Below are positions 1 to 64,000 of a stretch of 64,000 nt of DNA, one piece after another. Position 1 is the stretch's first letter; each line of letters opens with the position of its first letter. The notes under the pieces are model-generated. The model saw only the letters and a program-made list of their open reading frames with translations, had not been told where the DNA came from and did no database searches. The DNA is from Paenibacillus sp. FSL R10-2782 (GTDB taxonomy: Bacteria > Bacillota > Bacilli > Paenibacillales > Paenibacillaceae). The position numbers and the translations under genes are program-made. The stretch lies in contig NZ_CP151951.1 in the NCBI RefSeq assembly GCF_038592985.1, positions 5,539,821 through 5,603,820 on the forward strand, given 5' to 3'.

Positions 1-150
1 TGCCCGGGCTTCACCGCGACGGACCTCAACAACTTTGAAGGCACGGGCACCGTCGAGCAGGCTGCTCGTCATCCCGTACGCCTTGCAATGCTCGGCGAGG
101 ACGGTCCGACGGGAACATTCTCAAACGAGAGACGCCAGCTCCCTTGGTGA
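1..150 (+). CDS. C-terminal fragment of a short-chain dehydrogenase/reductase (SDR), cut by the window edge
   Basis: Frame 1 is open from the first base to a TGA at 148-150 and encodes 49 residues beginning CPGFTATDLN and ending RRQLPW. The CPG-(F/Y)-T-A-T-DL segment followed by a GTVEQAARHPVRLA helix and a GPTGTF tail is the usual end of classical NAD(P)-dependent SDR carbonyl reductases, so the catalytic Tyr-Lys and the Rossmann fold lie outside the window. Third codon positions are almost all G or C, unlike the aldo/keto reductase gene that follows, which suggests a different origin. The substrate cannot be told. Confidence 0.7.
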   Translation, partial: CPGFTATDLNNFEGTGTVEQAARHPVRLAMLGEDGPTGTFSNERRQLPW

Positions 151-240
151 TTTAATCTCGAGCACTGGCTCGCCAGAAAATGCGTGAACAACCTGAAGGC
201 GTGACCCTTCCCTATATACACTTAAGGAGTGTGTTATCAA

Positions 241-1212
241 ATGGAATATGTAAAACTTGGACGCAGCGGATTGGAAATTTCAAAGTTAAGCCTTGGAACC
301 ATGAGCTTCGGAGTACCTGAAAGTGGCAATACCCCGTGGTCGTTAAATGAAGAGCAAAGCAGACCGATCATTAATAAAGCACTGGAATTGGGCATCAACT
401 TTTTCAGTACCGCCAATATGTATTCCGATGGAACAAGCGAAGAAATTCTCGGACGTGCCTTAAAGGACTTCGCTCGTCGTGACGAAGTCGTCATTGCTAC
501 AAAGGTATTTGTTCCGATGCGTAAGGGTCCGAATGCGATGGGACTTTCCCGTAAAGCCATCATGACCGAAATTGATAACAGTCTAAAACGGCTTGGAACG
601 GACTACATCGATTTGTACCAGATCCATCGTTGGGATCCACATACGCCAATTGAGGAGACAATGGAGGCTCTTCACGATTTAGTTAAGGCAGGCAAGGTCA
701 GATACATCGGAGCATCCTCCATGCTGGCATGGCAGTTTGCGAAAGCTCAGCATGTCGCGAAGCGAAATGGCTGGACACGGTTCGTTTCCATGGAAAATAG
801 ACTTAATTTGCTCTATCGGGAAGAAGAAAGGGAAATGCTCCCCCTTTGCAAAGATGAGGGAGTTGGCGTCACTCCTTACCTGCCTTTGGCTGCAGGCCGG
901 TTAACCCGGGATTGGAATGAGCAGACCTCGCGATCCGAGAATGACCAGGTAGCAAAGGCGTTGTTTTCAAGAACGGAAGAAGCTGATCGCAAAGTTGCGG
1001 CAAGAGTTGCGGAAGTTGCCGCTACCCGAGGCCTGCCACGCGCACAAATTGCACTTGCGTGGTTGTTGCAAAAAGAAGAGATCACAGCACCGATTATCGG
1101 GTCGACCAAGATCAGCCATCTCGAAGATGCTGTTTCGGCATTGTCGGTTAAATTGACAGCTGAAGAAATCACGAGTTTAGAAGAACTTTATGTACCGCAT
1201 CCACTAGTATAA
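241..1212 (+). CDS. Aldo/keto reductase
   Basis: Product of 323 residues, the normal length of a (beta/alpha)8 NADPH-dependent aldo/keto reductase. Visible are the N-terminal LGRSGLEISKLSLGTMSFG strand, the catalytic Asp/Tyr region (FFSTANMYSDGTSEEILG), the Lys-bearing segment VIATKVF, the YIDLYQIHRWD strand and the C-terminal cofactor motif APIIGSTKISHLEDAVSAL. The ATG at 241 is preferred over an upstream in-frame GTG at 229 because AAGGAG at 224-229 lies 11 bases before 241 and overlaps the GTG. It follows the SDR fragment by about 90 bases on the same strand. A second aldo/keto reductase lies 1.1 kb downstream, but the two are only family-level relatives. Confidence 0.9.
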   Translation: MEYVKLGRSGLEISKLSLGTMSFGVPESGNTPWSLNEEQSRPIINKALELGINFFSTANMYSDGTSEEILGRALKDFARRDEVVIATKVFVPMRKGPNAMGLSRKAIMTEIDNSLKRLGTDYIDLYQIHRWDPHTPIEETMEALHDLVKAGKVRYIGASSMLAWQFAKAQHVAKRNGWTRFVSMENRLNLLYREEEREMLPLCKDEGVGVTPYLPLAAGRLTRDWNEQTSRSENDQVAKALFSRTEEADRKVAARVAEVAATRGLPRAQIALAWLLQKEEITAPIIGSTKISHLEDAVSALSVKLTAEEITSLEELYVPHPLV

Positions 1213-1273
1213 ACTGGGTAAAAATGCACAACTGCTCTTCGGGCGGACACGCGATAGTTCATTCAATACAAAC

Positions 1274-1316
1274 AGCGGCAGCTTCGGACTTTATTTTCTC
1301 GTCCATGGCTGCCGCT
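1274..1316 (+). terminator. Stem-loop after the aldo/keto reductase gene
   Basis: A 9-bp perfect stem (AGCGGCAGC at 1274-1282 with GCTGCCGCT at 1308-1316) encloses a loop that can itself pair GGAC with GTCC. It lies 60 bases after the stop codon. The T-rich tract that follows is interrupted, so this is a plausible but not canonical intrinsic terminator. Confidence 0.4.
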
Positions 1317-1382
1317 ATTTCTTCATTTCATCGGCGAAGGTTAGATTCCAAAAAAGATGCAGACGAACCTCTGATATCTTTC

Positions 1383-1410
1383 GCCGTCACTTATGGTACG
1401 GTTCTCCGCG
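1383..1410 (-). repeat. Duplicated rlmH 3' end: candidate distal att site of an SCC-like element
   Basis: Read on the minus strand, this stretch translates as RGEPYHK followed by TGA, identical in protein sequence to the last seven residues of RlmH encoded at 4337-4360. The shared 14-base core TTATGGTACGGTTC is at 1391-1404 and 4341-4354. Over the 28 bases 1383-1410 against 4333-4360 I count 24 identities. Upstream codons on the minus strand no longer resemble RlmH. SCC elements of staphylococci recombine at exactly this 3' end of rlmH and leave such copies as direct repeats. Confidence 0.7.
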
Positions 1411-1472
1411 CTGTCTGTAACGGCAAGTTTTTGTCGAAGCTCCTTTCTGCACAGAGTATGGCCCAACATTTG

Positions 1473-1817
1473 TTACCGTAACTGATGAGGTTCTTTAGCT
1501 GAAAATGTAGAAGGAATCTCTCCATCAGAGTAGTAGCGGATTGCCTTACCCGTTTTTCCAGCATACTCAATCTCATTTCTTGTGCTGTTGCCAATGTAGC
1601 CATTTACATCAATCACGAAGATTTCGTCAGAAATATCAATCTTTCTAAAATGGAGATCTCCCAGTAACTCCGCTTGTTCTTCTGTGATTTCAAAACTTTC
1701 AGTTTGTTCAAAGAAGGCTACACTAATCACTATGTTCCCTTGTAGTGTAAGAAATGCATTAGCTTGTCCAAATTGCTCCTTGAATTTTGTAGAACCGCAT
1801 AAAGTAATTATTTTCAT
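1473..1817 (-). CDS. Small nucleoside 2-deoxyribosyltransferase-like protein
   Basis: Product of 114 residues starting MKIITLCGSTKF. The opening beta-strand plus LCGSTKFKEQFGQA, the central acidic strand ISDEIFVIDVNGYIG and the S-x-x-x-E-I-EYA helix match the small Rossmann-like proteins related to nucleoside 2-deoxyribosyltransferases (DUF4406-type), often annotated only as hypothetical. The ATG at 1817 is chosen because the AAGGAT at its 5' side has normal spacing to it, whereas the ATG two codons upstream touches that site. It is encoded opposite to both reductase genes, inside the segment bounded by the rlmH-end repeats. The reaction and substrate are not established. Confidence 0.65.
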   Translation of the reverse strand: MKIITLCGSTKFKEQFGQANAFLTLQGNIVISVAFFEQTESFEITEEQAELLGDLHFRKIDISDEIFVIDVNGYIGNSTRNEIEYAGKTGKAIRYYSDGEIPSTFSAKEPHQLR

Positions 1818-2324
1818 AAGCATATCCTTCCTGAGCCGTTTTAAATGGTTTTTCAGGTTCTACACGAAACATAGTGCTTGAAACCAATGATTTGTTATGC
1901 TTTAATCCATAAAATATGGAAAAATATCTGTACATTCCGTAAGATGGTTGTACGAGCAATCCAACTTGAGGGAGTGACAGATGCACAAACAGTATACCCG
2001 AAATCCGTTGTCATGGATTTAGCTCCCTATTACCATACCTGGTGGAGGAATGCAACCAACCACGTTATGCTCATTAACATGTGTGGCTCAAAACCTCAAG
2101 AACTAACTTTGGTGTAGAGCCTATTAATTCATATTAAATTTTGTACATTCTCGCACTTTATCCTTCTTTTTCATGATTAAGCTCTTGACTGTTGTATATA
2201 ACTCCTATAAACTCATGTCCAAATAGCAATTGAAATTATTATATATAATACTATTATAAGTTAATTTCAAACTGCTAGAGTTTAGTAAAGAAAGAAATTA
2301 CATAGGAATAGGAGATCGAATAAA
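1818..2324. other. AT-rich intergenic region with candidate promoter and inverted repeat for the second reductase
   Basis: No convincing gene lies in these 500 bases. An inverted repeat of TTGAAATTA (2230-2238) and TAATTTCAA (2262-2270) flanks an AT-rich tract. TTGAAA at 2230 and TATTAT at 2252 could form a -35/-10 pair with 16-base spacing, which would place one arm of the repeat on the -35 box. Open frames at 1878-2117 (plus) and 1759-1986 (minus) resemble nothing I recognise and have no ribosome binding site. Confidence 0.35.
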
Positions 2325-3287
2325 ATGAGACAACTATCTTTAGGAAAATCAGGACCGCAGGTGAGCGCTCTATGTCTTGGTTGTCTAAACTTCGGTACGA
2401 ATACCGACAAAAGCTTATCGTATCGACTACTGGATCAATATGTGGAGGCAGGAGGTAACTTTCTGGATACTTCCAACAACTATGCCTTTTGGAATGGAAC
2501 CGGAGTAGGCGGACAAAGCGAGACCTTGCTGGGAGAATGGATGAAGGAACAAGGAAACCGGAATCGCATCTTTCTGGCAACCAAAGTTGGAGCGAACCCA
2601 ACCATTCCCGGTGGCGGCTTTTCTTCTAAAGAAGGGTTGTCCAAAAAGGCCATTCATAAAGCGGTTGATGAAAGCCTCAAGCGGCTGCAAACCGATTATA
2701 TTGATTTGTATTACGCCCATATCGACGATATGGATGTCCCTCTGGAGGTAACGCTCGAGGCCTTCAATCAATTAGTACAATCCGGCAAAGTAGGGGCCAT
2801 CGGATGCAGTAACCATTACACCTGGCGGCTTGAAGAAGCAAGAAGTATTAGTCAATCCCACGGTTTTGCTTCCTATCAATGTATTCAGCAGAGATATACC
2901 TATTTGCGCCCTAGACCAGGCGCCGACTTCGATGTACAGCTCAGCGTTTCGGAGGAAATGCTCAAATATATTGAGACCCATGAGGAAATCGCTTTACTTG
3001 CCTATTCACCTCTGTTGAACGGTGCGTACAGCCGCCAGGATCGTCCAATTCCTGTGCAATACGCTGGCCTAGATGCTGAGACAAGAATTTCCGTTTTACA
3101 AGAAATCTCCAAAGAAACGGGCGCAACGCATAATCAGGTAGTCCTCGCTTGGATGCTGAGTAACTCCCCGGTTATCCTGCCGTTAATTGCAGCAAGCTCA
3201 ACGGAACAGCTTCAGGAGAACCTACAGGCACTCGATGTAACGCTTACTCAGGAGCAGATTAAAAGGTTAAATGAAGCAACCTATTAA
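2325..3287 (+). CDS. Aldo/keto reductase, second copy
   Basis: Product of 320 residues with full-length AKR architecture: LGKSGPQVSALCLGCLNFGT at the N-terminus, the Asp/Tyr region (GNFLDTSNNYAFW), the Lys segment IFLATKVG, YIDLYYAHIDDMD with the expected His, and a C-terminal LPLIAASSTEQLQENLQAL cofactor site. The GGAATAGGAG sequence before the ATG supports the start. It is flanked by the divergent small nucleotide-metabolism-like gene and the recombinase remnant and lies within the putative SCC-like segment, so it is probably cargo. Oxidoreductases of this type often act on sugar or xenobiotic carbonyls; the real substrate is unknown. Confidence 0.88.
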   Translation: MRQLSLGKSGPQVSALCLGCLNFGTNTDKSLSYRLLDQYVEAGGNFLDTSNNYAFWNGTGVGGQSETLLGEWMKEQGNRNRIFLATKVGANPTIPGGGFSSKEGLSKKAIHKAVDESLKRLQTDYIDLYYAHIDDMDVPLEVTLEAFNQLVQSGKVGAIGCSNHYTWRLEEARSISQSHGFASYQCIQQRYTYLRPRPGADFDVQLSVSEEMLKYIETHEEIALLAYSPLLNGAYSRQDRPIPVQYAGLDAETRISVLQEISKETGATHNQVVLAWMLSNSPVILPLIAASSTEQLQENLQALDVTLTQEQIKRLNEATY

Positions 3288-3422
3288 AATATTAGCTGAA
3301 TAAATTTGATTGTGAGGGTGTCCCCTATGAATAGGGAAAATGATCCGCTCCGTTCCCATTCTGGGATCAGCTAGTTCTCCTTTGCAGAAGTCCAATGGGA
3401 TTAAGCCTCTTTTACGTATGGA

Positions 3423-4178
3423 ACCTATTTGTTGACCGGAATGATGCGTTGCCCTGACTGCGGAGCCACGCTTGTCGCACATCGAATTCATGATACGCTC
3501 AAGGATGGAACCAAGGTTGTACGGCGATACTACATTTGCAGCAACTTCCGTGCTAAAGGTAGCCGCGTTTGTACTTCAAACAGTGTGAAGGCTGACATGG
3601 CTGAGCAATATGTAACCGACCGAATTGCTGCCGTTGTGAGAAAGCCTAAGATATTGGAGGACATCGTGGCACGAATCAATAATAACCGTACAGTGAATGT
3701 CGTCCCTCTCCAAAAAGAACTAGCTTCCGTTGACAAGGAGCTTGGAACGTTGGATGCCCAAAAGAAGAAATACTTCAAGCTCTACGAAGCCGATGTTGTT
3801 GATAATGAATTTCTAATCCAGCGTATGAATGAACTTAAGCAGCAGCATGAAGCACTGACAAGAAGAAGGCAAGAGGCCTTACGACAGCTTGAACGAAGCT
3901 CCGCTGACCCGGTTCCGCTGCATCAAGTAAAGCAGGAACTGTCTCAATTCCATGAGTTGTTATCGTCAACACCGATTGAAACACAAAAGAACCTGCTTCA
4001 GATCATCGTGAAGCAGATTCATGTGAAGAAAGGCCAGAAAATCGAAGGCATCGAATTGGAGTTCGATGATAAAGTCAATGCGTGTTTTTTAGGATATGCC
4101 CCTTCCACCCAAACGGTGGCAGGGGCTTTTGCTTTTCCCAAGCAAAAGTTCAACGCTCTGTACACTATCGTCATTTGA
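3423..4178 (+). pseudogene. C-terminal remnant of a large serine recombinase
   Basis: The open frame begins directly after an in-frame stop at 3420-3422 with TYLLTGMMRCPDCGATLV, the start of the zinc-ribbon domain of large serine recombinases (CPDCGA followed by CSNFRAKGSRVCTSN supplies the four cysteines). A long coiled-coil region follows (about residues 85-160, VPLQKELASVDKELGTLDAQ), then the family's C-terminal KQIHVKKGQKIEGIELEF segment. The N-terminal catalytic resolvase domain with its nucleophilic serine, about 250-300 residues, is missing upstream, and no ribosome binding site precedes the frame. It lies 160 bases from the 3' end of rlmH, where such enzymes integrate SCC elements. 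It cannot be catalytically active as it stands. Confidence 0.85.
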
Positions 4179-4332
4179 TGCCAAATAGGAATAAGTCATG
4201 GACAGCTCCATGCCCTCAAATCACAGCACATTGCCTTTGTAGCAGGCTTTTTCACAGAAAGTGACTTAGGGTAAACCCTTGCCATGCTAATCTTTTTCCA
4301 CGCCTTTTAAGCAGTTCCCCAACAAAAAACAT

Positions 4333-4360
4333 GCCGTTATTTATGGTACGGTTCACCCCG
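4333..4360 (-). repeat. Candidate proximal att site within the rlmH 3' end
   Basis: This is the chromosomal copy of the repeat described at 1383-1410: the last seven codons plus stop of rlmH, RGEPYHK-TAA. The staphylococcal SCC attachment site occupies the homologous codons. The two copies are in the same orientation, 2,950 bases apart, and bracket the recombinase remnant, the second aldo/keto reductase and the deoxyribosyltransferase-like gene. Confidence 0.7.
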
Positions 4361-4816
4361 ATTAATCTTCACCGCTCGGTAAATCTGTTCCACCAGCACC
4401 AGCCGCATCAGTTGATGAGGCAAGGTCATCCTTCCGAAGCTCAGCTTCTGCTGGGCGCGACGGAGGACTTCGTCAGAGAGGCCGTGGCTGCCGCCAATGA
4501 CGAAGACAACATGGCTTGTACCGTAGGTGCCGAGCTTATCCAATCCCTCCGCAAGTTCTTCCGAGCTCCAGAGCTTGCCGTCGATGGCGAGCACAATGAC
4601 ATGTGCCTCACTCTTCACATGGGCAAGGATGCGCTCGCCTTCCCGCTCCTTGACCTGTCGAACTTCCGCTTCGCTCAGTGTGTCAGGAGCCTTTTCATCG
4701 GCTACCTCGATCATTTGGAACTTAATGTATGGCCCTAGCCGTTTAGCATATTCCTGAATTCCCATGACCAAATACTTCTCTTTTAACTTGCCAACACCTA
4801 TAAGTTGAATAAACAA
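4337..4816 (-). CDS. rlmH: 23S rRNA (pseudouridine-1915 N3)-methyltransferase RlmH
   Basis: Product of 159 residues, the standard RlmH length. It uses SAM to methylate pseudouridine 1915 in helix 69 of 23S rRNA on the assembled ribosome. The SPOUT fold is evident: the N-terminal (M)[15 protein letters not shown] strand, [18 protein letters not shown], the knot motif [38 protein letters not shown] and the C-terminus RGEPYHK. The start is a TTG at 4816 with AGGGGT upstream at good spacing. The gene is intact although recombination seems to have occurred at its last codons; the target codons were rebuilt by the element's end. Confidence 0.97.
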
Positions 4817-4977
4817 ATTCCATACCCCTATCTATATCGAATGATAATGTAAAATCGCATTTACGATCCCTAACATGGAAAAATACCTTTAACATAGTTA
4901 TTTTAGCACCTGAAACGTCTCTTACCTATCTATTTCCTCTCCGTTACGAGCCTATTCTCTGTTCAGATCATAGCGGA

Positions 4978-5829
4978 TCATTCATTTACTTTCTTCATGA
5001 TGCTATCCCTACCAGTTTCGTATTCATCAAGACACTGCATTAGCATCTTTCGATATTCGCTGATTTGTTCTACTGTCGCCCACTCGCGCAGTAATTCAAA
5101 CAATGCCGTACATCTCTTAAAATTACGATCGTTACCTAACTGATTAGCTATGTGCATCGCCTGCACAGCAAGCTTCACCGCTGCCTGTAATTTGTCGTAC
5201 TTCCGATAGTACAAAGCCAAATGATAGCAGTATTTATAATAGTATGATACGTTCTCCGCATCCTCGTAATCCCCAAATTCATCAATCTGCTCCGCTAACG
5301 TATGTAAAACGCCCTCTACATCCAAATGATACATAAGCGCTGCCTCTAATATGGTATTTAGCCCTGGTAATATTTCCTCGGGATTGTCCTGCAAAAAGCC
5401 TACATATTCCTCCACAAGCTCTATATTTCCAGATAGAATTTCTACTGTGTATAAATTGGTCTTGGCTAAAAACCTGAATTCATCGACAACCAGTAGGCCT
5501 TCTCCCTCTAAATCCTCCATCCAACCCAGCTCAGCATACTTATAAATGCACTCCCTTGCCTGTTCATATGCACCTTGATTCTGGTGAGCCATTCCACACA
5601 TCAGGTGACTGAGCCCAAAATAATATACCAGCGGGCGCTCTAAATTGACATGCGGGATGGGTAATTTCATTGCTTTATGATACTGCCGTTCTTCATAGAT
5701 ACGCTGTACACATTGGTACAGAATATCCGCCGTCTCCATGACTTTTTTCCAATTCTCAAAAGCCACAGCCATTTCCAATATTTCAACAATGATGTCCGGT
5801 TTGAGTGATTTTAGGATAGAAGTTCTCAA
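4978..5829 (-). CDS. TPR-type helical-repeat protein, probable signalling or regulatory partner
   Basis: Product of 283 residues starting MRTSILKSLKPDI. The start is a TTG at 5829 preceded by AAGGAGGG; the frame is open further upstream, but no ribosome binding site supports that. The sequence is a row of amphipathic helix pairs (FGLSHLMCGMAHQNQGAYEQARECIYKYAEL; YYKYCYHLALYYRKYDKLQAAVKLAVQAMHIANQLG) typical of tetratricopeptide repeats. It resembles the C-terminal part of Paenibacillus XRE-TPR regulators but has no helix-turn-helix of its own. It is transcribed divergently from an XRE regulator, with a 16-bp palindrome between them, which suggests a split regulator/sensor pair. No Phr-like peptide gene is visible downstream. 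Confidence 0.65.
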   Translation of the reverse strand: MRTSILKSLKPDIIVEILEMAVAFENWKKVMETADILYQCVQRIYEERQYHKAMKLPIPHVNLERPLVYYFGLSHLMCGMAHQNQGAYEQARECIYKYAELGWMEDLEGEGLLVVDEFRFLAKTNLYTVEILSGNIELVEEYVGFLQDNPEEILPGLNTILEAALMYHLDVEGVLHTLAEQIDEFGDYEDAENVSYYYKYCYHLALYYRKYDKLQAAVKLAVQAMHIANQLGNDRNFKRCTALFELLREWATVEQISEYRKMLMQCLDEYETGRDSIMKKVNE

Positions 5830-5897
5830 AAAAACCCTCCTTACATTTCCATTTACAACCAATTGTATAGAAAATGAGAACCAAGGTCAATATAAAA

Positions 5898-5913
5898 AGT
5901 ACTTATAAGTACT
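5898..5913. promoter_or_regulatory. 16-bp perfect palindrome between divergent TPR and XRE genes
   Basis: AGTACTTATAAGTACT is a perfect dyad 70 bases upstream of the TPR gene and 80 bases upstream of the XRE gene. On the minus strand an ATTGAC / TATACA pair with 16-base spacing lies just downstream, so the dyad sits at the promoter of the TPR gene. It is a good operator candidate for one of the two adjacent XRE proteins; this is inference. Confidence 0.5.
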
Positions 5914-5992
5914 GTTTTCAATAATTTTATTTTGCACAAGATAGTCTGTAACGATATTCTATCCTCTTCTAACCTTAAGTGGAGGTGATTAC

Positions 5993-6337
5993 ATGAGTTT
6001 ACCAGAAAGCGTCGGAAATCGGATACGGGAACTAAGAAAAGCTAAAGGATGGACACAGGAACAATTGGCAGAAGCAGCAGGACTTCATTACAGTTATATT
6101 GGCGGAGTAGAACGTGGAGATCGAAATATTTCATTGGAGACGTTGGAAAAAATAGTTTTAGCGTTAAAGGTTCCACCCTTTGAACTTTTCCAATTCGATG
6201 AAACTTCGGATCGAAAAGAAATCATAAATGAACTTATGTTACTCATAAATTCAAGAGAGACAATAGAGCTAGAAATTCTTACTACTATAACTAAAAATAT
6301 TGTTGATTTAGTTGAGTTACAACAAAAAAAGAATTGA
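5993..6337 (+). CDS. XRE-family transcriptional regulator
   Basis: Product of 114 residues. The N-terminal 65 residues form a Cro/CI-type helix-turn-helix (IRELRKAKGWTQEQLAEAAGLHYSYIGGVERGDRNISLETLEKIVLAL). The rest is a short helical tail rich in Ile and Leu, probably for dimerisation. GGAGGTG lies upstream of the ATG. The next gene encodes a paralogue of the same 114-residue length, so the pair looks like a tandem duplication. The closest functional analogues would be SinR/SlrR-like or phage-type repressors. The target is unknown; the palindrome upstream suggests autoregulation. Confidence 0.85.
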   Translation: MSLPESVGNRIRELRKAKGWTQEQLAEAAGLHYSYIGGVERGDRNISLETLEKIVLALKVPPFELFQFDETSDRKEIINELMLLINSRETIELEILTTITKNIVDLVELQQKKN

Positions 6338-6400
6338 ACAATTCTCTTCCACCTGACTTTTACACTTCATCTTCCATAAGCTTGTTATGAGGTGGTTAAT

Positions 6401-6745
6401 ATGACAAAATTACGGAATTCGGTTGGAGAAAGAATTAGAACGATTCGGAAGGCTAAGGGATTAACACAGCAACAACTTGCGGAACTTTCAGGATTAGATG
6501 ATTCGTATATCGGATCGGTAGAGCGTGGCGAAAGAAACTTTTCGATTGATACCTTGGAGAAAGTGTTAACTGCCTTAAACGTGTCTATCAGTGAGTTGAT
6601 GTTTTCCAAAGAACATATGACTAAAGACGAAACTATTCGGCAAGAGGCAGTAGATGAATTTGTTGCGTTGACCAGCAGATTAAATGAAGAGCAGATCGGC
6701 ATTCTCAGACGAGTTAGTAAAGAAGTTTCACGTGCGTTTGAGTAA
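6401..6745 (+). CDS. XRE-family transcriptional regulator, paralogue of the preceding gene
   Basis: Product of 114 residues with an N-terminal helix-turn-helix (IRTIRKAKGLTQQQLAELSGLDDSYIGSVERGERNFSIDTLEKVLTAL) almost superimposable on that of its upstream neighbour, followed by a divergent tail (RLNEEQIGILRRVSKEVSRAFE). The ATG at 6401 is used because GAGGTG at 6388-6393 has ideal spacing to it; an upstream GTG at 6392 overlaps that site. The gap to the first regulator is about 60 bases, so they may be co-transcribed. The conserved DNA-contact helix but different tails suggest overlapping targets with separate dimerisation. Confidence 0.85.
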   Translation: MTKLRNSVGERIRTIRKAKGLTQQQLAELSGLDDSYIGSVERGERNFSIDTLEKVLTALNVSISELMFSKEHMTKDETIRQEAVDEFVALTSRLNEEQIGILRRVSKEVSRAFE

Positions 6746-6778
6746 GCCATTCCACCCTCAAAAAGCCTTAAATAAAAC

Positions 6779-6808
6779 CAAAAAAGAGCACCGCACAGGT
6801 GCCCTCTA
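6779..6808 (-). terminator. Intrinsic terminator of the AraC-DinB unit
   Basis: On the minus strand AGGGCACC and GGTGCTCT pair around a short loop and are followed by a run of six T. The hairpin lies about 20 bases after the DinB stop codon. Confidence 0.75.
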
Positions 6809-6826
6809 AACCTTTTATAAAAATAC

Positions 6827-7315
6827 TCAAGCGTACAACATAAAAAAGCTCACTTCATGTCCCAGTTGCTTCAGATAATTATAAATCTGGGAACGATGAT
6901 GGAATACATGGGTCATGGTCTCAATCTGCCATTGGACCTGCAAATGTCCATGCTCCATATAAAAGGCTTTGGTCGAACGATTCAGATAATCCTCTTCGCT
7001 GAGCGAAAGAATGTAAGCCTTATAGGCCTCAAAATTCTCCCTGAAACTTGCAGCCAAGCGTTCGGGATCGTTTATCTCGGACAGGCTGTTTTCAATGCTT
7101 CCCACTTCACCCTCAGACTTCTCCTGCATGATCGCAAGATCCGAAGCAGGAATAAGCACAAAGTGATGTACTAACTCCAGCAGCGAGCGGAAATTGTCCT
7201 GCGGGCGAAATTCCCAATCCTCTGGACGTATTTTACGGATCAAGGCTTCCCCCGTCCGTACTCCGGTCTCCAGCTCATTCAGCAAATGATCTCGAACTTG
7301 CAGCGTTCCACTCAT
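6827..7315 (-). CDS. DinB-family protein
   Basis: Product of 162 residues from the ATG at 7315, which has GGAGAG upstream; the open frame extends further, but those residues overlap the neighbouring araC gene. It has the DinB four-helix bundle pattern with the metal-binding histidines of the family: LELVHHFVLIP near residue 45 and MTHVFHHRSQIYNYLKQLG near the C-terminus. Members are thiol- or metal-dependent transferases of mostly unknown substrate. It begins 28 bases after the AraC-type regulator gene on the same strand, so the two are probably one transcript and the regulator may respond to the compound that the enzyme handles. Confidence 0.85.
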   Translation of the reverse strand: MSGTLQVRDHLLNELETGVRTGEALIRKIRPEDWEFRPQDNFRSLLELVHHFVLIPASDLAIMQEKSEGEVGSIENSLSEINDPERLAASFRENFEAYKAYILSLSEEDYLNRSTKAFYMEHGHLQVQWQIETMTHVFHHRSQIYNYLKQLGHEVSFFMLYA

Positions 7316-7343
7316 ATTCTCATCTCTCCTTTGCCATTCTTCT

Positions 7344-8279
7344 TCATATTTTGAGTATAGCGGAAGCCTTCGAACGTGTATTGTAAAAATCGGACAACCT
7401 GCGAAAATCCTTTGCGGCAGTAAGCGGAGAATCTCCATAGAACCTGCGAAAATCACGAATCAGGTGGGCCTGATCGAAAAAGCTGTGCTCCAACGCAAGC
7501 TCCGTCCAATCCAGAGGGTCACCGCTTTGAATACTTTGCAGAACGCTCTGGAAGCGGACGACTTCACTGAACTTTTTGGGACTGATCCCGATCCATTGCC
7601 CGAACTTGCGGTTGATCTGTCTTTCACTGATCGCTTCGCGCTCTGCTAGCTCTTTAACACTCATACTCCCACTACCTACAAAAATACGATGCAGCAAATT
7701 TTTCATCAGATCACAATCGTTCGTGCGTTGGCGCAGCAGAAGCTGGTTAAGATACTCATCCATGATGCGCACCCGTTCATTAAAATCCTGTGCCTCCAGA
7801 ATACGCTCACCTATGACCGCGATGCTTTCGGGCCAGATATCTTCCAAGCGGAAGTGTCCACCTGTAAACAGATGAGTTGGCATGCCGTGAAAATAATGTG
7901 CTCCGCCCGGAAAAAATCGCACAGCAAACATGCGTGTCTCGGTACCTGCTTGTCTGGCAGACACGAACGGATGTGTAAACGTCCCGCAGTACGAGATATC
8001 CTGACGCTTACTCACCGGGTCATATTCAAATAGAATATCCGTACAGCCGTCAGGTAATACCCGCTCCATGGTTTCTTCCTGCGGCAAGCTTAACAAAGCG
8101 GTGTCTTCGCACGAAGCTGTTAGATTCTCTTCTACCACCCTATTGGCAGAACCAGACTCCCAATAGCAAGCGACATAAGCTCTCAGCGCAGCAGACGGCT
8201 TTTGTTCGATATAATACGTGGAGAGATCACATCCATTGACCTGAATCGGACGAAACAGTGAATGCAGCAAAGGGTCCAT
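7344..8279 (-). CDS. AraC-family transcriptional regulator
   Basis: Product of 311 residues. The N-terminal half has the cupin-like sensor arrangement of AraC regulators with a VLPDGCTDILFEYD segment. The C-terminal 100 residues hold the two helix-turn-helix units, the first around SVKELAEREAISERQINRKFGQWIGISPKKF and the second around LDWTELALEHSFFDQAHLIRDFRRFYGDSP. CAGGAGTG upstream supports the ATG at 8279. It is followed 28 bases later by a DinB-family gene. An 18-bp palindrome (8335-8352) lies 55 bases upstream and could be its own or another regulator's operator. The inducer is unknown. Confidence 0.9.
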   Translation of the reverse strand: MDPLLHSLFRPIQVNGCDLSTYYIEQKPSAALRAYVACYWESGSANRVVEENLTASCEDTALLSLPQEETMERVLPDGCTDILFEYDPVSKRQDISYCGTFTHPFVSARQAGTETRMFAVRFFPGGAHYFHGMPTHLFTGGHFRLEDIWPESIAVIGERILEAQDFNERVRIMDEYLNQLLLRQRTNDCDLMKNLLHRIFVGSGSMSVKELAEREAISERQINRKFGQWIGISPKKFSEVVRFQSVLQSIQSGDPLDWTELALEHSFFDQAHLIRDFRRFYGDSPLTAAKDFRRLSDFYNTRSKASAILKI

Positions 8280-8334
8280 CCATCATTCACTCCTGTCTCA
8301 GCACGTGTTGGAAATTAGTAAAGCTCTATGTATG

Positions 8335-8352
8335 AGGATTTTGCAAAATCCT
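8335..8352. repeat. Palindrome AGGATTTTGCAAAATCCT
   Basis: Perfect 18-bp dyad upstream of the araC-type gene. Closely related copies occur at 28723-28740, 60347-60364 and, as a half site, at 54741-54758, all between genes. It could be an operator for a shared regulator or a small dispersed repeat. Confidence 0.6.
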
Positions 8353-8359
8353 AGTATAC

Positions 8360-8390
8360 AAAAGGACGTTTCTGCCCGAAACGCCCGTGC
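8360..8390 (-). terminator. Stem-loop after the CxxH/CxxC gene
   Basis: GGACGTTTC (8364-8372) pairs with GAAACGCCC (8378-8386), with a single mismatch near the base, directly downstream of the small CxxH/CxxC gene. The T tract on the minus strand is only four bases, so strength is uncertain. Confidence 0.55.
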
Positions 8391-8397
8391 TTGTTTT

Positions 8398-8643
8398 TTA
8401 GACGACTAAAAATTCCGCTTTCTGCTCACATTCCTTGCACTTCACTGGAGGGTCCCAATCCGAAAATTTCGTTTCCTTGAGATCGACGACATCCGGTGCA
8501 TCCTCGTATTCATCGACGAACATATCAATTGCCAGTTCCACATGCTCTTTACATACCACGTACATCCCAGTTGCATCCCTTTCCGTATGAAGCTCTTCCA
8601 GTTGTTTGGTGTCTGTTACAAACACCTTCTTTTGTTCTACCAT
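8398..8643 (-). CDS. CxxH/CxxC zinc-binding-motif protein
   Basis: Product of 81 residues with a CKEH motif near residue 31 and a CKEC motif near residue 70, so that Cys-x-x-His and Cys-x-x-Cys could bind one zinc. Between them is a strongly acidic stretch (MFVDEYEDAPDVVDLKE). Proteins of this exact pattern are conserved in Paenibacillus near rlmH and the htrA/wal region, but no function is known. It starts about 30 bases after the methyltransferase stop codon and is probably co-transcribed with it. No clear ribosome binding site precedes the ATG at 8643 or the GTG at 8652, so the start is uncertain. Confidence 0.75.
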   Translation of the reverse strand: MVEQKKVFVTDTKQLEELHTERDATGMYVVCKEHVELAIDMFVDEYEDAPDVVDLKETKFSDWDPPVKCKECEQKAEFLVV

Positions 8644-8673
8644 ACTTAACACGGAAAGAAAAGGGCTTGATTC

Positions 8674-9444
8674 CTATCCCTGACGCTTGGTTTTAAAAAT
8701 GAGAAAATGACTGACGTTCAGGTCCTCGTGGAAATCGGGATATCGCTCCAGCATCTCTGCGGACGGCTTCGGTTCGATCATTGCCTCTAGCAGCAAACCC
8801 GCTCCAGTAATAGCTTGTACGTAGCTGCCCAGCGTGCGGTGGAAGTACAGAAGCTTTTCCTCCTGATCATAAGGCATATCTTGCTCCAATGCGCCTTCGC
8901 TGAAATAACGGTTTACTTTCCAGTACAGCTTTTTCCCTGTCTCATCCTTCACCCATCCACTCTGCGGTGTCTGAAAGCACGGATTCAAAATAGAGAAAAT
9001 AAAGCGGCCCCCTGGCACCAGCAACCGCCGCATTTCCGCAATCGCCTGCTCATAACTCTCCAAGTCCTGTATGACCATATTGGATACGACCAGGTCAAAG
9101 CTCTGATCCCCGAACATCTCCAGCTTCTCCAGATTACCGTGATGATACGTAATCCCCCAGTCTGACGGTGTCCGCTTTCTTGCAAGCTCCAGCATTTCCG
9201 GCGAATAATCGACACCTTCCACCAGCGCACCCGCCTTGACCATTTTACGGCTCAGATAACCTTCACCACACCCGGCATCCAGCACTTTTTTACCCGCGAA
9301 GGTGCCCATGCATTCTTGTAATGCAGGATTCAACAGCACTTGGCGAGAGCGATCCCCTTCTTCAGTGTATCTTGCGGTAAAATTCTCTGCATGCATATTC
9401 CAGCGCCGAATGGCTTCTTCCGTGTCCCACTTGTTTATATTCAT
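8674..9444 (-). CDS. Class I SAM-dependent methyltransferase
   Basis: Product of 256 residues. The Rossmann-fold methyltransferase motifs are clear: motif I VLDAGCGEGYLSRKM near residue 55, the acidic ribose-binding end VEGVDYSPEMLELA, FDLVVSNMVIQDLESYEQ for motif II-III, and LRRLLVPGGRFIFSILNP. This is the UbiE/Methyltransf_11 type acting on a small molecule. The C-terminus (PKPSAEMLERYPDFHEDLNVSHFLIFKTKR) is typical of small-molecule methylases annotated in Bacillales without known substrate. It lies upstream of the CxxH/CxxC gene on the same strand. Confidence 0.88.
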   Translation of the reverse strand: MNINKWDTEEAIRRWNMHAENFTARYTEEGDRSRQVLLNPALQECMGTFAGKKVLDAGCGEGYLSRKMVKAGALVEGVDYSPEMLELARKRTPSDWGITYHHGNLEKLEMFGDQSFDLVVSNMVIQDLESYEQAIAEMRRLLVPGGRFIFSILNPCFQTPQSGWVKDETGKKLYWKVNRYFSEGALEQDMPYDQEEKLLYFHRTLGSYVQAITGAGLLLEAMIEPKPSAEMLERYPDFHEDLNVSHFLIFKTKRQG

Positions 9445-9601
9445 CTCCTTCTTTCTCCTGTATTTACTAATTCAATGCTGCTCTGCTTTCTGCGTAGGGC
9501 CATAGATTCTACACTCATTCTTACATTTTGGCAATTACAACGTTTATAATCATAAAATAACGAATTATCACATGATTTTTCCACTAATTATATAGGTACT
9601 C

Positions 9602-9645
9602 TATAATGGAATAGTATGGTAGTATCTCAATGGAAAGCGCTTTCA
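9602..9645 (+). promoter_or_regulatory. -10 element and candidate cre site before the GH5 gene
   Basis: TATAAT at 9602-9607 is a perfect -10; the -35 is weak. Downstream, at about +17 to +31, TGGAAAGCGCTTTCA (9631-9645) is a near-perfect dyad that departs from the CcpA cre consensus at one position. A cre in the early transcribed region normally blocks elongation when glucose is present, which fits a gene for a secreted glucanase. CcpA control is inferred. Confidence 0.5.
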
Positions 9646-9674
9646 AAAATAACTTTGTAAAGGGGCCTGCCACT

Positions 9675-11396
9675 ATGTTCAAACGAAGACCCGTTTCATT
9701 GCTGTCGTTGACGCTTGCCATCATCCTCTTGTTATCCACGTTCGCGTCCGTTGCCGCCGCTGCTGAATCTGAAGGACAAGCACCACAAGCCACCGCCGCC
9801 AGCAGTATGCAATCGTATGTCGAAGCCATGCAGCCTGGATGGAATTTAGGAAATTCTCTGGATGCTGTCGGGGCAGATGAGACTGCCTGGGGCAATCCAC
9901 GCATTACTCAGGCACTGATCCAGCAAATTGCTGCCCAAGGATACAAAAGCATTCGTATTCCCGTCACCTGGGATAAACACATAGGAGCGGCACCGAATTA
10001 TACCGTTGACGCTGCCTACATGAACCGTGTAGAAGAAGTCGTCCGCTGGGCACTGGATGCCAATCTGTACGTCATGCTCAATGTCCATCATGATTCATGG
10101 TTATGGGTAAGCAGTATGGAGCCCAAGCATGATGAAGTGCTGGCTCGTTATAACGCATTATGGACACAAATTGCCAATCGCTTTAAAGATCAGCCGAACA
10201 AGCTGATGTTCGAGAGCATTAACGAACCCCGTTTCTCCGAAGGAGGAACGACGAATGAAGCGAAAATGAACCAGATGCTCCAAGAACTAAATGTTTCCTT
10301 CCACAAAATCGTCCGCGCCTCTGGCGGTAATAATGCAGCCCGCCCACTTGTTCTGCCTGGCTTGGATACTTCACCTGCCCAGAATAAAATCAACGAGCTG
10401 TACAACACAATAACCAAGCTGAGCGATCCCAACCTGATTGCAACCATTCACTATTACGGCTATTGGCCTTTCAGTGTGAATATTGCCGGATATACTACAT
10501 TTGAGAAAGATACCAAAAACGATGTTATCCAAACCTTTGATAATGCCTATAACACATTTGTGGCTAAAGGCATTCCGGTCATTGTAGGCGAATATGGTCT
10601 ACTCGGCTTCGATAAAAACACAGGCGTTATCGAACAGGGCGAAAAGCTGAAATTCTTTGAGTTTTTGACCTATTATATGAAAGAGAAAAAATTAACAGGC
10701 ATCCTCTGGGATAATGGCCAGCATTTGAACCGCACAACATACAAGTGGTCCGATCCTGAGCTCTTTAATGTCATGAAATCCAGCTTAAAAGGGCGTTCCT
10801 CCAATGCAGTCCGTGACCTCATTCACTTGAAGAAAGGCACTTCCGTTCAGGATGCCACGGTCACTTTAAACCTGAATGGCAATCAGTTGAGCACACTAAG
10901 CGCCAACAACAAGCAACTGAAACAGGGCACCGACTACACACTGAGCGGAGATACATTAACCTTGAAGGCCAGCTTGCTCACCAGCCTAACCACCTCCGGT
11001 AAATATGGTGAGAATGCGGTGATTAACGCCAAGTTCAACAAGGGTGCAGACTGGAATTTCAAAGTAATCGTGTATGATACGCCAACATTAAGTGCTACCG
11101 AGGGCACTACGCAAACCTTTACCATTCCAACAGACTTCCGTGGCAGCCAACTTGCCACAATGGAAGCTGTTTATACCAATGGGGGCAATGCCGGCCCGCA
11201 GGACTGGACACCCTATAAGGAATTTGGCAACACCTTTGCCCCTGCGTATGATACGAATGGCATCAAGCTGCTGCCTGAATTTTTTAACAGTGTGAAGGAT
11301 GGTGAAGTCACACTGAAGTTCCATTTCTGGAGCGGCGATGTGGTAACCTACAAAATGACCAAGAGCGGAACCCGTGTAACGGGAACGGCATCCTAA
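9675..11396 (+). CDS. Secreted glycoside hydrolase family 5 endo-beta-glucanase/xyloglucanase with C-terminal X2-like and CBM46-like modules
   Basis: Product of 573 residues. A Sec signal peptide (MFKRRPVSLLSLTLAIILLL, ending near SVAAAAE) precedes a GH5 subfamily 4-like domain of about 340 residues: GWNLGNSLDA, RIPVTWDKHIG, MLNVHHDSWLW, the acid/base Glu in FESINEPRF and the nucleophile Glu in IPVIVGEYGLLG. An Ig-like X2 module (VQDATVTLNLNGNQLSTL) and a beta-sandwich resembling CBM46 (EFFNSVKDGEVTLKFHFWSGD) follow. This layout is known from Bacillus and Paenibacillus Cel5/xyloglucanase enzymes, where the CBM46 completes the substrate cleft. The start at 9675 fits AAGGGG and the signal peptide. 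It would act outside the cell on plant beta-glucans. Confidence 0.93.
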   Translation: MFKRRPVSLLSLTLAIILLLSTFASVAAAAESEGQAPQATAASSMQSYVEAMQPGWNLGNSLDAVGADETAWGNPRITQALIQQIAAQGYKSIRIPVTWDKHIGAAPNYTVDAAYMNRVEEVVRWALDANLYVMLNVHHDSWLWVSSMEPKHDEVLARYNALWTQIANRFKDQPNKLMFESINEPRFSEGGTTNEAKMNQMLQELNVSFHKIVRASGGNNAARPLVLPGLDTSPAQNKINELYNTITKLSDPNLIATIHYYGYWPFSVNIAGYTTFEKDTKNDVIQTFDNAYNTFVAKGIPVIVGEYGLLGFDKNTGVIEQGEKLKFFEFLTYYMKEKKLTGILWDNGQHLNRTTYKWSDPELFNVMKSSLKGRSSNAVRDLIHLKKGTSVQDATVTLNLNGNQLSTLSANNKQLKQGTDYTLSGDTLTLKASLLTSLTTSGKYGENAVINAKFNKGADWNFKVIVYDTPTLSATEGTTQTFTIPTDFRGSQLATMEAVYTNGGNAGPQDWTPYKEFGNTFAPAYDTNGIKLLPEFFNSVKDGEVTLKFHFWSGDVVTYKMTKSGTRVTGTAS

Positions 11397-11419
11397 CCTA
11401 AAATACAACCGAGAAACTA

Positions 11420-11461
11420 AAAAGGCGCTCCCGGAAAATGATCCGGAGAACGCCTTTTTTA
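11420..11461 (+). terminator. Intrinsic terminator of the GH5 gene
   Basis: GGCG..CCGG pairs with CCGG..CGCC with a small internal mismatch, followed by six T. It lies 25 bases after the stop codon and also separates this gene from the convergent protease gene. Confidence 0.8.
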
Positions 11462-11484
11462 TAGTTATGCCTAACCATTAAACC

Positions 11485-12720
11485 TTAGCCTTCCGGCTTA
11501 TCCGTTAACTTCAACGTCACGGATTCTTCCTTGCCTGCCCGGTAAAAGATAACCTTCAGCTCGTCGCCAATTTTCTTGTTATCGTACAAGTAGCGTCGCA
11601 AATCAAGCGTCGAGTTGATCGGTTCACTATCGAACGCGGTAATGACATCGTTCAGCTTCAAGCCTGCCTCCTCGGCAGGGCCATGCGCCTCCAGAACAAC
11701 CGCCCCGTTCTTTACGGTGTCAGGCAGCTTGAGTTCCTTGCGCTGTGTTTCATCCAGCGGAGCATACTCATTATTGAGGTCAACCGTGTATACCCCCAGA
11801 TAAGGACGGGTAATCTTGCCATCCTCGACCAGTTCATTCACCGTCTTCATGACCTCATTGGCCGGAATCGCGAAGCCGAGTCCTTCCACACCGGTATCGG
11901 CAATTTTCATCGTATTGATGCCTATCACACGTCCGTCCAGATCGACCAGCGCACCGCCGCTGTTTCCTTCATTAATCGCTGCATCGGTCTGGATGACATG
12001 CTGTTCCCAGTCATATACGCCGTCCTGATTAATGGAAATGGGAATAATCCGATTCGTATAACTTACAATGCCGGAAGTGAGCGTATCGCCCAAGCCGAGC
12101 GGATTACCAATGGCAATCACGGTCTCGCCCAGACGAAGCTTACTGGAATCACCGATATCCGCTATCGTGCTAATGCCCTTATCGTCTACCGCCAGCACTG
12201 CGATATCGCTAATGCGATCCTTACCGATCAGCTTCGCCTCTTTTTTGATACCATCCACAGTTACAATCTCCAGATCATCCGAGCCTTCGATCACATGGTT
12301 GTTAGTCATAATGAAGGCTTTGCCGGAAGCTATTCGGAAAATAACACCCGATCCAAGCGCCGACGGCTCCGTGCTATGTCCGTCTTCCCCTTTCAGGTTC
12401 ACAATGCTGACGACCGCCGGACGCACCTTGGCTGCCGCCTGCACAATCCGGTCATACGGGTCACCCGCCGCTTGGCGCATGGGATAATGACTTGCTCCGG
12501 TTACTGCTGTAGTGGAGGGCAGACCTGTAATAAAGCTGAACAGCAGCACCGCAACCACCGCACTGACTGCACCGCTAATGACAGCAGCTTGCACCGGACT
12601 CACGCTCCGGTTCCTGTGTGGCCAACGTTTCTGTCCTCCGCGACGTGCCTTGAATGCCTTTTTTTTGGCCGCACGCGTGGATACCCTCGTTGAATAAAAA
12701 TCGTCATCAAACAAGCCCAT
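11485..12720 (-). CDS. Membrane-anchored S1C (HtrA/DegP-like) serine protease
   Basis: Product of 411 residues. A basic cytoplasmic N-terminus is followed by a transmembrane segment (AAVISGAVSAVVAVLLFSFI) near residues 45-65. The trypsin-like domain shows His in MTNNHVIEGS, Asp in ISDIAVLAVD and Ser in NEGNSGGALVD. A C-terminal PDZ domain follows (GPAEEAGLKLNDVITAFDSE). This is the HtrC/YyxA type found beside walJ in Bacillales, which degrades misfolded exported proteins at the membrane surface. The ATG at 12720 has GGGGAGAGG at proper spacing; the ATG two codons upstream is too close. It is 660 bases from walJ and so probably has its own promoter here. Confidence 0.93.
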   Translation of the reverse strand: MGLFDDDFYSTRVSTRAAKKKAFKARRGGQKRWPHRNRSVSPVQAAVISGAVSAVVAVLLFSFITGLPSTTAVTGASHYPMRQAAGDPYDRIVQAAAKVRPAVVSIVNLKGEDGHSTEPSALGSGVIFRIASGKAFIMTNNHVIEGSDDLEIVTVDGIKKEAKLIGKDRISDIAVLAVDDKGISTIADIGDSSKLRLGETVIAIGNPLGLGDTLTSGIVSYTNRIIPISINQDGVYDWEQHVIQTDAAINEGNSGGALVDLDGRVIGINTMKIADTGVEGLGFAIPANEVMKTVNELVEDGKITRPYLGVYTVDLNNEYAPLDETQRKELKLPDTVKNGAVVLEAHGPAEEAGLKLNDVITAFDSEPINSTLDLRRYLYDNKKIGDELKVIFYRAGKEESVTLKLTDKPEG

Positions 12721-13201
12721 GTTCATCCTCTCCCCTTCGTTGTCATGCACCGACACTCACTAAAAAATTAGGGCTATTCGGGCTTGCGCCAACCTATGCT
12801 ACAGAGACTCGCTCCGTTTGAACGCCAAAATGGATTGAATATCCCCCATGACCGAAACAACAGATCATTTCAGCCTACTTATTAATCACCACAAATGGGG
12901 CCTCCCTAAGCACCTGATCTCATAAACCAGCATACACGCCGCAATCCACTCCGAATAGAGGAAAAAGGAGGAATGATTTCCAAATCAATTGACTACAATA
13001 GTAACAAGTCTTCTATTCTATTACAAAATGATCGTCTCATAGAGACGTTCTGGCCTGTTCCCTTTCGCTTGTAACAGCTTATGCTTCCGATACGAGCCTT
13101 TTTTCAGAAAGCTTTCAGTTGTTAGCTTTATTGTATCACAGCACCCAGCAAAACCAAGCTGATCACACGCCATTTTTCAAATATTTTAACAGGAGGAATA
13201 T
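12721..13201. other. Intergenic region before the protease gene, with one small open frame
   Basis: Holds the presumed promoter of the minus-strand protease and the plus-strand gene at 13202. No clear riboswitch or RNA gene is visible. A short frame with a strong Shine-Dalgarno is listed separately at 12973-13074. Confidence 0.4.
12973..13074 (+). CDS. Possible 33-residue small protein
   Basis: AAAGGAGG lies just 5' of an ATG at 12973 and opens a frame to a TAA at 13072-13074, giving MISKSIDYNSNKSSILL and then an ending FWPVPFRL. The Shine-Dalgarno is nearly perfect but the spacing is short. I recognise no family, and the frame contains a CGTCTC/GAGACG inverted repeat. It may be a small leader or regulatory peptide, or a chance frame. 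Confidence 0.25.
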   Translation: MISKSIDYNSNKSSILLQNDRLIETFWPVPFRL

Positions 13202-13411
13202 ATGATGAATCAACATCGCTCAGCTATGGATGAAGTTCGTATGGCTGCCAAGCTTGCGGATCTGAAAGACGAGCATTACCGCAACACCCTGGCGTTAAGT
13301 ACACTCATTGAGCTACTGGTGGACAAAGGCATCGTGACCCGCGAAGAGGTAGAACGCAAAGCCGCCGAGCTGGACAGCTTTATGGCTCACTTACCTTATC
13401 CCACGGTGTAG
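13202..13411 (+). CDS. Small conserved-looking hypothetical protein
   Basis: Product of 69 residues, largely helical and charged (MAAKLADLKDEHYRNTLALSTLIELLVDKGIVTREEVERKAAEL), ending in MAHLPYPTV. AGGAGG at 13191-13196 gives a strong start. The central TLIELLVDKGIVTREEVERK motif looks like a short helical-hairpin domain seen in small Bacillales proteins of unknown role. Its last 32 bases overlap the 3' end of walJ tail to tail, so mutual transcriptional interference is possible. Confidence 0.65.
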   Translation: MMNQHRSAMDEVRMAAKLADLKDEHYRNTLALSTLIELLVDKGIVTREEVERKAAELDSFMAHLPYPTV

Positions 13412-14186
13412 GACGGTCATAATACGTATCGCACAATCGGAACTCACTGTCCTTGTAAAAGCAGCCGCGATCTTCCATCGCCCCGCGCACGGTCAGCTTT
13501 GCCAACTCCATCATATTGTGGTCGCGGCTCAAATGTGCCAAATACGTTCGCTTCGTCCGTCCTGTCAGCAGCTCGCTAAGGATCGCGCCCGCCATCTCAT
13601 TGGATAAGTGACCGATATCGCTGAGAATACGGCGCTTGATGTTCCATGGATAACGTCCCATGCGCAGCATTTCCACATCATGATTAGACTCCAGTACCAA
13701 TACATCTGCGTCTGAAATGGCCTGCTTCACCTTGTCGCTGACATAGCCGAGATCGGTGGCTACACTGAGCTTCTCTGCCCCGTCGTAAAAGCTATACCCT
13801 ACTGGCTCTGCCGCATCATGAGATATACCAAAAGACTCTACACGCAACGATTCAAATTCCCGTGTCGCGCCTGTCTCCAATATTCTGCGGTTATCGTCCG
13901 CGATCTGCCCGACAGCATTGCTGATGGCAAACCACGTCTTCTCATTCGCATACACAGGTAAATTATATTTACGCGCCATGGCGCCTAGTCCTTTCACATG
14001 ATCGGAATGCTCATGTGTGACCAAAATACCATCCAACTCTTCTCCGCTCAGATCGCGTTCCTTCAGCAATTCATCAATACGCTTCGCGCTGAGACCTGCG
14101 TCGATGAGTAATGTCGTGTCTTCGTTCCGGACAACGGTGGCGTTGCCGGTCGAACCGCTCGACAGCACGGTAAATGAAATCCCCAT
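13380..14186 (-). CDS. walJ: WalJ/YycJ metallo-beta-lactamase-fold hydrolase
   Basis: Product of 268 residues. The MBL signature is complete: SSGSTGNATVV at the start, LIDAGLSAKRI, the VTHEHSDHVKGL zinc motif near residue 60, a SFGISHDAAEPVGY loop and LAHLSRDHN. YycJ/WalJ is a 5'-3' DNA exonuclease-like enzyme linked to coordination of replication with cell division. It is the last gene of the walRKHIJ operon, beginning 6 bases after the walI stop codon. Confidence 0.95.
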   Translation of the reverse strand: MGISFTVLSSGSTGNATVVRNEDTTLLIDAGLSAKRIDELLKERDLSGEELDGILVTHEHSDHVKGLGAMARKYNLPVYANEKTWFAISNAVGQIADDNRRILETGATREFESLRVESFGISHDAAEPVGYSFYDGAEKLSVATDLGYVSDKVKQAISDADVLVLESNHDVEMLRMGRYPWNIKRRILSDIGHLSNEMAGAILSELLTGRTKRTYLAHLSRDHNMMELAKLTVRGAMEDRGCFYKDSEFRLCDTYYDRPTPWDKVSEP

Positions 14187-14192
14187 ATCTGT

Positions 14193-14957
14193 TCAAGACC
14201 CTTCTGTTTGTTCTGTCTTTGGACTAATGACATCTCCGTTCATCTGCACGTAATACACGCCTTGCCCGTTATCCAGCATAAACCGCCATACAGGCGCAGC
14301 CACCTGGCTATCCGAGTTAAAGGTCTGTCCGTAATAACCCAGCCGGATATCCTTCACAATCGCATCACGCGGCAAATAACTGTCAATCAACCGTGCCAGC
14401 GCCTTGGATGCGGGCAGCATTTTCTTCGCTTCATCCGAGGGCTGGAGATCAACCTGAATTTTGCGATATCCGATAATTTTCTGATTACTGTAAAACAGGG
14501 CCAGCTTCACATTAAATAAAGGCCACTTTCCCTGTACCAACGGGTGTAGCACAAAAGCATCTGCCTGTCCAGATGCAAGCTCCTCCTGAACATCCAGCGG
14601 ATCATACTGGTAGTTGTCGATGTCCCTGATTTGCGGCTGCAATGCCTCAACCAGCGCATCGTGGGTGAATACCAGCTTGCTGTCTACAGGCTCCGGTAGA
14701 CTCACACGCCCATCCTTTTCCCCGCCATGAACATATGTGTAAGACAGCTTCGGCAACTGGGGAGTATCCCCGGGAATGGGAGCCAGCACCTGAATGCTCT
14801 TCTCTTCCATTGAACGCTGCGTATTTTCATCCAGCGAAGTAAAATCCAGATTCGGCCCTGCCGTTTCCTGCGCATCATTCCACAACTGGCGCCCGAGTAC
14901 TACATTGAGCAGCAAAAACGTACAGATCAGTACGTTTTTGGCGCGACTCCAATCCAT
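14193..14957 (-). CDS. walI: WalI (YycI), membrane regulator of WalK
   Basis: Product of 254 residues: a short cytoplasmic tail, one transmembrane helix (NVLICTFLLLNVVLGRQLW) and an extracytoplasmic domain with the YycI signature toward the end (WRFMLDNGQGVYYVQMNGDVIS). In Bacillus subtilis YycI and YycH contact WalK through their membrane helices and reduce its kinase activity. AAAGGGGGAA precedes the ATG. It is fourth in the wal operon, about 90 bases after walH. Confidence 0.93.
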   Translation of the reverse strand: MDWSRAKNVLICTFLLLNVVLGRQLWNDAQETAGPNLDFTSLDENTQRSMEEKSIQVLAPIPGDTPQLPKLSYTYVHGGEKDGRVSLPEPVDSKLVFTHDALVEALQPQIRDIDNYQYDPLDVQEELASGQADAFVLHPLVQGKWPLFNVKLALFYSNQKIIGYRKIQVDLQPSDEAKKMLPASKALARLIDSYLPRDAIVKDIRLGYYGQTFNSDSQVAAPVWRFMLDNGQGVYYVQMNGDVISPKTEQTEGS

Positions 14958-15045
14958 TCCCGTTCCCCCTTTCTGTCATAACCCTGTCCATGCTTTATCC
15001 CTTTGCTGGTGCTATGCTGTGTGAGTAGCACGAAACCTGAATCCG

Positions 15046-16389
15046 TCACTTCTTTACCGCCTGAGATTGCTGCGTTTGCGCTGTACTCGACGTTGTCGCT
15101 GTTACGGCCACAGCGTGAATCTCTGCCACAGAACCGTCGCCCAACGTAACACGCCACTCGGGAACGAGCTTTAACCCATCATTGATCAGCTCCGGCTGAT
15201 ATACAGGGGTCAGATCTCTAATCGTTATCCCTTTAGCTACAGCTTCGAGCTGCTTCTTCAAGGTTTCGCCACCCGGAAGCATAACCTTCTTCGAGGATTG
15301 CTCGCCGCCCTTGAGATACAACAGCGAACGATCATAGACGGATGCCGTTTCCTGCTGGATTTCCAACAAAATCGTGCCAAACCGGAAGGATGGCGTATCC
15401 AGTACCGGATAAGATCCGTAATACTGCTGGAATAGCACATTGGTACGGCTCTCGTCGCTGCTTCTCATTTTCAACTGATACGAAGCATCCCAACCGCCAT
15501 GCTGATTCACAAAATCAACCGCCGCCAGTACATCCCTCACCGAACTGCTTCCGCCCGCCCCCGGTGCACTCGGATCGGTATAGCTCATCCAACGCTGCTC
15601 CTGCTTAATTTGCAGACTGCGCTTGCTGTCCGTGTAAATTTGGGAACCGTCCTTCTCCTGAATATTACGCGTAATCCCCGGATCGAAAAACAAATTCCGC
15701 TGCATCTGCTCTGTCGTGAACAACCCGGCATATACCACGGGCTGCACCGTCTCCAGGTTATCTGCCGGAATGTAATACTGATTATCCACCAGCTCGTACA
15801 ACGGGGCATTTTTAGCGAAATTCACATGCTGCCGGATATCCTCCATCGTCATATCAAACTGATTCGCCTCATACACTACATCGCCTCTGGCACTGAAAAA
15901 GAGGGCGTGCGGCTTGGCATTTTTCTCATCTATATAGATCCAGATACGATTAATCGTCTCTCCCTGAAACACAGAATCCGGCGTCAGACGCATAACTCGC
16001 TCCAGTAATGAAACCGGGACACCGCCTGAAAAGGATAATTCCATGCCCTCATTCTCGCTGCGAATCCGCGCCCAATCTGCCGACTGGATACTGCGACGTT
16101 GAAAGCTGTTAAAGCTCCGGCTCTCCAGCCGTGTAAAAATCAAATCGTAGAAAGCAACGCCCGGATAAAAAACGGTATGCTTGTTTTGCCCTTGGTGAAT
16201 TAGCATTTTATCAGGAAACACGAGCTTTTCAATCTTTTTCTCCTGTCCCATACTCTCGGTTTTGACATAGTTCGTCTCCGAGGTAAGTACAGAATCACTG
16301 CCTGGAAGACGGTAAATCAGAAAATAACTCTGTACAAGGCTGGAAGCAACCAGCAAAATAAGCGCCCATGACTTCAAACGTTCCCTCAC
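15046..16389 (-). CDS. walH: WalH (YycH), membrane regulator of WalK
   Basis: Product of 447 residues with a single N-terminal transmembrane helix (SWALILLVASSLVQSYFLIY) and a large extracytoplasmic part with the YycH pattern (WRVTLGDGSVAEIHAVAV near the end). The start codon overlaps the last bases of walK (16386-16389), indicating translational coupling. The C-terminal tail is rich in Thr, Ser and Gln, longer than strictly needed for the fold. Together with WalI it is expected to tune WalK in response to the state of the wall. Confidence 0.92.
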   Translation of the reverse strand: MRERLKSWALILLVASSLVQSYFLIYRLPGSDSVLTSETNYVKTESMGQEKKIEKLVFPDKMLIHQGQNKHTVFYPGVAFYDLIFTRLESRSFNSFQRRSIQSADWARIRSENEGMELSFSGGVPVSLLERVMRLTPDSVFQGETINRIWIYIDEKNAKPHALFFSARGDVVYEANQFDMTMEDIRQHVNFAKNAPLYELVDNQYYIPADNLETVQPVVYAGLFTTEQMQRNLFFDPGITRNIQEKDGSQIYTDSKRSLQIKQEQRWMSYTDPSAPGAGGSSSVRDVLAAVDFVNQHGGWDASYQLKMRSSDESRTNVLFQQYYGSYPVLDTPSFRFGTILLEIQQETASVYDRSLLYLKGGEQSSKKVMLPGGETLKKQLEAVAKGITIRDLTPVYQPELINDGLKLVPEWRVTLGDGSVAEIHAVAVTATTSSTAQTQQSQAVKK

Positions 16390-18215
16390 TGTGCTTCCCT
16401 CCCTTCACCCAACATGGGGAGCGTAAAGGTCGTGCAGGTCCCTTGACCATATTCTGACTCCAGAAAAATCTGGCCTCCATGCGCCTTTACAATTTCCCGG
16501 GCAATCGACAGCCCTAGTCCCGTACCGCCCATATTACGCGATCTGGCCTTGTCCACACGGTAAAACCGTTCAAAAATTCGCTCCAAATCCTTTTTGGGAA
16601 TCCCTATCCCGGTATCCTGTACCGAAATAGACAGCATTCCCTCACTATTGCGGCGAGCTTCAATCCGAATACTTCCACCCTCCGGTGTATATTTCAAAGC
16701 ATTGGACATCAGATTGTCCAACACCTGCTCAATTTGATCCCGGTCAATCACGACCTTGCCGATCCCCTGCTCCACGAACATTCCAGACCGGATATGCTTT
16801 TGCTTCATTTGAAAAGAAAACCGATCTGCGACTTCGTCCAGCATTTCCATTACATCCGCAGGCTGCATCCGCAAGGGCGCTTCATTGGAATCCAGCCGCG
16901 ACAGATGCAGCAAATCCGTGACTAACCGGATCATACGCTCCGTCTCGTTGCGGATCACACCTACGAAACGCTCCGCGAGCTGCGGTTCACCCATTGCCCC
17001 GTCATCCAGCGCTTCGGCATAGCTGCGGATCGTCGTCAATGGGGTGCGCAGCTCATGCGATACATTCGCTACGAACTCCCGGCGTGTCGTCTCCATCTCC
17101 TCCTGCTCCGTCACGTCCTGAAGCACGGCAATCGTCCCCGTAATGCCAAATTCCCGCCGATGAATCGGCGTGAATGTCACGCGGATGACGATCGGCTCGT
17201 CCTGACCCGCAGGCTCCAGCTGCAGCAGCGTGGAGGCCGAAGAGCCGCTGTACAGGGCCTCCGTTTCCTCCGGGTCGATACCGAGCAGCACCGCGATATG
17301 TCTGCCGGTCATTTCGTTCTCGTTCACGCCCAGCATGGCGCTGGCCCGACGGTTAACCAGAATGACCCGGCCATGATCATCTGTAGCGACCACACCGTCG
17401 CTCATATTGGTCAAGATGGAGGAGAGCTTCTCCTTCTCCTCTTCATTTTGCGACAGCGCCTCACGCAAGCGGCCTGTCATATAGTTAAAGGCCACGCTGA
17501 GCCTGCCAATCTCATCATCACCAAACACTGGCATCTGCTGATCGAATTTGCCCTCGGCAACCTCTGTCGCATGACGCGTCATCACCTTGATCGGGTGCGT
17601 AATCGTATGCGCCAGCACCACGCCCAGCACAGCTGTCAACGCCAGCGCAATCAGCATGCCTGAAAGAAACACATTGTTAATGCGCTTCATCGTATCGTAC
17701 AGCTCCGTCATCGAGGCGGCGATATACACCGCACCGACAATTTTGCCCTGGCTGATGACTGGCTTGGCGACGACCTTCTTGCGGATATTATCCTCGTCCA
17801 CCATGTATTCCTCATTGTCACGGATACCCTGGAGTGCACGGCTGACCACCGTCTGCGTATTTTTGCGTCCGACATAATCGGCGTGTGAGCCTTGAGAAGT
17901 AATCAGCACCTTGCCGCTGGCATCCAATACCTGAATTTCTGCGCCGCTAAAATCAAACAGATTATTCACACGTGCGCGCAGACTTTCCACGCTGTCTTCC
18001 TCCATTTTACCGTCACTGCCGTTCAGATCCTGCTCTGCCAGCACGGACAGCATTTCCGCCCGCGCCTGCAAGTCCTGTGTAAAGTTGCTCGTCAAAGAGT
18101 TCTTCATGGAGCTGACAAAATAGACCCCGATCAGCTGCATCGCCACTAAAATCAACAGCACATAAATAATGATCAGCTTCGCATGAATCGTACGAAAGAA
18201 AGACAGCCATCTCAT
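16386..18215 (-). CDS. walK: WalK sensor histidine kinase
   Basis: Product of 609 residues with the complete WalK layout: a TM helix at about 13-33, an extracytoplasmic Cache-like domain, a second TM near 180-205, HAMP ([22 protein letters not shown]), PAS ([24 protein letters not shown]), the phosphoacceptor His in [17 protein letters not shown], and HATPase with N, G1 and G2 boxes ([34 protein letters not shown]). It phosphorylates WalR and controls autolysin and wall metabolism genes. It overlaps walR by four bases, and walH overlaps its own end. Confidence 0.97.
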
Positions 18216-18943
18216 GCCCGCAGGCCACCTTTGCCCCCGCTAATAATGTATCCGAGTCCACGGCGCGTCAGGATCGTCTCCGGCTTGCTCGGGTTTTCCT
18301 CAATCTTCTCGCGCAGCCGCCGGATCGTCACATCCACCGTCCGCACATCCCCATAGTATTCGAAGCCCCACACCGCCTGGAGCAAATGCTCCCTTGTCAT
18401 GACCTTTCCGGCATTTTTAGCCATATAATACAGAAGCTCATACTCCCGATGCGTCAGATCGAGCGGTGTACCGTTTTTGTAAGCTGTATACATATCCGTA
18501 TCAAAAAAGAGGTCCGCCACGCGCAGCCCCTGCTTCTCTTCCTGCGAGCGGCTTTCCGACGTGCCTGCCCCGCCGCGCTGCTGTCTGCGCATCTGTGCCT
18601 TCACCCGCGCCAGCAATTCCCGTGTGCTGAACGGCTTTGTCACATAATCATCTGCGCCCAGCTCCAACCCCAGCACCTTGTCGATTTCCCCGTCCTTGGC
18701 GGTCAGCATAATAATCGGCGTCTGGAGCTGATGCCCGCGCACCTCGCGGCACACATCCATGCCATCCATCCCCGGCAGCATCAGGTCCAGCAAGATTAGG
18801 TCAGGCTGCTGCTTGACCGCGATATCCACCGCGCTGATTCCATCGAAGGCGCAAATCACCTGATAGCCCTCTTTTTCCAAATTAAATTTCAAAATATCAG
18901 CGATAGGCTGTTCATCATCCACCACCAGAATCGTTCCCTGCAT
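18212..18943 (-). CDS. walR: WalR response regulator
   Basis: Product of 243 residues. The receiver domain carries acidic residues D9-D10, phosphoacceptor D53 in [13 protein letters not shown], Thr in IIMLTAK and Lys in [11 protein letters not shown]. The C-terminal OmpR-type winged helix ([31 protein letters not shown], then [16 protein letters not shown] and RRGLGYII) binds direct repeats TGTWAH-N5-TGTWAH. A linker of about 15 residues ([18 protein letters not shown]) is longer than in Bacillus subtilis. It is the first gene of the operon. A matching WalR box is present upstream of the neighbouring M23 endopeptidase gene. Confidence 0.97.
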
Positions 18944-19072
18944 ACAGCGCTCACCTCTTCCTACGGATCATGTTATATATTAACTTTCGTTTGTCAGTGT
19001 CCATAAGCTGCTTATTCTATTCTACCATACCCACACGCCATTCCATTACTTGTCCAGCCCCTTTTTCTTGCA

Positions 19073-19126
19073 CAAAAAAAGCCATGCCTGCACCTACTGT
19101 TAAGCATGCAGAAAAACATGGCCTTC
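19073..19126 (-). terminator. Intrinsic terminator of the M23 endopeptidase gene
   Basis: GCCATG and CATGGC form the outer stem and CTGCA/TGCAG the inner stem, followed on the minus strand by a run of eight T. It lies between the M23 stop codon and the walR promoter. Confidence 0.75.
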
Positions 19127-19170
19127 CCCGTATCCTCATGAATCATCATCCAGCGTTATAAACGATCCAT

Positions 19171-20694
19171 CTATCTTAAATACGTCATTGGATTGCGTGG
19201 CGTATTGTCTTTACGAATTTCAAAATGCAGATGTGTTCCTGTCGAGCGTCCTGTGTTCCCCATAACTCCGATCGACTCGCCTTGCTGAACCACCTGTCCC
19301 ACATGAACGCCAATGCTGCTCAAATGCCCGTATACTGTCTGGTAGCCATTACCATGGTCAATCATAATGACATTGCCGTAGCCATTCTGCTGACCTGCAA
19401 ATGTAACTACACCTTCATCCGATGCGTGGATGTCAGGACTGCCGACCAAATCGACACCCTCATGCATACGTCCCCAGCGTGCGCCAAAGCTGCTCGACAT
19501 CGCTGCGCCGGACACCGGCCAAGCGAACTCTCCCGATCCTTCGCCTACGACCTTTGTTCCTTTCAACACCACCTCGGAAACAGACGGCTGCAACACCTTT
19601 TGACCGAGCCATTCCTCTCGCACGACCTCGCCGTTCTCCTTGGTCAGACGGTAATCCATTTCCTTCAAGCCTGCTTGTCCCGGTCTGACAACCTTGGTGA
19701 CTCCTGCTTTCAGTTCGTCACTTTGGCGAACCTCAATCTCAGGCTCAATAGCAATCTGCTCAACGACCTTCTCCACTGTTTGCACCGTAACCGGAGCCTT
19801 TGGAGCGGTAAGCTTCAATTCATCTCCAATTTGCAGATACAGCTCACGCGATCCGGGGTTGTTCTGCTTAATCTCCCAAGCGGTCATATTAAATTTATTC
19901 GCAATCGACGACAAGGAATCGCCCTCCTGTACCGTATACGTTACAGGTGCCTCACGCGCCTCGGTCAGCGCTTTAACCGCTTCTGCCTCGGTCAGCACCT
20001 TGTTCGGGTCTGCTTTTACAGGCTCATATGCAATTTTCTCACGAATAGTGGCAGACTCCAGCCATGCTTTAGAGGCTTTGCTACTGGCATTTGCATGACT
20101 ACTGCCCACGGATGTTTTGCGAACCAGTCCCTTGATGCCTGTAGCCGTGCCCTCACCCGCAGGTGTGTATTTCTTCTGCACTTGCTTCAAAGCAGCCTGT
20201 GCAGTCGCTTTATCCTTTACAATACCGACCGTCTGGCCGTTGACCTTCACTTCTACGCCTTTGGCATACGCGGTCAGCATGCCATCCAGCTTCTTCAGTG
20301 TTGCTCCGCTGTCGATATCCACTTTATACGCCTTTTCAATACCTGTCGTTACTGCGCTCGTATTGAGCACCATGTCCACACCGGGATACTTGTCCTTATA
20401 TTGCTTGCTCTTCGTTGCATACAGTTGATTTAGCTGTTGCTCATTGAGGATGCTTCCGACCTCCACACCCTTTACATACACTTTATAATAAGGAACCGTA
20501 TTCGCCCCGACATATTGATTTCCAGCAAAAATAAGACTGCCTGCAATCACCACACCGCCCGCAGTCCAACTCAACCACTTTCTGCGCCCGCTCAACCACA
20601 TTGCTATTTTTCCTGCTGCTCCAGCAGGCTTGTCTTCAGCGCTTGAATCTTCATTCCTGCTCTCTGATGAATGCTTTCCCTTCAAAACCTCCAT
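19171..20694 (-). CDS. LysM-G5-M23 peptidoglycan endopeptidase
   Basis: Product of 507 residues. A basic cytoplasmic N-terminus of about 38 residues precedes a membrane anchor (WLSWTAGGVVIAGSLIFAGN). A LysM domain (YTVQEGDSLSSIANKFNMTAWEIKQ), a G5 domain (EIEVRQSDELKAGVTKVVRPGQAG) and a C-terminal M23 peptidase follow. The M23 zinc ligands are visible in MHEGVDLVG and THLHFEI, with YGHLSS between. It would hydrolyse cross-bridges at the wall surface. A WalR box lies 175 bases upstream and the walRK operon is next door, so WalR control is likely. Confidence 0.93.
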   Translation of the reverse strand: MEVLKGKHSSESRNEDSSAEDKPAGAAGKIAMWLSGRRKWLSWTAGGVVIAGSLIFAGNQYVGANTVPYYKVYVKGVEVGSILNEQQLNQLYATKSKQYKDKYPGVDMVLNTSAVTTGIEKAYKVDIDSGATLKKLDGMLTAYAKGVEVKVNGQTVGIVKDKATAQAALKQVQKKYTPAGEGTATGIKGLVRKTSVGSSHANASSKASKAWLESATIREKIAYEPVKADPNKVLTEAEAVKALTEAREAPVTYTVQEGDSLSSIANKFNMTAWEIKQNNPGSRELYLQIGDELKLTAPKAPVTVQTVEKVVEQIAIEPEIEVRQSDELKAGVTKVVRPGQAGLKEMDYRLTKENGEVVREEWLGQKVLQPSVSEVVLKGTKVVGEGSGEFAWPVSGAAMSSSFGARWGRMHEGVDLVGSPDIHASDEGVVTFAGQQNGYGNVIMIDHGNGYQTVYGHLSSIGVHVGQVVQQGESIGVMGNTGRSTGTHLHFEIRKDNTPRNPMTYLR

Positions 20695-20821
20695 GATTCT
20701 CTCCTTTTCAGCATATCTTATCTCTATATAAATGCGTTCGTTATTGGTTTTTCCCGCTATGAATCCAGCCTGTATTTACAAGTATCTATGATATTAGTCG
20801 CTATCTAGCATTGCATAGTTG

Positions 20822-20854
20822 CGTAAAAGGTTTCAAAATTTTAACCTTTTCACG
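20822..20854. promoter_or_regulatory. Inverted repeat in the M23 upstream region
   Basis: CGTAAAAGGTT (20822-20832) pairs with AACCTTTTCACG (20843-20854) with a single bulged base, giving 11 pairs around a 10-base AT loop. It lies between the WalR box and the start codon. It could be a second operator or a leader hairpin; no riboswitch class is recognised. Confidence 0.4.
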
Positions 20855-20867
20855 ACACTGTCTTACT

Positions 20868-20884
20868 TTAACATAGCTTTTACA
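20868..20884 (-). promoter_or_regulatory. WalR box upstream of the M23 endopeptidase gene
   Basis: The minus strand reads TGTAAA-AGCTA-TGTTAA, a perfect match to the WalR direct-repeat consensus TGTWAH-N5-TGTWAH. It lies about 175 bases upstream of a wall endopeptidase gene and next to the walRK operon. Confidence 0.7.
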
Positions 20885-20920
20885 AAGAATTCAACTCCAC
20901 CCCAATTCCTTCCTGACACG

Positions 20921-20947
20921 CAAAAAAATCCGCGCCCGGCGCGGATT
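20921..20947 (-). terminator. Intrinsic terminator after the 20995 gene
   Basis: AATCCGCGCC pairs with GGCGCGGATT across a minimal loop, followed on the minus strand by seven T. It lies 48 bases after the stop codon of the neighbouring membrane protein gene. Confidence 0.9.
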
Positions 20948-20994
20948 CCAATGTCCTGTTGTGAGCATGAGCATTACCCATAGTCGAATCGTTA

Positions 20995-21660
20995 CTATTT
21001 AAGCATACCCATCAGCTTGTTATACTCTTCTTTCGTTAGATACTTCGCAAGCACCTGCTGGATATCCTGCAGCTCCTGCTCGGTCAGGCCGCCTTCCATC
21101 GCGGCAGATATTTTTTGCATTTCCTCCGGTGGCAATTTATTCATCAGTATCGCAAAAATCTCCTGCTTCTGCCCGGCGGGTAAGCTGTTCTTTTTTTTCG
21201 TCAAATGGTCAGGCGTAATGACCAGGTCATGACCTTCAATACTTGTTTCAGGTGTAGCTGCACCTTCTGCCTGTTGCCGTGACACGCCGCCCGTTGCACC
21301 AGCCGAAGAAGAACCACCCTCCTGCGGGGTTTTCCCATTCGTTGCCCCACTGGTTCCCGTGCCTCTCCCACTCTCATCTAAGCCCTGTCCCATAACGGAT
21401 AAAGCATCATCAGGCGGTGTTACACTTTCCGAACTACCGCCCGTAGCTTTGTTTTTTCCTGTATCAGTACTTTTATCGGTGCCAGAGCTTCCGTTCAACC
21501 AGCCCAGTCCCCATATCGGCTGATGATCCAACTGAATGTTAAACTGCCGCAGCAGCGATTGAACATAGGCATTCACAACCACGCCTGTTACCGCCAGTGT
21601 TAAAGCGCTGACCAGCACCACCGTCATTCCTTTCTTAAGTAGCCATCCAAGCCACCTCAT
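20995..21660 (-). CDS. Membrane-anchored hypothetical protein with low-complexity linker
   Basis: Product of 221 residues from the ATG at 21660, which has AAGGAGGG eight bases upstream. One N-terminal transmembrane segment (MTVVLVSALTLAVTGVVVNAYV) precedes a Gly/Ser/Thr-rich linker of about 95 residues, then a helical C-terminus (ILMNKLPPEEMQKISAAMEGGLTEQELQDIQQVLAKYLTKEEYNKLMGMLK). That repeated LPPEEMQKI / LTEQELQDI / LTKEEYNKL pattern looks like a small helical bundle outside the membrane. Such proteins recur near M23/wal genes in Paenibacillus but have no assigned role. It is monocistronic between two terminators or promoters. Confidence 0.7.
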   Translation of the reverse strand: MRWLGWLLKKGMTVVLVSALTLAVTGVVVNAYVQSLLRQFNIQLDHQPIWGLGWLNGSSGTDKSTDTGKNKATGGSSESVTPPDDALSVMGQGLDESGRGTGTSGATNGKTPQEGGSSSAGATGGVSRQQAEGAATPETSIEGHDLVITPDHLTKKKNSLPAGQKQEIFAILMNKLPPEEMQKISAAMEGGLTEQELQDIQQVLAKYLTKEEYNKLMGMLK

Positions 21661-21803
21661 ATCCCATTCCCTCCTTATACGCATCTTGCCATGTGTACAT
21701 CATGAAGTGCATATAGATCAGTATTGACGAGATATGACGATTTTTAACCCTTGGAATATGTAAAACTAGCACGATTGGATAGTAGATGTAATTCTTACAT
21801 GAA

Positions 21804-22520
21804 TCAGCGTGTACGGCGCACCCAGAAATGGAAAATGTCGCTGCGGACATAATCCAGCGAATACAACACCTGTCTGTTCAGCTCATCATAATGAAGCTGC
21901 TTGAGCAGTAACACGGTAGCCTGCGGCTGCTTCAACAGACGCGTCATATGGGCATCGTCATGATTCGGGACAGTAAGCTCCGAATACGCGCCAACAATTC
22001 GTACCCCGGCTTTAAGTTCCAGGCTTTGGAAAAGCGAACCTGAAAAAGACCCGCCGTCCAAAATCGAACCTGCTAATGTCTCCGGCATCCAATTGATAGA
22101 ATGTGCTACCGCTTCTCCATCGGCTGTGCGAGTCCGCTCCAGAACGATCATAGGCTCATTCTCGGAAAACCTCATTCGTTCGGCAATATCAGGGGGACAT
22201 ACCGTCATCCTCTTGATAGATTCCAACTGCTCATCCTCCCTCAACCCTGCCGAACGGATCATGTCCCCGATGCTGTACAGGCGGTCCAGCGAGCTTGGAA
22301 TGCTTGGCAGCGGGCAAGTAGCGAACGTACCACTCCCGTGCTTCACCAGCAGCTTGCCCTCCGATTCCAGTTGACGAATAGCTCCCCGTAGTGTCGTACG
22401 CGAGACACGGAAGGATTGGGAAAGTGCAGCTTCCGAAGGCAGCCGATCTCCAGGGCCAATCTGGTTAGCCTCTATATATTCTTCTATAAGCTGCTTAATG
22501 TTCTCCTGTTTTGTTGACAC
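21804..22520 (-). CDS. GntR-family regulator with UTRA effector domain
   Basis: Product of 238 residues. The N-terminal winged helix (IKQLIEEYIEANQIGPGDRLPSEAALSQSFRVSRTTLRGAIRQLESEGKLLVKHGSGTFA) is typical GntR of the HutC/FadR type. The C-terminal 150 residues fit the UTRA ligand-binding fold (PMIVLERTRTADGEAVAHSINWMPE). It is the last gene of the minus-strand ABC/PHP cluster. A GTCTAGAC-core palindrome at the cluster promoter (29594-29607) matches the operator style of UTRA regulators such as NagR/YvoA and PhnF, so it probably represses its own cluster. The ligand is unknown. Confidence 0.9.
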   Translation of the reverse strand: MSTKQENIKQLIEEYIEANQIGPGDRLPSEAALSQSFRVSRTTLRGAIRQLESEGKLLVKHGSGTFATCPLPSIPSSLDRLYSIGDMIRSAGLREDEQLESIKRMTVCPPDIAERMRFSENEPMIVLERTRTADGEAVAHSINWMPETLAGSILDGGSFSGSLFQSLELKAGVRIVGAYSELTVPNHDDAHMTRLLKQPQATVLLLKQLHYDELNRQVLYSLDYVRSDIFHFWVRRTR

Positions 22521-22547
22521 CGTCCGAAGCCCAGCCTTTCTATTGTA

Positions 22548-23555
22548 TTAAGCCATATAAATCGGATTCGTAAAAGCAATCATCATCACACAGTCCTCCA
22601 TGCAGCCATAAAGCTCGGCCCGTAACCAGCCTTTTCCTGCGGGATCTTGTAATGATAGCGTATATTCACCTGATTGAGCAGGGATCTGAGTCTCAGAGCA
22701 TACTCCATGACTACTTGTCAGCAAAAGGCGAAGGTTCTGAGGCTCAAGGGTGTAATGGGCTGCTCTCGTTTCCACATCCAATTGAACCGTCACAGACAGT
22801 GAATCCTCCACAGACAGCTCTACACATTCACCGATGTGATATCGCTTATCACTACCCTTAACCTGTGCCGACATCGTCAGTAACGGTCCCATCGTAACCG
22901 ACACCGAACCGAGGCGGATCGCCTCAACTGCCCGGTTAACTAAGCTCTCCTGCTCTTCTGCTTCACCATGAACACCCAGATACGTGACAGCCGGAAGCGC
23001 ATCATCCCGTTTGGATACATGCCAGTCCCGACCGCTTACCGCCGTGATGCGATACCCCTGATTCAATAAATCCGTCCACATGGCGAACGCCCGCTGGCTA
23101 TCCCGCTTAATAGACGGCATAAGTGTTGACCAGACCTCAATATAATCGACCTCATGCCAGTCCTGGATGGTATACTCCCAAAAGCACCCCGTACAGATCG
23201 GGCTTCCGATCCTGAATGGATGGGCAAGTCCTGCAATGCCTCCCTGCTCATGCACTTGCCGGATTCCCTCATGAATGTCATCCGGCCCCAGCACTCGCCA
23301 GTCAATAAACCGGTCTACCCCCAGCGTCAGCATATGCCCGTAAAAAGTCGTCCACTCCATCCCTGAAATGATCGGGACACCGAACTGCTGCTCGACCCGG
23401 TCCTGATCTACAAGTGCCGACTGCGTGTTGTGATCCGTCATAGCGATGCATTCCAGCCCGAGGTCCGCTGCGCTTTGGGCAAGCTCCTCCAGCGTTTGCT
23501 TTCCGTCGCTGTGAAGCGTATGGGTGTGAAGCTCAGACGGAATCCATTTAAGCAT
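22548..23555 (-). CDS. PHP-domain (CehA/McbA-type) metallo-hydrolase
   Basis: Product of 335 residues from the ATG at 23555, which has GGGGGAGG upstream and overlaps the preceding gene by 8 bases. The PHP metal-binding motifs are clear: SELHTHTLHSDG at residue 7 onward, IAMTDHNTQ near 38, GLAHPFRIGSP and AVSGRDWHV. PHP enzymes with this CehA/McbA layout hydrolyse phosphoesters or carbamates using a metal cluster. The C-terminal 90 residues look like a beta-sandwich. With a neighbouring ABC importer this suggests uptake and hydrolysis of one compound; the substrate is not determinable here. Confidence 0.88.
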   Translation of the reverse strand: MLKWIPSELHTHTLHSDGKQTLEELAQSAADLGLECIAMTDHNTQSALVDQDRVEQQFGVPIISGMEWTTFYGHMLTLGVDRFIDWRVLGPDDIHEGIRQVHEQGGIAGLAHPFRIGSPICTGCFWEYTIQDWHEVDYIEVWSTLMPSIKRDSQRAFAMWTDLLNQGYRITAVSGRDWHVSKRDDALPAVTYLGVHGEAEEQESLVNRAVEAIRLGSVSVTMGPLLTMSAQVKGSDKRYHIGECVELSVEDSLSVTVQLDVETRAAHYTLEPQNLRLLLTSSHGVCSETQIPAQSGEYTLSLQDPAGKGWLRAELYGCMEDCVMMIAFTNPIYMA

Positions 23556-24015
23556 ATATGGCTTCCTCCCCCAATACGTGAATTTGGTAAACAAGCGTCT
23601 CGGTCACAACGGCATGCAGACTGACGGTAATCCGCCACATGCCCGCCGGATTATCTCCTGCGAGGAATCCCGGCGAAGCCCCAGGCGAACCGAGCCAATG
23701 CTCCTGTTGCATCTCGGGACGATGTGCATTTCCCCGGTGGCGGAGAGGGTCATCGACAGACAGCGTCAATAAATTTTGCAGTGGCATATACTTCTTCCAC
23801 AGATCTGATGAATGTCCCGGTTCGTCGTATCCGTATTTGCTGATGCTTTCCTCAATAATCTCTCGCGCTTGCTCCTGATCCTCCAATAACTTGGGGGTGT
23901 AAGAGAAGTGAATACGGATCGTGTCAGTCGGCTGCGGGATGTGAAAAGAGTACGTAATATGGCTCTGGGTACAGGTTCTATCGACCGTTCCTTCCACATA
24001 CAGGAGCCTGCTCAT
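23548..24015 (-). CDS. Uncharacterised protein linked to the PHP hydrolase
   Basis: Product of 155 residues; I recognise no characterised family. It begins MSRLLYVEGTVDRTC and is mainly beta-strand in character (HITYSFHIPQPTDTIRIHFSYTPKLL; MWRITVSLHAVVTETLVYQIHVLG). It could be an accessory beta-sandwich or a propeptide-like domain that in some genomes precedes PHP hydrolases. It overlaps the gene before it by four bases (24012-24015) and the PHP gene by eight, so the three are translationally coupled and likely function together. Confidence 0.7.
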   Translation of the reverse strand: MSRLLYVEGTVDRTCTQSHITYSFHIPQPTDTIRIHFSYTPKLLEDQEQAREIIEESISKYGYDEPGHSSDLWKKYMPLQNLLTLSVDDPLRHRGNAHRPEMQQEHWLGSPGASPGFLAGDNPAGMWRITVSLHAVVTETLVYQIHVLGEEAIYA

Positions 24016-25526
24016 GACTCCCCATCCTTGCTTGTCGGGTCATCCACAGCACGGTTCTCCGTACGATTTAAAGTATGTTGGCCATCACCCGCCCCGTCTT
24101 TGTCTGCTGCCCATAAAATACCCGCTGGATGATGCCGCGTTAGCTCAATCACCCGGTCCGTACGAATACCAGGAAACTTCGGCAGGTTTTCCTCGTTTAG
24201 CGTAAAAGCATACAGTCCAGCCACTTCCATGCTGTCTGCACCGCCTTCCAGCAATACAGCTCTGATTTCAGCTATATCCTCAAGCACAGCCTCTCCAGAT
24301 AACTTGACCGTGGTAGAAAAATGCGACTCTGCACCCTCATAAGCAGCCCTGAAATCACCCAGTCGCAGATCATGATAGCACGATGAATACCACTGCTCCG
24401 AGCCATGAAGGCGAAGCTCTATATCCACACAGGCATCTTCCTCGCGTCGGTTAAAGCCCGGCTTGGACACTGGAGACGATTCACTGCTGGAATCCCTTAA
24501 GGGGCGTTTTGAAGTCTGGATAAATACATAGCTGCGCTGATGGGCAAGCATAATGGAAGACGCATTTGATGGCATTTCCAGCTCCTGCTGACGCTCCATC
24601 TCCCACCCGGTGACCTGATAGGCAAAAGGAAAACGGCTCATGACCGCCTCACGCGGCTCTTCCTCTGGCTTCCATTGGAAAGCAGGCGGCAGCATAAAAC
24701 GATAGTCCGAAGAAATGTCATCCTTAAAGTTTCCATTCGTCGTTGCGGATTGGAGAACAGGATGCCCGCCCAGATCATAGTTGCCATTAAACGCAGTCGT
24801 AATATGATGTGCCCCCTGGAAAACAGCCTCCAGAACGTTGCCCCCGGCATCCAGCTCGACGCGGTACATCCATTCGATATCGGTGGTTCTTCCCCATTTG
24901 CTCATAAGCAGCGGTGCAGGCGTTCCTTCATCCTCATGGCTGAACATCATCTGGTATTCAATGATCGTTTTCCCCTCATTCTCTTCCATGGAGTAGAACA
25001 GAACAAGCGGTGTATCTGTAAAACGATTCTCATAGGGATGCGCCAGATTACGTCCGTATAAAAGCGGGGTGTGGCGATAAATCAGTGATCTTGGAGAAGA
25101 ATCAGCCACGCAGCGCAGTTCAACCCCGTCGATCCATGCTCTGGATACAAGCGGAGCCGACTCCAGCTCACGAAATTCGGCATAGACCTCATAATCGCCT
25201 TCTTTTAGATACCCCAACAAACGGGTGTACACTCCCTGACTGCTGCCATAATACAAAATAACATCCTGATTATAGGCTTCGTTCAGGTAGAGGCGTACGA
25301 AGGCGGATTCCCGATCTGTCGCAGCCCAGTCACTGTCTGATCTGGCGAGCAGATCAAGCTCCGCGAACCCGTCTTCGGGCATGGAAAACGTGAACCGGAA
25401 TCCGTTCCCCGGACTAAGCTCAACCTCCGCTTTGTGTAAGGCAATCCGATACCCGCAATCCAGCAGGTCCTTTTCCCACACTCGCCCACTAAACCCCGTA
25501 ATCTGCACCTCTGCTTGGCTGTTCAT
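24012..25526 (-). CDS. Large uncharacterised beta-rich protein of the ABC/PHP cluster
   Basis: Product of 504 residues from the ATG at 25526, with GAGGAGG upstream; the longer open frame lacks support. No signal peptide is seen, so it should be cytoplasmic. The first 130 residues resemble a carbohydrate-binding-like jelly roll (FRFTFSMPEDGFAELDLLAR, VRLYLNEAYNQDVILYYG). The middle holds LLYGRNLAHPYENRFTDTPLVLFYS and MSKWGRTTDIEWMYRVELD. I know of no tested function. Its fixed place between the transporter permease and the PHP gene suggests binding or processing of the imported ligand. Confidence 0.7.
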   Translation of the reverse strand: MNSQAEVQITGFSGRVWEKDLLDCGYRIALHKAEVELSPGNGFRFTFSMPEDGFAELDLLARSDSDWAATDRESAFVRLYLNEAYNQDVILYYGSSQGVYTRLLGYLKEGDYEVYAEFRELESAPLVSRAWIDGVELRCVADSSPRSLIYRHTPLLYGRNLAHPYENRFTDTPLVLFYSMEENEGKTIIEYQMMFSHEDEGTPAPLLMSKWGRTTDIEWMYRVELDAGGNVLEAVFQGAHHITTAFNGNYDLGGHPVLQSATTNGNFKDDISSDYRFMLPPAFQWKPEEEPREAVMSRFPFAYQVTGWEMERQQELEMPSNASSIMLAHQRSYVFIQTSKRPLRDSSSESSPVSKPGFNRREEDACVDIELRLHGSEQWYSSCYHDLRLGDFRAAYEGAESHFSTTVKLSGEAVLEDIAEIRAVLLEGGADSMEVAGLYAFTLNEENLPKFPGIRTDRVIELTRHHPAGILWAADKDGAGDGQHTLNRTENRAVDDPTSKDGES

Positions 25527-25557
25527 CCCTGTAACCTCCTCAGTGTATAGCGGCCTT

Positions 25558-26400
25558 CTAGCTCGCCTCGGCATCCTTCACCATAGTCCGAATATAAAAG
25601 TAGCCCATAAAAGAACACAGTAAAAACATAAACACTGCCATTGCGCTGGCTGTATGCGTCTCCTGATAGCTGGAAAATACCTGCTGCATCGCCACACCCA
25701 GCACCTGCGGCGAGTTGGCGCCAATCAGGAACGGAGCTGTGAAGCTGCCCATAATCCCCATAAAGATGAAGGTCACCGCAACCCACATCGTTTTGTAGGA
25801 AAGGGGTAAAATAAAGCGCCCAAACAGTTGCAGCGTGCTGGCTCCCGCGTCTCTGGCACTTTCCACAACAGCGTTCGGAATGCTGGCCAGCGCCGAACTT
25901 AGCAACATCGTTGCGAACGGAATGTTAAACCACAGATTAGCCAGCACCAGACCTTTGTAGTCGTAAATAATCCTCGGAATGGTTTCAATACCCAGCGGCA
26001 ACAAAAGGCGTGCAGCCCAGCCATGATTGCCGTACATCGTAATGATCGCATAGGTTGCAATTACGCCGGGAACGAACATCGGGACAAAATACAATCGCCC
26101 GATCCATTTGACGACAAAACCTTTTCCAAATCGCAAATAAATCGCCAAAGCGTAGCTGATGACCAATGTGAGGGCCGTCGAAACCAGCGTGACATTGATC
26201 GTATATATCATATTTTTTCGCATCGCAGGCTCTGTGAACAGGCGGATATAGTTCGCCAGCCCGTAGCCTGTTCCATGCTGATCAATCAGACTTTCCTTTA
26301 CGGCATAGAGAATCGGAATTATGACGACAACCAGCAAAATGAGAAAAGACGGGATGACTAGGGCAAGCCCCAGCATCCCCCTTTTGGACGATGAACTCAT
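25558..26400 (-). CDS. ABC transporter permease
   Basis: Product of 280 residues with about six hydrophobic segments (LALVIPSFLILLVVVIIPILYAV at the N-terminus; YLFLLCSFMGYFYI-like end) and the EAA signature near residue 185 (VVESARDAGASTLQLFGRFILPLS). It is of the PotB/AfuB/PhnU binding-protein-dependent type. The stop codon of the binding-protein gene is two bases before its start, so they are co-transcribed. It should pair with the second permease encoded at 28753 to form the membrane channel. Confidence 0.9.
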   Translation of the reverse strand: MSSSSKRGMLGLALVIPSFLILLVVVIIPILYAVKESLIDQHGTGYGLANYIRLFTEPAMRKNMIYTINVTLVSTALTLVISYALAIYLRFGKGFVVKWIGRLYFVPMFVPGVIATYAIITMYGNHGWAARLLLPLGIETIPRIIYDYKGLVLANLWFNIPFATMLLSSALASIPNAVVESARDAGASTLQLFGRFILPLSYKTMWVAVTFIFMGIMGSFTAPFLIGANSPQVLGVAMQQVFSSYQETHTASAMAVFMFLLCSFMGYFYIRTMVKDAEAS

Positions 26401-26402
26401 GA

Positions 26403-27572
26403 TTAACCGCCCGCTACTTCACTCTGCCAGCGTTTGTAGATTTCCTGCTGGAGCTCGCCGCTGTTAAAGCTGCGGTATCCAGAAGATACACTGTTGAATT
26501 TTTCTTGCAATTCACTTGGCATCAGACTCCACTTAATCCCCGGATAGCCGTACATTTTGTTAATAACAACCGTTTGCGCTTCTGGCGTCAGCACATAATT
26601 CAGGAATTCTTGTGTTGCTTCTTTTTTGGAGGAAAGCGAAGGAACCATCAGATAAGACGGACCGCCTGTAAATGCAGGGTCGATCTGTGTCAGCTTCACC
26701 GTGTCTGGAAGCAGACCCTTAGCCAGTTGTTCGAGCGCCATATCGGACCAGGCCGGAACCATGTCCACCTCTCCACTTGCCAAAATATCAAGCGTGCCTT
26801 GGTTCTTTTTCGGATAAACTCCCTTTTGGTACATCGAAGGACCCAGTTCCTTGAGCAGCGAGAAGCCTTGATCCCATTTCTTCATATTGGCCGGATCATC
26901 ACTGTTCATCGCTTCTGGAGGAAGGAAGTTATAGATAACCGTGTTCACAAACGAGCTACCCGATCCACCCGTGGACGGGTCGTTATAAGCAAATTTGCCC
27001 GGGTGCTGACGAATCCACGTATACAGCTCATCCGCTGTTTTCGGAGGTGTCGCTACTTTTGCACTGTTGTAGGCGAGAACAACCGAAGATGCCCGATATG
27101 GAATGGCCTGATTGTTGACTTGTTTGAGATACGTTTCATCGACATTCGCTAGGTTAGGAACCTTGGTAGTGTCCACCGTTTCCCACAGCTTTTCGCCTAC
27201 CCCTTTAGTGATGTCATCCAGACTGCCTTCGTACAGGTCGATATCTGTATCGGTTTGCCCGCTTTTCTTAGCTGCAATCAGACGATCCAGCGTAGATGCG
27301 CCCCCGGTTCCCGCTGGCAAATACACCAGCTTGACCTTAACGTGATCATTTTTAGCTTCAAAGTCCTTGATTAACGTTTCCCACAGCTCTTTGACGTTCA
27401 AGGAACCGCCAGTGTACAAGGAGATTTCTGTCGTTCCCGTAGCGGCTCCCGCTTTCGTATCCTTGGCTTCCCCTGTAGCTGTAGCGGCATTACCGCCGTT
27501 TCCACAGCCAGCCAACAACGATAAACTAAGCACTCCAGCCAAAATCAGACCCATCTTCTTTTTCCCAAACAC
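26403..27572 (-). CDS. ABC transporter substrate-binding lipoprotein
   Basis: Product of 389 residues from a GTG at 27572, chosen because AGGAGG lies seven bases upstream and the following KKKMGLILAGVLSLSLLAGCG is a textbook lipoprotein signal. After the lipobox Cys, a Thr/Ala-rich linker leads into a type II periplasmic-binding fold (EISLYTGGSLNVKELWETLIKDFE; VDMVPAWSDMALEQLAKG). It resembles YnjB and iron/2-aminoethylphosphonate binding proteins, but ligand residues cannot be assigned by eye. It should deliver ligand to the two permeases in this cluster. Confidence 0.9.
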   Translation of the reverse strand: MFGKKKMGLILAGVLSLSLLAGCGNGGNAATATGEAKDTKAGAATGTTEISLYTGGSLNVKELWETLIKDFEAKNDHVKVKLVYLPAGTGGASTLDRLIAAKKSGQTDTDIDLYEGSLDDITKGVGEKLWETVDTTKVPNLANVDETYLKQVNNQAIPYRASSVVLAYNSAKVATPPKTADELYTWIRQHPGKFAYNDPSTGGSGSSFVNTVIYNFLPPEAMNSDDPANMKKWDQGFSLLKELGPSMYQKGVYPKKNQGTLDILASGEVDMVPAWSDMALEQLAKGLLPDTVKLTQIDPAFTGGPSYLMVPSLSSKKEATQEFLNYVLTPEAQTVVINKMYGYPGIKWSLMPSELQEKFNSVSSGYRSFNSGELQQEIYKRWQSEVAGG

Positions 27573-27670
27573 GTTGTTGCCTCCTTTAGATAGTTGCACA
27601 AGTTCGCAGCATCACCAGATGATGCGTTCATGATGGACATTGATGCGATGTAGAGGTTGATCGTGAATCT

Positions 27671-28702
27671 TCACTGTGCTGCCGGAAAAGTAACCATTTT
27701 ACTGAAGCTGAATCTGATCTGCTCTCCACTGCGCAGCTCGGCTGCCCGTTCACGCGGCACAAACATTTTCAGATGATCGGTACCGCTATCCAGCGAAACC
27801 TCCGCATAATGCCCGAGAATCATCACTTGTCTGATCGTTCCGGCTAGAGAGCCGTTTTCTTCGGTCGTCAGAACAATATCCTCTGGCCTTACACCGACCA
27901 TAGATTCACCTGTATATTCATGCTCTTGTGCAAACGGTATGCCGCTCACAGAGACACTGCGACCTGTACTCACCCCCTTTAATAAATTGATGCGGCCAAT
28001 AAAGCCCGCTACAAAAAGCGACTGTGGCTTATCATAAATCTCCTGTGGCGACGATAGCTGCTCAATCCGCCCCGCATTCATAACAACAATCCGGTCGGAA
28101 ATCGACAGCGCCTCCTCCTGATCGTGGGTGACAAACACCATCGTCATCCCCGTCTGGGTCTGGATGTCGCGCAGCTCCTCCCTCATCTCCATGCGCAGCT
28201 TGGCATCGAGCGCGGAAAAAGGCTCGTCCAGCAACAATACATCCGGCTTGAGCAGCAGAGCCCGAGCGAGCGCTACCCGCTGCTGCTGACCGCCCGAGAG
28301 CTGCCCCGGCGTTTTACGCTCTGCGCTCTCCAGCCGAACCAGCGCCAGCGCTTCCTTTACCTGGCGGTCGATTTCGGCCTTTTTCACCTTGCGAATCTTC
28401 AACCCGAAAGCAAGGTTGTCATACACCGTCATATGCGGCCACAAATTATAGCTTTGGAACACCATAGCGGTTGGGCGTTTTTCGGGTGGCAGCTTGAGCA
28501 CACTTTTACCCTGAATCTGAATGTCGCCACTGTCCGGGTCCAGAAAGCCGCCAATGGAGCGAAGCACGGTTGTTTTACCACAGCCGGAAGGACCGAGCAG
28601 GGTCACAAGCTCCCCTTTCATCACGTCAAGTGAGATGCCCTTGACTCCGTCTCCCGTCTTAAAGCGTTTGGTTAACTCACGAATGGATAATTGAATGGAC
28701 AT
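27671..28702 (-). CDS. ABC transporter ATP-binding protein
   Basis: Product of 343 residues. Walker A is GPSGCGKTT near residue 37, the signature is QLSGGQQQRVALARAL near 133 and Walker B is VLLLDEPFSALD, followed by the His switch in VFVTHDQEEAL. A C-terminal TOBE-type regulatory domain (VGVRPEDIVLTTEENG) places it with the PotA/FbpC/PhnT importers. It lies between the two transporter halves of the cluster, and a copy of the GGATTTTGCAAAAT palindrome is found just upstream of its start. Confidence 0.93.
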   Translation of the reverse strand: MSIQLSIRELTKRFKTGDGVKGISLDVMKGELVTLLGPSGCGKTTVLRSIGGFLDPDSGDIQIQGKSVLKLPPEKRPTAMVFQSYNLWPHMTVYDNLAFGLKIRKVKKAEIDRQVKEALALVRLESAERKTPGQLSGGQQQRVALARALLLKPDVLLLDEPFSALDAKLRMEMREELRDIQTQTGMTMVFVTHDQEEALSISDRIVVMNAGRIEQLSSPQEIYDKPQSLFVAGFIGRINLLKGVSTGRSVSVSGIPFAQEHEYTGESMVGVRPEDIVLTTEENGSLAGTIRQVMILGHYAEVSLDSGTDHLKMFVPRERAAELRSGEQIRFSFSKMVTFPAAQ

Positions 28703-28722
28703 TAGCTTTGGCTCCTTTTTTC

Positions 28723-28740
28723 AGGATTTTGCAAAATTCG
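28723..28740. repeat. AGGATTTTGCAAAATT copy of the dispersed palindrome
   Basis: One full half and most of the other half of the 18-bp dyad seen at 8335-8352, in the 50-base gap between the permease stop codon and the ATPase start codon. Its position inside an operon makes a simple promoter operator less likely here. Confidence 0.5.
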
Positions 28741-28752
28741 ATTTCAGTCGCA

Positions 28753-29577
28753 TTACTTCACCTGGAATCCGCCAGCCAGCACGTCCGCGCTTACGAAACG
28801 CCTTGCGGCCAGCAGCAGGATCACCGTGGGCAGAGTCAAAATGACGGAGAATACAGCACCCGTAGTACTCGGATAATCCGCAATAATGGAATACATAATG
28901 ACAGGCATCGTTTTATAGTCCGGTGTCCCGACGAGCAGCGTTCCCTGAGCCTCATCTAATGAAGCGAGAAATGTAAAGATGGAAGCGACCACAATGCCGG
29001 GCAGCGCCATGGGGAACGTAATTTTCCAGAACACCCGTAACGGTCCCGCCCCGGCATCCCGGGCAGATTCCTCTTGAGCGCGATGGACGCTGCGGAACGC
29101 AGAGGAAGGAATCCAGGTCATGTACATCAGCGTGTTCACCATGTGGATCAATACAATGCCCGTAAAGGTGTTCATCAGCCCGAATTTGTAGAACAACACC
29201 GCGATAGACACGTACAATCCCATTTTCGGAAAAGCATGCGTGAGCAAAAATGAAAACAAAAACCACTTGCTAAGCGGAAACGAAATCCGCGCGAAGGCGT
29301 AGGCAGCGGGAACACATACGATAATCGAGCAGACTGTAACGGTAATAGCGATCAGGAAGGATAGAGATATGGAGCTGAGCACATCATCCTGCGTTAATAC
29401 AAACTTCCACCATTCCAGTGACAAGCTCTGTGGCAGCGGTGCAGGATACTGCCATTTTCCCGAAATTGCCAGCAGCAATAAATTAGTTAAAGGCCCCAGG
29501 AAAAAAATGACGAAAATAACGAGCACGATGAACTCCACAATTTTGCGTGTGCCAAGTGAGCGAAGATACCAGTTCAT
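28753..29577 (-). CDS. ABC transporter permease, first gene of the ABC/PHP operon
   Basis: Product of 274 residues with six predicted membrane spans (VEFIVLVIFVIFFLGPLTNLLLL; SFLIAITVTVCSIIVCVPAAYAF and others) and the EAA loop EESARDAGAGPLRVFWKITFPMALPG. PotC/AfuB-like. It is the promoter-proximal gene of the minus-strand cluster 29577 to 21804. Its 5' region carries a -10 box and a GTCTAGAC-core palindrome. The start ATG follows GAGAGGGATG at slightly short spacing. Confidence 0.9.
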   Translation of the reverse strand: MNWYLRSLGTRKIVEFIVLVIFVIFFLGPLTNLLLLAISGKWQYPAPLPQSLSLEWWKFVLTQDDVLSSISLSFLIAITVTVCSIIVCVPAAYAFARISFPLSKWFLFSFLLTHAFPKMGLYVSIAVLFYKFGLMNTFTGIVLIHMVNTLMYMTWIPSSAFRSVHRAQEESARDAGAGPLRVFWKITFPMALPGIVVASIFTFLASLDEAQGTLLVGTPDYKTMPVIMYSIIADYPSTTGAVFSVILTLPTVILLLAARRFVSADVLAGGFQVK

Positions 29578-29593
29578 AATTCATCCCTCTCAA

Positions 29594-29632
29594 GACGTCT
29601 AGACGTCCGAATCTCTTTCTATCTGGATTATA
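29594..29632 (-). promoter_or_regulatory. Promoter -10 and GntR-type operator of the ABC/PHP operon
   Basis: GACGTCTAGACGTC at 29594-29607 is a perfect 14-bp dyad 17 bases before the first gene. On the minus strand TATAAT lies at 29627-29632, putting the dyad about 13-26 bases after the expected start of transcription. The GTCTAGAC core is the operator core reported for UTRA-type GntR repressors; binding by the cluster's own GntR protein is inferred. Confidence 0.6.
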
Positions 29633-29713
29633 GAGAGGGTTTGTTATCACAAATCGACATGGGCGATAAGATTTTGTAAAGGGGGCAGAAATCAGAGGAA
29701 CGCTTTTTACATT

Positions 29714-29752
29714 AAAAAAGGAGAGGGAGGCTTTAACAGCCTCTCTCTCCTT
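29714..29752 (-). terminator. Intrinsic terminator of purA
   Basis: On the minus strand GGAGAGAGAGGCT pairs with AGCCTCCCTCTCC, followed by six T, 70 bases after the purA stop codon. Confidence 0.9.
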
Positions 29753-29820
29753 GAACGTGCAGGAATAGCTATACAATTGAATAGGCGTAACGCCTTAACA
29801 GATAAAACGATTCCGCTGGT

Positions 29821-31335
<1,515 letters not shown>

Positions 31336-31338
<3 letters not shown>

Positions 31339-31379
31339 AGCGAACATTATATCACATGAAAATAGTATTGTTCGTAATT
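31336..31379 (-). promoter_or_regulatory. PurR-type operator pair and -10 box of purA
   Basis: Two inverted boxes, AATTACGAACAAT (minus strand, 31367-31379) and AAAAGCGAACATT (plus strand, 31336-31348), each differ at one position from the PurBox consensus AWWWCCGAACWWT. They are 18 bases apart, close to the 16-17 seen in Bacillus subtilis. TATAAT on the minus strand at 31346-31351 lies on the second box, so bound PurR would cover the promoter. Confidence 0.65.
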
Positions 31380-31424
31380 GAGAGTTTCGGTCCTTATATG
31401 AAAACATATGAATACCGTGTGTAA

Positions 31425-31468
31425 AAGGCCCCTTCGACATCGCGGAACCGCGTCGAAAGAGCCTTTTT
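31425..31468. terminator. Terminator hairpin between dnaB and purA
   Basis: TTCGAC-CGCGG pairs with CCGCG-TCGAA, extended by AAGGC/GCCTT, with T runs on both strands, so it can end dnaB transcription and block read-through either way. Confidence 0.8.
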
Positions 31469-31485
31469 TCAAATATATCATTCCG

Positions 31486-32844
31486 CTAGCCAGCGAATGC
31501 ATCCGAATGAGCGCGCTCGTAATTGGCGAATTTATTATAATTTTTGAGAAACACCAGCTCTACCGTACCGACCGGGCCGTTACGCTGCTTGGCAATGATA
31601 ATCTCAATAATATTTTTCTTTTCCGTTTCCTGATTATAGTAATCATCCCGGTACAGAAACGCGACGATATCAGCATCCTGCTCAATGGAACCAGATTCCC
31701 GCAAGTCACTCATCATCGGTCGCTTGTCCTGACGCTGCTCTACACCCCGGCTTAGCTGGGAAAGGGCGATGACAGGCACTTCCAGCTCACGGGCAATTTG
31801 CTTCAAGGTCCGTGAAATTTCGGATACCTCCTGCTGCCGATTCTCGCCCGACTTCCCGCGCCCATGAATAAGCTGCAAGTAGTCGATCACAATCATGCCG
31901 AGTCCCTTTTCCGTCTTGAGACGACGGCACTTGGCACGGATATCCGCAACCGTAATACCGGGCGTATCATCGATATAGATTTCAGCCTCCGACAAGGCCG
32001 CAATGCCCATCGTCAGCTTCGCCCAATCGTCGTCGCCTTTAAAATCACCTGTCCGCATGACGTTCGCGTCCAGATTGGCCTCGGCGCAGATCATCCGCTG
32101 AACGAGCTGGGCCGCCGACATTTCCAGACTGAAGATAGCAACCGTCTCCTTTGCCCGAACTGCAACGTTTTGCGCAATATTCAGGGCGAACGCCGTTTTA
32201 CCCACGGATGGACGGGCTGCCACAATGATTAGATCATTGCGCTGGAAACCCGCTGTCATCTTGTCCAAATCAACAAAGCCGGACGGAATCCCGGTCGTAT
32301 TACCCTTGTTCTGATGCAGCAGTTCGACCCGATCGAACACTTCCATCACGACATCGCGGATGGCAATAAAACCGCTGCCCGAGCGTCCGTTGGAGATCTC
32401 CATAATCTTGCGCTCGGCATCGCTCAGCATACCAGCGACGTCCTCGCCGCCGCTATAGCCTTCGCTCACAATCTGCGTGGCTGCACGAATCAATCGGCGG
32501 AGCATCGCCTTTTCTTCAATAATCTGAGCGTAGTAATCCACGTTGGCCGCTGTCGGCACCCCGTGAGCCAGCTTCGCCAGATAGCTGACGCCCCCGATAT
32601 CCTCCAGCTGACCCTTGTCCTGAATTTTCGAGGTCAGTGTAACCAAGTCTATCGGCTGTCCAGATTCACCCAGCTCAATCATCGCTTCGTAAATCATCTG
32701 GTGAGCCTTATCGTAAAAATCCTCGGTCTGCACCCGCTCCATCGCTGTAATCAGTGCTTCGGACTGGAGCAAAATGGACCCGATAACCGCCTGTTCTGCC
32801 TCCAGATTTTGCGGAGGAATCCGATCGAAAAATTCGCCGCCCAT
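31486..32844 (-). CDS. dnaB: Replicative DNA helicase DnaB (DnaC in Bacillus subtilis naming)
   Basis: Product of 452 residues. The N-terminal primase-interaction domain (RIPPQNLEAEQAVIGSILLQ) is followed by a RecA-type motor: Walker A in AARPSVGKTAFALNIAQ near residue 210, Walker B VIDYLQLIHG, and the C-terminal SQLSRGVEQRQDKRPMMSDLRESGSIEQDAD. The hexamer unwinds DNA ahead of the replisome. It follows rplI by two bases in a gdpP-rplI-dnaB operon, the standard Firmicutes arrangement. Confidence 0.97.
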   Translation of the reverse strand: MGGEFFDRIPPQNLEAEQAVIGSILLQSEALITAMERVQTEDFYDKAHQMIYEAMIELGESGQPIDLVTLTSKIQDKGQLEDIGGVSYLAKLAHGVPTAANVDYYAQIIEEKAMLRRLIRAATQIVSEGYSGGEDVAGMLSDAERKIMEISNGRSGSGFIAIRDVVMEVFDRVELLHQNKGNTTGIPSGFVDLDKMTAGFQRNDLIIVAARPSVGKTAFALNIAQNVAVRAKETVAIFSLEMSAAQLVQRMICAEANLDANVMRTGDFKGDDDWAKLTMGIAALSEAEIYIDDTPGITVADIRAKCRRLKTEKGLGMIVIDYLQLIHGRGKSGENRQQEVSEISRTLKQIARELEVPVIALSQLSRGVEQRQDKRPMMSDLRESGSIEQDADIVAFLYRDDYYNQETEKKNIIEIIIAKQRNGPVGTVELVFLKNYNKFANYERAHSDAFAG

Positions 32845-32846
32845 AA

Positions 32847-33290
32847 TTATTCTTCGGTCACCTGTACCTTCAGCGTAGCTTTGACCTCAGGATGAAGCTT
32901 AACGGTCATTTGAGTCACGCCCAACGTACGAATCGGTTCTTCCAGCTCGATTTTGCGTTTGTCCAGCTTAATCCCCGTTGCAGCGACCGCTTCCGCGATT
33001 TGCTTGCTTGTAATTGCGCCGAACAGTCGACCGCCTTCACCAGCTTTTGCTTTAAGCTGAACAGTTGTGGATTCCAGCTTTTTGCCGAGTGCCTGCGCCT
33101 CTTCCTTTTCTTCTTGCTTGCGCTTTTCCTCAGCAGCGTTCTGGTTCTCCAGCGTCTTCATATTCCCTTCCGTCGCCGGGCGGGCAATACCGCGCGGCAG
33201 CAGGAAATTCGCTGCGTACCCGTCCGATACTTCCTTAATTTGACCCTTCTTGCCTTGGCCCTTCATATCTTTAATAAAAATCACTCTCAT
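32847..33290 (-). CDS. rplI: 50S ribosomal protein L9
   Basis: Product of 147 residues, the normal L9 length. The N-terminal rRNA-binding domain reads [37 protein letters not shown] long connecting helix rich in Glu/Lys/Ala ([25 protein letters not shown]) leads to the C-terminal domain ([26 protein letters not shown]). Its start overlaps the stop of gdpP by four bases. Confidence 0.97.
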
Positions 33291-35275
33291 TCAAATAACC
33301 CCTCTTCCCCATCAATTTCGGCCAGCACGTCGACCACTCTGCGTTTGGCTTCCTCCAGCGGACAATCCAGCTGAACCGCCGCATTCGTCAGATGTCCTCC
33401 GCCGCCTAGCCGTTCCATGACGACCTGTACGTTCATGCGTCCGAGTGATCGGGCGCTGATCCCCACCAGGCCGTCAGGACGTTCACTGACCACAAAAGAG
33501 GCCAGTACATCCGTCATATTGAGTAATGAATCCGCCACCTGAGCAATCAGGAGCTGCGGTATCTTCTGTCCGGGCTCTGTCACCGCAAGCGCGATGTGCC
33601 CATATATCATTTTAGCATGCTTAATAATTTCCGCCTTAGCAATATATTCATCCAGGTCCTCTTTTAACAAGCGCTGGATCATCACTGTATCCGCCCCGCT
33701 ACGCCGCAAAAAACCGGCAGCCTCAAACGTCCGCGAGCCTGTATGCAAGGAAAAATGCTTGGTATCCACCGTAATCCCCGCAAGCAGCGATGTCGCCTCC
33801 AGCGGCGTCAGTTGAACCTTCTCATGAATATATTGCAGCAGCTCTGTCACCAGTTCACAAGTCGACGACGCATACGGCTCCAAATAAATCAAAACAGAGT
33901 CGTTAATAAACTCCTCGCCCCGACGATGATGGTCTACAACGACCACCCTGCTCGCCGTCTGCACCAATTTGGGCTCAATCGTCATCGAGGCCTTGTGCGT
34001 ATCCACCACGACCAGCAGGCTGTGCTCAGTCATCAGTTGGAGCGACTGCTCCGGCGTCATGAGCGCTGCCGACAGATTCTCGTCCTTGTTCACCTGCTCC
34101 ATCATCCGGTCGATGGACGGATTGGATTTATCCAGCACGATGTGCGCCTCTACGTTGTAGAGCGCTGCCGCCTTCCACACCCCGATGGCTGCTCCCAGTG
34201 CATCCATGTCCGGTATTTTGTGCCCCATGATCAGCACGCGGTCGCTCTCCTGCATCAGGTCGCGCAGCGCATGCGCAATGACCCGCGCGCGCACCCGTGT
34301 ACGCTTTTCGACAGCATTGGACTTGCCGCCGTAAAAAGATAGACGCTGTCCGGCCTTCACCGCCGCCTGGTCGCCCCCCCGTCCGAGCGCCATATCCAGA
34401 CTGGACTGAGCCAGCTCACCCAGCTCCTTGATGCTCTCCGCGCCGAAGGACAAACCGATGCTCAGTGTCATCGGCACTTTCAAATCGGCCGTCATTTCCC
34501 GCACCGTATCCAGAATAACGAATCGACTTTGCTCCAGCTCCTGAAGCGCCTTGTGATTCAGCATGATGAGATAGCGCTCGGATGACAAACGGCGCAAATA
34601 AATATTGTACTGGTTCGCCCATGCTGTGATCTCGCTCGACACCTTTGCAATAAGCGCGGTACGCTGCTGATCGTCCATTCCCTGAGCAGCTTCATCCATA
34701 TTATCAAGCATAACGATGCCGAGCGCCAGCCGCTCGTTCTCATACTGCTTGCGCAGCACCGCCAGCTCCGTTACTTCATACAAATAAATCAGACGCTCAT
34801 CCAGCACGATGAGGAACTGATAATAGCGCTCATCATGCTGTAGCTCTACCTTTAGCTCACGAACAAGCTCCTTCGTTTCCTTTTTGGCACCCAAAGCCCC
34901 TGCCAGCTGGGGAAAAAGGTCCTGGAGCGGCTCGCCTATCAGTGATTGGTCCTCGAACATTTCCCCAGCAAACCGATTGTGCCATTCTACCGTTCGATTT
35001 TCGCTGTATAAAATGATGCCGAACGGCAGTGAGCTGACCGCTTCCCCTTCCACCCGCTTGATGCGAAAGGAAAGGCCGCTGATATATTGATTCAGTTCCC
35101 GACGGAAATCCAATTCCGTCTTCAGCATCAGCCCGCCGAGCAAGAATGACAGCAGCAGTCCCATCACACCCAGTTCCCAGTTATACATGGAAATACATAT
35201 GACAAGCACCAGCAGCAGTAAAAACGCCCAGACAGTATGATAGCCGTGCCAGCGTTTTTGTAGAAATTTAGGCAT
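33287..35275 (-). CDS. gdpP: GdpP cyclic-di-AMP phosphodiesterase
   Basis: Product of 662 residues with the GdpP layout: two N-terminal transmembrane helices ([34 protein letters not shown]), a degenerate PAS domain, a degenerate GGDEF domain ([17 protein letters not shown]), and DHH/DHHA1 phosphodiesterase domains with [32 protein letters not shown] and the [10 protein letters not shown] end. It hydrolyses c-di-AMP to pApA and so affects osmolyte uptake and wall stress tolerance. It is between yybS and rplI, as in Bacillus. Confidence 0.96.
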
Positions 35276-35286
35276 GACTGTTCACC

Positions 35287-36213
35287 CTATTTCTTTGATC
35301 TTGTAATAGCTTCACGCAGCGGAAAGGCCAAATCAATAATACCGATAATGCGTAGCGGTTGGAACACCAGAACGACAATCGACAGCAGCACCGCGATGAC
35401 AGGTCTCATGTTACGGCTATGTGTCCAGAAGTGAATGAAGCCGATCGTCTGGATAATAAAGCACGCATGGATCAGCGGCAACATACTAACAGAAACCGCC
35501 TGAACCCAACTGCTGTCAGAGGACATAGCTATCCACTCAAACACAATCGCCAGCAGGTAATACCAGATGAGCGCTCGTGGCAGTCTCCATTCCCGAGCAG
35601 GCTTCATTTTGCGTACAGGCACATCCAGGCTACTCAATGCCGGACGCGTCAGAGCGTGCGTGATCACAGCCAGTAAAAATGAGGTCAGGATCAGCACATA
35701 TGGAACTTTGCCAATCATCATCGTGCCGAGTCTCTGTGTATCTTCTGCTGTCCAATTCATGCCTGGAAGCATCGCATTTCCATTTAAGATTTGCTGTACC
35801 AGATTTGCCGATATAGCAGCCTGATCACGAAGATACTGGGAAAGATCAAACCCGAAGGTATACGTAGCGATGAGCAGTACAACCAACAACTCGGCTAAAA
35901 CCACACCCGTTCCGGTCATCAGTGCCTGAAAAGCAGATGCTCCCTTTTTATAAACCCGTCCCATCAACAATGCGGGGATTAGAAAATAAATCGCGGGAAG
36001 CAGCAAATATACATCTTGTAGCGCTATAATCAACAGCACCGGTATGACATGAATCAGAAATCCCTTGAAAGGCAGCGATGAAAACAATACAGCGCCAGGC
36101 ACAATCAGCAAAAATACGGTAAAGATTCTTAAGGGTGTCAATAGAGACAGCAGCAGCAGCAAATAAATAACGCTCCATGCTACAGTTGCCAAGCGGAATT
36201 TCAAAGTTTTCAC
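35287..36213 (-). CDS. YybS-family (DUF2232) membrane protein
   Basis: Product of 308 residues with about eight hydrophobic segments (WSVIYLLLLLSLLTPLRIFTVFLLIVPGAVLF; VVLAELLVVLLIATYTFGF; VLLSIVVLVFQPLRIIGIIDL). Its DUF2232/YybS character and position 11 bases before gdpP match the Bacillus locus. The family has an S-component-like (ECF) or scaffold-like topology and no confirmed function; a role beside GdpP at the membrane is often proposed. The start overlaps the end of the MazG-like gene's reading frame by four bases. Confidence 0.88.
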   Translation of the reverse strand: MKTLKFRLATVAWSVIYLLLLLSLLTPLRIFTVFLLIVPGAVLFSSLPFKGFLIHVIPVLLIIALQDVYLLLPAIYFLIPALLMGRVYKKGASAFQALMTGTGVVLAELLVVLLIATYTFGFDLSQYLRDQAAISANLVQQILNGNAMLPGMNWTAEDTQRLGTMMIGKVPYVLILTSFLLAVITHALTRPALSSLDVPVRKMKPAREWRLPRALIWYYLLAIVFEWIAMSSDSSWVQAVSVSMLPLIHACFIIQTIGFIHFWTHSRNMRPVIAVLLSIVVLVFQPLRIIGIIDLAFPLREAITRSKK

Positions 36214-36527
36214 CTCTTACGCATATGTTCTTCCAGTGCGGATATGTCCTGATACCAATCCTCCAGCTGGTGTCCTTCTTTTCTGTGCTTTCTTAGCTTG
36301 TCGATGAGGAGATCATCCAATTCACGATAAGACACCCCAAGACGTCTTCCCAAAATATAACTGCTCATCATCAGACTCGCCAGACAATCGCCAATGCGGG
36401 CTGTACTGCCTTCCCACATCGCTTTAAACAGACGGGATACCTGTTCAAGCACCTCAGTTTTGAGCCATTCAATCACCTTGGCTCGTTTAACTACATCCAG
36501 TTCTTTAGGCATATGATGAAGAGTCAC
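36210..36527 (-). CDS. MazG-like protein
   Basis: Product of 105 residues (100 from the ATG at 36512). The helical pattern VIEWLKTEVLEQVSRLFKAMWEG and IGDCLASLMMSSYILGRRLGVSYRELDDLLIDKLRKHRKEGHQLEDWYQDISALEEHM fits the all-alpha NTP-pyrophosphatase fold of MazG-like proteins linked to yybS in Paenibacillus and Bacillus. The canonical ExxE-12-ExxD metal motif is not evident in full, so enzymatic activity is doubtful. Neither candidate start (GTG 36527, ATG 36512) has ideal spacing to GAGGGG. Confidence 0.75.
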   Translation of the reverse strand: MTLHHMPKELDVVKRAKVIEWLKTEVLEQVSRLFKAMWEGSTARIGDCLASLMMSSYILGRRLGVSYRELDDLLIDKLRKHRKEGHQLEDWYQDISALEEHMRKR

Positions 36528-36697
36528 ACCCCTCTGAAAAAGCTTTATTCTCCATTATAGCATATCCTATTCTGAAAATAACTGTTACCCCATAGGGTAA
36601 ATCGTTATTTTCAGCGCAGCTATGCCTGCTTACTTTAAGCTCTTTTTCACCACTGCTGTCCGTAGCATTATTGTTCTGCGCAGCTACACTGCTTGCT

Positions 36698-37126
36698 TTA
36701 AGATGACGGGTTAAGCGATTCTCTGGACACGAATTTTTCACAATATTCAATAATCTGGCTACGGCGGACAATGCCGATAAACCGTTCCATATCATCCACA
36801 ACAGGTACAAAGTTCTGCACCTTAGCCAAATTAATTAGATCCTCCATATTGGCATCAATGGACACCGGCTTTATTGAAACCCGAAGCGGGACGTCCTTGA
36901 GCATAAACTTCGAAGCGTTTTCAAAGGTGATCTTCCCCTCAGATTCTTTCATATGCCACAGCAGATCACCCTCTGTAACCGTGCCGGTATATCTACCTTC
37001 CTTATCCAAAATCGGAACCGCCGTGAAACGGTGATACTCCATTCGCTCCAACGTTTGCCGTAAAGTTGCATCCGCCATTACAAAAGCAACCTCTTGTTTG
37101 GGAAGCAAGAAAAAAGCGATATTCAT
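36698..37126 (-). CDS. CBS-domain protein
   Basis: Product of 142 residues: two tandem CBS motifs (about 8-65, ATLRQTLERMEYHRFTAVPILDKEGRYTGTVTEGDLL; about 85-135, VSIDANMEDLINLAKVQNFVPVVDDMERFIGIVRRSQIIEY) forming one Bateman module. No other domain is present, so it is a stand-alone adenine-nucleotide sensor, similar to Bacillus CbpB/YkuL, which in Firmicutes binds c-di-AMP. Proximity to gdpP makes a c-di-AMP link attractive, but that is inference. GAGGGGG precedes the ATG. Confidence 0.88.
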   Translation of the reverse strand: MNIAFFLLPKQEVAFVMADATLRQTLERMEYHRFTAVPILDKEGRYTGTVTEGDLLWHMKESEGKITFENASKFMLKDVPLRVSIKPVSIDANMEDLINLAKVQNFVPVVDDMERFIGIVRRSQIIEYCEKFVSRESLNPSS

Positions 37127-37172
37127 GAGAAAAGAATCCCCCTCAAGATCAATTGTAAAATCAAATGATTAC

Positions 37173-38231
37173 TCACTGAATGTCCTGCTTGTCGGGAAGC
37201 TTCAGCGTCTGCGGGGTTGTGCCGGAATCCAGCCAGTTTGCGATCATGAGTCTGGCATATTCGAGTTCCTTTTCATTGGCTCGGTCATAATACAGGCCCT
37301 TCTTCTTGAAACCTTCCCCCGTAATCGTAAAGCTCGAAATCTGTGGTTGACTCTGCGAAATGACCTGCTTGCCAAGCCCTGTAATAAAAGTAGGCTCCAT
37401 ATCCGTCTTGAAATTGGCTCCCATAATATCGAGCAGCTCCGGAAGCTTGGAAATCCCGTTGATATTCAGCAGCTTATCTGCCATTGCATTCAGAAAAATT
37501 TGCTGCCGTTTGGTACGGTTAAAGTCGCTGTCTTCCCTATATCTAACATAATACATCGCTTCTTCACCATTATAAAGCGGCTTGCCCGCCTCGATGCGGA
37601 ACTTGATATGCAGCGGATTTTTATTCTCAATCGGCTTATCGATGGGAAGCTCAACCCCACCCACCGCATTTACAGCATCCTGAATACCCTGAAAATTAAT
37701 CGTAGCATAATAATCGGCCTTATGCTCCATCAGCTTCTCTACCGTAGCTATGGACATATCCTCGCCTCCGAACGCATAAGCATGCCCCAACTTATCAAAA
37801 TCATCCTCACCGTCATGATTTGGATCATGTCCGACAATCTGGACATACGTATCCCTTGGAAGGGAAACCAGAAGCACACGCGATTCCGCAGGCCGTACAG
37901 CCGCATAAATAACCGTATCCGAGCGGCCACGCGCCTTCTCGTTCGGCCTTTGGTCCGTACCGAGCAGCAGCACCGAAAACGGCTCTTTCCGATAAGCAAC
38001 CGGCTCCGACTGCTTCTGTCCCTCCGACTGGCGCGGCTGAAAGGACTTCTCCAGCTTGCTCTCCAACGTCGGAGATACAAACCAGTCAAAGGCCACCAGC
38101 GTTAGCTGTTTACGGAACAGATATCCTCCCACCGCAATCAGAAACAAAACAATACATGAAATATATAGAGCGGTAAACCTTTTTTTATTCTTGGGCTTGC
38201 CGCCTGTCCTTCTCCTATGTCTTCGCTCCAT
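37173..38231 (-). CDS. LCP-family (LytR-CpsA-Psr) glycopolymer transferase
   Basis: Product of 352 residues. A basic cytoplasmic head (RRHRRRTGGKPKNKKR), a transmembrane helix (FTALYISCIVLFLIAVGGYLF) and an LCP domain with LLGTDQRPNEKARGRSDTVIYA, SLPRDTYVQI and the Arg-rich RYREDSDFNRTKRQQIFLNA motif. LCP enzymes attach teichoic acids or capsule polymers from lipid carriers to peptidoglycan on the outer face of the membrane. The C-terminus is short and disordered. Which polymer is attached cannot be told. Confidence 0.94.
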   Translation of the reverse strand: MERRHRRRTGGKPKNKKRFTALYISCIVLFLIAVGGYLFRKQLTLVAFDWFVSPTLESKLEKSFQPRQSEGQKQSEPVAYRKEPFSVLLLGTDQRPNEKARGRSDTVIYAAVRPAESRVLLVSLPRDTYVQIVGHDPNHDGEDDFDKLGHAYAFGGEDMSIATVEKLMEHKADYYATINFQGIQDAVNAVGGVELPIDKPIENKNPLHIKFRIEAGKPLYNGEEAMYYVRYREDSDFNRTKRQQIFLNAMADKLLNINGISKLPELLDIMGANFKTDMEPTFITGLGKQVISQSQPQISSFTITGEGFKKKGLYYDRANEKELEYARLMIANWLDSGTTPQTLKLPDKQDIQ

Positions 38232-38392
38232 AACAGTTTCCTTCCTTCTTTACGTCGATAAATCCCATCTCTTCATTAAACCGAATTTGGCTCTTATGAA
38301 GCGGAAACTTCCCCCCACAGCATAAAAGGTCTGCTACCTTGTTGTCAAAAGTGCCATGTCGTACGTAGTCAGACCCTCGTCACCACATCCAC

Positions 38393-38427
38393 GCAAAAAA
38401 AGGCTTCCCCTCACGGTCAAAGCCTTG
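38393..38427 (-). terminator. Intrinsic terminator of the D,D-carboxypeptidase gene
   Basis: On the minus strand AAGGCTT and AAGCCTT form the base of a hairpin followed by seven T, 50 bases after the stop codon. Confidence 0.8.
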
Positions 38428-38477
38428 CTTGATGTTATAGCCAGTATCCTAAGTAGCTTTTAAAATCGTTCCTTACC

Positions 38478-39419
38478 TTAGCGCGGAGCCAGCTTCACTA
38501 AATTCTGCACCCTTACGGGAAAAGAGGTGAACAGAGCGAAACCATAGTCGAACAGCTTCCGTGTCTGCTCGAAGCGTTCCTCCTTGCTCGGCGCCCCCAG
38601 CACCACAGCTACCAGCCTTCTGCCATGCTGTTCGGCTGTGCCGGTGAAGCAATATCCCGCATCGCTGGTGTATCCCGCTTTCAGCCCATCCGTTCCTGCG
38701 TAAGAGTAGGGTCCCGCCAAGGAAGGCAGCATCCAGTTCGTATTACTAATATAGATGCCCTTATCCTTCAATTCCATCTGTGTACGACTCGACGTTCTCA
38801 AAATCTCCGGATGCGACGTAATCAGGTAGGAGGCCAGCTTCGCCGTATCGCTTGCCGTCATTTGCGTTTCTCCCCGAATATTCTCGGGATGGTTAGGACC
38901 CAGCTCACTCTGCCCCGCTCCTGATGCATTGCTGAATCGGCTGTAGGACGTCAATCCAATCTTAGCCGCCTTGTCGTTCATACGCTTCACAAAAGCCGGT
39001 TCATTGCCCGCCGAGCGCTCCGCCAGTGCCACAGCCGCGTCATTAGCCGAATACACAACCATGCTCTGGAACAGTTCGGACACCGTCAGCCTTTCACCAT
39101 ACCGGAGTGACAGATTTACACCACCCACCGTACTTGCGTAACGACTGATTTTCACTTCATCATTCCAGCCTAAACGCCCGGCACGAATATCCTCCAGCAC
39201 CAGCAGCTCAGTCATGAGCTTGGACATATTTGCGGAAGGCATAGGCGTATCGCCATTCACATCCATCAACAATTCTCCCGTCTGCATGTCCATCAGCACC
39301 GCGGCTCCTGCATCCACATCCGGCTTACCGACCAACAGCCTTGGTCCAAGTGTAATAAAAATCAATATAATAAGTACCGGGACCACAATAGCCCAACGTA
39401 ACCAGTATTTTTTCATCAT
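38478..39419 (-). CDS. D-alanyl-D-alanine carboxypeptidase (penicillin-binding protein 5 type)
   Basis: Product of 313 residues. A membrane-anchoring or signal helix (WAIVVPVLIILIFITLGPRLL) leads into a serine peptidase S11 domain with SxxK in SANMSKLMTELL, SxN in VYSANDAAVALAER and KxG in GLKAGYTSDAGYCF. The usual KTG is KAG here. The enzyme trims terminal D-Ala from pentapeptides and helps control cross-linking. There is no long C-terminal amphipathic anchor, so the N-terminal helix may keep it on the membrane. GGGGG eight bases before the ATG at 39419 supports that start. Confidence 0.92.
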   Translation of the reverse strand: MMKKYWLRWAIVVPVLIILIFITLGPRLLVGKPDVDAGAAVLMDMQTGELLMDVNGDTPMPSANMSKLMTELLVLEDIRAGRLGWNDEVKISRYASTVGGVNLSLRYGERLTVSELFQSMVVYSANDAAVALAERSAGNEPAFVKRMNDKAAKIGLTSYSRFSNASGAGQSELGPNHPENIRGETQMTASDTAKLASYLITSHPEILRTSSRTQMELKDKGIYISNTNWMLPSLAGPYSYAGTDGLKAGYTSDAGYCFTGTAEQHGRRLVAVVLGAPSKEERFEQTRKLFDYGFALFTSFPVRVQNLVKLAPR

Positions 39420-39516
39420 CGTAATAACCCCCATACTTTATTAGACGATGAAAAATCCATTTTGTCTGCAACTTTTCGAAAAAAAGATGTAATTTTTTTG
39501 TCTTTTCCACTCCACA

Positions 39517-39560
39517 GAAAAAAACCCGCCAATTCCTGCTTGCAGGCTGACAGATTTTTA
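39517..39560 (-). terminator. Probable terminator of the opp operon
   Basis: CCTGCTTGCAGG forms a compact hairpin with partial outer pairing (GCC/GAC region), followed on the minus strand by seven T. It lies about 40-80 bases after the oppF stop codon. Confidence 0.6.
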
Positions 39561-39597
39561 TAAATCAAATGATTCAAAAAGGCTTTCTACTATCGTT

Positions 39598-40563
39598 CTA
39601 GGCAAAATGACAGGCCACAAAATGCTGATCGCCCGCATCCCGATACGCCGGAATTTCCGTTTTACAACGGGCCTCCGCCATAGGACAACGTGTATGGAAC
39701 TTGCAGCCTGACGGCGGATTTGCCGGGGAAGGAATGTCCCCTTTTAGTACAATTCGTTGTCTCTTGATCGTTGGATCGGGAATGGGAACCGCCGACAGCA
39801 GCGCCTTCGTATACGGATGAAGCGGATTGCGGAACAGCTCCTCTTTGGAAGCCAGCTCCACCATCGAGCCTAGATACATCACACCGATACGGCTGCATAG
39901 ATGCTCGACCACACTCAGATCATGCGAGATGAACAGATACGTCAACTGCCGTTCCTGCTGCAAATCACTTAACAAGTTAATGATCTGAGCCTGAATAGAC
40001 ACATCAAGTGCAGATACCGGCTCGTCAGCCACGATAAAATCAGGATTCAAAATCAAAGCCCGCGCAATCCCGATCCGCTGCCGCTGACCACCAGAGAACT
40101 CATGCGGATACCGATCATAGTGATAGGAGGATAGCCCGCAGATATCCAGCGTCTCGTTCACCTTTTTCCGCAGCTTGCTACGGTCAATCAATCCGTGATC
40201 CAACAGTGCTTCCCCGATGGCTTCGCCCACCTTAATTCTCGGGTTCAATGAGCTAAAAGGGTCCTGAAAGACAATTTGCAGCTTCGGACGAAGCGCACGA
40301 ATCTGCTCCTTGCTTAACGCGTGCAAGTCCTCTCCCTTGTATCGCACCGAGCCCTCTGTCTTATCCATCAGTCTGAGAATCGTACGCCCAATCGTGCTTT
40401 TGCCACAACCGGATTCTCCTACCAGACCGAAGGACTCTCCCTTATGGATGTTAAAAGACACATCATCGACCGCTTTCACATGTCCCACAGTACGCTGAAA
40501 AATCCCGCCTGTGATCGGGAAATATTTTTTCAGACCTTCCACTTGAATTAAAGGCTCGCTCAT
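39598..40563 (-). CDS. oppF: Oligopeptide ABC transporter ATP-binding protein OppF-type
   Basis: Product of 321 residues. Walker [18 protein letters not shown] near residue 49, signature [17 protein letters not shown], Walker [17 protein letters not shown], and the C-terminal oligopeptide/dipeptide transporter extension with the Cys cluster [16 protein letters not shown], which in this family can hold an Fe-S cluster. The ATG overlaps the end of oppD by four bases. It forms the ATPase heterodimer with OppD. Confidence 0.93.
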
Positions 40564-41543
40564 CCCTGTTGCCCTCCTTCTTCCTCATATAGCCAGCAGG
40601 CAACCTTATGACCGTTCTTCTTTTCGTGCAGGGGAGGGGCCTGATCCTTACAGATTTGCATACATTGCGCACACCGATCATGAAAATGACAGTTTTCCTC
40701 CAGCTCAATCGGGTTGGGAACCTGACCAGGGATCGAATACAGCCGATCAATCTTCTGATTAATGACAGGCTTCGCCTTCAATAACCCTTGCGTATATGGA
40801 TGCTGCGGATTCTTGAACAGCTCAATGACGGGTGCCTCTTCAATCACGTTCCCGGCATACATGACGACCACATAATCGGCCATTTCCGCCACAACACCTA
40901 GATCATGCGTAATCAGCATAATGGACGTTTTGAGCTTATCCTTCAAATCTCGCATCAGATCGAGGATTTGCGCCTGAATGGTAACGTCCAGCGCCGTTGT
41001 CGGCTCATCCGCAATCAGCAGCTTCGGATTACAGCTCAATGCGATAGCAATCATGATCCGCTGGCGCATACCACCGCTCAGTTCATGCGGATACGAATGA
41101 AATATTTCCTCCGAACGCGAAATACCCACCAAATTGATCAGCTCAATCGCCCGGGTGCGTGCTTCCTTTTTACTCATTAATGTATGCATCAGCAGCGGCT
41201 CCGTAATCTGTTCTCCAATGGTAAGCACGGGATTCAGAGAAGACATCGGCTCCTGAAAAATAATTGAAATGTCATTGCCGCGAATTTGCTGCATCTGACC
41301 TTTATTCAGCGTTAACAGGTTTTTGCCCTCAAACCAGATTTCACCGTCTGAGGTATGGGGGGAATCAATCAGCCGCATCATCGTCATGGCCGTTACACTT
41401 TTGCCGCAGCCCGATTCTCCTACCACACAGAGCGTTTCACCCTCACGTATTTTAAAACTGACGTCATTGACCGCTTTGACAGTTCCGCTGGAGGTATGAA
41501 AGTGGGTTTTCAGGTTACGAAATTCAATCAAAGCATTTTCCAT
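40560..41543 (-). CDS. oppD: Oligopeptide ABC transporter ATP-binding protein OppD-type
   Basis: Product of 327 residues. Walker [18 protein letters not shown], signature [17 protein letters not shown], Walker [17 protein letters not shown], and the C-terminal [18 protein letters not shown] cysteine region characteristic of OppD/DppD. It is preceded by oppC and overlaps oppF. Substrate specificity is set by OppA and so may be peptides or, in some Paenibacillus homologues, other small compounds. Confidence 0.93.
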
Positions 41544-41556
41544 AAACGTTCGTCTC

Positions 41557-42480
41557 CTACTTCTTCATTTTAGGGTCCAGTGCATCGCGCAAACCGTCGC
41601 CAATCAGGTTAATCGCTACAACCGTAATCAAAATACACATTCCCGGTGGGACCCATATCCAAGGCCGTTTGCGGAAGTCGATCAAATTGTTCGCAGCCGA
41701 AATCATATTTCCCCACGAAGGTGTGGGCGGCACAACGCCGATCCCCAGGTAACTGAGCGCAGATTCCGTGATAATCGCCCCGGCCACCCCGAGCGTAGCC
41801 GTAACAATAATCGTAGGAATCGTATTTGGCAGCAGATGACGGAATATTTTGCGGCGGTCTCTCAAGCCGAGCGCTTCCGTAGCCTGCATGAACTCCTGCT
41901 CACGCAGCGTAAGAATTTGCCCCCTGACCAGACGAGACAAGCTCGTCCAGCTCAAGATCCCGATAATGAGCATTAGAAAATAAATCCGGTTCGCTGGATC
42001 AACCTTCAAATCGGACAGAACGGCACCTAAAATGATCAACAGCGGCAAGGTAGGCAATGCCATAAAAATATCGGCAATCCGCATAATGATCGTATCCACA
42101 CCCTTGCGATAGAAACCTGCCAGTGCTCCCAACGTCGCACCGATCACGACTGAAATAAACGTGGCCACCAGTCCCACCGTCAAAGAAATACGGCCAGCCA
42201 GCATTGTACGCAGCAAAATATCTCTGCCAAACTTATCTGTACCAAGCCAGTACTGGGCATTCGGGGCTAAATTTTTGTCAGATAGCTTATAATCACCCAG
42301 ATGATAAGGTGAAATCATCGGTCCAAATGCGCAAATGATCACCATAAGAATCAGTATAATGAGTCCGGCCAAAGCCAAATGGTTCTGGTTAAAACGGCGA
42401 ACGGCGATTCTCCACGGAGACGCTTCAGGACGGATCGCCGCCTTTGGACTAGTTTCAATCGTGACTGTTTCTGCGGGCAA
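41557..42480 (-). CDS. oppC: Oligopeptide ABC transporter permease OppC-type
   Basis: Product of 307 residues: a cytoplasmic N-terminal tail of about 30 residues, six membrane spans (LALAGLIILILMVIICAFGPMI first) and the EAA loop (EFMQATEALGLRDRRKIFRHLLPNTIPTI). It pairs with OppB. It lies 12 bases after oppB and 13 before oppD, within a compact operon. Confidence 0.93.
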   Translation of the reverse strand: MPAETVTIETSPKAAIRPEASPWRIAVRRFNQNHLALAGLIILILMVIICAFGPMISPYHLGDYKLSDKNLAPNAQYWLGTDKFGRDILLRTMLAGRISLTVGLVATFISVVIGATLGALAGFYRKGVDTIIMRIADIFMALPTLPLLIILGAVLSDLKVDPANRIYFLMLIIGILSWTSLSRLVRGQILTLREQEFMQATEALGLRDRRKIFRHLLPNTIPTIIVTATLGVAGAIITESALSYLGIGVVPPTPSWGNMISAANNLIDFRKRPWIWVPPGMCILITVVAINLIGDGLRDALDPKMKK

Positions 42481-42492
42481 TAGGTATCCCTC

Positions 42493-43455
42493 CTACTTCA
42501 AGCGAATTCTTGGATCTGCCATGCCATACAATACATCCGAGAGCAAATTACCGATGAGCGTAAGGACCGCCAGGAAAATAGTGAAGCCTAGCATAAACGG
42601 ATAATCCCGCATACTGATCGACTCCAAGTAGACCTGCCCCACACCCGGCCACACAAATACCTTTTCCAGAATCATCGCCCCGCCAAATAAAGCCGGCAGC
42701 TCAAAGCCAAGCAGCGTGATCGCCGGAATTAGTGCGTTGCGCAACGCATGCTTGAAAATAACCGTCCGTTCCTTCAAGCCTTTAGCGCGTGCGGTACGAA
42801 TATAATCCTGACGAATAACCTCCAGCATACCTGTACGGAAATACCGCGTCAGGCTGCCTGTGCTTAGCATCGTAAGCACGAGCGTTGGCAGGAACATATG
42901 CTTGAGAACATCCACGATATAAGCCCATGAGCCTGACTCCATCCCTGCAGTTGTCATGCCTCCAACTGGAAGGATACCCCATTCCAGTGCGAATATTTTG
43001 ATCACCAAAAGACCGATAAAGAAAGACGGCAGCGACATACACAAAAATATGAATAACGTAACGAACTTATCGAATAGCGAATATTGGAACTTGGCTGAAA
43101 ATACCCCGGCAACAACCGCAATCAGCCAGCTAAAAATAAGACTGAAAAAAGCGATAATAAAAGAGTTCCATACATAATTGCCAATGACCTTCGTTACTGG
43201 CTGCTTATGCTGTAATGAGTCCCCCATATTCCCCTTCAACATATTACCGGCCCATATAAAATAGCGTTGGTACTCCGGCTTATCCAACCCGTAGATATGT
43301 CGTAGCTGCTGTGCCTTTTCGGCGGTCATATTCGGGTTCTGCTTGGCTGTAATATAATCACCCGGCACCATGGCTGAAATCGCAAATACGATAATGGATA
43401 TGCCAATGAGTGTGGGGATGAGTTGCAGCAGTCTTCGAATAATATACTGCTTCAT
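42493..43455 (-). CDS. oppB: Oligopeptide ABC transporter permease OppB-type
   Basis: Product of 320 residues from the ATG at 43455, which has GGAGG seven bases upstream (a longer frame exists but lacks a binding site). N-terminal KQYIIRRLLQLIPTLIGISIIVFAIS is the standard OppB start, followed by five further spans and the EAA loop DYIRTARAKGLKERTVIFKHALRNALIP. It forms the channel with OppC. It starts 71 bases after oppA. Confidence 0.94.
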   Translation of the reverse strand: MKQYIIRRLLQLIPTLIGISIIVFAISAMVPGDYITAKQNPNMTAEKAQQLRHIYGLDKPEYQRYFIWAGNMLKGNMGDSLQHKQPVTKVIGNYVWNSFIIAFFSLIFSWLIAVVAGVFSAKFQYSLFDKFVTLFIFLCMSLPSFFIGLLVIKIFALEWGILPVGGMTTAGMESGSWAYIVDVLKHMFLPTLVLTMLSTGSLTRYFRTGMLEVIRQDYIRTARAKGLKERTVIFKHALRNALIPAITLLGFELPALFGGAMILEKVFVWPGVGQVYLESISMRDYPFMLGFTIFLAVLTLIGNLLSDVLYGMADPRIRLK

Positions 43456-43526
43456 AATCATTCCTCCAGACAAATAAAGAAGTGATATGCCCAGCCCGTG
43501 AGAGCTGAGCATACGATTGGCAATCC

Positions 43527-45260
43527 TTATTGTGCGAGCTGAGCGTTATACAGACTGAATTCAAAATCCTTGTATGGTGTAATTTCTAAGCCGGATACAC
43601 GCCCATTAACTGGCCACATATCTCTGCGCTGATACATAAAGATGGCTGGCAAATCCTTGTTCAGCTCTTGATACAGCTCCTTGTAGATCACTTTACGCTT
43701 CTCCTGATTCAATTCCTTTTTACCCGCAATCGTCAGCTCATCGACCTTTTTATTGGAGTAGCCGACATCATTTTGTGAGCCGTTCGTCAGGTAGACCGTT
43801 GTATCTGGATCAGGTGTCAATCCCCAGGCGGCAAAGAACATATCAAACTTGCCCGTATCTTTTTTATCCATAATCGCGTTAAAATCCAGTGTTTCAGAAT
43901 TCAGCTTAATGCCCAGTTCCTTGTAGTTGTTGGACATAATCGGCAGCAAGGCCTCTACTACTGGATTATCCGCAGTCGCTGAGAAGTTAATGGTAAACTT
44001 TTCACCATCCTTCTCACGGATACCGTCCGCTCCAACCTTCCAGCCAGCCTCATCCAGCAAAGCCTTTGCTTTAGCGGTATCAAACTCATATTTGTTAATG
44101 CCTTCATCTGTATAAGACCAAGCTTCTGTAGATTGTGGAATGTTAATGACGTTTGCATACGGACCGTACACCCCTTCCACAATCTCCTTCCGGTTCAAAC
44201 CTATGGTCAGAGCTTGGCGTACTTTAGGGTCCTGAAATTTCTTTTCTTTGTGATTAAATGCAATATATCCGTAGCCGTTGGTCGGCATAATATTCACGTC
44301 CAGGAAGCCCAGAGACTTCAATTCCTCTACGTTATCTTCTGTAACCGTAACATTGTCTATATCGGTCTCACCCGTTTGCAGCATAGACAAGTTGGTTTCT
44401 CCTGTTGTCGTTTTGAAAATAACCGATTTTACCTTTGGTGCGCCCTTGAAGTAGTTTGGATTGGCTTCAAGTACGACTTGTTGACCCGGGGAGAAGCTTT
44501 TCAACACATACTGCCCGGAGCCGATTGGCTTATTATTAAGCGCCTTGATGCTGTCCAGACTGCCCTTTTTGAAACCTTTTCCGTAATAAGCTTCTGGCAT
44601 GAAGTATTGCTCACCCAGAAAATCCTTTGTATAAGCTGTTGCTTCTGTAACGGTTACCTCTACCGTATTATCATCAATAACTTTAATACCGGAGATATCA
44701 TTCGCCTTGCCATCGTGATATTCCTTGCCGCCTTTAATTTTGAAGGACAGAATATCGGTTTCTCCATCATAATTCGGATCATGCAGTACCTTCAGGACAA
44801 AAGCATAATCCTTCACTGTTACTGGCGTTCCGTCACTATACTTCACACCTGGTTTCAGGTGGAACGTATATTTCAAGCCATCCTGCGACACATCAATCTT
44901 GTCAGCCAAGCTATTTTCGTATGTACCATCTGCTTTCACCTGTAAAAAGGAATCAAATACGGTTCTGACTACATATAGATCGTAAGTTGTTTGCCAGAAT
45001 AACGGGTTAAATACCCCTTTAGGTGATACCATACCTACCACAATGTTATCCTTCCGGTTCGTAGCACCAGGCGGATTTTGCGTCAGATCACTTGCTTTGA
45101 TTACACCCTCTGTGACTTGTGCACTGCCTTCTTTTCCCTCTGTTTTATTCTCCGTATTGCCCGGCTGCGCTTCATTAGCCCCTCCGCTACATCCTGCAAA
45201 CAATACACCAACGACCGTCAGTATCACAAGCAAAGAAACCCATTTCTTCGTTTGCACCAT
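43527..45260 (-). CDS. oppA: Oligopeptide-binding lipoprotein OppA-type
   Basis: Product of 577 residues from the ATG at 45260, nine bases from AAGGGGG; an ATG three codons earlier touches that site. Signal peptide VSLLVILTVVGVLFAGCSGG has a clear lipobox. The mature SBP_bac_5 fold shows YTFHLKPGVKYSDGTPVTVKDYAFVLK and IAFNHKEKKFQDPKVRQALTIGLNRK. It captures peptides at the outer membrane face for OppBCDF and is the first gene of that operon. Peptide uptake in Bacillales also imports signalling peptides, so a role in cell-cell signalling is possible. Confidence 0.93.
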   Translation of the reverse strand: MVQTKKWVSLLVILTVVGVLFAGCSGGANEAQPGNTENKTEGKEGSAQVTEGVIKASDLTQNPPGATNRKDNIVVGMVSPKGVFNPLFWQTTYDLYVVRTVFDSFLQVKADGTYENSLADKIDVSQDGLKYTFHLKPGVKYSDGTPVTVKDYAFVLKVLHDPNYDGETDILSFKIKGGKEYHDGKANDISGIKVIDDNTVEVTVTEATAYTKDFLGEQYFMPEAYYGKGFKKGSLDSIKALNNKPIGSGQYVLKSFSPGQQVVLEANPNYFKGAPKVKSVIFKTTTGETNLSMLQTGETDIDNVTVTEDNVEELKSLGFLDVNIMPTNGYGYIAFNHKEKKFQDPKVRQALTIGLNRKEIVEGVYGPYANVINIPQSTEAWSYTDEGINKYEFDTAKAKALLDEAGWKVGADGIREKDGEKFTINFSATADNPVVEALLPIMSNNYKELGIKLNSETLDFNAIMDKKDTGKFDMFFAAWGLTPDPDTTVYLTNGSQNDVGYSNKKVDELTIAGKKELNQEKRKVIYKELYQELNKDLPAIFMYQRRDMWPVNGRVSGLEITPYKDFEFSLYNAQLAQ

Positions 45261-45449
45261 TCTGTTCATCCCCCTTAGTCGGTTCTTTTATTTAACACCT
45301 GTCTCTTTTCTGCGTTGATTCATTAAAGCTTGAGGTTTGAAAATAAAGTCTGTGCATCCTCCTTACCGTTACCAATGATAGCGTAAACACGTGTTTTAGA
45401 CCCTTGGTCAATTTAGGTGCTAATAACCTTTATATTTTTATTAAGGCTT

Positions 45450-45478
45450 ATCTTAAGTGTAAAATAATATCACGTCAA
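45450..45478 (-). promoter_or_regulatory. Sigma-A-type promoter of the opp operon
   Basis: On the minus strand TTGACG (45473-45478) and TAAGAT (45450-45455) are separated by 17 bases, giving a leader of about 180 bases before oppA. No riboswitch is recognised in that leader. Confidence 0.55.
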
Positions 45479-45584
45479 TATCTTTTTTGTATAAAGTAAA
45501 AATGCTTAACATCTATTTTTTGTACATTTTATGAAATATATTAGAAAAAATACTAATAATATGAATTTTCATGTAATATAAAAT

Positions 45585-45608
45585 AACATATCAGATATCT
45601 GATATGTT
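45585..45608. promoter_or_regulatory. 24-bp perfect palindrome upstream of opp
   Basis: The half-site AACATATCAGAT is followed immediately by its exact complement, in a strongly AT-rich stretch 110 bases upstream of the opp -35 box. It looks like a regulator binding site or a small cruciform; no T run follows. Confidence 0.45.
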
Positions 45609-45740
45609 TACTCTGGCGAGTTGGGGAATGTACAATCACAAATGCGACTAGAAAAGCTGAGCTACGCATACTGGTTAAACATGGATTGTATTATTAGTAA
45701 GTTACAATACATGGGACTTGTTGTCAACAAGAAATATCAT

Positions 45741-45776
45741 AAAAAAGACGCCCCCGAAATCGGGAACGCCTCTTTT
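45741..45776 (-). terminator. Intrinsic terminator of the rpsF-ssb-rpsR operon
   Basis: GACGCCCCCGA pairs with TCGGGAACGCCTC, followed on the minus strand by six T, directly after rpsR. Confidence 0.9.
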
Positions 45777-45792
45777 CTCTTCCAACAAACTA

Positions 45793-46065
45793 CTATTCAG
45801 TAGTGTAAGGAAGCAATGCGATTTGACGGGAACGTTTAACCGCAATTGTCAACATACGTTGATATTTCGCGCTTGTTCCAGTCACACGACGAGGAAGAAT
45901 TTTTCCACGTTCGCTGATGAATTTTTTAAGCAGGTCTGTATCTTTATAATCAATGTGAGTAATTTTGTTCACAGTGAAGAAACATACTTTACGACGTTTG
46001 TTGCGACCACCACGACGAGCTGGTCTTTTGTTATCGTCTCCGCCTTCTCTTTGTCTGAAGCCCAT
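45793..46065 (-). CDS. rpsR: 30S ribosomal protein S18
   Basis: Product of 90 residues with a basic N-terminal extension ([29 protein letters not shown]) and the S18 core [45 protein letters not shown]18 binds next to S6 on the 30S platform. It is the last gene of rpsF-ssb-rpsR, 21 bases after ssb. Confidence 0.98.
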
Positions 46066-46086
46066 TCTTTGTCAGTCCTTTCCCAA

Positions 46087-46578
46087 TTAAAATGGTAAAT
46101 CATCATCCGAAATGTCGATCGGTTTTCCGTCATCGGAAAAAGGATCCTGATTGTTTCGCGAGTTATTATTCCCGCGTCCACTATTGCTGTTACCGCCTCC
46201 GAAAGGAGACTCCTCACGCGCAGCTCCACCGCTATTGCCGCCACCGTTACCGCCATCGCGGTTAGATTCCAGGAAACGCACATTATCAGCTACAATTTCA
46301 GTCACGTATACACGTTTTCCTTCATTGTTCTCATAATTACGTACCTGAACACGGCCTTCAACAGCCGTTAAACGACCTTTGCGAAGATAGTTAGCGCATG
46401 TTTCAGCAAGCTGACGCCAGGTTACGATCGGCAAGAAATCCGCTTCCCGTTCGCCGCCTTGACTCGTAAACGGACGGTCTACAGCCAGGGTGAACTGGGT
46501 TACTGCTACACCAGACGGTGTATAGCGCAGCTCTGGATCTTTGGTCAAACGACCGATCAAAATGACACGGTTCAACAA
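46087..46578 (-). CDS. ssb: Single-stranded DNA-binding protein
   Basis: Product of 163 residues. The OB-fold begins [36 protein letters not shown] Gly/Asn-rich linker follows, and the acidic tip DISDDDLPF is the interaction tail for repair and replication partners. The position between rpsF and rpsR is the conserved Firmicutes arrangement. Confidence 0.98.
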
Positions 46579-46627
46579 TCCAATCCCCTCCTTTGAGCGT
46601 TGTTCATTACATAATCACGTACAATAA

Positions 46628-46912
46628 TTAAGCTACGTCGTTCGTAATGAGATAACGAATTACTTCGTCAGAAATTTTCATGATACGCTCAAGCTCAGCA
46701 ACTACAGCAGGTTCTGCTGTGAAGTTTACCAGAACGAAAGAACCATCACGGAATTTCTTAATCTCATACGCAAGACGGCGTTTAGTTACATCGTGACTCG
46801 TAATTTCGCCACCGCCGTTGGAGATGATACCTTGGAATTTATCGACTGCCGCTTGAACAGCTTCTTGTTCAATGTCAGGACGAATAATGTACATCACTTC
46901 ATATTTGCGCAT
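46628..46912 (-). CDS. rpsF: 30S ribosomal protein S6
   Basis: Product of 94 residues (MRKYEVMYIIRPDIEQEAVQ, then LAYEIKKFRDGSFVLVNFTAEPAVVAELER). S6 forms a dimer with S18 on the 30S subunit. First gene of the operon, with a short leader that carries a hairpin with a CCG loop, fitting autogenous control by the S6:S18 complex. Confidence 0.98.
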   Translation of the reverse strand: MRKYEVMYIIRPDIEQEAVQAAVDKFQGIISNGGGEITSHDVTKRRLAYEIKKFRDGSFVLVNFTAEPAVVAELERIMKISDEVIRYLITNDVA

Positions 46913-46939
46913 TCTTTACACCTCCTTATGGACATAAGG

Positions 46940-46959
46940 CCCTCAATCTCGGTTGAGAG
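46940..46959 (-). promoter_or_regulatory. Candidate S6:S18-binding leader hairpin of rpsF
   Basis: On the minus strand CTCTCAA and TTGAGGG pair around a CCGAGA loop, 28 bases before the rpsF start. The known S6:S18 autoregulatory RNA presents a CCG in a hairpin at this place. The match is by feature, not by covariance. Confidence 0.5.
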
Positions 46960-47229
46960 CAAGGAACGAGCCTAAACTCGCACTAAAACAGTTTACCAAA
47001 TCGAGCAACTGATTGCAACCTGCAATTGAGTCAATGCGATGTAAATCAGCTAATAAGCTTCATACATTCCATTCTTCACAATTTTATATGTACACTAAGA
47101 TTTATCTATATAGTAGGAAAGAACTCGATTTTCTGACATTCAGTGTGCTTGTTCCCGGATGTTTTTGCTCATATCGGCGCACAATAACCGTTGCAGTTCA
47201 AATCCATGTAGTAAAGGAGGAACAACCTT
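46960..47229. other. rpsF promoter region and gap before the yjzC-like gene
   Basis: About 270 bases between divergent transcription units. I see no RNA gene or open frame with a ribosome binding site. In Bacillus a ychF GTPase gene lies on the oriC side of rpsF; it is not in this window. Confidence 0.35.
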
Positions 47230-47424
47230 ATGGGTGAAAAAACCGAATTCGAACCAGGTGACAAGGTCCCAAATGACGGCGTATATATGGAAGTGGGCGA
47301 AAAAAGCTTTCATACCGAAATTCAAAATCCGCAGTCAGTAACGCTGGAAAGAGGCGACTCTTTTCCGGAGACGACCAACCATAATCGCAAATGGAAGAAA
47401 AAAACGAAAGCCCGCGTTCATTAA
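47230..47424 (+). CDS. YjzC-family small protein
   Basis: Product of 64 residues: MGEKTEFEPGDKVPNDGVYMEVGE, then GDSFPETTNHNRKWKKKTK at the C-terminus. The P-G-D-KVPNDG-Y and the ending P-x-x-x-NH-RKW-KK match the YjzC small proteins of Bacillales, whose role is unknown. AAAGGAGG gives a strong start. It is read in plus orientation against the surrounding chromosome. Confidence 0.8.
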   Translation: MGEKTEFEPGDKVPNDGVYMEVGEKSFHTEIQNPQSVTLERGDSFPETTNHNRKWKKKTKARVH

Positions 47425-47654
47425 TGTATATTTTCTCGAAATTCGGGCCATATTATAATCAGGCGATACAACAGAGAGGTGTGGTTCCGTTGGATGACGT
47501 AGCCGAACAAACTGTTAGGAGATCCATTCCGGGCATTAGAAGCGTTAGGTTTGTGTAAAAGGACTCTGTCTTTTCAACACTGGTATTGCTTGTCAGTACA
47601 CCGAGTTTCGTGATGTGATTGGACAGATCGTATCCTGTTAAAAATGTATCGCCT
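47425..47654 (+). other. Short gap after the yjzC-like gene
   Basis: A 45-codon frame starts at 47424 (MYIFSKFGPYY...RSVRFV) directly overlapping the preceding stop codon. It has no ribosome binding site and no recognised similarity. The strong hairpin at 47660 would end any transcript through here. Otherwise I see nothing in it. Confidence 0.3.
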
Positions 47655-47659
47655 ACGAT

Positions 47660-47687
47660 GGAGGACCTTTGAGGTCCTCCTTTGTTG
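47660..47687 (+). terminator. Intrinsic terminator between the yjzC-like and membrane protein genes
   Basis: GGAGGACCT and AGGTCCTCC form a perfect 9-bp stem with a three-base loop, followed by TTTGTTG. Confidence 0.75.
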
Positions 47688-47790
47688 TATGATCGGACTT
47701 TTTGCATATACTGGTAAAATGCAGATTAATCCGGCTCCTTCTGCTAGAATATATCCAAGTACAAAGACCTACTTTTACGGAGGTTTTAAG

Positions 47791-48108
47791 ATGAGTTATT
47801 CTCGAATATTAAAGTGGATATCAGGTATATTCGAATTGGTGCTTGCCGTACCGATTGTAGGAGGAGCTATTGTCATGGGGACCGGTTACTCGGCTCTGGG
47901 ATTCATGCTTATCCTGCATGCAGTAACACTCATCCTGTCGTTACGCAATCAGGAAGCGATCTACGGCTCTGTATGGGGAGTACTCACTTCTTTGCTGGCC
48001 TGGATCCCCGTCGTAGGCTGGGTTCTCCATCTGATCGCAGCCATCCTACTGATGATCTCCGGCTCGAAAAAAACAAAACGCTATAACTACCCGCCGAACC
48101 AGCTATAA
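47791..48108 (+). CDS. Small multi-span membrane protein
   Basis: Product of 105 residues from the ATG at 47791 (GGAGGT upstream). Three hydrophobic segments (IFELVLAVPIVGGAIVMGTG; LGFMLILHAVTLILSL; VLTSLLAWIPVVGWVLHLIAAILLMISG) and a basic tail (KKTKRYNYPP). Similar small four-helix or three-helix membrane proteins are common in Paenibacillus with unknown role. Its own terminator follows. It is monocistronic. Confidence 0.7.
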   Translation: MSYSRILKWISGIFELVLAVPIVGGAIVMGTGYSALGFMLILHAVTLILSLRNQEAIYGSVWGVLTSLLAWIPVVGWVLHLIAAILLMISGSKKTKRYNYPPNQL

Positions 48109-48115
48109 CCACAAA

Positions 48116-48172
48116 GGGGGTGTTCTTTAACAGCTGATACCTGTCACTGTTGAAGGGCATCTTCTTTTTTTA
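48116..48172 (+). terminator. Intrinsic terminator after the small membrane protein gene
   Basis: GGTGTTCTTTAACAG pairs with CTGTTGAAGGGCATC using G-U wobbles, followed by a T-rich run. Confidence 0.7.
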
Positions 48173-48186
48173 TTCCACCTCAACAC

Positions 48187-48549
48187 TCATCCCTTGTTCC
48201 TCAAAAGGTCCAGCTCCATATCTCCCCTCCCCGGCAGACAAAGTAATTCATCGAATAAAAAAGCCAGTCCGCTCTTATCTCTCCAGCACTGAATAATGTC
48301 CGTGACAACCTCCGTAATTTCACGCTGTACACCTCTCGCTAGTTGAAGCCCGCCACACTCTCCTTCTACATAAAGGTGCGTATGATACGGCTGTTCCACC
48401 TTTTGTACATGACGTAAGCACAAAGCGCCATTTTCGAGATAAAAGAAATAACACCCCTCATAAACAACTCCCTCGAATATCTCATACATATGCGGCAGAT
48501 CATAAGGTCCATACACCATAGCCGCCTGTTCCAGTTTTAATGAATCCAT
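48187..48549 (-). CDS. Hypothetical protein
   Basis: Product of 120 residues, no recognised family. Short beta-strands (MYEIFEGVVYEGCYFFYLENGALCLRHV; THLYVEGECGGLQLARGV) and a helical end (EITEVVTDIIQCWRDKSGLAFLFDELL) suggest a small alpha/beta fold. GAGGAGAGGAG lies upstream of the ATG, so it is very probably translated. It faces the membrane protein gene tail to tail. Confidence 0.55.
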   Translation of the reverse strand: MDSLKLEQAAMVYGPYDLPHMYEIFEGVVYEGCYFFYLENGALCLRHVQKVEQPYHTHLYVEGECGGLQLARGVQREITEVVTDIIQCWRDKSGLAFLFDELLCLPGRGDMELDLLRNKG

Positions 48550-48702
48550 AGATAAAATCTCCTCTCCTCTTTCAATCTATTTATAGAACATAGTGTTCCT
48601 ATGACCAACTGATCCCTTATACATATAATGTTATTGTTGATTTTATCGTACGCTTATGAGTACAATGATTAATTGTCTGGAATAAATTCAGGAGTGTGTA
48701 AC

Positions 48703-48933
48703 ATGAAAGTAAAAATAATGCTTGGCGAGTTAATTAAGAGTAAGGGTATCTCTCTAAACCAGCTATCCTATAAAACAGGTGTCCGCAGAGCAGCACTTTC
48801 TGAACTGGCAAACGATAAGAGAGAAAATATTAATTTCAAGCATATTGAACAAGTTGCAAAAGCATTAGACATTTCAGATATCCGCGAAATAATAACTCTT
48901 ATAGATGAAGAACAGAGCACACGTTATAATTAG
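48703..48933 (+). CDS. Small XRE-family regulator
   Basis: Product of 76 residues from the ATG at 48703 (AGGAG eight bases upstream). It consists almost only of a Cro/CI helix-turn-helix: IKSKGISLNQLSYKTGVRRAALSELANDKRENINFKHIEQVAKALDI. A GTAC-N8-GTAC dyad lies 45 bases upstream. A second small XRE gene of the same length begins 170 bases later. Together with the nuclease-like gene and tRNA-Ser nearby, they look like a decayed mobile element or phage-defence remnant. Confidence 0.85.
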   Translation: MKVKIMLGELIKSKGISLNQLSYKTGVRRAALSELANDKRENINFKHIEQVAKALDISDIREIITLIDEEQSTRYN

Positions 48934-49013
48934 GAAATAAAAAACTATGTTATGCCGAGTTCTTGAAATATGCAGTCCCTCCCCCCGTGATCCATACATA
49001 AACACTTCTTTTA

Positions 49014-49057
49014 ATTACGTTTTGCGTAATTGTCAACGTTTATTACGTTTCTCGTAT
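49014..49057. promoter_or_regulatory. Two operator-like repeats before the second XRE gene
   Basis: ATTACGTTTTGCGTAAT (49014-49030) and ATTACGTTTCTCGTAT (49042-49057) share TTACGTTT-N2-CGTA with dyad symmetry, 28 bases apart start to start, 45-90 bases before the next gene. This arrangement suits autoregulation by the downstream XRE protein. Confidence 0.6.
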
Positions 49058-49101
49058 CCTCTATATATTTAGTTATGTGAAATAAGAAAGGAGGAAAGAC
49101 A

Positions 49102-49332
49102 TTGAGTCAACGATTGCTCGTCTGTGATTTAAAGAACCTCTTACGCGAAAAGGGTTGGGAACAAAAGAAATTAGCCGAGCTAACTGGTATTAGAGAAGCT
49201 ACCATTTCAGAAATGGTCAGAAATAAAAACAAGATGTTCCCCCGACAGGCATTGGAAAAAATCATTAATGTTTTAGATATAGATGATATAGGAAAATTAT
49301 TACGAGTTGAATATGTAGATGCTGATAAGTAA
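49102..49332 (+). CDS. Small XRE-family regulator
   Basis: Product of 76 residues starting at a TTG preceded by AAAGGAGG. Helix-turn-helix: LREKGWEQKKLAELTGIREATISEMVRNKNKMFPRQALEKIINVLDI. Similar to the other 76-residue XRE gene. It follows paired operator-like repeats, so it probably regulates itself. It is convergent to the small RNA and the nuclease-like gene and could be the transcriptional arm of a toxin-antitoxin module, though no matching toxin frame lies in the same direction. Confidence 0.85.
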   Translation: MSQRLLVCDLKNLLREKGWEQKKLAELTGIREATISEMVRNKNKMFPRQALEKIINVLDIDDIGKLLRVEYVDADK

Positions 49333-49388
49333 ATGAATATCGGTATCGCGTCTAATTTTATTTGTGTGGTCCAAAAAGCTTATAAATA

Positions 49389-49435
49389 AAAGGCGTAAGC
49401 TCTCGAAAATAATTCATTCGAGAACTTACGCCTTT
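49389..49435. terminator. Long bidirectional terminator hairpin
   Basis: AAAGGCGTAAG and CTTACGCCTTT, extended by TCTCGAA/TTCGAGA, form an almost perfect 18-bp stem with T or A tracts at both ends. It ends the XRE transcript from the left, and a second terminator at 49449-49476 ends the minus-strand small RNA. Confidence 0.85.
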
Positions 49436-49446
49436 GTAATATAAAT

Positions 49447-49588
49447 ATAAAAAACCCCGCCAAATATGACGAGGTTTATCCGTAGAGAATAAGTTGAGGG
49501 AGAGTGCCACTTCTCCATCTCTTTAAAGACCACTAGGGCGTGTCGGCTGGCTGTTCCGACCTCAGCAACAAATTCTCTCCTAATACTT
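49447..49588 (-). ncRNA. Candidate antitoxin-like small RNA (about 140 nt)
   Basis: An exact sigma-A promoter (TTGACA at 49618-49623, 17-base spacer, TATAAT at 49595-49600, minus strand) fires into a segment without a convincing protein start, ending at AACCTCGTC/GGCGGGGTT plus six T (49449-49476). The body has a GTCGGAACAGCCAGCCGAC stem and a second AGAGTGCCACTTCTC stem. The layout (strong promoter, structured body, short length, next to phage-type genes) resembles RatA/SR4-like antitoxin RNAs of Bacillus type I systems. No toxin frame is evident on the opposite strand. Its identity rests on architecture and my recollection of the family. Confidence 0.6.
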
Positions 49589-49594
49589 ACCCAA

Positions 49595-49623
49595 ATTATA
49601 CACAAAATATTCCACATTGTCAA
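49595..49623 (-). promoter_or_regulatory. Consensus promoter of the small RNA
   Basis: Both hexamers match TTGACA and TATAAT exactly with the ideal 17-base spacing, the best sigma-A promoter I saw in this window. The -35 contains the TGA stop codon of the nuclease-like gene. Confidence 0.8.
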
Positions 49624-50018
49624 ACCTTTTTTACGGTATTAGCCTGAAGATAGGCGTTAAATGTATCTTGTGAGATTGGATAAGCTGACCGAAAAGCCCA
49701 GTTTTGATTATGACTTATACGGACTGCTACTAACATAAGATCATCAATTCGTTTGATAAATTGAATACTATTCCCTTTGGGGTGAAGACCTACGTACTCA
49801 GGTGTTTTAATTACCGAGGGAATTGCCTTTAAATGTTTTATGAAAGCTTCCTCCGAAGGAAAATCAGATTGATGTTTCTCTAGATATTTAATTCTGCCCT
49901 TCCAAAGGACAATATCTTTTTCTTCATAAGGTAATTCGAGTAAGTCAATTATTTCCTGTGTTAACTTGCCTATAACCATGTTCTCTTGTGTCATATGTAA
50001 ATCTAGCTCGTATATCAA
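49620..50018 (-). CDS. PBECR-type (phage Barnase/EndoU/RelE-like) nuclease domain protein
   Basis: Product of 132 residues from a TTG at 50018 (GGGAGG eight bases upstream; a longer frame lacks support). The pattern IGKLTQEIIDLLEL, a basic KGRIKYLEKH stretch, then IPSVIKTPEYVGLHPKGNSIQFIKRIDDLMLVAVRIS and AFRSAYPISQDTFNAYLQ matches the standalone phage-Barnase-EndoU-ColicinE5/RelE-like domains that are usually fused to phage head proteins. No signal peptide is seen. It may be a phage remnant or a toxin; whether the XRE proteins or the small RNA restrain it is unknown. Confidence 0.55.
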   Translation of the reverse strand: MIYELDLHMTQENMVIGKLTQEIIDLLELPYEEKDIVLWKGRIKYLEKHQSDFPSEEAFIKHLKAIPSVIKTPEYVGLHPKGNSIQFIKRIDDLMLVAVRISHNQNWAFRSAYPISQDTFNAYLQANTVKKV

Positions 50019-50184
50019 GTTCACGTCCTCCCTTTCCCTATACTTCGACAAAAAGAGGGCAACCTCCTCCCAAATTTTCCATATCATGATACGATAACTG
50101 GTCTGTATGCATTCTCTATAAATCAAAAAATCTCCTACGCCATAGACGTAAGAGATCGGTTTATTTATTGAATGAAGTTAGTGG

Positions 50185-50274
50185 CGGAAAGAGTGGGAGT
50201 CGAACCCACGCACGCCTTGCGACGCCTAACTGATTTCGAGTCAGCCCCCTTAGACCTCTTGGGTACCTTTCCGC
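50185..50274 (-). tRNA. tRNA-Ser(CGA)
   Basis: Minus strand, 90 bases. Acceptor stem GCGGAAA pairs with TTTCCGC, there is a long variable arm (GGCGTCGCAAGGCGT) typical of class II tRNA-Ser, a GGTTCGAAC T-loop, and the anticodon loop CTCGAAA giving CGA, which reads UCG. CCA is not encoded. The 3' end points toward the XRE/nuclease segment, the usual side for integration of mobile elements. Confidence 0.95.
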
Positions 50275-50349
50275 AGCAAGGATTATTATATCATCATTTT
50301 GCCCATGATGCAAGTTCATCGTTGCCCAAAATCACTCAGCTCCCCCGGC

Positions 50350-50574
50350 TCAATTCGTTTCCGAATGCTGCCCGTCAGCGTTGGCTTTTGAACGCAGCAC
50401 CTTCTTCATATTCTTTTCGAACTTGGCACGCGGAATCAGCACACTGTGCTGGCAACCGACACATTTGATCCGAATATCCATCCCCATACGGATAATTTCC
50501 ATTTCATTCGTTCCGCAGGGATGGGGCTTCTTCATCTGCACAATGTCCCCCAGTTCAAACGACTTACGCTCCAC
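50350..50574 (-). CDS. DUF951-family small protein
   Basis: Product of 74 residues from a GTG at 50574, with GGGGAG six bases upstream; the start lies 11 bases inside the 3' end of mscS. The DUF951 pattern is ERKSFELGDIVQMKKPHPCGTNEMEIIRMGMDIRIKCVGCQHSVLIPRAKFEKN with a CPG/CVGC cysteine pair that may bind zinc. Conserved beside mscS and ychF in Firmicutes, with no known activity. Confidence 0.9.
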   Translation of the reverse strand: MERKSFELGDIVQMKKPHPCGTNEMEIIRMGMDIRIKCVGCQHSVLIPRAKFEKNMKKVLRSKANADGQHSETN

Positions 50575-51514
50575 CCTTCTCTCCCCCTTTTCTTTCTTGC
50601 TCGTCTTCCTTCTCAAGGGTTACCGCCGTCTCTAGCGCGCTCTGACGATGTTCCTCATCCTCTAGTGCCTTCTTGATGTTATTCTGAATATCACGTTCTA
50701 CCGCAGCCCCTGTGTTCGGCATGCACTCCGCCACAACACGCACAATATACTCTGATGTCGTCATGGACTGAACCCCCAGAACATCCGGTATATTCAGCAC
50801 CTGCACATTGGACTCCTCAATTCCATGGATCGCTTGTTTTACCAAGCCAACAGCTTCCTCCAGAGTACGCTCCGCCTTCATGGGTACATCCACCACCGCC
50901 AACGAGTTGGACATGGAAAAGTTCGTAACCGTTGTAATGGAGCCGTTAGGTAAAATGTAAACCTCCCCTTTCCAGCTCACCAGCCTGGTTGTACGCAGCC
51001 CGATCACTTCTACTGTACCTTTGAAGGTTCCTGTCTGAATAACATCTCCTACGGCAAACTGATCCTCGAAAATGATAAAGAACCCGGTAATCACATCCTT
51101 GACCAAGCTCTGCGCCCCAAAACCAACGGCCAATCCAAGCACTCCAGCTCCGGCAATCAGAGGCCCGAGATTAATGCCCATTTGAGACAATACCAGCATA
51201 ATCAGAATGAAATTGAATACGATATTAGTTACATTTTTCAGCAGTTCTCCAACGGTTGTTAGCCGCCTGGTATTCAAGCGAAATCTTCCATTCTCTCCCT
51301 TTTGCTGCATCGACTTATCTATAATCTTATTAATAACCCGAATAAAAATACGTGTGATGATGAAAATAATAGCGATCTTCAAAACCACAAACAACAAGGT
51401 CGACCACATTGAACTATCAGTAAGCCATTCCCATATAACATCCTTCCAATGCATCGCATCCTTCACAACAGCAGCCGTCCCTGTATTGTTCTCCAACCAA
51501 CGCATTAAGGTCAT
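50564..51514 (-). CDS. MscS-family small-conductance mechanosensitive channel
   Basis: Product of 316 residues. Three N-terminal membrane spans end in the pore helix GAGVLGLAVGFGAQSLVKDVITGFFIIFEDQFAVGDVI. The MscS beta domain follows (TGTFKGTVEVIGLRTTRLVSWKGEVYILPNGSITTVTNFS), then the C-terminal alpha/beta domain. A charged tail (EKEDEQERKGGEKGGA) ends the protein. It would release osmolytes after hypo-osmotic shock. AGGAGG precedes the ATG. Confidence 0.94.
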   Translation of the reverse strand: MTLMRWLENNTGTAAVVKDAMHWKDVIWEWLTDSSMWSTLLFVVLKIAIIFIITRIFIRVINKIIDKSMQQKGENGRFRLNTRRLTTVGELLKNVTNIVFNFILIMLVLSQMGINLGPLIAGAGVLGLAVGFGAQSLVKDVITGFFIIFEDQFAVGDVIQTGTFKGTVEVIGLRTTRLVSWKGEVYILPNGSITTVTNFSMSNSLAVVDVPMKAERTLEEAVGLVKQAIHGIEESNVQVLNIPDVLGVQSMTTSEYIVRVVAECMPNTGAAVERDIQNNIKKALEDEEHRQSALETAVTLEKEDEQERKGGEKGGA

Positions 51515-51824
51515 TCAGTTGCTCCTCCTTACACAAGGGACCTAATCCTCTGGCTTCCCACATTCTATTTTCTACTACATAAGCCCATCTATAGGCTTCA
51601 TTCATTTTGCTATGAATAATCTACTTCGCCGAGTATAAAACCCCACACTTATCCATATACTAGCTACTATCTTGAGAATAAATGTTACCCGCAGGCTAAT
51701 TATTATTCTCTAAGTCAGTTATACTGCTGGTTTTCATTTCTGATCAATGCTATGCCAACAGCTAGCGGTGTATATAAAGCGGGCGCAACCTGCACACTCC
51801 ATTACAGAGCGAAAGGAAGATTCC
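51515..51824. other. Divergent promoter region between mscS and yyaC
   Basis: About 310 bases holding the promoters of mscS (minus) and yyaC (plus). In other sporeformers yyaC is transcribed in sporulation; I do not see a clear sigma-F or sigma-G consensus by eye. No RNA gene or hairpin with a T run is visible. Confidence 0.35.
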
Positions 51825-52430
51825 ATGACTCATCCATCTGACTTCATTCCGGGGCAAGAACCCCTTAGCTTAAAAATATCACACACCGACCCCGGGATCC
51901 AATCAGCCATCATCCATCGTTTGCTGTTCCATTTGCACCAGGCGCCTAGTCTGCAAAATATAGTCATTATTTGCATCGGCACCGACCGTTCTACTGGAGA
52001 CTGTCTCGGCCCGCTCGTAGGTACCCAGTTGTCACGTTATAAAAGCCCGCTCTTTCACCTTTACGGAACCCTGGAGGAGCCTGTACATGCTATGAATCTG
52101 CAAACAACACTGGACGGCATACACACCCGGTACGACCAGCCCTATATCATCGGCATAGACGCATGTCTTGGACAAACCTCCAGCGTCGGATGCATCCAGG
52201 TTGCGGACGGGCCTTTGAAGCCTGGAGCGGGGGTAAATAAAGAATTACCGCCGGTCGGCGATATCCATTTGACAGGAATCGTTAACGTCGGCGGCTTTAT
52301 GGAATACTTTGTATTGCAAAATACAAGACTAAATCTGGTAATGAAATTATCAGATATCATTGCTGGCAGCTTATACTCCGCGATTAAGGAGTGGCATTAC
52401 CGTTCCGTCCTGCTTGCTGCGCAAGAGTAA
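51825..52430 (+). CDS. yyaC: YyaC-family spore protein (germination-protease-like fold)
   Basis: Product of 201 residues from the ATG at 51825 (AAAGGA upstream). The YyaC family shows similarity to the germination protease Gpr fold: IVIICIGTDRSTGDCLGPLVGTQL and YIIGIDACLGQTSSVGCIQVADGPLKPGAGVNKELPPVGDIHLTGIVNVGGFMEYFVLQNTRL. Found in sporulating Firmicutes next to parB, with an unresolved role in the spore. It is one of the few plus-strand core genes here, against the replication-linked strand bias, and its end overlaps the DUF4446 gene by 47 bases. Confidence 0.92.
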   Translation: MTHPSDFIPGQEPLSLKISHTDPGIQSAIIHRLLFHLHQAPSLQNIVIICIGTDRSTGDCLGPLVGTQLSRYKSPLFHLYGTLEEPVHAMNLQTTLDGIHTRYDQPYIIGIDACLGQTSSVGCIQVADGPLKPGAGVNKELPPVGDIHLTGIVNVGGFMEYFVLQNTRLNLVMKLSDIIAGSLYSAIKEWHYRSVLLAAQE

Positions 52431-52905
52431 CAGCTTCTTTCTCTTCAGGGGATAAGGAATAAGATGATTGCCCCGCTTCCAGGGGCTTGGCATACACATA
52501 AGAGCCATCCCGGTTATAAATACCGGTTAATACGATACCATCCTGATTGTCATCTACAATAGCCATGGAGAAGCTTAGATCGCTCCCTCGCTCGCCAAAG
52601 GCATTATAGCGTTTGATACCTATATGTCCCTTCAGGCCAGCCAGTTTACTGTGTAGAGATTTCATATTTGCACGATGTGCTTCCTGCTCATCCTCAATCG
52701 TATCCATTTGCACCTTCAAATCAATCAGCAGCGTTTCCAAATTCTCGACACCGCTGCCTGCCATCATGGTTTCATACTTTCGCCGCATCTTCTTCAACTT
52801 TGCGCCCTGCACAATGATAACAATCAACAGGATGAGCAAAATGAGCACAATCCCTGCAACGATTCCGGCAAGCTGTTCCATGATTAGTCCGTTCAATTCA
52901 GCCAT
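52384..52905 (-). CDS. DUF4446-family membrane protein
   Basis: Product of 173 residues: one N-terminal membrane helix (LAGIVAGIVLILLILLIVIIVQGAKL), a coiled-coil segment (KKMRRKYETMMAGSGVENLETLLIDLKVQMDTIEDEQEAHRANMKSLHSKLAGLKGHIG) and a beta-rich C-terminus (KRYNAFGERGSDLSFSMAIVDDNQDGIVLTGIYNRDGSYVYAKPL). DUF4446 is a Firmicutes family with this exact ending and no known function. It is tail to tail with yyaC, overlapping it by 47 bases, and the two may limit each other by antisense transcription. Confidence 0.9.
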   Translation of the reverse strand: MAELNGLIMEQLAGIVAGIVLILLILLIVIIVQGAKLKKMRRKYETMMAGSGVENLETLLIDLKVQMDTIEDEQEAHRANMKSLHSKLAGLKGHIGIKRYNAFGERGSDLSFSMAIVDDNQDGIVLTGIYNRDGSYVYAKPLEAGQSSYSLSPEEKEAVTLAQQAGRNGNATP

Positions 52906-53051
52906 ATGCTTGCTTCTACTCCTCTACCTCAAAAATCATGTCACTGCATACCTCTTATTTTATACCTTTGAGAACAGCGAAACAAATCACAGAAGGCTAT
53001 TAGTTTATCCATCTAGACCATTCTGATTCCTTCATTTTCAGACAAAGCAAA

Positions 53052-53090
53052 GACATATCTCACTTCCCATTTTGATCAAGGAGACATGTC
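53052..53090 (-). terminator. Inverted repeat after parB
   Basis: GACATATCTC (53052-53061) pairs with GAGACATGTC (53081-53090) with one mismatch. It lies 15 bases after the parB stop codon; the following tract is T-rich but interrupted, so termination is possible rather than certain. Confidence 0.4.
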
Positions 53091-53104
53091 CTATTTCGTA
53101 TAGA

Positions 53105-53947
53105 CTACTGTAATAATTCCAGTAATCTTTCCAAATCCTGCTGGCTGTAATAATTCAATTCGATTTTACCTTTATCCTTGTTATGCTTGATTTTCACAGT
53201 CGTTTTAAAACGTTCACGCAAGGACTCTTCCATATGATCAATAAAAGGGTCCTTTTTTCTCACTTTGGGCTTGGCCTTCGCTTCACCAAGCTTATGATCC
53301 AACTGTTGTACAGCTTCTTCCAGTTCCCGAACACTCCATTGTTGCTCAATACATTGTGTTGCCAGTTGCTTCACCATATCTGGATCTTTAAGCCCAACAA
53401 TCGCTCTGGCATGTCCCATAGATAATGTTCCACGTGAAACATGATCCTTAACTTCCTCCGGCAATGCAAGCAAACGAAGAAAATTCGCAATATGAGAGCG
53501 CGATTTGCCCACTTTCAAGGACAATTCCTCTTGAGTTAATGAGAACTGATCCATTAATCCCTGATAAGCTACTGCTATTTCCATAGCGTTCAGATTTTCA
53601 CGCTGCAAATTCTCAATCAGGGCAATTTCCATTACCTGCTGATCAGTAAAATTGCGAACAACCACAGGTATCGTCGAATTCCCACAATATTGGGAAGCCC
53701 GAAATCTTCTTTCACCTGCAATAATTTCATAGCCTCTTAATACACTACGTGCAATAATAGGTTGGATAACACCGTGCTGACGAATAGATTCTGCTAGTTC
53801 TTTAATTGATTCCTCATCAAACGTTTTTCGAGGCTGGTACGGATTTGCACGCAACTGGCTAAGCGGAATGTCAACAACCTTGTCCTCATCATTGACCGTA
53901 AGGGAGGGAATGAGTGCATCCAGTCCTTTTCCCAACCGTTTACTCAT
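53105..53947 (-). CDS. parB: Chromosome-partitioning protein ParB (Spo0J)
   Basis: Product of 280 residues from the ATG at 53947, overlapping the end of parA. N-terminal SKRLGKGLDALIP, the CTP-binding PYQPRKTFDEESIKELAESI and GERRFRAS motifs, the parS-binding helix-turn-helix around LSLKVGKSRSHIANFLRLLALPEEV, and a C-terminal dimer domain. ParB loads on parS as a CTP-dependent clamp and recruits SMC. A parS site lies inside its own coding sequence at 53426-53441. Confidence 0.97.
   Translation of the reverse strand: MSKRLGKGLDALIPSLTVNDEDKVVDIPLSQLRANPYQPRKTFDEESIKELAESIRQHGVIQPIIARSVLRGYEIIAGERRFRASQYCGNSTIPVVVRNFTDQQVMEIALIENLQRENLNAMEIAVAYQGLMDQFSLTQEELSLKVGKSRSHIANFLRLLALPEEVKDHVSRGTLSMGHARAIVGLKDPDMVKQLATQCIEQQWSVRELEEAVQQLDHKLGEAKAKPKVRKKDPFIDHMEESLRERFKTTVKIKHNKDKGKIELNYYSQQDLERLLELLQ
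53426..53441. other. parS site within parB
   Basis: TGTTCCACGTGAAACA matches the 16-bp parS consensus TGTTNCACGTGAAACA. Bacillus subtilis also has a parS inside spo0J. It lies 10 kb from the dnaA-proximal end. Confidence 0.9.
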
Positions 53948-54701
53948 AAGATGCCACTTCCTTTGCCAACTCAATGTATACCTCTGCCCCACGGGAGCGG
54001 GGATCATACGTAATAATGGACTGGCCATGTGATGGTGCTTCACTGAGTCTCACATTGCGTGGGATAATCGTTTGATAAACCTTGCTTTGAAAATACTTTT
54101 TCACTTCTTCAATCACCTGAATACCCAAATTGGTGCGGGCGTCAAACATCGTCAATAGCACGCCTTCGATTTGCAGCGAGGTATTTAAGTGTTTTTGTAC
54201 CAATCGTACAGTATTCAGTAGCTGACTTAAACCTTCCAATGCGTAATATTCACATTGAATGGGAATAATGACCGAGTCAGAAGCTGTTAAAGAATTAAGT
54301 GTCAAAATCCCCAGCGATGGAGGGCAATCAATCAATATATAATCATACTTATGCTTGACGAGCTGGAGCGATCTTTTTAATCTTAGTTCACGAGAAATGG
54401 TTGGTACCAGCTCGATTTCCGCTCCTGCCAGCTGAATGGTGGCTGGAATAATATCCAATCCCTCAATCTGTGTACTGACAATCGCTTCGCTAGGATCAAC
54501 CTCATTAATAAGTACATCATAAATGCAATTGGCCACATCCGCCTTATTGATACCCACACCGCTGGTTGTATTACCTTGGGGGTCGATATCCACGAGCAAT
54601 ACCCTTTTGCCGAGGGAAGCAAGTCCGGCGCCCAAATTCACGGAAGTAGTTGTTTTGCCCACTCCGCCCTTTTGATTGGCTACGGCTATTATTTTCGACA
54701 C
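53940..54701 (-). CDS. parA: Chromosome-partitioning ATPase ParA (Soj)
   Basis: Product of 253 residues from a GTG at 54701, six bases from GAGGTG, which also gives the standard Soj length; an ATG three codons upstream is too close to that site. The deviant Walker A is AVANQKGGVGKTTTSVNLG, with LLVDIDPQGN and DYILIDCPPSLG motifs. ParA patterns the nucleoid for ParB-parS movement and influences DnaA. A half copy of the CAAAATCC palindrome lies 40 bases upstream. Confidence 0.97.
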   Translation of the reverse strand: MSKIIAVANQKGGVGKTTTSVNLGAGLASLGKRVLLVDIDPQGNTTSGVGINKADVANCIYDVLINEVDPSEAIVSTQIEGLDIIPATIQLAGAEIELVPTISRELRLKRSLQLVKHKYDYILIDCPPSLGILTLNSLTASDSVIIPIQCEYYALEGLSQLLNTVRLVQKHLNTSLQIEGVLLTMFDARTNLGIQVIEEVKKYFQSKVYQTIIPRNVRLSEAPSHGQSIITYDPRSRGAEVYIELAKEVASYE

Positions 54702-54850
54702 TTCATTCACCTCATAATTTAATCGGAATCCTGCTATATTCCTTTATTGCAAAATCCTTTAGTAAGACGATTCTCCATCATTAGCTTACGGATAACGGCA
54801 ATTTTTAGAATAGAATACGAGTATGCTGCGGCTTTAATTGGCGTTAGACA

Positions 54851-54874
54851 GAAAAAGCGGCAATTGCTGCCGCC
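54851..54874 (-). terminator. Intrinsic terminator of noc
   Basis: GCGGCA and TGCCGC pair around AATTG/C, followed on the minus strand by five T, 16 bases after the noc stop codon. Confidence 0.85.
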
Positions 54875-54889
54875 TGTACGCTTCATCCC

Positions 54890-55708
54890 TTACTTACGTT
54901 TGGGAATTTGAATGACAATCTCATAGTGATCCTCATGATCGGATTCCTTGGTCTTGATATCCAAGCCTGAGCCAGACACCATATCAATGGATTGACGAAT
55001 CGTATTCAGCGCAAGCCGGACATCCTTGGTAAAGGAAATCCGCTTGGATTTCTTCATCGTGGACACTTGTTTATAAAAGGCGACTCTCGCCTCTGTCTGC
55101 TTCACATTGAGTTCCTTGGCGATGACTTCATCCAGAACCTTATACTGTAGCTCCTCAGTCTCTAATGACAATAACGCACGGGCATGACGCTCGGACACTT
55201 TCCGTTCCATTAGAGCATTTTTCACTCTCTCTGGGAGGTGAAGCAGCCGTATCTTATTAGCAATAGTGGATTGGCTTTTGCCAAGTCGCTGAGCCAGACT
55301 TTCCTGGGTGAGCTGATGTAGATCAATCAGCTTCTGATAAGCTACAGCCTCTTCAATCGCTGTTAGCCCTTCCCGTTGAAGATTCTCAATCAACGCGATA
55401 GAAGCAGCTTGTGAATCATTAAACTCACGAACAATGGCTGGAATGGTATCCATCCCCAGCTTGGTGACAGCTCTCCATCGACGTTCCCCTGCTATAATTT
55501 CGTATTGTCCATTACGGAAACGAACGACAATCGGCTGAATTACACCATGCGTCTTAATGGTCTGGCATAGCTCATCAATCTTCTCGTCGTCAAATATGGT
55601 GCGGGGCTGATAAGGACTGCTGACAATATCCCGAACTGGAATTTGCTTTATTTCGTCCCCAGTGGATCGCTCCGTCAAACCAAATAGCTTGGAAAATTGT
55701 TCTTTCAT
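54890..55708 (-). CDS. noc: Nucleoid occlusion protein Noc
   Basis: Product of 272 residues. ParB-like but with the Noc features: an N-terminal basic/amphipathic segment MKEQFSKLFGLTERS that targets the membrane, PYQPRTIFDDEKIDELCQTIKTHGVIQP, GERRWRAVTKLG, a helix-turn-helix LAQRLGKSQSTIANKIRLLHL and a Lys-rich C-terminus. It binds NBS sites across the chromosome and blocks FtsZ over the nucleoid. Its place between parA and rsmG is conserved. The ATG at 55708 is preceded by AGGTGG. Confidence 0.95.
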   Translation of the reverse strand: MKEQFSKLFGLTERSTGDEIKQIPVRDIVSSPYQPRTIFDDEKIDELCQTIKTHGVIQPIVVRFRNGQYEIIAGERRWRAVTKLGMDTIPAIVREFNDSQAASIALIENLQREGLTAIEEAVAYQKLIDLHQLTQESLAQRLGKSQSTIANKIRLLHLPERVKNALMERKVSERHARALLSLETEELQYKVLDEVIAKELNVKQTEARVAFYKQVSTMKKSKRISFTKDVRLALNTIRQSIDMVSGSGLDIKTKESDHEDHYEIVIQIPKRK

Positions 55709-56099
55709 TCCGTATAATACCACCTAATTTCATAATAGCACCATACTAACAGCGCTTCGTGAAAAACAGTTCCTTACGCGGATCGTAGCCCCTTTTATAT
55801 GAGACAGCGTCGTAATCGGGTACACTCCACGTATTCTCCCTGGCATTGTTGTCCCGCTTCCCCTTATGTATATCGGAATCGAACGGTACGGGAAGCAGCC
55901 AACTTACATCAAAAACGATTATCTCTATTCTATCACTTTTCCAGCCATAATCCTATCGTCTCTACCAGCTTTTCGGAAGGATCAGATAATAAATTGCACA
56001 CCCAATCAGATGCCTATTTATCCATGCTTCTCTACGCCGTAAATAAAGACCTTCTGCATCTGTACGTTGTTTATGTTAAGAGCATTGCAAGCCATAAAA
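55709..56099. other. Noc upstream region
   Basis: Nearly 400 bases between noc and rsmG with the presumed noc promoter. No open frame with a ribosome binding site and no RNA gene seen. The parS-containing terminator lies at its right edge. Confidence 0.4.
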
Positions 56100-56131
56100 A
56101 AAGTGAATGTTTCACGTGAAACATTCACTTT
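56093..56131 (-). terminator. Terminator of the mnmE-mnmG-rsmG unit that contains a parS site
   Basis: AAAGTGAATGTTTCAC is followed directly by its exact complement (56100-56131, a 32-bp perfect dyad) and then, on the minus strand, by seven T. It lies 12 bases after the rsmG stop codon. Its centre (56108-56123) is TGTTTCACGTGAAACA, a perfect parS. One sequence thus serves as ParB clamp-loading site and as terminator stem. Confidence 0.85.
56108..56123. other. parS site in the terminator hairpin
   Basis: TGTTTCACGTGAAACA, the most common Bacillus parS variant, about 7.8 kb from the end of the window and so near oriC. ParB loading here would sit at the centre of the origin domain. Confidence 0.92.
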
Positions 56132-56142
56132 CTTTCAATTGG

Positions 56143-56865
56143 TTACACTAACGGTGTTTTTAAAGGCGTACCCGGCTTACGCGGATATTTCCGTGGTGTA
56201 GCTGCCCTTTTTTCAATAATAATCATATGTCTAGCTGCATCCTCCACAGGTAACTGAAAAGCCTGAATATGCTTAATCTTCCCTTTAAGCTCTTTCAAGC
56301 TATAGGAAGCTTCCTTGATTTCTTCCGTTGGGTCACTGCCTTTCATCGCAGCAAAGTGACCCCCTTCACGGACAAAAGGCAAACAAAATTCATTCAGCAC
56401 CGCAAGACGGGCAACGGCTCTGGCTGTGACCAGATCATAGTTGTCCCGGTATCCCGTTTTACGACCCAATTCCTCTGCCCTGCTATGGATCAGCTCCACG
56501 TCTTCCAAGCCTAGCTGCTCCACCACATGCGCCAGAAATTGTATACGTTTGTTCAATGAATCCACAATAGTCAACTGAATCTGCGGAAAGCATATTTTCA
56601 AAGGAATCCCCGGGAACCCTGCCCCCGATCCGATATCCGCCAAGCTTTTCACATCATTTAACGGAACATAAAAGGCCAGTGAAAGAGAATCGTAAAAATG
56701 CTTGGTGTACACCGCATCACGCTCTGTAATGCCTGTCAGGTTCATCTTTTCATTCCACTCAACCAGCACACGGTAATACGTTTCGAACTGCTCTAGCTGA
56801 CTGTCATTAATCACAATGCTATGCTCTGCCAGTCGCTGCTTAAATTGCTGTTGTATCGCGTCCAT
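56143..56865 (-). CDS. rsmG: 16S rRNA (guanine-527 N7)-methyltransferase RsmG
   Basis: Product of 240 residues. The SAM-binding motif is SLADIGSGAGFPGIPLKICFP near residue 75, with LTIVDSLNKRIQFL next and a VTARAVARLAVLNEFCLP segment. RsmG methylates N7 of G527 in 16S rRNA; its loss gives low-level streptomycin resistance. The start codon shares one base with the mnmG stop codon (TAATG). It is the last gene of the mnmE-mnmG-rsmG unit. Confidence 0.96.
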   Translation of the reverse strand: MDAIQQQFKQRLAEHSIVINDSQLEQFETYYRVLVEWNEKMNLTGITERDAVYTKHFYDSLSLAFYVPLNDVKSLADIGSGAGFPGIPLKICFPQIQLTIVDSLNKRIQFLAHVVEQLGLEDVELIHSRAEELGRKTGYRDNYDLVTARAVARLAVLNEFCLPFVREGGHFAAMKGSDPTEEIKEASYSLKELKGKIKHIQAFQLPVEDAARHMIIIEKRAATPRKYPRKPGTPLKTPLV

Positions 56866-58754
56866 TATGATCCCCTTGCTGCCGTTACGCGGTTATAATG
56901 CTCCAGATAAACGAGCAAGATGGAAATGTCCGCAGGAGTCACACCCGAAATACGAGATGCCTGACCAATGGACATCGGACGAATTTTGGCAAGCTTCTGC
57001 TTGGCTTCAATCGCCAAACCCTGAATCTCATCGTATATGATATCCTCTGGAAGCTTTTTCTTCTCCATTTTTTGCAGACGTTCTACATGCATCAGTTGTT
57101 TCTCGATGTAGCCCGCATACTTAATCTGGATTTCCACCTGCTCCTGTTCCTCCTCAGTCAGAGCTACAGGTGAAGGTGAAATTTGTGCCACTTGTGCATA
57201 GCTAATCTCTGGTCGACGCAGCACGGTTAACAAATTACTGCCGTCCTGTATCGGTGCAGATCCACCTTGCTCCAGCATCTCATTGACATCAACCGGACGC
57301 ACTTTTGCCAGACGCAAACGCTCAATCTCTTGCTCTACCTTTTGTTTCTTATCCAAAAAGCGCTCGTACCGTTCATTCGTAATCAGGCCGATATCATGTC
57401 CGATCGGAGTCAAACGCAAATCTGCATTATCATGACGCAGCAACAGACGGTATTCTGCACGGGAGGTTAGCAAACGGTAAGGCTCATTCGTCCCCTTGGT
57501 CACCAGATCGTCGATCAGAACCCCGATATAGCCTTGTGAGCGGTCCAACACGACAGGTTCTTTGCCCTGCACCTTACGAGCCGCGTTAATGCCTGCCATA
57601 ACCCCTTGGCCCGCAGCTTCTTCATAACCGGAAGTGCCGTTAATTTGACCCGCCGTGAACAGGCCAGGTACTCTTTTTGTTTCCAACGTAGGCCACAATT
57701 GTGTAGGCACCATGGCATCATACTCAATCGCATAGCCGTTACGCATCATTTCTACCTTTTCCATCCCCGGAATTGAGCGCAGCACAGCTAATTGCACATC
57801 CTCAGGCAAGCTGGTCGACAAGCCTTGAACATAGTATTCAGATGTGTTTTTACCCTCAGGCTCCAAAAAGATCTGGTGCTTCGGCTTATCACTAAAACGT
57901 ACCACTTTATCTTCAATAGATGGACAATAACGCGGTCCTGTTCCTTCAATCAGACCGGAGAACATCGGTGCACGATGCAAATTATCATTAATAATCTGAT
58001 GAGTTTCCACTGAAGTATAGGTCAGCCAGCAAGGAAGTTGCTCATTATCCGAAGACTTCGTTTCATACGAGAAAAACTTCGGTTGATCGTCCCCCGGCTG
58101 AATTTCGGTTTTGCTAAAATCAATCGTGTCCTTATGCACGCGCGGCGGTGTACCCGTTTTGAAGCGGACCAAATCAAAGCCCAGCTCGCGCAAATGCTCA
58201 GACAGTCTCAACGAAGGCTGTTGATTGTTCGGGCCACTCTCATACATCAGCTCACCCATAATGATTTTACCACGTAAATAAGTGCCTGTAGTCAATACAA
58301 CCGCTTTGCTTCGGTACTCCGTACCAGTCTTCGTGATGACGCCCACGCAATGACCGTCTTCAATAATCAGCTCTTCCACCATTCCCTGGCGCAAGGTCAG
58401 ATTTGGTTCCTTTTCCATCGTTTCCTTCATCGTATGCTGATAAGAGAACTTGTCAGCCTGCGCGCGCAATGCGTGGACCGCAGGCCCCTTACCTGTGTTC
58501 AGCATCCGCATTTGGATAAACGTCTTGTCGATGTTCCGGCCCATTTCGCCGCCCAGAGCATCAATTTCACGCACCACATGCCCCTTGGCAGGACCACCAA
58601 TAGACGGGTTGCAGGGCATGAACGCAACCATATCCAGGTTAATCGTAATCATCAACGTACGACAGCCCATCCGGGCTGCTGCCAAGGCGGATTCCACACC
58701 CGCATGGCCCGCGCCCACGACAATTACGTCATAGTCGCCTCCTTGATATCCCAT
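56865..58754 (-). CDS. mnmG: tRNA uridine-34 carboxymethylaminomethyl-modification enzyme MnmG
   Basis: Product of 629 residues. The FAD-binding motif [21 protein letters not shown] opens the protein; [27 protein letters not shown], the catalytic-loop cysteines ([13 protein letters not shown]) and C-terminal [21 protein letters not shown] are typical. With MnmE it makes the cmnm5 group on U34 of several tRNAs. It starts about 100 bases after mnmE and is coupled to rsmG. Confidence 0.97.
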
Positions 58755-58854
58755 ACCTCTCTTACCTCCTTATGCACTTCGGTCTTTGCGTACCAAATAT
58801 GCTCTTGTATATCTATAACGATAGTAGGGCTTAACACAGCCATACTCGAATGTC

Positions 58855-60231
58855 CTATTTGCCCAGACAGAATTGTGAAAATATTTGATCGATTAACGCA
58901 TCATGCGCCGTATCGCCCACAATCTCGCCCAAATGCTCCCACGCCAGCCGTACATCAATCTGAATCATGTCAATCGGAACGAACTGATCAGCGGCCTCAT
59001 AGGCATCTACCAACGATTGGCGAGCCTTCTTTAACAAGGCAATATGCCGTACATTGCTGACATATGTCATGTCGGCTGATTCCAGCTTACCACTAAAGAA
59101 CAACTGCGATATGGCCTGCTCCAGCCGATCTGCTCCCTCATTTTCCTTTACAGACATTGGTACGATAAGCTCTTCTGGAACATACCGCAGCAGCAAATCC
59201 CGGTCTACTTGGGCCGGTAAGTCCATTTTATTCATAATGACAATCGCTTGTCTACCGCGGATTTGTTCCATTAATGCCATTTCATCCTCATGCAGCGGTT
59301 CGTTGGCGTTAATTACGATGAGCAGCAGATCCGCTTCACTGACCGCTGTTCTCGAACGCTCTACCCCGATCCGTTCCACTACATCCATCGTTTCCCGAAT
59401 GCCAGCCGTATCCAGCAGCTTCAAAGGAATGCTGTTAATCGTCACATATTCCTCAATAACGTCACGGGTCGTGCCCGGAATATCGGTCACAATCGCCCGT
59501 TCGCCCTGAGCCAGTGTATTCAGCAGCGAGGATTTCCCCACATTCGGTCTTCCAACAATTGCTGTGTTCAGGCCCTCACGTAAAATTTTCCCTTGCTCCG
59601 CTGTATGCAGCAGCCGATCAATTTCGGCCATGACCTGACTACTCTTATCCTTGATCAACTCAGACGTAAAAGATTCCACATCATGCTCAGGATAATCAAT
59701 GTTCACTTCAATATGAGCCAGTGTCTCTACCAGAACATGCCGCAAACGGCGGATATTTTGTGACAGTTGTCCATCTACTTGCTTCAAAGCGACTGAAAAA
59801 GCTTTATCCGACTTCGAGCGAATCAGGTCAATGACTCCCTCCGCCTGACTCAGATCAATACGACCGTTCAGAAAAGCACGCTTCGTGAATTCGCCCGGCT
59901 CGGCCAAACGTATATTTTGCAGCAGTAGTAAATCCATCACCCGTTTAACGGCTACAACCCCGCCATGGGTACTGATTTCTACGACATCTTCTGTTGTAAA
60001 AGAGCGGGGCGCTCGCATAACCGTAACTAGAACTTCCTCCACCTTTTCATGGCTTTGAGGATCTATAATATGTCCATAGTGTACCGTGTGAGATGGAGCC
60101 TTGCTTAGAGGCGTCTTGCTCAGGAACAAAGCTTCCACCTCTGTAACGGCTTCCGGGCCGCTGACCCGTACAACCGCAATGCCCCCTTCGCCGACTGCCG
60201 TTGCAATGGCAGCTATGGTTTCGCTCAGCAT
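58855..60231 (-). CDS. mnmE: tRNA modification GTPase MnmE (TrmE)
   Basis: Product of 458 residues. N-terminal THF-binding domain ([22 protein letters not shown]), helical domain, G domain with [12 protein letters not shown], the DIPGTTRD loop, DTAGIRE and NKMD, and the C-terminal FCLGK with the conserved cysteine. It works as a dimer with MnmG in 2-thiouridine-neighbour U34 modification. An 18-bp hairpin lies in its leader at 60255-60299. Confidence 0.97.
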
Positions 60232-60254
60232 ATGGTTTCTACCTCCTGTCTAGT

Positions 60255-60299
60255 AGAAACGGATTGCCGTCCTTCATCAAGGACGGCAACCGTTTCAGC
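60255..60299 (-). promoter_or_regulatory. Long perfect hairpin in the mnmE leader
   Basis: GAAACGG-TTGCCGTCCTT pairs with AAGGACGGCAA-CCGTTTC across a CATC loop, 18 pairs with a single bulged A, ending 10 bases before the AGGAGG of mnmE. No T run follows. It could be an RNA control element or stabilise the mRNA end. Confidence 0.5.
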
Positions 60300-60346
60300 A
60301 AGAAATATAAGAACAAATGAGTGAAACTTATAAAGTCTTATATTTC

Positions 60347-60364
60347 AAAATTTTGCAAAATCCT
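60347..60364. repeat. AAAATTTTGCAAAATCCT copy of the dispersed palindrome
   Basis: The right half CAAAATCCT and the TTTTG core match the perfect copy at 8335-8352; the left end differs at two bases. It lies between the jag terminator and the mnmE leader hairpin, and CAAATGAG/CTCATTTG flank the area as a wider inverted repeat. Confidence 0.5.
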
Positions 60365-60372
60365 CATTTGAA

Positions 60373-60414
60373 AAAAAGCAATGGCTTCTGCACCTTGCAG
60401 AGAGCCATTGCGTC
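60373..60414 (-). terminator. Intrinsic terminator of rnpA-yidC-jag
   Basis: GCAATGGCT and AGCCATTGC form the stem with an inner TCTGCA/TGCAGA arm, followed on the minus strand by seven T, 4 bases after the jag stop codon. Confidence 0.9.
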
Positions 60415-60417
60415 GGA

Positions 60418-61179
60418 TTATTTTTTGGCAATGACGACGCGCCGATTTGGCTCGTCCCCCTTACTGTATGTTCTAACCTGCGCATGCTGTTGAAGCTTGG
60501 CGTGAATCAGCTTCCGCTCCTGTGACGGCATTGGCTCCAGCACTACTTCCTTGCCGTAACGAATAGCTTGGTTGGCCAGTCGATCCGCCAAATCCTCCAG
60601 CGTTTTTTGCCGACGTGCGCGAAATTGCTCGGCATCCAGCACAATTCGGATGAATTTGTCAGAATGACGATTGGCAACGATATTCGTTAGGTACTGCAAT
60701 GCATCCAGCGTCTGTCCCCGGCGGCCGATCAGCATGCCGAGCGACGGACCGGATATATCCAGTATGCTTTCATCCTTGCGGTGACGAACATCCACTTCAA
60801 CATCCAGTCCCATTCCCGCTGCTGTTTCATGGATAAAACGTACAGCTTCTTCATAGGGGTCTGCATGGCCTATGGAGGCTTCCTTGCTCGTGCGTACTTC
60901 CTGCTGCGTAACAGGTTCAGCTTCTGGAACAACAGCCTGTCCCATGGTAGACACCTGAGCCGATACATGATGTTCAGCCGTGTGTGTGGTTTCGGGAGAC
61001 GGATCAGATAGCAGCGTAAGCTCTACCTTCGCCTTCTTGACCCCGAGCCACCCCAGGAATCCTTTTGACGGCTGTTCCAACACGTTTACGGTTACCCGCT
61101 CACGGCTTACTCCCAGCTGGGAGAGTCCTTGTTTTACAGCATCTTCAACGGTTTTTCCTGAAGTCACGACTTTGGTCAT
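60418..61179 (-). CDS. jag: Jag/KhpB RNA-binding protein
   Basis: Product of 253 residues. N-terminal Jag-N domain (VVTSGKTVEDAVKQGLSQLGVSRERVTVNVLEQPSKGFLGWLGVKKAKVELTL), a variable Glu/Ser-rich linker, a KH domain (VDVRHRKDESILDISGPSLGMLIGRRGQTLDALQYLTNIVAN) and a C-terminal R3H domain (RRQKTLEDLADRLANQAIRYGKEVVLEPMPSQERKLIHAKLQ). In Firmicutes it binds many mRNAs and affects cell division. It is coupled to yidC by a four-base overlap. Confidence 0.94.
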   Translation of the reverse strand: MTKVVTSGKTVEDAVKQGLSQLGVSRERVTVNVLEQPSKGFLGWLGVKKAKVELTLLSDPSPETTHTAEHHVSAQVSTMGQAVVPEAEPVTQQEVRTSKEASIGHADPYEEAVRFIHETAAGMGLDVEVDVRHRKDESILDISGPSLGMLIGRRGQTLDALQYLTNIVANRHSDKFIRIVLDAEQFRARRQKTLEDLADRLANQAIRYGKEVVLEPMPSQERKLIHAKLQQHAQVRTYSKGDEPNRRVVIAKK

Positions 61180-62048
61180 CTCGACTTTTTAGCCCCCTTC
61201 GAGTTTCTGCCACCTTTTTTCTTGTTATTGCTATTGGAGGAACCTGTTTTCGTAAGACTGGCTGTTTTCACATTTGCCAGCGCAACTTCTTTATCCTTAT
61301 TCCGATAAAGGAAATAGTTTTGAATAATCGTGTAAATATTACTGTAGAACCAGTATAACGGCAAAGCAGATGGGAAGTTATACGACATGAACAGAATCAG
61401 AACCGGATAGACGTACAGCAAAAATTGCATCGGTCCTTGCTGCGGAGTCGGATTCATTTTCATCATCATCCAGGTTTGGACGAATGTTGTAATTGCCGCC
61501 AGAATTGGCAGGATAAAGAAGTGATCCGGTTTACCTAACTGGAGCCACAAGAAATCATGATCCCGCAATGCCGAATTATAGTAAATGGCATTATAAAGCG
61601 CGATGAAAATCGGCATCTGAACGATCAAAGGAAGACAGCCCGCCATCGGGTTAACCTTGTTTTCCTGGAACAGCCTCATCGTCTCTTGCTGGACCTTCTC
61701 AGGCGTATCCTTGTATTTCGCTTGAATTTCTTTTAATTGCGGCTGAATGGCCTGCATTGCTTTAGAACTGCGTACTTGCTTGAGTGTAAGCGGCAAAATA
61801 ATGGTACGCACGATAATCACCAGTATCAGTACGGCCAGGCCATACTCTCCAGAGAACCATTGGGCAAACGTATCCAGCGCATACGAAAACCAGTAAACGA
61901 CATATCTTTGCCACCAAGATCCATTGGCCAAGTCTGCCGTCGTGTAAGAATTGTGGACTGTCGGAGCACATCCAGACAGCACAGCAACAAGTGCCAATAA
62001 GGCAATCAGGAGGAACCATTTCCCCCGTTGAGTCTTCAAACGCGACAC
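61176..62048 (-). CDS. yidC: Membrane protein insertase YidC (SpoIIIJ)
   Basis: Product of 290 residues. A lipoprotein signal (WFLLIALLALVAVLSGCAP) and five membrane spans with the conserved hydrophilic-groove region VRTIILPLTLKQVRSSKAMQAIQPQLKEIQ and FQENKVNPMAGCLPLIVQMPIFIALYNAI. The tail is highly basic (NSNNKKKGGRNSKGAKKSR) for ribosome contact. It inserts membrane proteins and, in sporeformers, can act with SpoIIIAE. Position between rnpA and jag is standard. Confidence 0.95.
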   Translation of the reverse strand: MSRLKTQRGKWFLLIALLALVAVLSGCAPTVHNSYTTADLANGSWWQRYVVYWFSYALDTFAQWFSGEYGLAVLILVIIVRTIILPLTLKQVRSSKAMQAIQPQLKEIQAKYKDTPEKVQQETMRLFQENKVNPMAGCLPLIVQMPIFIALYNAIYYNSALRDHDFLWLQLGKPDHFFILPILAAITTFVQTWMMMKMNPTPQQGPMQFLLYVYPVLILFMSYNFPSALPLYWFYSNIYTIIQNYFLYRNKDKEVALANVKTASLTKTGSSNSNNKKKGGRNSKGAKKSR

Positions 62049-62119
62049 TTCATAACCCCTTTCTTAACCAATCCATTCCAACGTAAATCATACCATATCC
62101 TGTAGGACAAAGATACTGA

Positions 62120-62470
62120 CTATCGGCGTGAAGACTTGAGCAGCGAGGCTTTGCGCAGAACGTGCAGCACGCTTTTCTCCAGCTCCTGATACGACATTGT
62201 AACCGCTCCCTTGCGGACGATAAAAATCAGGTCAATTTGCTCCACCAATTCATGCTCATGATGGCGCACAATTTCCTTAACGATCCTGCGCATCCGGTTG
62301 CGGACAACTGCGTTGCCGATCTTCTTGCTGGCCGAAATTCCAACGCGGAACTGCTCTACCTCTCTGCGGCGGAACCAGTACACCACAAACTGATGGTTGG
62401 CAAAAGATTTGCCATGGCGGTATACTCGCCCAAAGTCCGCCCGGTTTCGTAGACGCAATTTTTTTTGCAC
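62120..62470 (-). CDS. rnpA: Ribonuclease P protein component
   Basis: Product of 116 residues from a GTG at 62470 (GGAGAAG upstream). RnpA pattern: RLRNRADFGRVYRHGKSFANHQFVVYWFRR and the RNR motif in ISASKKIGNAVVRNRMRRIVKEIVR. It helps the RNase P RNA mature tRNA 5' ends. It is between rpmH and yidC as in nearly all bacteria. Confidence 0.97.
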   Translation of the reverse strand: MQKKLRLRNRADFGRVYRHGKSFANHQFVVYWFRRREVEQFRVGISASKKIGNAVVRNRMRRIVKEIVRHHEHELVEQIDLIFIVRKGAVTMSYQELEKSVLHVLRKASLLKSSRR

Positions 62471-62696
62471 GGCGCTTCTCCTTGCTCATCTCTTTTACAC
62501 ATGCCGGCATGCCAATCCTTACCCCTTATATAGTAAGAAGTATGGACAACATTCCCCCATGGTAATCTCGCTTATTTTACATCCATTTTCAAAAGCTTCA
62601 TCTAATATAGAGCAGGTTGCGGTGCTCCTCCCTCTTTTTTCACTGCATTTCTACAGACACAGGGAAAGCGATCCGCCCCATAAATACCTCCATTAT

Positions 62697-62724
62697 GAAA
62701 AAAAAGACCACCGTAGTGGTCTTT
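62697..62724 (-). terminator. Intrinsic terminator of rpmH
   Basis: GACCAC and GTGGTC pair around CGTA, with AAA/TTT extension and a run of seven T on the minus strand, 10 bases after the rpmH stop codon. Confidence 0.9.
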
Positions 62725-62733
62725 ATGCACGCA

Positions 62734-62868
62734 TTACGCACTCAATACTTTTCTGCCTTTTTGGCGACGAGCTGCCAAAACTTTACGGCCATTCTTTGTG
62801 CTCATTCTTTTACGGAAGCCGTGAACTTTTTTACGCTTGCTGACATTCGGTCTGAAAGTCGGTCTCAT
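62734..62868 (-). CDS. rpmH: 50S ribosomal protein L34
   Basis: 44 codons plus stop; the frame is too short for usual ORF cut-offs. It reads [20 protein letters not shown] and continues [20 protein letters not shown] to VLSA, the complete basic L34. AAGGAGGTG lies 8 bases before the ATG at 62868. It is the first gene left of oriC. Confidence 0.97.
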
Positions 62869-63342
62869 TGTACTGCACCTCCTTACAAGGAATACGTTTT
62901 ATATGGAATATACCTAACATAGCAATCTCCACAAAAAACACCTTTGTACATTTAACCATAAATAGCGGCCAAAGTCAATGTACAGCTTCATCTTCTCCCC
63001 CTAAATCACACAATCCTCTCCCTCTTTTTCATGACCAAAGATTTCGCTCCTTCATCCAGTTCACTGATCCCACGCTCTTTTCCCCTTTTTGATCGTGGAT
63101 TCGTGGATTTGCTTCGACTTTCCTTCTTCAATATCAGCTTGTCTACATTTTGTGGTCCTTCCACCACTCCTGTTCCTTACAGTTCGTTCTTCCTTCCTAC
63201 TTCCTAATTTCTTTACACCGTCTTTTATTTTGAGATCGCATATTTCCAGGCATCATAACCATATCATTAAAAATATTGTCGGAAACGTTACCGGAAATTT
63301 TCAACAGGAAAAACGCCTCCTGTGACCAAAAGGCAACAGCTG
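62869..63342. other. rpmH promoter side of the rpmH-dnaA intergenic region
   Basis: AT-rich, pyrimidine-rich plus strand without a supported gene. It must hold the rpmH promoter on the minus strand. I see no DnaA box matching TTATNCACA in this part. Confidence 0.4.
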
Positions 63343-63640
63343 TTATGCACAGCTCCACAAAAAAAGCTGAATTGTGATTTAAATGGTCATAACCTGTGCA
63401 TAACATTTTGAGACGAAAAAGAGTTATTGTCGAAAACTGAACAAATTATAAACAATATCTTGTGTTGTGAATAAAAATTGTACACAACAGATTGAATTTG
63501 TGGATAAATAACCACGAGTCATTGAAATACAAGGCTTCTTTTGCTATGATGATATTACTTTTGAATGTGAATATGTTGTTTTACCCTCCATATTATCAAC
63601 ACCCTGTGGATAAAGTTGTGAACAAGTTCAATTTATCCAT
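63343..63640. other. oriC: DnaA-box cluster upstream of dnaA
   Basis: DnaA boxes of the form TTATNCACA: TTATGCACA 63343-63351 (plus), TGTGCATAA 63395-63403, TGTGAATAA 63466-63474, TGTGGATAA 63499-63507 and TGTGGATAA 63605-63613 (minus orientation). TTGTACACA at 63478-63486 and TGTGAACAA at 63617-63625 differ at one base. Two are the perfect TTATCCACA. The surroundings are AT-rich. This fits the incA/incB part of a bipartite Bacillus-type origin, with the unwinding part likely beyond dnaA outside the window. Confidence 0.9.
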
Positions 63641-64000
63641 CTTTTTATTTTTGTGCGGATTCGGGATTCTGGGGATATATTCTACATTTATCATTTGATT
63701 TCGACATATTGCAGTCCCGTTTTGGCCTGCGGGATCAAGAGAACGGATCGTGCCGCACATTCCCTCCTGAGAAATATCGCCTTTCTTCTGCCGATCAGCA
63801 GCGGATTTTTCCATTAGCTATTTTTCAGGACCATTTTGTGCTGCGTTCTCTCATCACACTGCCGCATGATTTAGGCGGCGGTATGTCTTTTTATGGCCTT
63901 CAACAACATTTTTGGGATTTTAGGCGTTTTGCCGAAGCGCTGGGAGCAGCTCTTTGCAGCTTAAACGGCAAAATGTCAGGATTTAAAAGGAGTGACGTCT
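63641..64000 (+). promoter_or_regulatory. dnaA promoter and leader
   Basis: The stretch after the DnaA boxes has no supported gene and ends AAAAGGAGTGACGTCT, where AAAGGAG is a strong ribosome binding site whose start codon must lie just past the last base. By synteny that gene is dnaA. The leader holds TGCCGCATGATTTAGGCGGC, a hairpin-forming GCCGC/GCGGC pair near 63861-63880. Confidence 0.6.

Follow-up and report, generated by a model that had tools for sequence, protein, structure and literature searches.

A probable decayed SCC-like cassette and its tandem array behind rlmH in Paenibacillus

Two cassettes behind rlmH

The window analysed here, 64,000 nucleotides of the Paenibacillus sp. 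FSL R10-2782 chromosome, contains the sole full-length rlmH found in the genome, with two direct copies of the last rlmH codons enclosing a stretch that we call cassette 1 (Table 1). As the initial annotation had described, the 28-base copies lie 2,950 bases apart in the same orientation, are identical at 24 of 28 positions and read RGEPYHK-stop; within the codons EPYHK-stop, 16 of 18 bases agree. The left copy retains this reading, with TGA as the stop codon, and is preceded by non-rlmH sequence. The repeat is unique in the window: the 14-mer GAACCGTACCATAA matched exactly at the two copies only, both on the minus strand, and gave 0 matches in 100 shuffles even with one mismatch permitted. 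A 25-base pattern derived from both copies, with up to three mismatches, returned the same two places and none in the shuffles. Both window copies are flanked by an inverted repeat of 16–17 bases, a feature absent from the initial annotation; its score of 13 was the maximum, attained by 3 of 96 cassettes.

Table 1 Features of cassettes 1 and 2 in the window
Feature	Position	Strand	Evidence or remark
Short-chain dehydrogenase gene, 3′ end, cassette 2 cargo	1..150	+	Whole gene at genome 5539218-5539970
Aldo/keto reductase, cassette 2 cargo	229..1212	+	PF00248, 273 bits
Second attachment-site copy	1383..1410	-	Core GAACCGTACCATAAGTGA at 1387-1404; border of cassettes 1 and 2
Terminal inverted repeat, distal end of cassette 1	1418..1433	+	taacggcaagtttttg; within class-A arm AAAACTTGCCGTTACAGACAGCGCGG
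116-aa ORF, cassette 1	1473..1823	-	ORF list
Aldo/keto reductase, cassette 1 cargo	2325..3287	+	PF00248, 220 bits
C-terminal half of CcrB-like large serine recombinase; catalytic half missing	3405..4178	+	NCBIfam CcrB, 118 bits; Pfam PF13408 zinc ribbon; tree; blastp
Terminal inverted repeat, rlmH-proximal end of cassette 1	4323..4339	-	TAACGGCATGTTTTTTG (minus strand); overlaps rlmH stop
Attachment-site copy at rlmH end	4333..4360	-	Core GAACCGTACCATAAATAA at 4337-4354, codons EPYHK-stop
rlmH, 23S rRNA pseudouridine-1915 N3-methyltransferase, 159 aa, intact; array anchor	4337..4816	-	ORF list

The large-serine-recombinase remnant that had been proposed between the copies was recovered with both the CcrB and the zinc-ribbon models. 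It is antisense to rlmH, ends 158 bases from the rlmH stop codon and aligns to residues 291–529 of the intact recombinases of P. timonensis (60% identity) and P. silvestris (64% identity). No intact ccr recombinase gene was found in cassette 1, which bears out its description as a degenerate element. Its ORFs included no Cch-type helicase, and at E 0.001 neither Pfam nor NCBIfam gave a match for the 116-aa ORF. We consider positions 1383–4360 very probably to be a decayed SCC-like cassette, the unit closest to rlmH in a tandem array that extends from the gene's 3′ end.

The genes to the left of position 1383, suspected earlier of belonging to a second tandem element, do lie in one: cassette 2 continues leftward past window base 1 for about 1.4 kb, to a third site at genome positions 5538433–5538453. 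The reductase of cassette 2 is 72% identical to that of the intact P. timonensis element (blastp). Searching further leftward lengthened the array. The strict site pattern matched six times in the genome, twice in the window and four times within 32 kb left of base 1, always on the same strand (reversed control, 0), and relaxed matching added more; besides rlmH itself, five strict sites, or nine with at most one mismatch, stand in tandem behind the gene within about 38 kb. A composite SCC island has two or more direct sites following rlmH in tandem, as this locus does; the initial annotation was right about the tandem element but, in assuming one or two elements, underestimated a long array. 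No other recombinase of the CcrB-like kind was found in this genome and that of cassette 1 lacks its catalytic half, so the array would be mobile only if a recombinase were supplied in trans. Three full-length serine recombinases are encoded at other places in the genome. The 5′ end of rlmH, too, is duplicated in the genome, over 152 bases.

Sites and recombinases across Paenibacillus and its family

We surveyed the rlmH neighbourhoods of 65 of 75 Paenibacillus genomes (1.28 Mb; G039, G043–G047, G064, G066, G069 and G073 were left out). Sites with at most one mismatch numbered 162 on the sense strand and 3 on the antisense strand, compared with 0 and 0 in two reversed controls; at two mismatches the sense excess faded (14 sense, 11 antisense, 7 and 5 reversed). 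More than one site was present in 40 of the 65 neighbourhoods and a single site in the other 25, and the median length of all intervals was 3.3 kb. Across 118 genomes of the family, 456 site matches were obtained compared with 11 in the reversed control. The longest array comprised 17 sites in 106 kb of one genome, that is, sixteen stacked cassettes, almost all without a recombinase of their own.

Because a wobble-tolerant pattern would make codon wobble circular, the mismatch count was repeated with a fixed 17-mer: at 97 non-rlmH sites, 125 mismatches fell at the 5 third-codon positions of EPYHK and 24 at the other 10 positions. Cognate inverted-repeat ends, analysed for intervals of at least 150 bases, had a mean score of 6.89 compared with 5.97 (sd 0.18) for permuted pairs, and none of 300 permutations scored as high, with the signal carried by a minority, as 56 of the 96 cassettes scored 6 or less. 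Elements that spoil the RlmH tail carried a spare rlmH in 7 of 7 cases; G063, for example, has a spare rlmH as well as a host copy whose tail is changed. Longer 3′ fragments of rlmH were rare at internal sites (29 aa in G042 and 68 aa in G054).

In G022, G005 and G048, a reading of bare chromosome directly behind rlmH was rejected, as tblastn identified the flank as the C-terminal end of a G056-type recombinase; we therefore make no claim that single-site genomes are empty.

The best model for the cassette 1 remnant was CcrB, with 118 bits against a curated cut-off of 900. Seven full-length, rlmH-linked relatives reached 378–431 bits, and six rlmH-unlinked serine recombinases 170–215 bits (one more, with a stop codon within its stretch, was left out of the scoring); all recombinases tested lay far below the curated Ccr cut-offs. 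In a tree of 55 chosen rows, staphylococcal enzymes not among them, the remnant grouped with the P. silvestris, P. timonensis and P. chibensis enzymes that adjoin rlmH. Among the 80 relatives listed of 551, representing 79 loci, rlmH was present in the locus for 35 of 40 closer relatives and 2 of 39 more distant ones, on a split at about 37% identity that was set after viewing the list, with L127 (34%) counted as closer and L148 (38% over part of its length) as distant. These enzymes at the site in relatives support the earlier proposal that serine recombinases integrate at the rlmH end in Paenibacillus, the testable parts of which held. Arm class, moreover, tracks recombinase clade.

P. timonensis provides an intact 6.8-kb relative, which has the same arms and likewise carries a reductase as cargo; its recombinase (L097:9959–11629) falls in the same clade, clade A. 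For the 510-aa protein of this element, sequence search found no solved structure; a few long homologues are labelled primase-domain proteins by their sources, and a helicase-primase role is our guess. The relative in G016 carries Cch1 (210 bits), DUF927 and a Cch HTH domain.

Cassette sharing and alternative explanations

Part of cassette 1 recurs in another species. G065 matches its first 864 bases at 92% identity, starting 3 bases from the core, whereas the rlmH genes of the two genomes are only 75% identical; the match covers only the proximal 31% of the cassette, and a 19.1-kb interval that encodes an intact recombinase separates it from rlmH. In G014, about 1.0 kb of cassette 2 was found in inverted orientation, G063 had arm or rlmH-end matches to the two cassettes of less than 70 bases, and no further DNA matches of either were seen in the other 64 neighbourhoods. 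The initial annotation expected relatives that lack the segment. G063, the other genome of the same species, is one: over the 31-kb rlmH region compared in this draft genome, it is without cassettes 1 and 2 and has other DNA between rlmH and a shared cassette. The neighbourhoods compared did not include a strain pair differing by cassette 1 alone.

With intervals of less than 800 bases left out, first cassettes were shared in 10 of 38 cases compared with 29 of 51 for later ones (p = 0.005), and outermost cassettes were not shared more often than others (14 of 37 compared with 25 of 52). The first comparison would support a newest-first order of insertion, whereas the second would speak against a strict order. 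In 22 pairs of sites with the same downstream arm, the bases of the Lys and stop codons travelled with the cassette and the Tyr and His wobble bases did so weakly, mapping the crossover point partially.

One alternative, which we consider unlikely, is decay only: each interval would once have been a full autonomous element whose recombinase was later deleted, and recombinase-less cassettes would never move, alone or in trans. Remnants are indeed known, namely cassette 1 of the window, the second G065 site, the C-terminal scraps beside rlmH in G005, G022 and G048 and a 55-residue fragment in G174, and the P. timonensis and G065 intervals with an intact recombinase are long relative to the median. 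However, ten queries at E 1e-8 found no recombinase piece in 32 of the 40 multi-site neighbourhoods (mostly 19 kb), and four pairs of recombinase-less cassettes from different species had DNA identities of 91–96% compared with 75–82% for rlmH (10–16 points above), each match beginning 0–7 bases from the site. Such pairs require movement after the loss, whether a recombinase acted in trans or flanking sequences recombined homologously.

It is much less probable still that homologous recombination or gene conversion accounts for the arrays, with rlmH ends duplicated and DNA swapped through flanking homology without a site-specific recombinase. The longer rlmH 3′ fragments and the 152-base 5′ copy do indicate some ordinary recombination, and several high-identity shared stretches start away from sites: among the 57 listed pairs, all with cover of 70% or more, 9 of the 16 in which the cassette was at least 9 points above rlmH identity did not start near a detected site. 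Yet the sequence that the site copies have in common with rlmH is about 18 bases long, beyond which they run into other arms, and a group of related recombinases is located at rlmH. A chance match, or an unrelated dispersed repeat such as a REP-like sequence, a terminator or an integron attC, can practically be dismissed, as the short core and T-rich inverted repeats that might suggest it are outweighed by the empty shuffles, the excess over the reversed control, the strand bias and the codon-like wobble.

Proposed mechanism and relation to known systems

In a bolder reading, to which we give somewhat less than even odds, slightly lowered by the result for the outermost cassettes, Paenibacillaceae would maintain an integron-like system on an SCC chassis. 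Clade-matched Ccr-like serine recombinases, supplied by occasional autonomous elements, would insert small recombinase-less cassettes at the end of rlmH, the anchor, move them between species and drive them outward, with an arm code for each clade and a tail-spoiling subset insured by a complete spare rlmH. What is observed are the sites and inverted repeats, the sharing between species that starts at sites, the recombinase clade and its match with arm class. Mechanistically, we infer that a CcrB-type large serine recombinase pairs the site of a circular cassette with the last rlmH codons and that the crossover falls inside EPYHK-stop. The cassette would supply its own synonymous last codons, so that RlmH stays intact, and the old rlmH tail, now displaced, would form a new site at the distal end of the cassette. 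An array could then grow by successive insertions at rlmH, the newest unit presumably adjoining the gene, and a recombinase acting in trans may mobilize it.

SCC elements are described as inserting near the rlmH end, with last-codon repeats, degenerate inverted repeats, large serine recombinases and tandem composites (PMC10061031, PMC8407400). Cassette 1 shares the rlmH 3′-end insertion, the direct repeats of the last codons and the terminal inverted repeats at both ends. Its target had been called exactly the staphylococcal codon set, which proved close rather than exact: GAACCGTACCATAAATAA is identical to GAAGCATATCATAAATGA, as given in PMC8407400, at 14 of 18 bases. Unlike staphylococcal SCC, the elements described here occupy another host family, their recombinases score 250–431 bits against curated cut-offs of 900 (CcrB, CcrC) and are often antisense and directly adjoining rlmH, and their arrays, mostly recombinase-free, reach 17 sites and 106 kb. 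Unlike SCCmec, cassettes 1 and 2 had no mec gene among their scanned ORFs.

SCC-like composite islands at rlmH are already known, including one in Paenibacillus. The P. pinistramenti island uses the same rlmH site as cassette 1 and has two large serine recombinases and more than one rlmH-end repeat (PMC10061031, 2023); its contig, NZ_VAWG01000004, is locus L093 among the recombinase relatives listed. It is a single example chosen for a polymerase-SSB pair, and the accessible text does not survey cassettes, arms or units without a recombinase (PMC10061031). Enterococcus cassette chromosomes of 21–78 kb use Ccr-family recombinases and have multiple attR sites in 16 of 32 cases (PMC6222049), and SCC-like islands are listed for Bacillus cereus, Geobacillus and Clostridioides (PMC10581047); extended series of small cassettes lacking a recombinase are not described in the available parts of these papers. 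The ccrDE island of S. brunensis, like the Paenibacillus elements with a spare rlmH, duplicates its own target gene, but that target is rimL, and the excerpted account does not connect the second copy with damage to the tail of the host gene (PMC10581047). As far as literature searches show, the scale, the recombinase-poor arrays, the match of recombinase and arm, and the tail-spoiling elements with a spare rlmH are new.

Integrons also show polar growth of arrays of small recombinase-less cassettes beside an anchor site; their recombinase is a tyrosine enzyme encoded at the anchor, and their attC sites are folded. The analogy is one of architecture, as the enzymes associated with the present arrays are large serine recombinases and the anchor is the end of a host gene.

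SCC biology is known chiefly through methicillin resistance in staphylococci, and to our knowledge the source of SCC recombinases and cassettes is an open question. Across soil Bacillales, our results locate CcrB-like recombinases, together with their sites, at rlmH, with arrays that are common in Paenibacillaceae and can be long enough to be read as an insertion record. It can now be tested whether cassettes without a recombinase move in trans, whether the arm decides which recombinase acts and whether loss of the RlmH tail must be paid for by the spare gene. The array in this genome also carries tetracycline-protection-like and ABC-F genes (an ABC-F cassette measures 2.9 kb), and restriction-modification genes were present in elements with an intact recombinase in the cases scanned; such cargo suggests that the rlmH site is a store of accessory genes outside the clinic.

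A decayed SCC-like cassette and its array

The direct repeat proposed in the initial annotation holds: window positions 1383-1410 and 4333-4360 share one orientation and 24 of 28 bases, and the 14-base core matched only these two places in the 64-kb window and nothing in 100 shuffles (one mismatch allowed). The left copy still reads RGEPYHK-stop and follows sequence that is not rlmH. Read in the rlmH direction, the interval between the copies (cassette 1) runs rlmH - GAACCGTACCATAAATAA - CGGCATGTTTTTTG ... CAAAAACTTGCCGTTACAGACAGCGCGGA - GAACCGTACCATAAGTGA. Its terminal inverted repeat (4323-4339 pairing with 1418-1433) scores 13, the top value among 96 cassettes, which three of them reach. 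The recombinase remnant in cassette 1 aligned to residues 291-529 of the P. timonensis (60%) and P. silvestris (64%) enzymes, so its catalytic half is gone. It ends 158 bases from rlmH; the intact recombinases of fetched loci L097 and L099 and of genome G065 are also antisense, at 260, 253 and 113 bases by ORF coordinates, and in G063 (the other genome of the species), G006 and G056 the open frame overlaps antisense rlmH. In G063 and G006 this frame lacks a stop where relatives end and continues into antisense rlmH. The SCC-like kind was correctly named, and cassette 1 is a decayed new member of it.

The window is the final 64 kb of one 5.60-Mb contig. A strict rlmH-end pattern gave six matches in this genome (G000), all on a single strand within 36.3 kb, and none for the reversed control; four lie left of base 1, where further copies had been suspected. 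With up to one mismatch, nine sites besides rlmH fall within ~38 kb, and a further one lies at 5497083. Cassette 2, of which the window holds a part, encodes an aldo/keto reductase, a short-chain dehydrogenase and a MarR regulator. Cassette 3 contains genes for an ABC-F protein, a tyrosine phosphatase, a phosphoesterase and regulators of the AraC and TetR types, with ABC permeases and a solute-binding protein identified by eye. Other cassettes hold a tetracycline-protection-like GTPase, an ECF-type sigma factor, an esterase, a GNAT protein and an FAD oxidoreductase; inspection by eye adds a sortase with a large surface protein. A resistance role for the ABC-F protein and the GTPase is only a guess, because they score below their NCBIfam cut-offs (303 against 380 bits and 414 against 775 bits). 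The ABC-F cassette also occurs at different array positions in G061 and G063. Next to an IS4-family transposase inside the array lies a duplicate, 152 bases long and 97% identical, of the rlmH 5' end with upstream sequence: a scar left either by an IS event or by loss of a second rlmH. Of rlmH-type recombinases, only the remnant and small scraps were found in G000; three PF07508 recombinases, full-length or nearly so, are encoded elsewhere in its chromosome.

Coordinates of features in the source genome (G000) and in compared genomes (G) and fetched loci (L)
Feature	Coordinates	Strand	Remark
rlmH	window 4337-4816	minus	intact; its end is the right repeat copy
Serine-recombinase remnant	window 3405-4178	antisense to rlmH	cassette 1
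Aldo/keto reductase	window 2325-3287		PF00248; cassette 1
116-aa ORF			without family; cassette 1
Strict sites	5544157, 5541207, 5538433, 5528491, 5528185, 5507871		first is rlmH; second is window 1387
Extra sites	~5525722, 5512747, 5508157, 5506210		up to one mismatch
ABC-F protein	L006:16051-17790		cassette 3
Tetracycline-protection-like GTPase	L006:5804-7768
Copy of rlmH 5' end	L005:14486-14637		genome 5514486-5514637
Recombinase frame, G063	L026:9840-11915		691 aa
Recombinase frame, G006	L027:1649-3757		702 aa
510-aa protein	L097:8179-9711		beside recombinase
Spare rlmH	L027:15643-16044; L028:4291-4692; G063 neighbourhood 15178-15576		also in L114, L119, L123, L124
rlmH 3' fragment	G042 neighbourhood 6824-6910		29 aa
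rlmH 3' fragment	G054 neighbourhood 2217-2420		68 aa
Largest array	G174:C7:44804-150398		L169-L174
Distant site clusters	G160:C1 near 3560207-3564745 and 5047615-5079713	same strand	rlmH at 6063956

Recombinases and the arms of their elements

The best NCBIfam model for the remnant was CcrB (118 bits). With a cut-off of 900, this model gave 378-431 bits for seven full-length rlmH-linked recombinases versus 170-215 for six unlinked ones; the second enzyme of the G016 pair, which is accompanied by RadC and a Cch-like helicase, scored 250 bits for CcrB and 287 for CcrC. At E 1e-10, relatives of the remnant occurred in 8 of 75 genus genomes, with 11 of 12 matches at most 20 kb from rlmH. Among the 79 loci listed for named genomes (80 of 551 relatives kept), rlmH lay in the fetched locus of 35 of 40 closer relatives (L090-L128, L130) versus 2 of 39 others, the split at ~37% identity having been chosen post hoc. 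Of the five closer loci without rlmH, L095, L126 and L127 were on short contigs or contig ends, and L096 and L122 had room. A rapid tree of 55 selected rows, drawn without staphylococcal enzymes, placed the 39 rlmH-linked rows in one group (support 90) that also took in a single unlinked row, L167; the remnant joined P. silvestris, P. timonensis and a second P. chibensis enzyme (support 100).

The P. timonensis locus (L097) shows an intact relative, with two identical 18-base cores 6.8 kb apart and class-A arms. Beside rlmH it encodes a recombinase of 556 aa; the other genes are two small ORFs and those for a 510-aa protein, a MerR-type regulator and an aldo/keto reductase, which shares 72% identity with the cassette 2 reductase and 33% with that of cassette 1. 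The 510-aa protein had no match in Pfam, NCBIfam or PDB; it has 893 homologues at E 1e-5, many of them longer, and a few of these carry the source name primase-domain protein.

Sequences flanking the core followed the recombinase clades. Clade A (remnant, L097, L099, L090) has [CG]GGCA. and then a T run on the rlmH side, and AAA.TTGCCGTTACAG.CA.CGCGG at the far end. On the rlmH side, clade C (G065, G063, G006, G038 and Bacillaceae relatives) has [AG]GGTAAA; its four genus elements have TTTACC.TATC at the far end. Clade E (G056, L109) has [AG]CACAAAG, and G056 also CTTTGTGC; clade F (G008, L098, L100) has CGGCAACG, and G008 and L098 also CGTTGC; one Bacillaceae clade has AGGCAAAAA in 10 of 10. 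Arms in the recombinase-pair group were not uniform (L091, L092, L093 and L094 differ). Clades were taken from the recombinase tree, except that L106, L111, L117, L121, L128, L130, G006 and G038 were assigned by hit rank or likeness; the arm-clade match is weaker for these eight because they are outside the tree or not in it by this gene.

rlmH-end sites across the genus and family

The strict pattern matched in 62 of 75 genus genomes, many with two to six copies, and its reversed control in none of the 75. We surveyed rlmH-downstream DNA from 65 of these genomes (1.28 Mb, mostly 19 kb each, range 1.2-64 kb). At up to one mismatch there were 162 sense sites (62 at rlmH, 100 elsewhere), three antisense, and 0 and 0 reversed; at exactly two mismatches the sense excess faded (14 sense, 11 antisense, 7 and 5 reversed). 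At least two sites were present in 40 of the 65, giving 97 intervals with a median of 3.3 kb. A fixed 17-mer with up to three mismatches found 97 non-rlmH sites (antisense 7, reversed 2 and 2), which carried 125 mismatches at the five third-codon positions versus 24 at the ten other EPYHK positions. As the copies lie outside rlmH, this bias fits passage of the sequence through the rlmH tail. We give no p-value, since related sites are not independent.

Across 118 family genomes a looser pattern gave 456 whole-genome matches, rlmH ends included, versus 11 for the reversed control, with at least three matches in 63 genomes and a spread over 13 of 19 genera. The largest among the arrays looked at, in G174, has 17 one-strand sites over 106 kb behind rlmH, none antisense and none reversed; its recombinase content is a single fragment of 55 residues (85% to G016). 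Its cargo is apparently ordinary metabolic and transport genes. Some genomes, G160 for example, hold site clusters distant from rlmH, which suggests that arrays can occupy, or move to, other chromosomal positions.

According to published reports, SCC-like islands occur at rlmH in several Bacillota, with a tandem composite in P. pinistramenti (PMC10061031), further genera have such islands and a rimL-borne element has a second rimL (PMC10581047), and 16 of 32 enterococcal elements have multiple attR (PMC6222049). The array system around cassette 1 belongs to these SCC-like composite islands as a variant; what is new is the array scale, the recombinase-poor make-up and the spare-rlmH elements. 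We found no survey of such rlmH arrays in the open-access literature searched, a scope outside which most subscription papers and all preprints fall.

Cassette exchange and spare rlmH copies

Over its first 864 bases, cassette 1 has a 92% identical match in G065, against 75% for rlmH, and this match begins 3 bases from the core; 31% of the cassette is matched there, counting a short inverted piece. In that genome, this piece is separated from rlmH by a 19.1-kb interval that holds a type III restriction system and an intact recombinase of clade C. The far site has the tail codons of G000 rlmH (TAC CAT AAA TAA), and G065 rlmH ends TAT CAT AAG TGA. These codons fit an old tail having been pushed outward; excision in the other lineage instead would look the same.

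With rlmH alone as a rough clock, 16 of 57 listed cassette pairs exceeded rlmH identity by at least 9 points, and seven of these rows (four distinct pairs) begin 0-7 bases from a site, whereas the other nine do not; right ends coincide less often. Cassette versus rlmH identities were 96.4/81.1% for G032-G048, 91.4/74.9% for G021-G025 and 92.3/81.8% for G021-G014, and, in a second case like that of G065, the first cassette of G010/G011 is the second of G014 (92% versus 81%). Within the species, G000 and G063 have in common the ABC-F cassette (96%) and outer-array stretches (99%), and different DNA, 5.7 versus 19.3 kb, lies between rlmH and the ABC-F cassette. First cassettes were matched elsewhere over half their length less often than later ones (10 of 38 versus 29 of 51; p 0.005 by Fisher's test). 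Outermost cassettes, however, gave 14 of 37 versus 25 of 52 for the others, so that no steady sharing gradient is supported. Only 8 of 40 genus neighbourhoods with at least two sites hold any rlmH-type recombinase piece (ten queries, E 1e-8). For cassettes without a recombinase to move, either an enzyme supplied in trans or homologous recombination would be required.

RlmH tails were compared in 102 sequences (65 genus neighbourhoods and 37 named loci, L094 being apparently the same organism as G016). Seven host proteins have changed ends: EPYRL (G006, G038), EPYRF (G063), EPYIFQG (L114, L119), EAYIF (L123) and EPYLV (L124). All seven neighbourhoods contain a second complete rlmH ending PYHK, and we infer that the changed tail inactivates RlmH. 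The seven cases are not independent; two types of spare copy suggest at least two origins. Among the other 95 sequences, 93 have intact tails (PYHK or PYHR; KYHK once, L148), and none of these has a full second rlmH within its fetched stretch; in G055 the tail is frameshifted and there is no spare copy, and L154 has a partial match. Only rlmH fragments were seen in G000 (24 aa), G042 and G054; the longer 3' fragments of the latter two occupy internal sites, a sign that rlmH DNA is occasionally captured.
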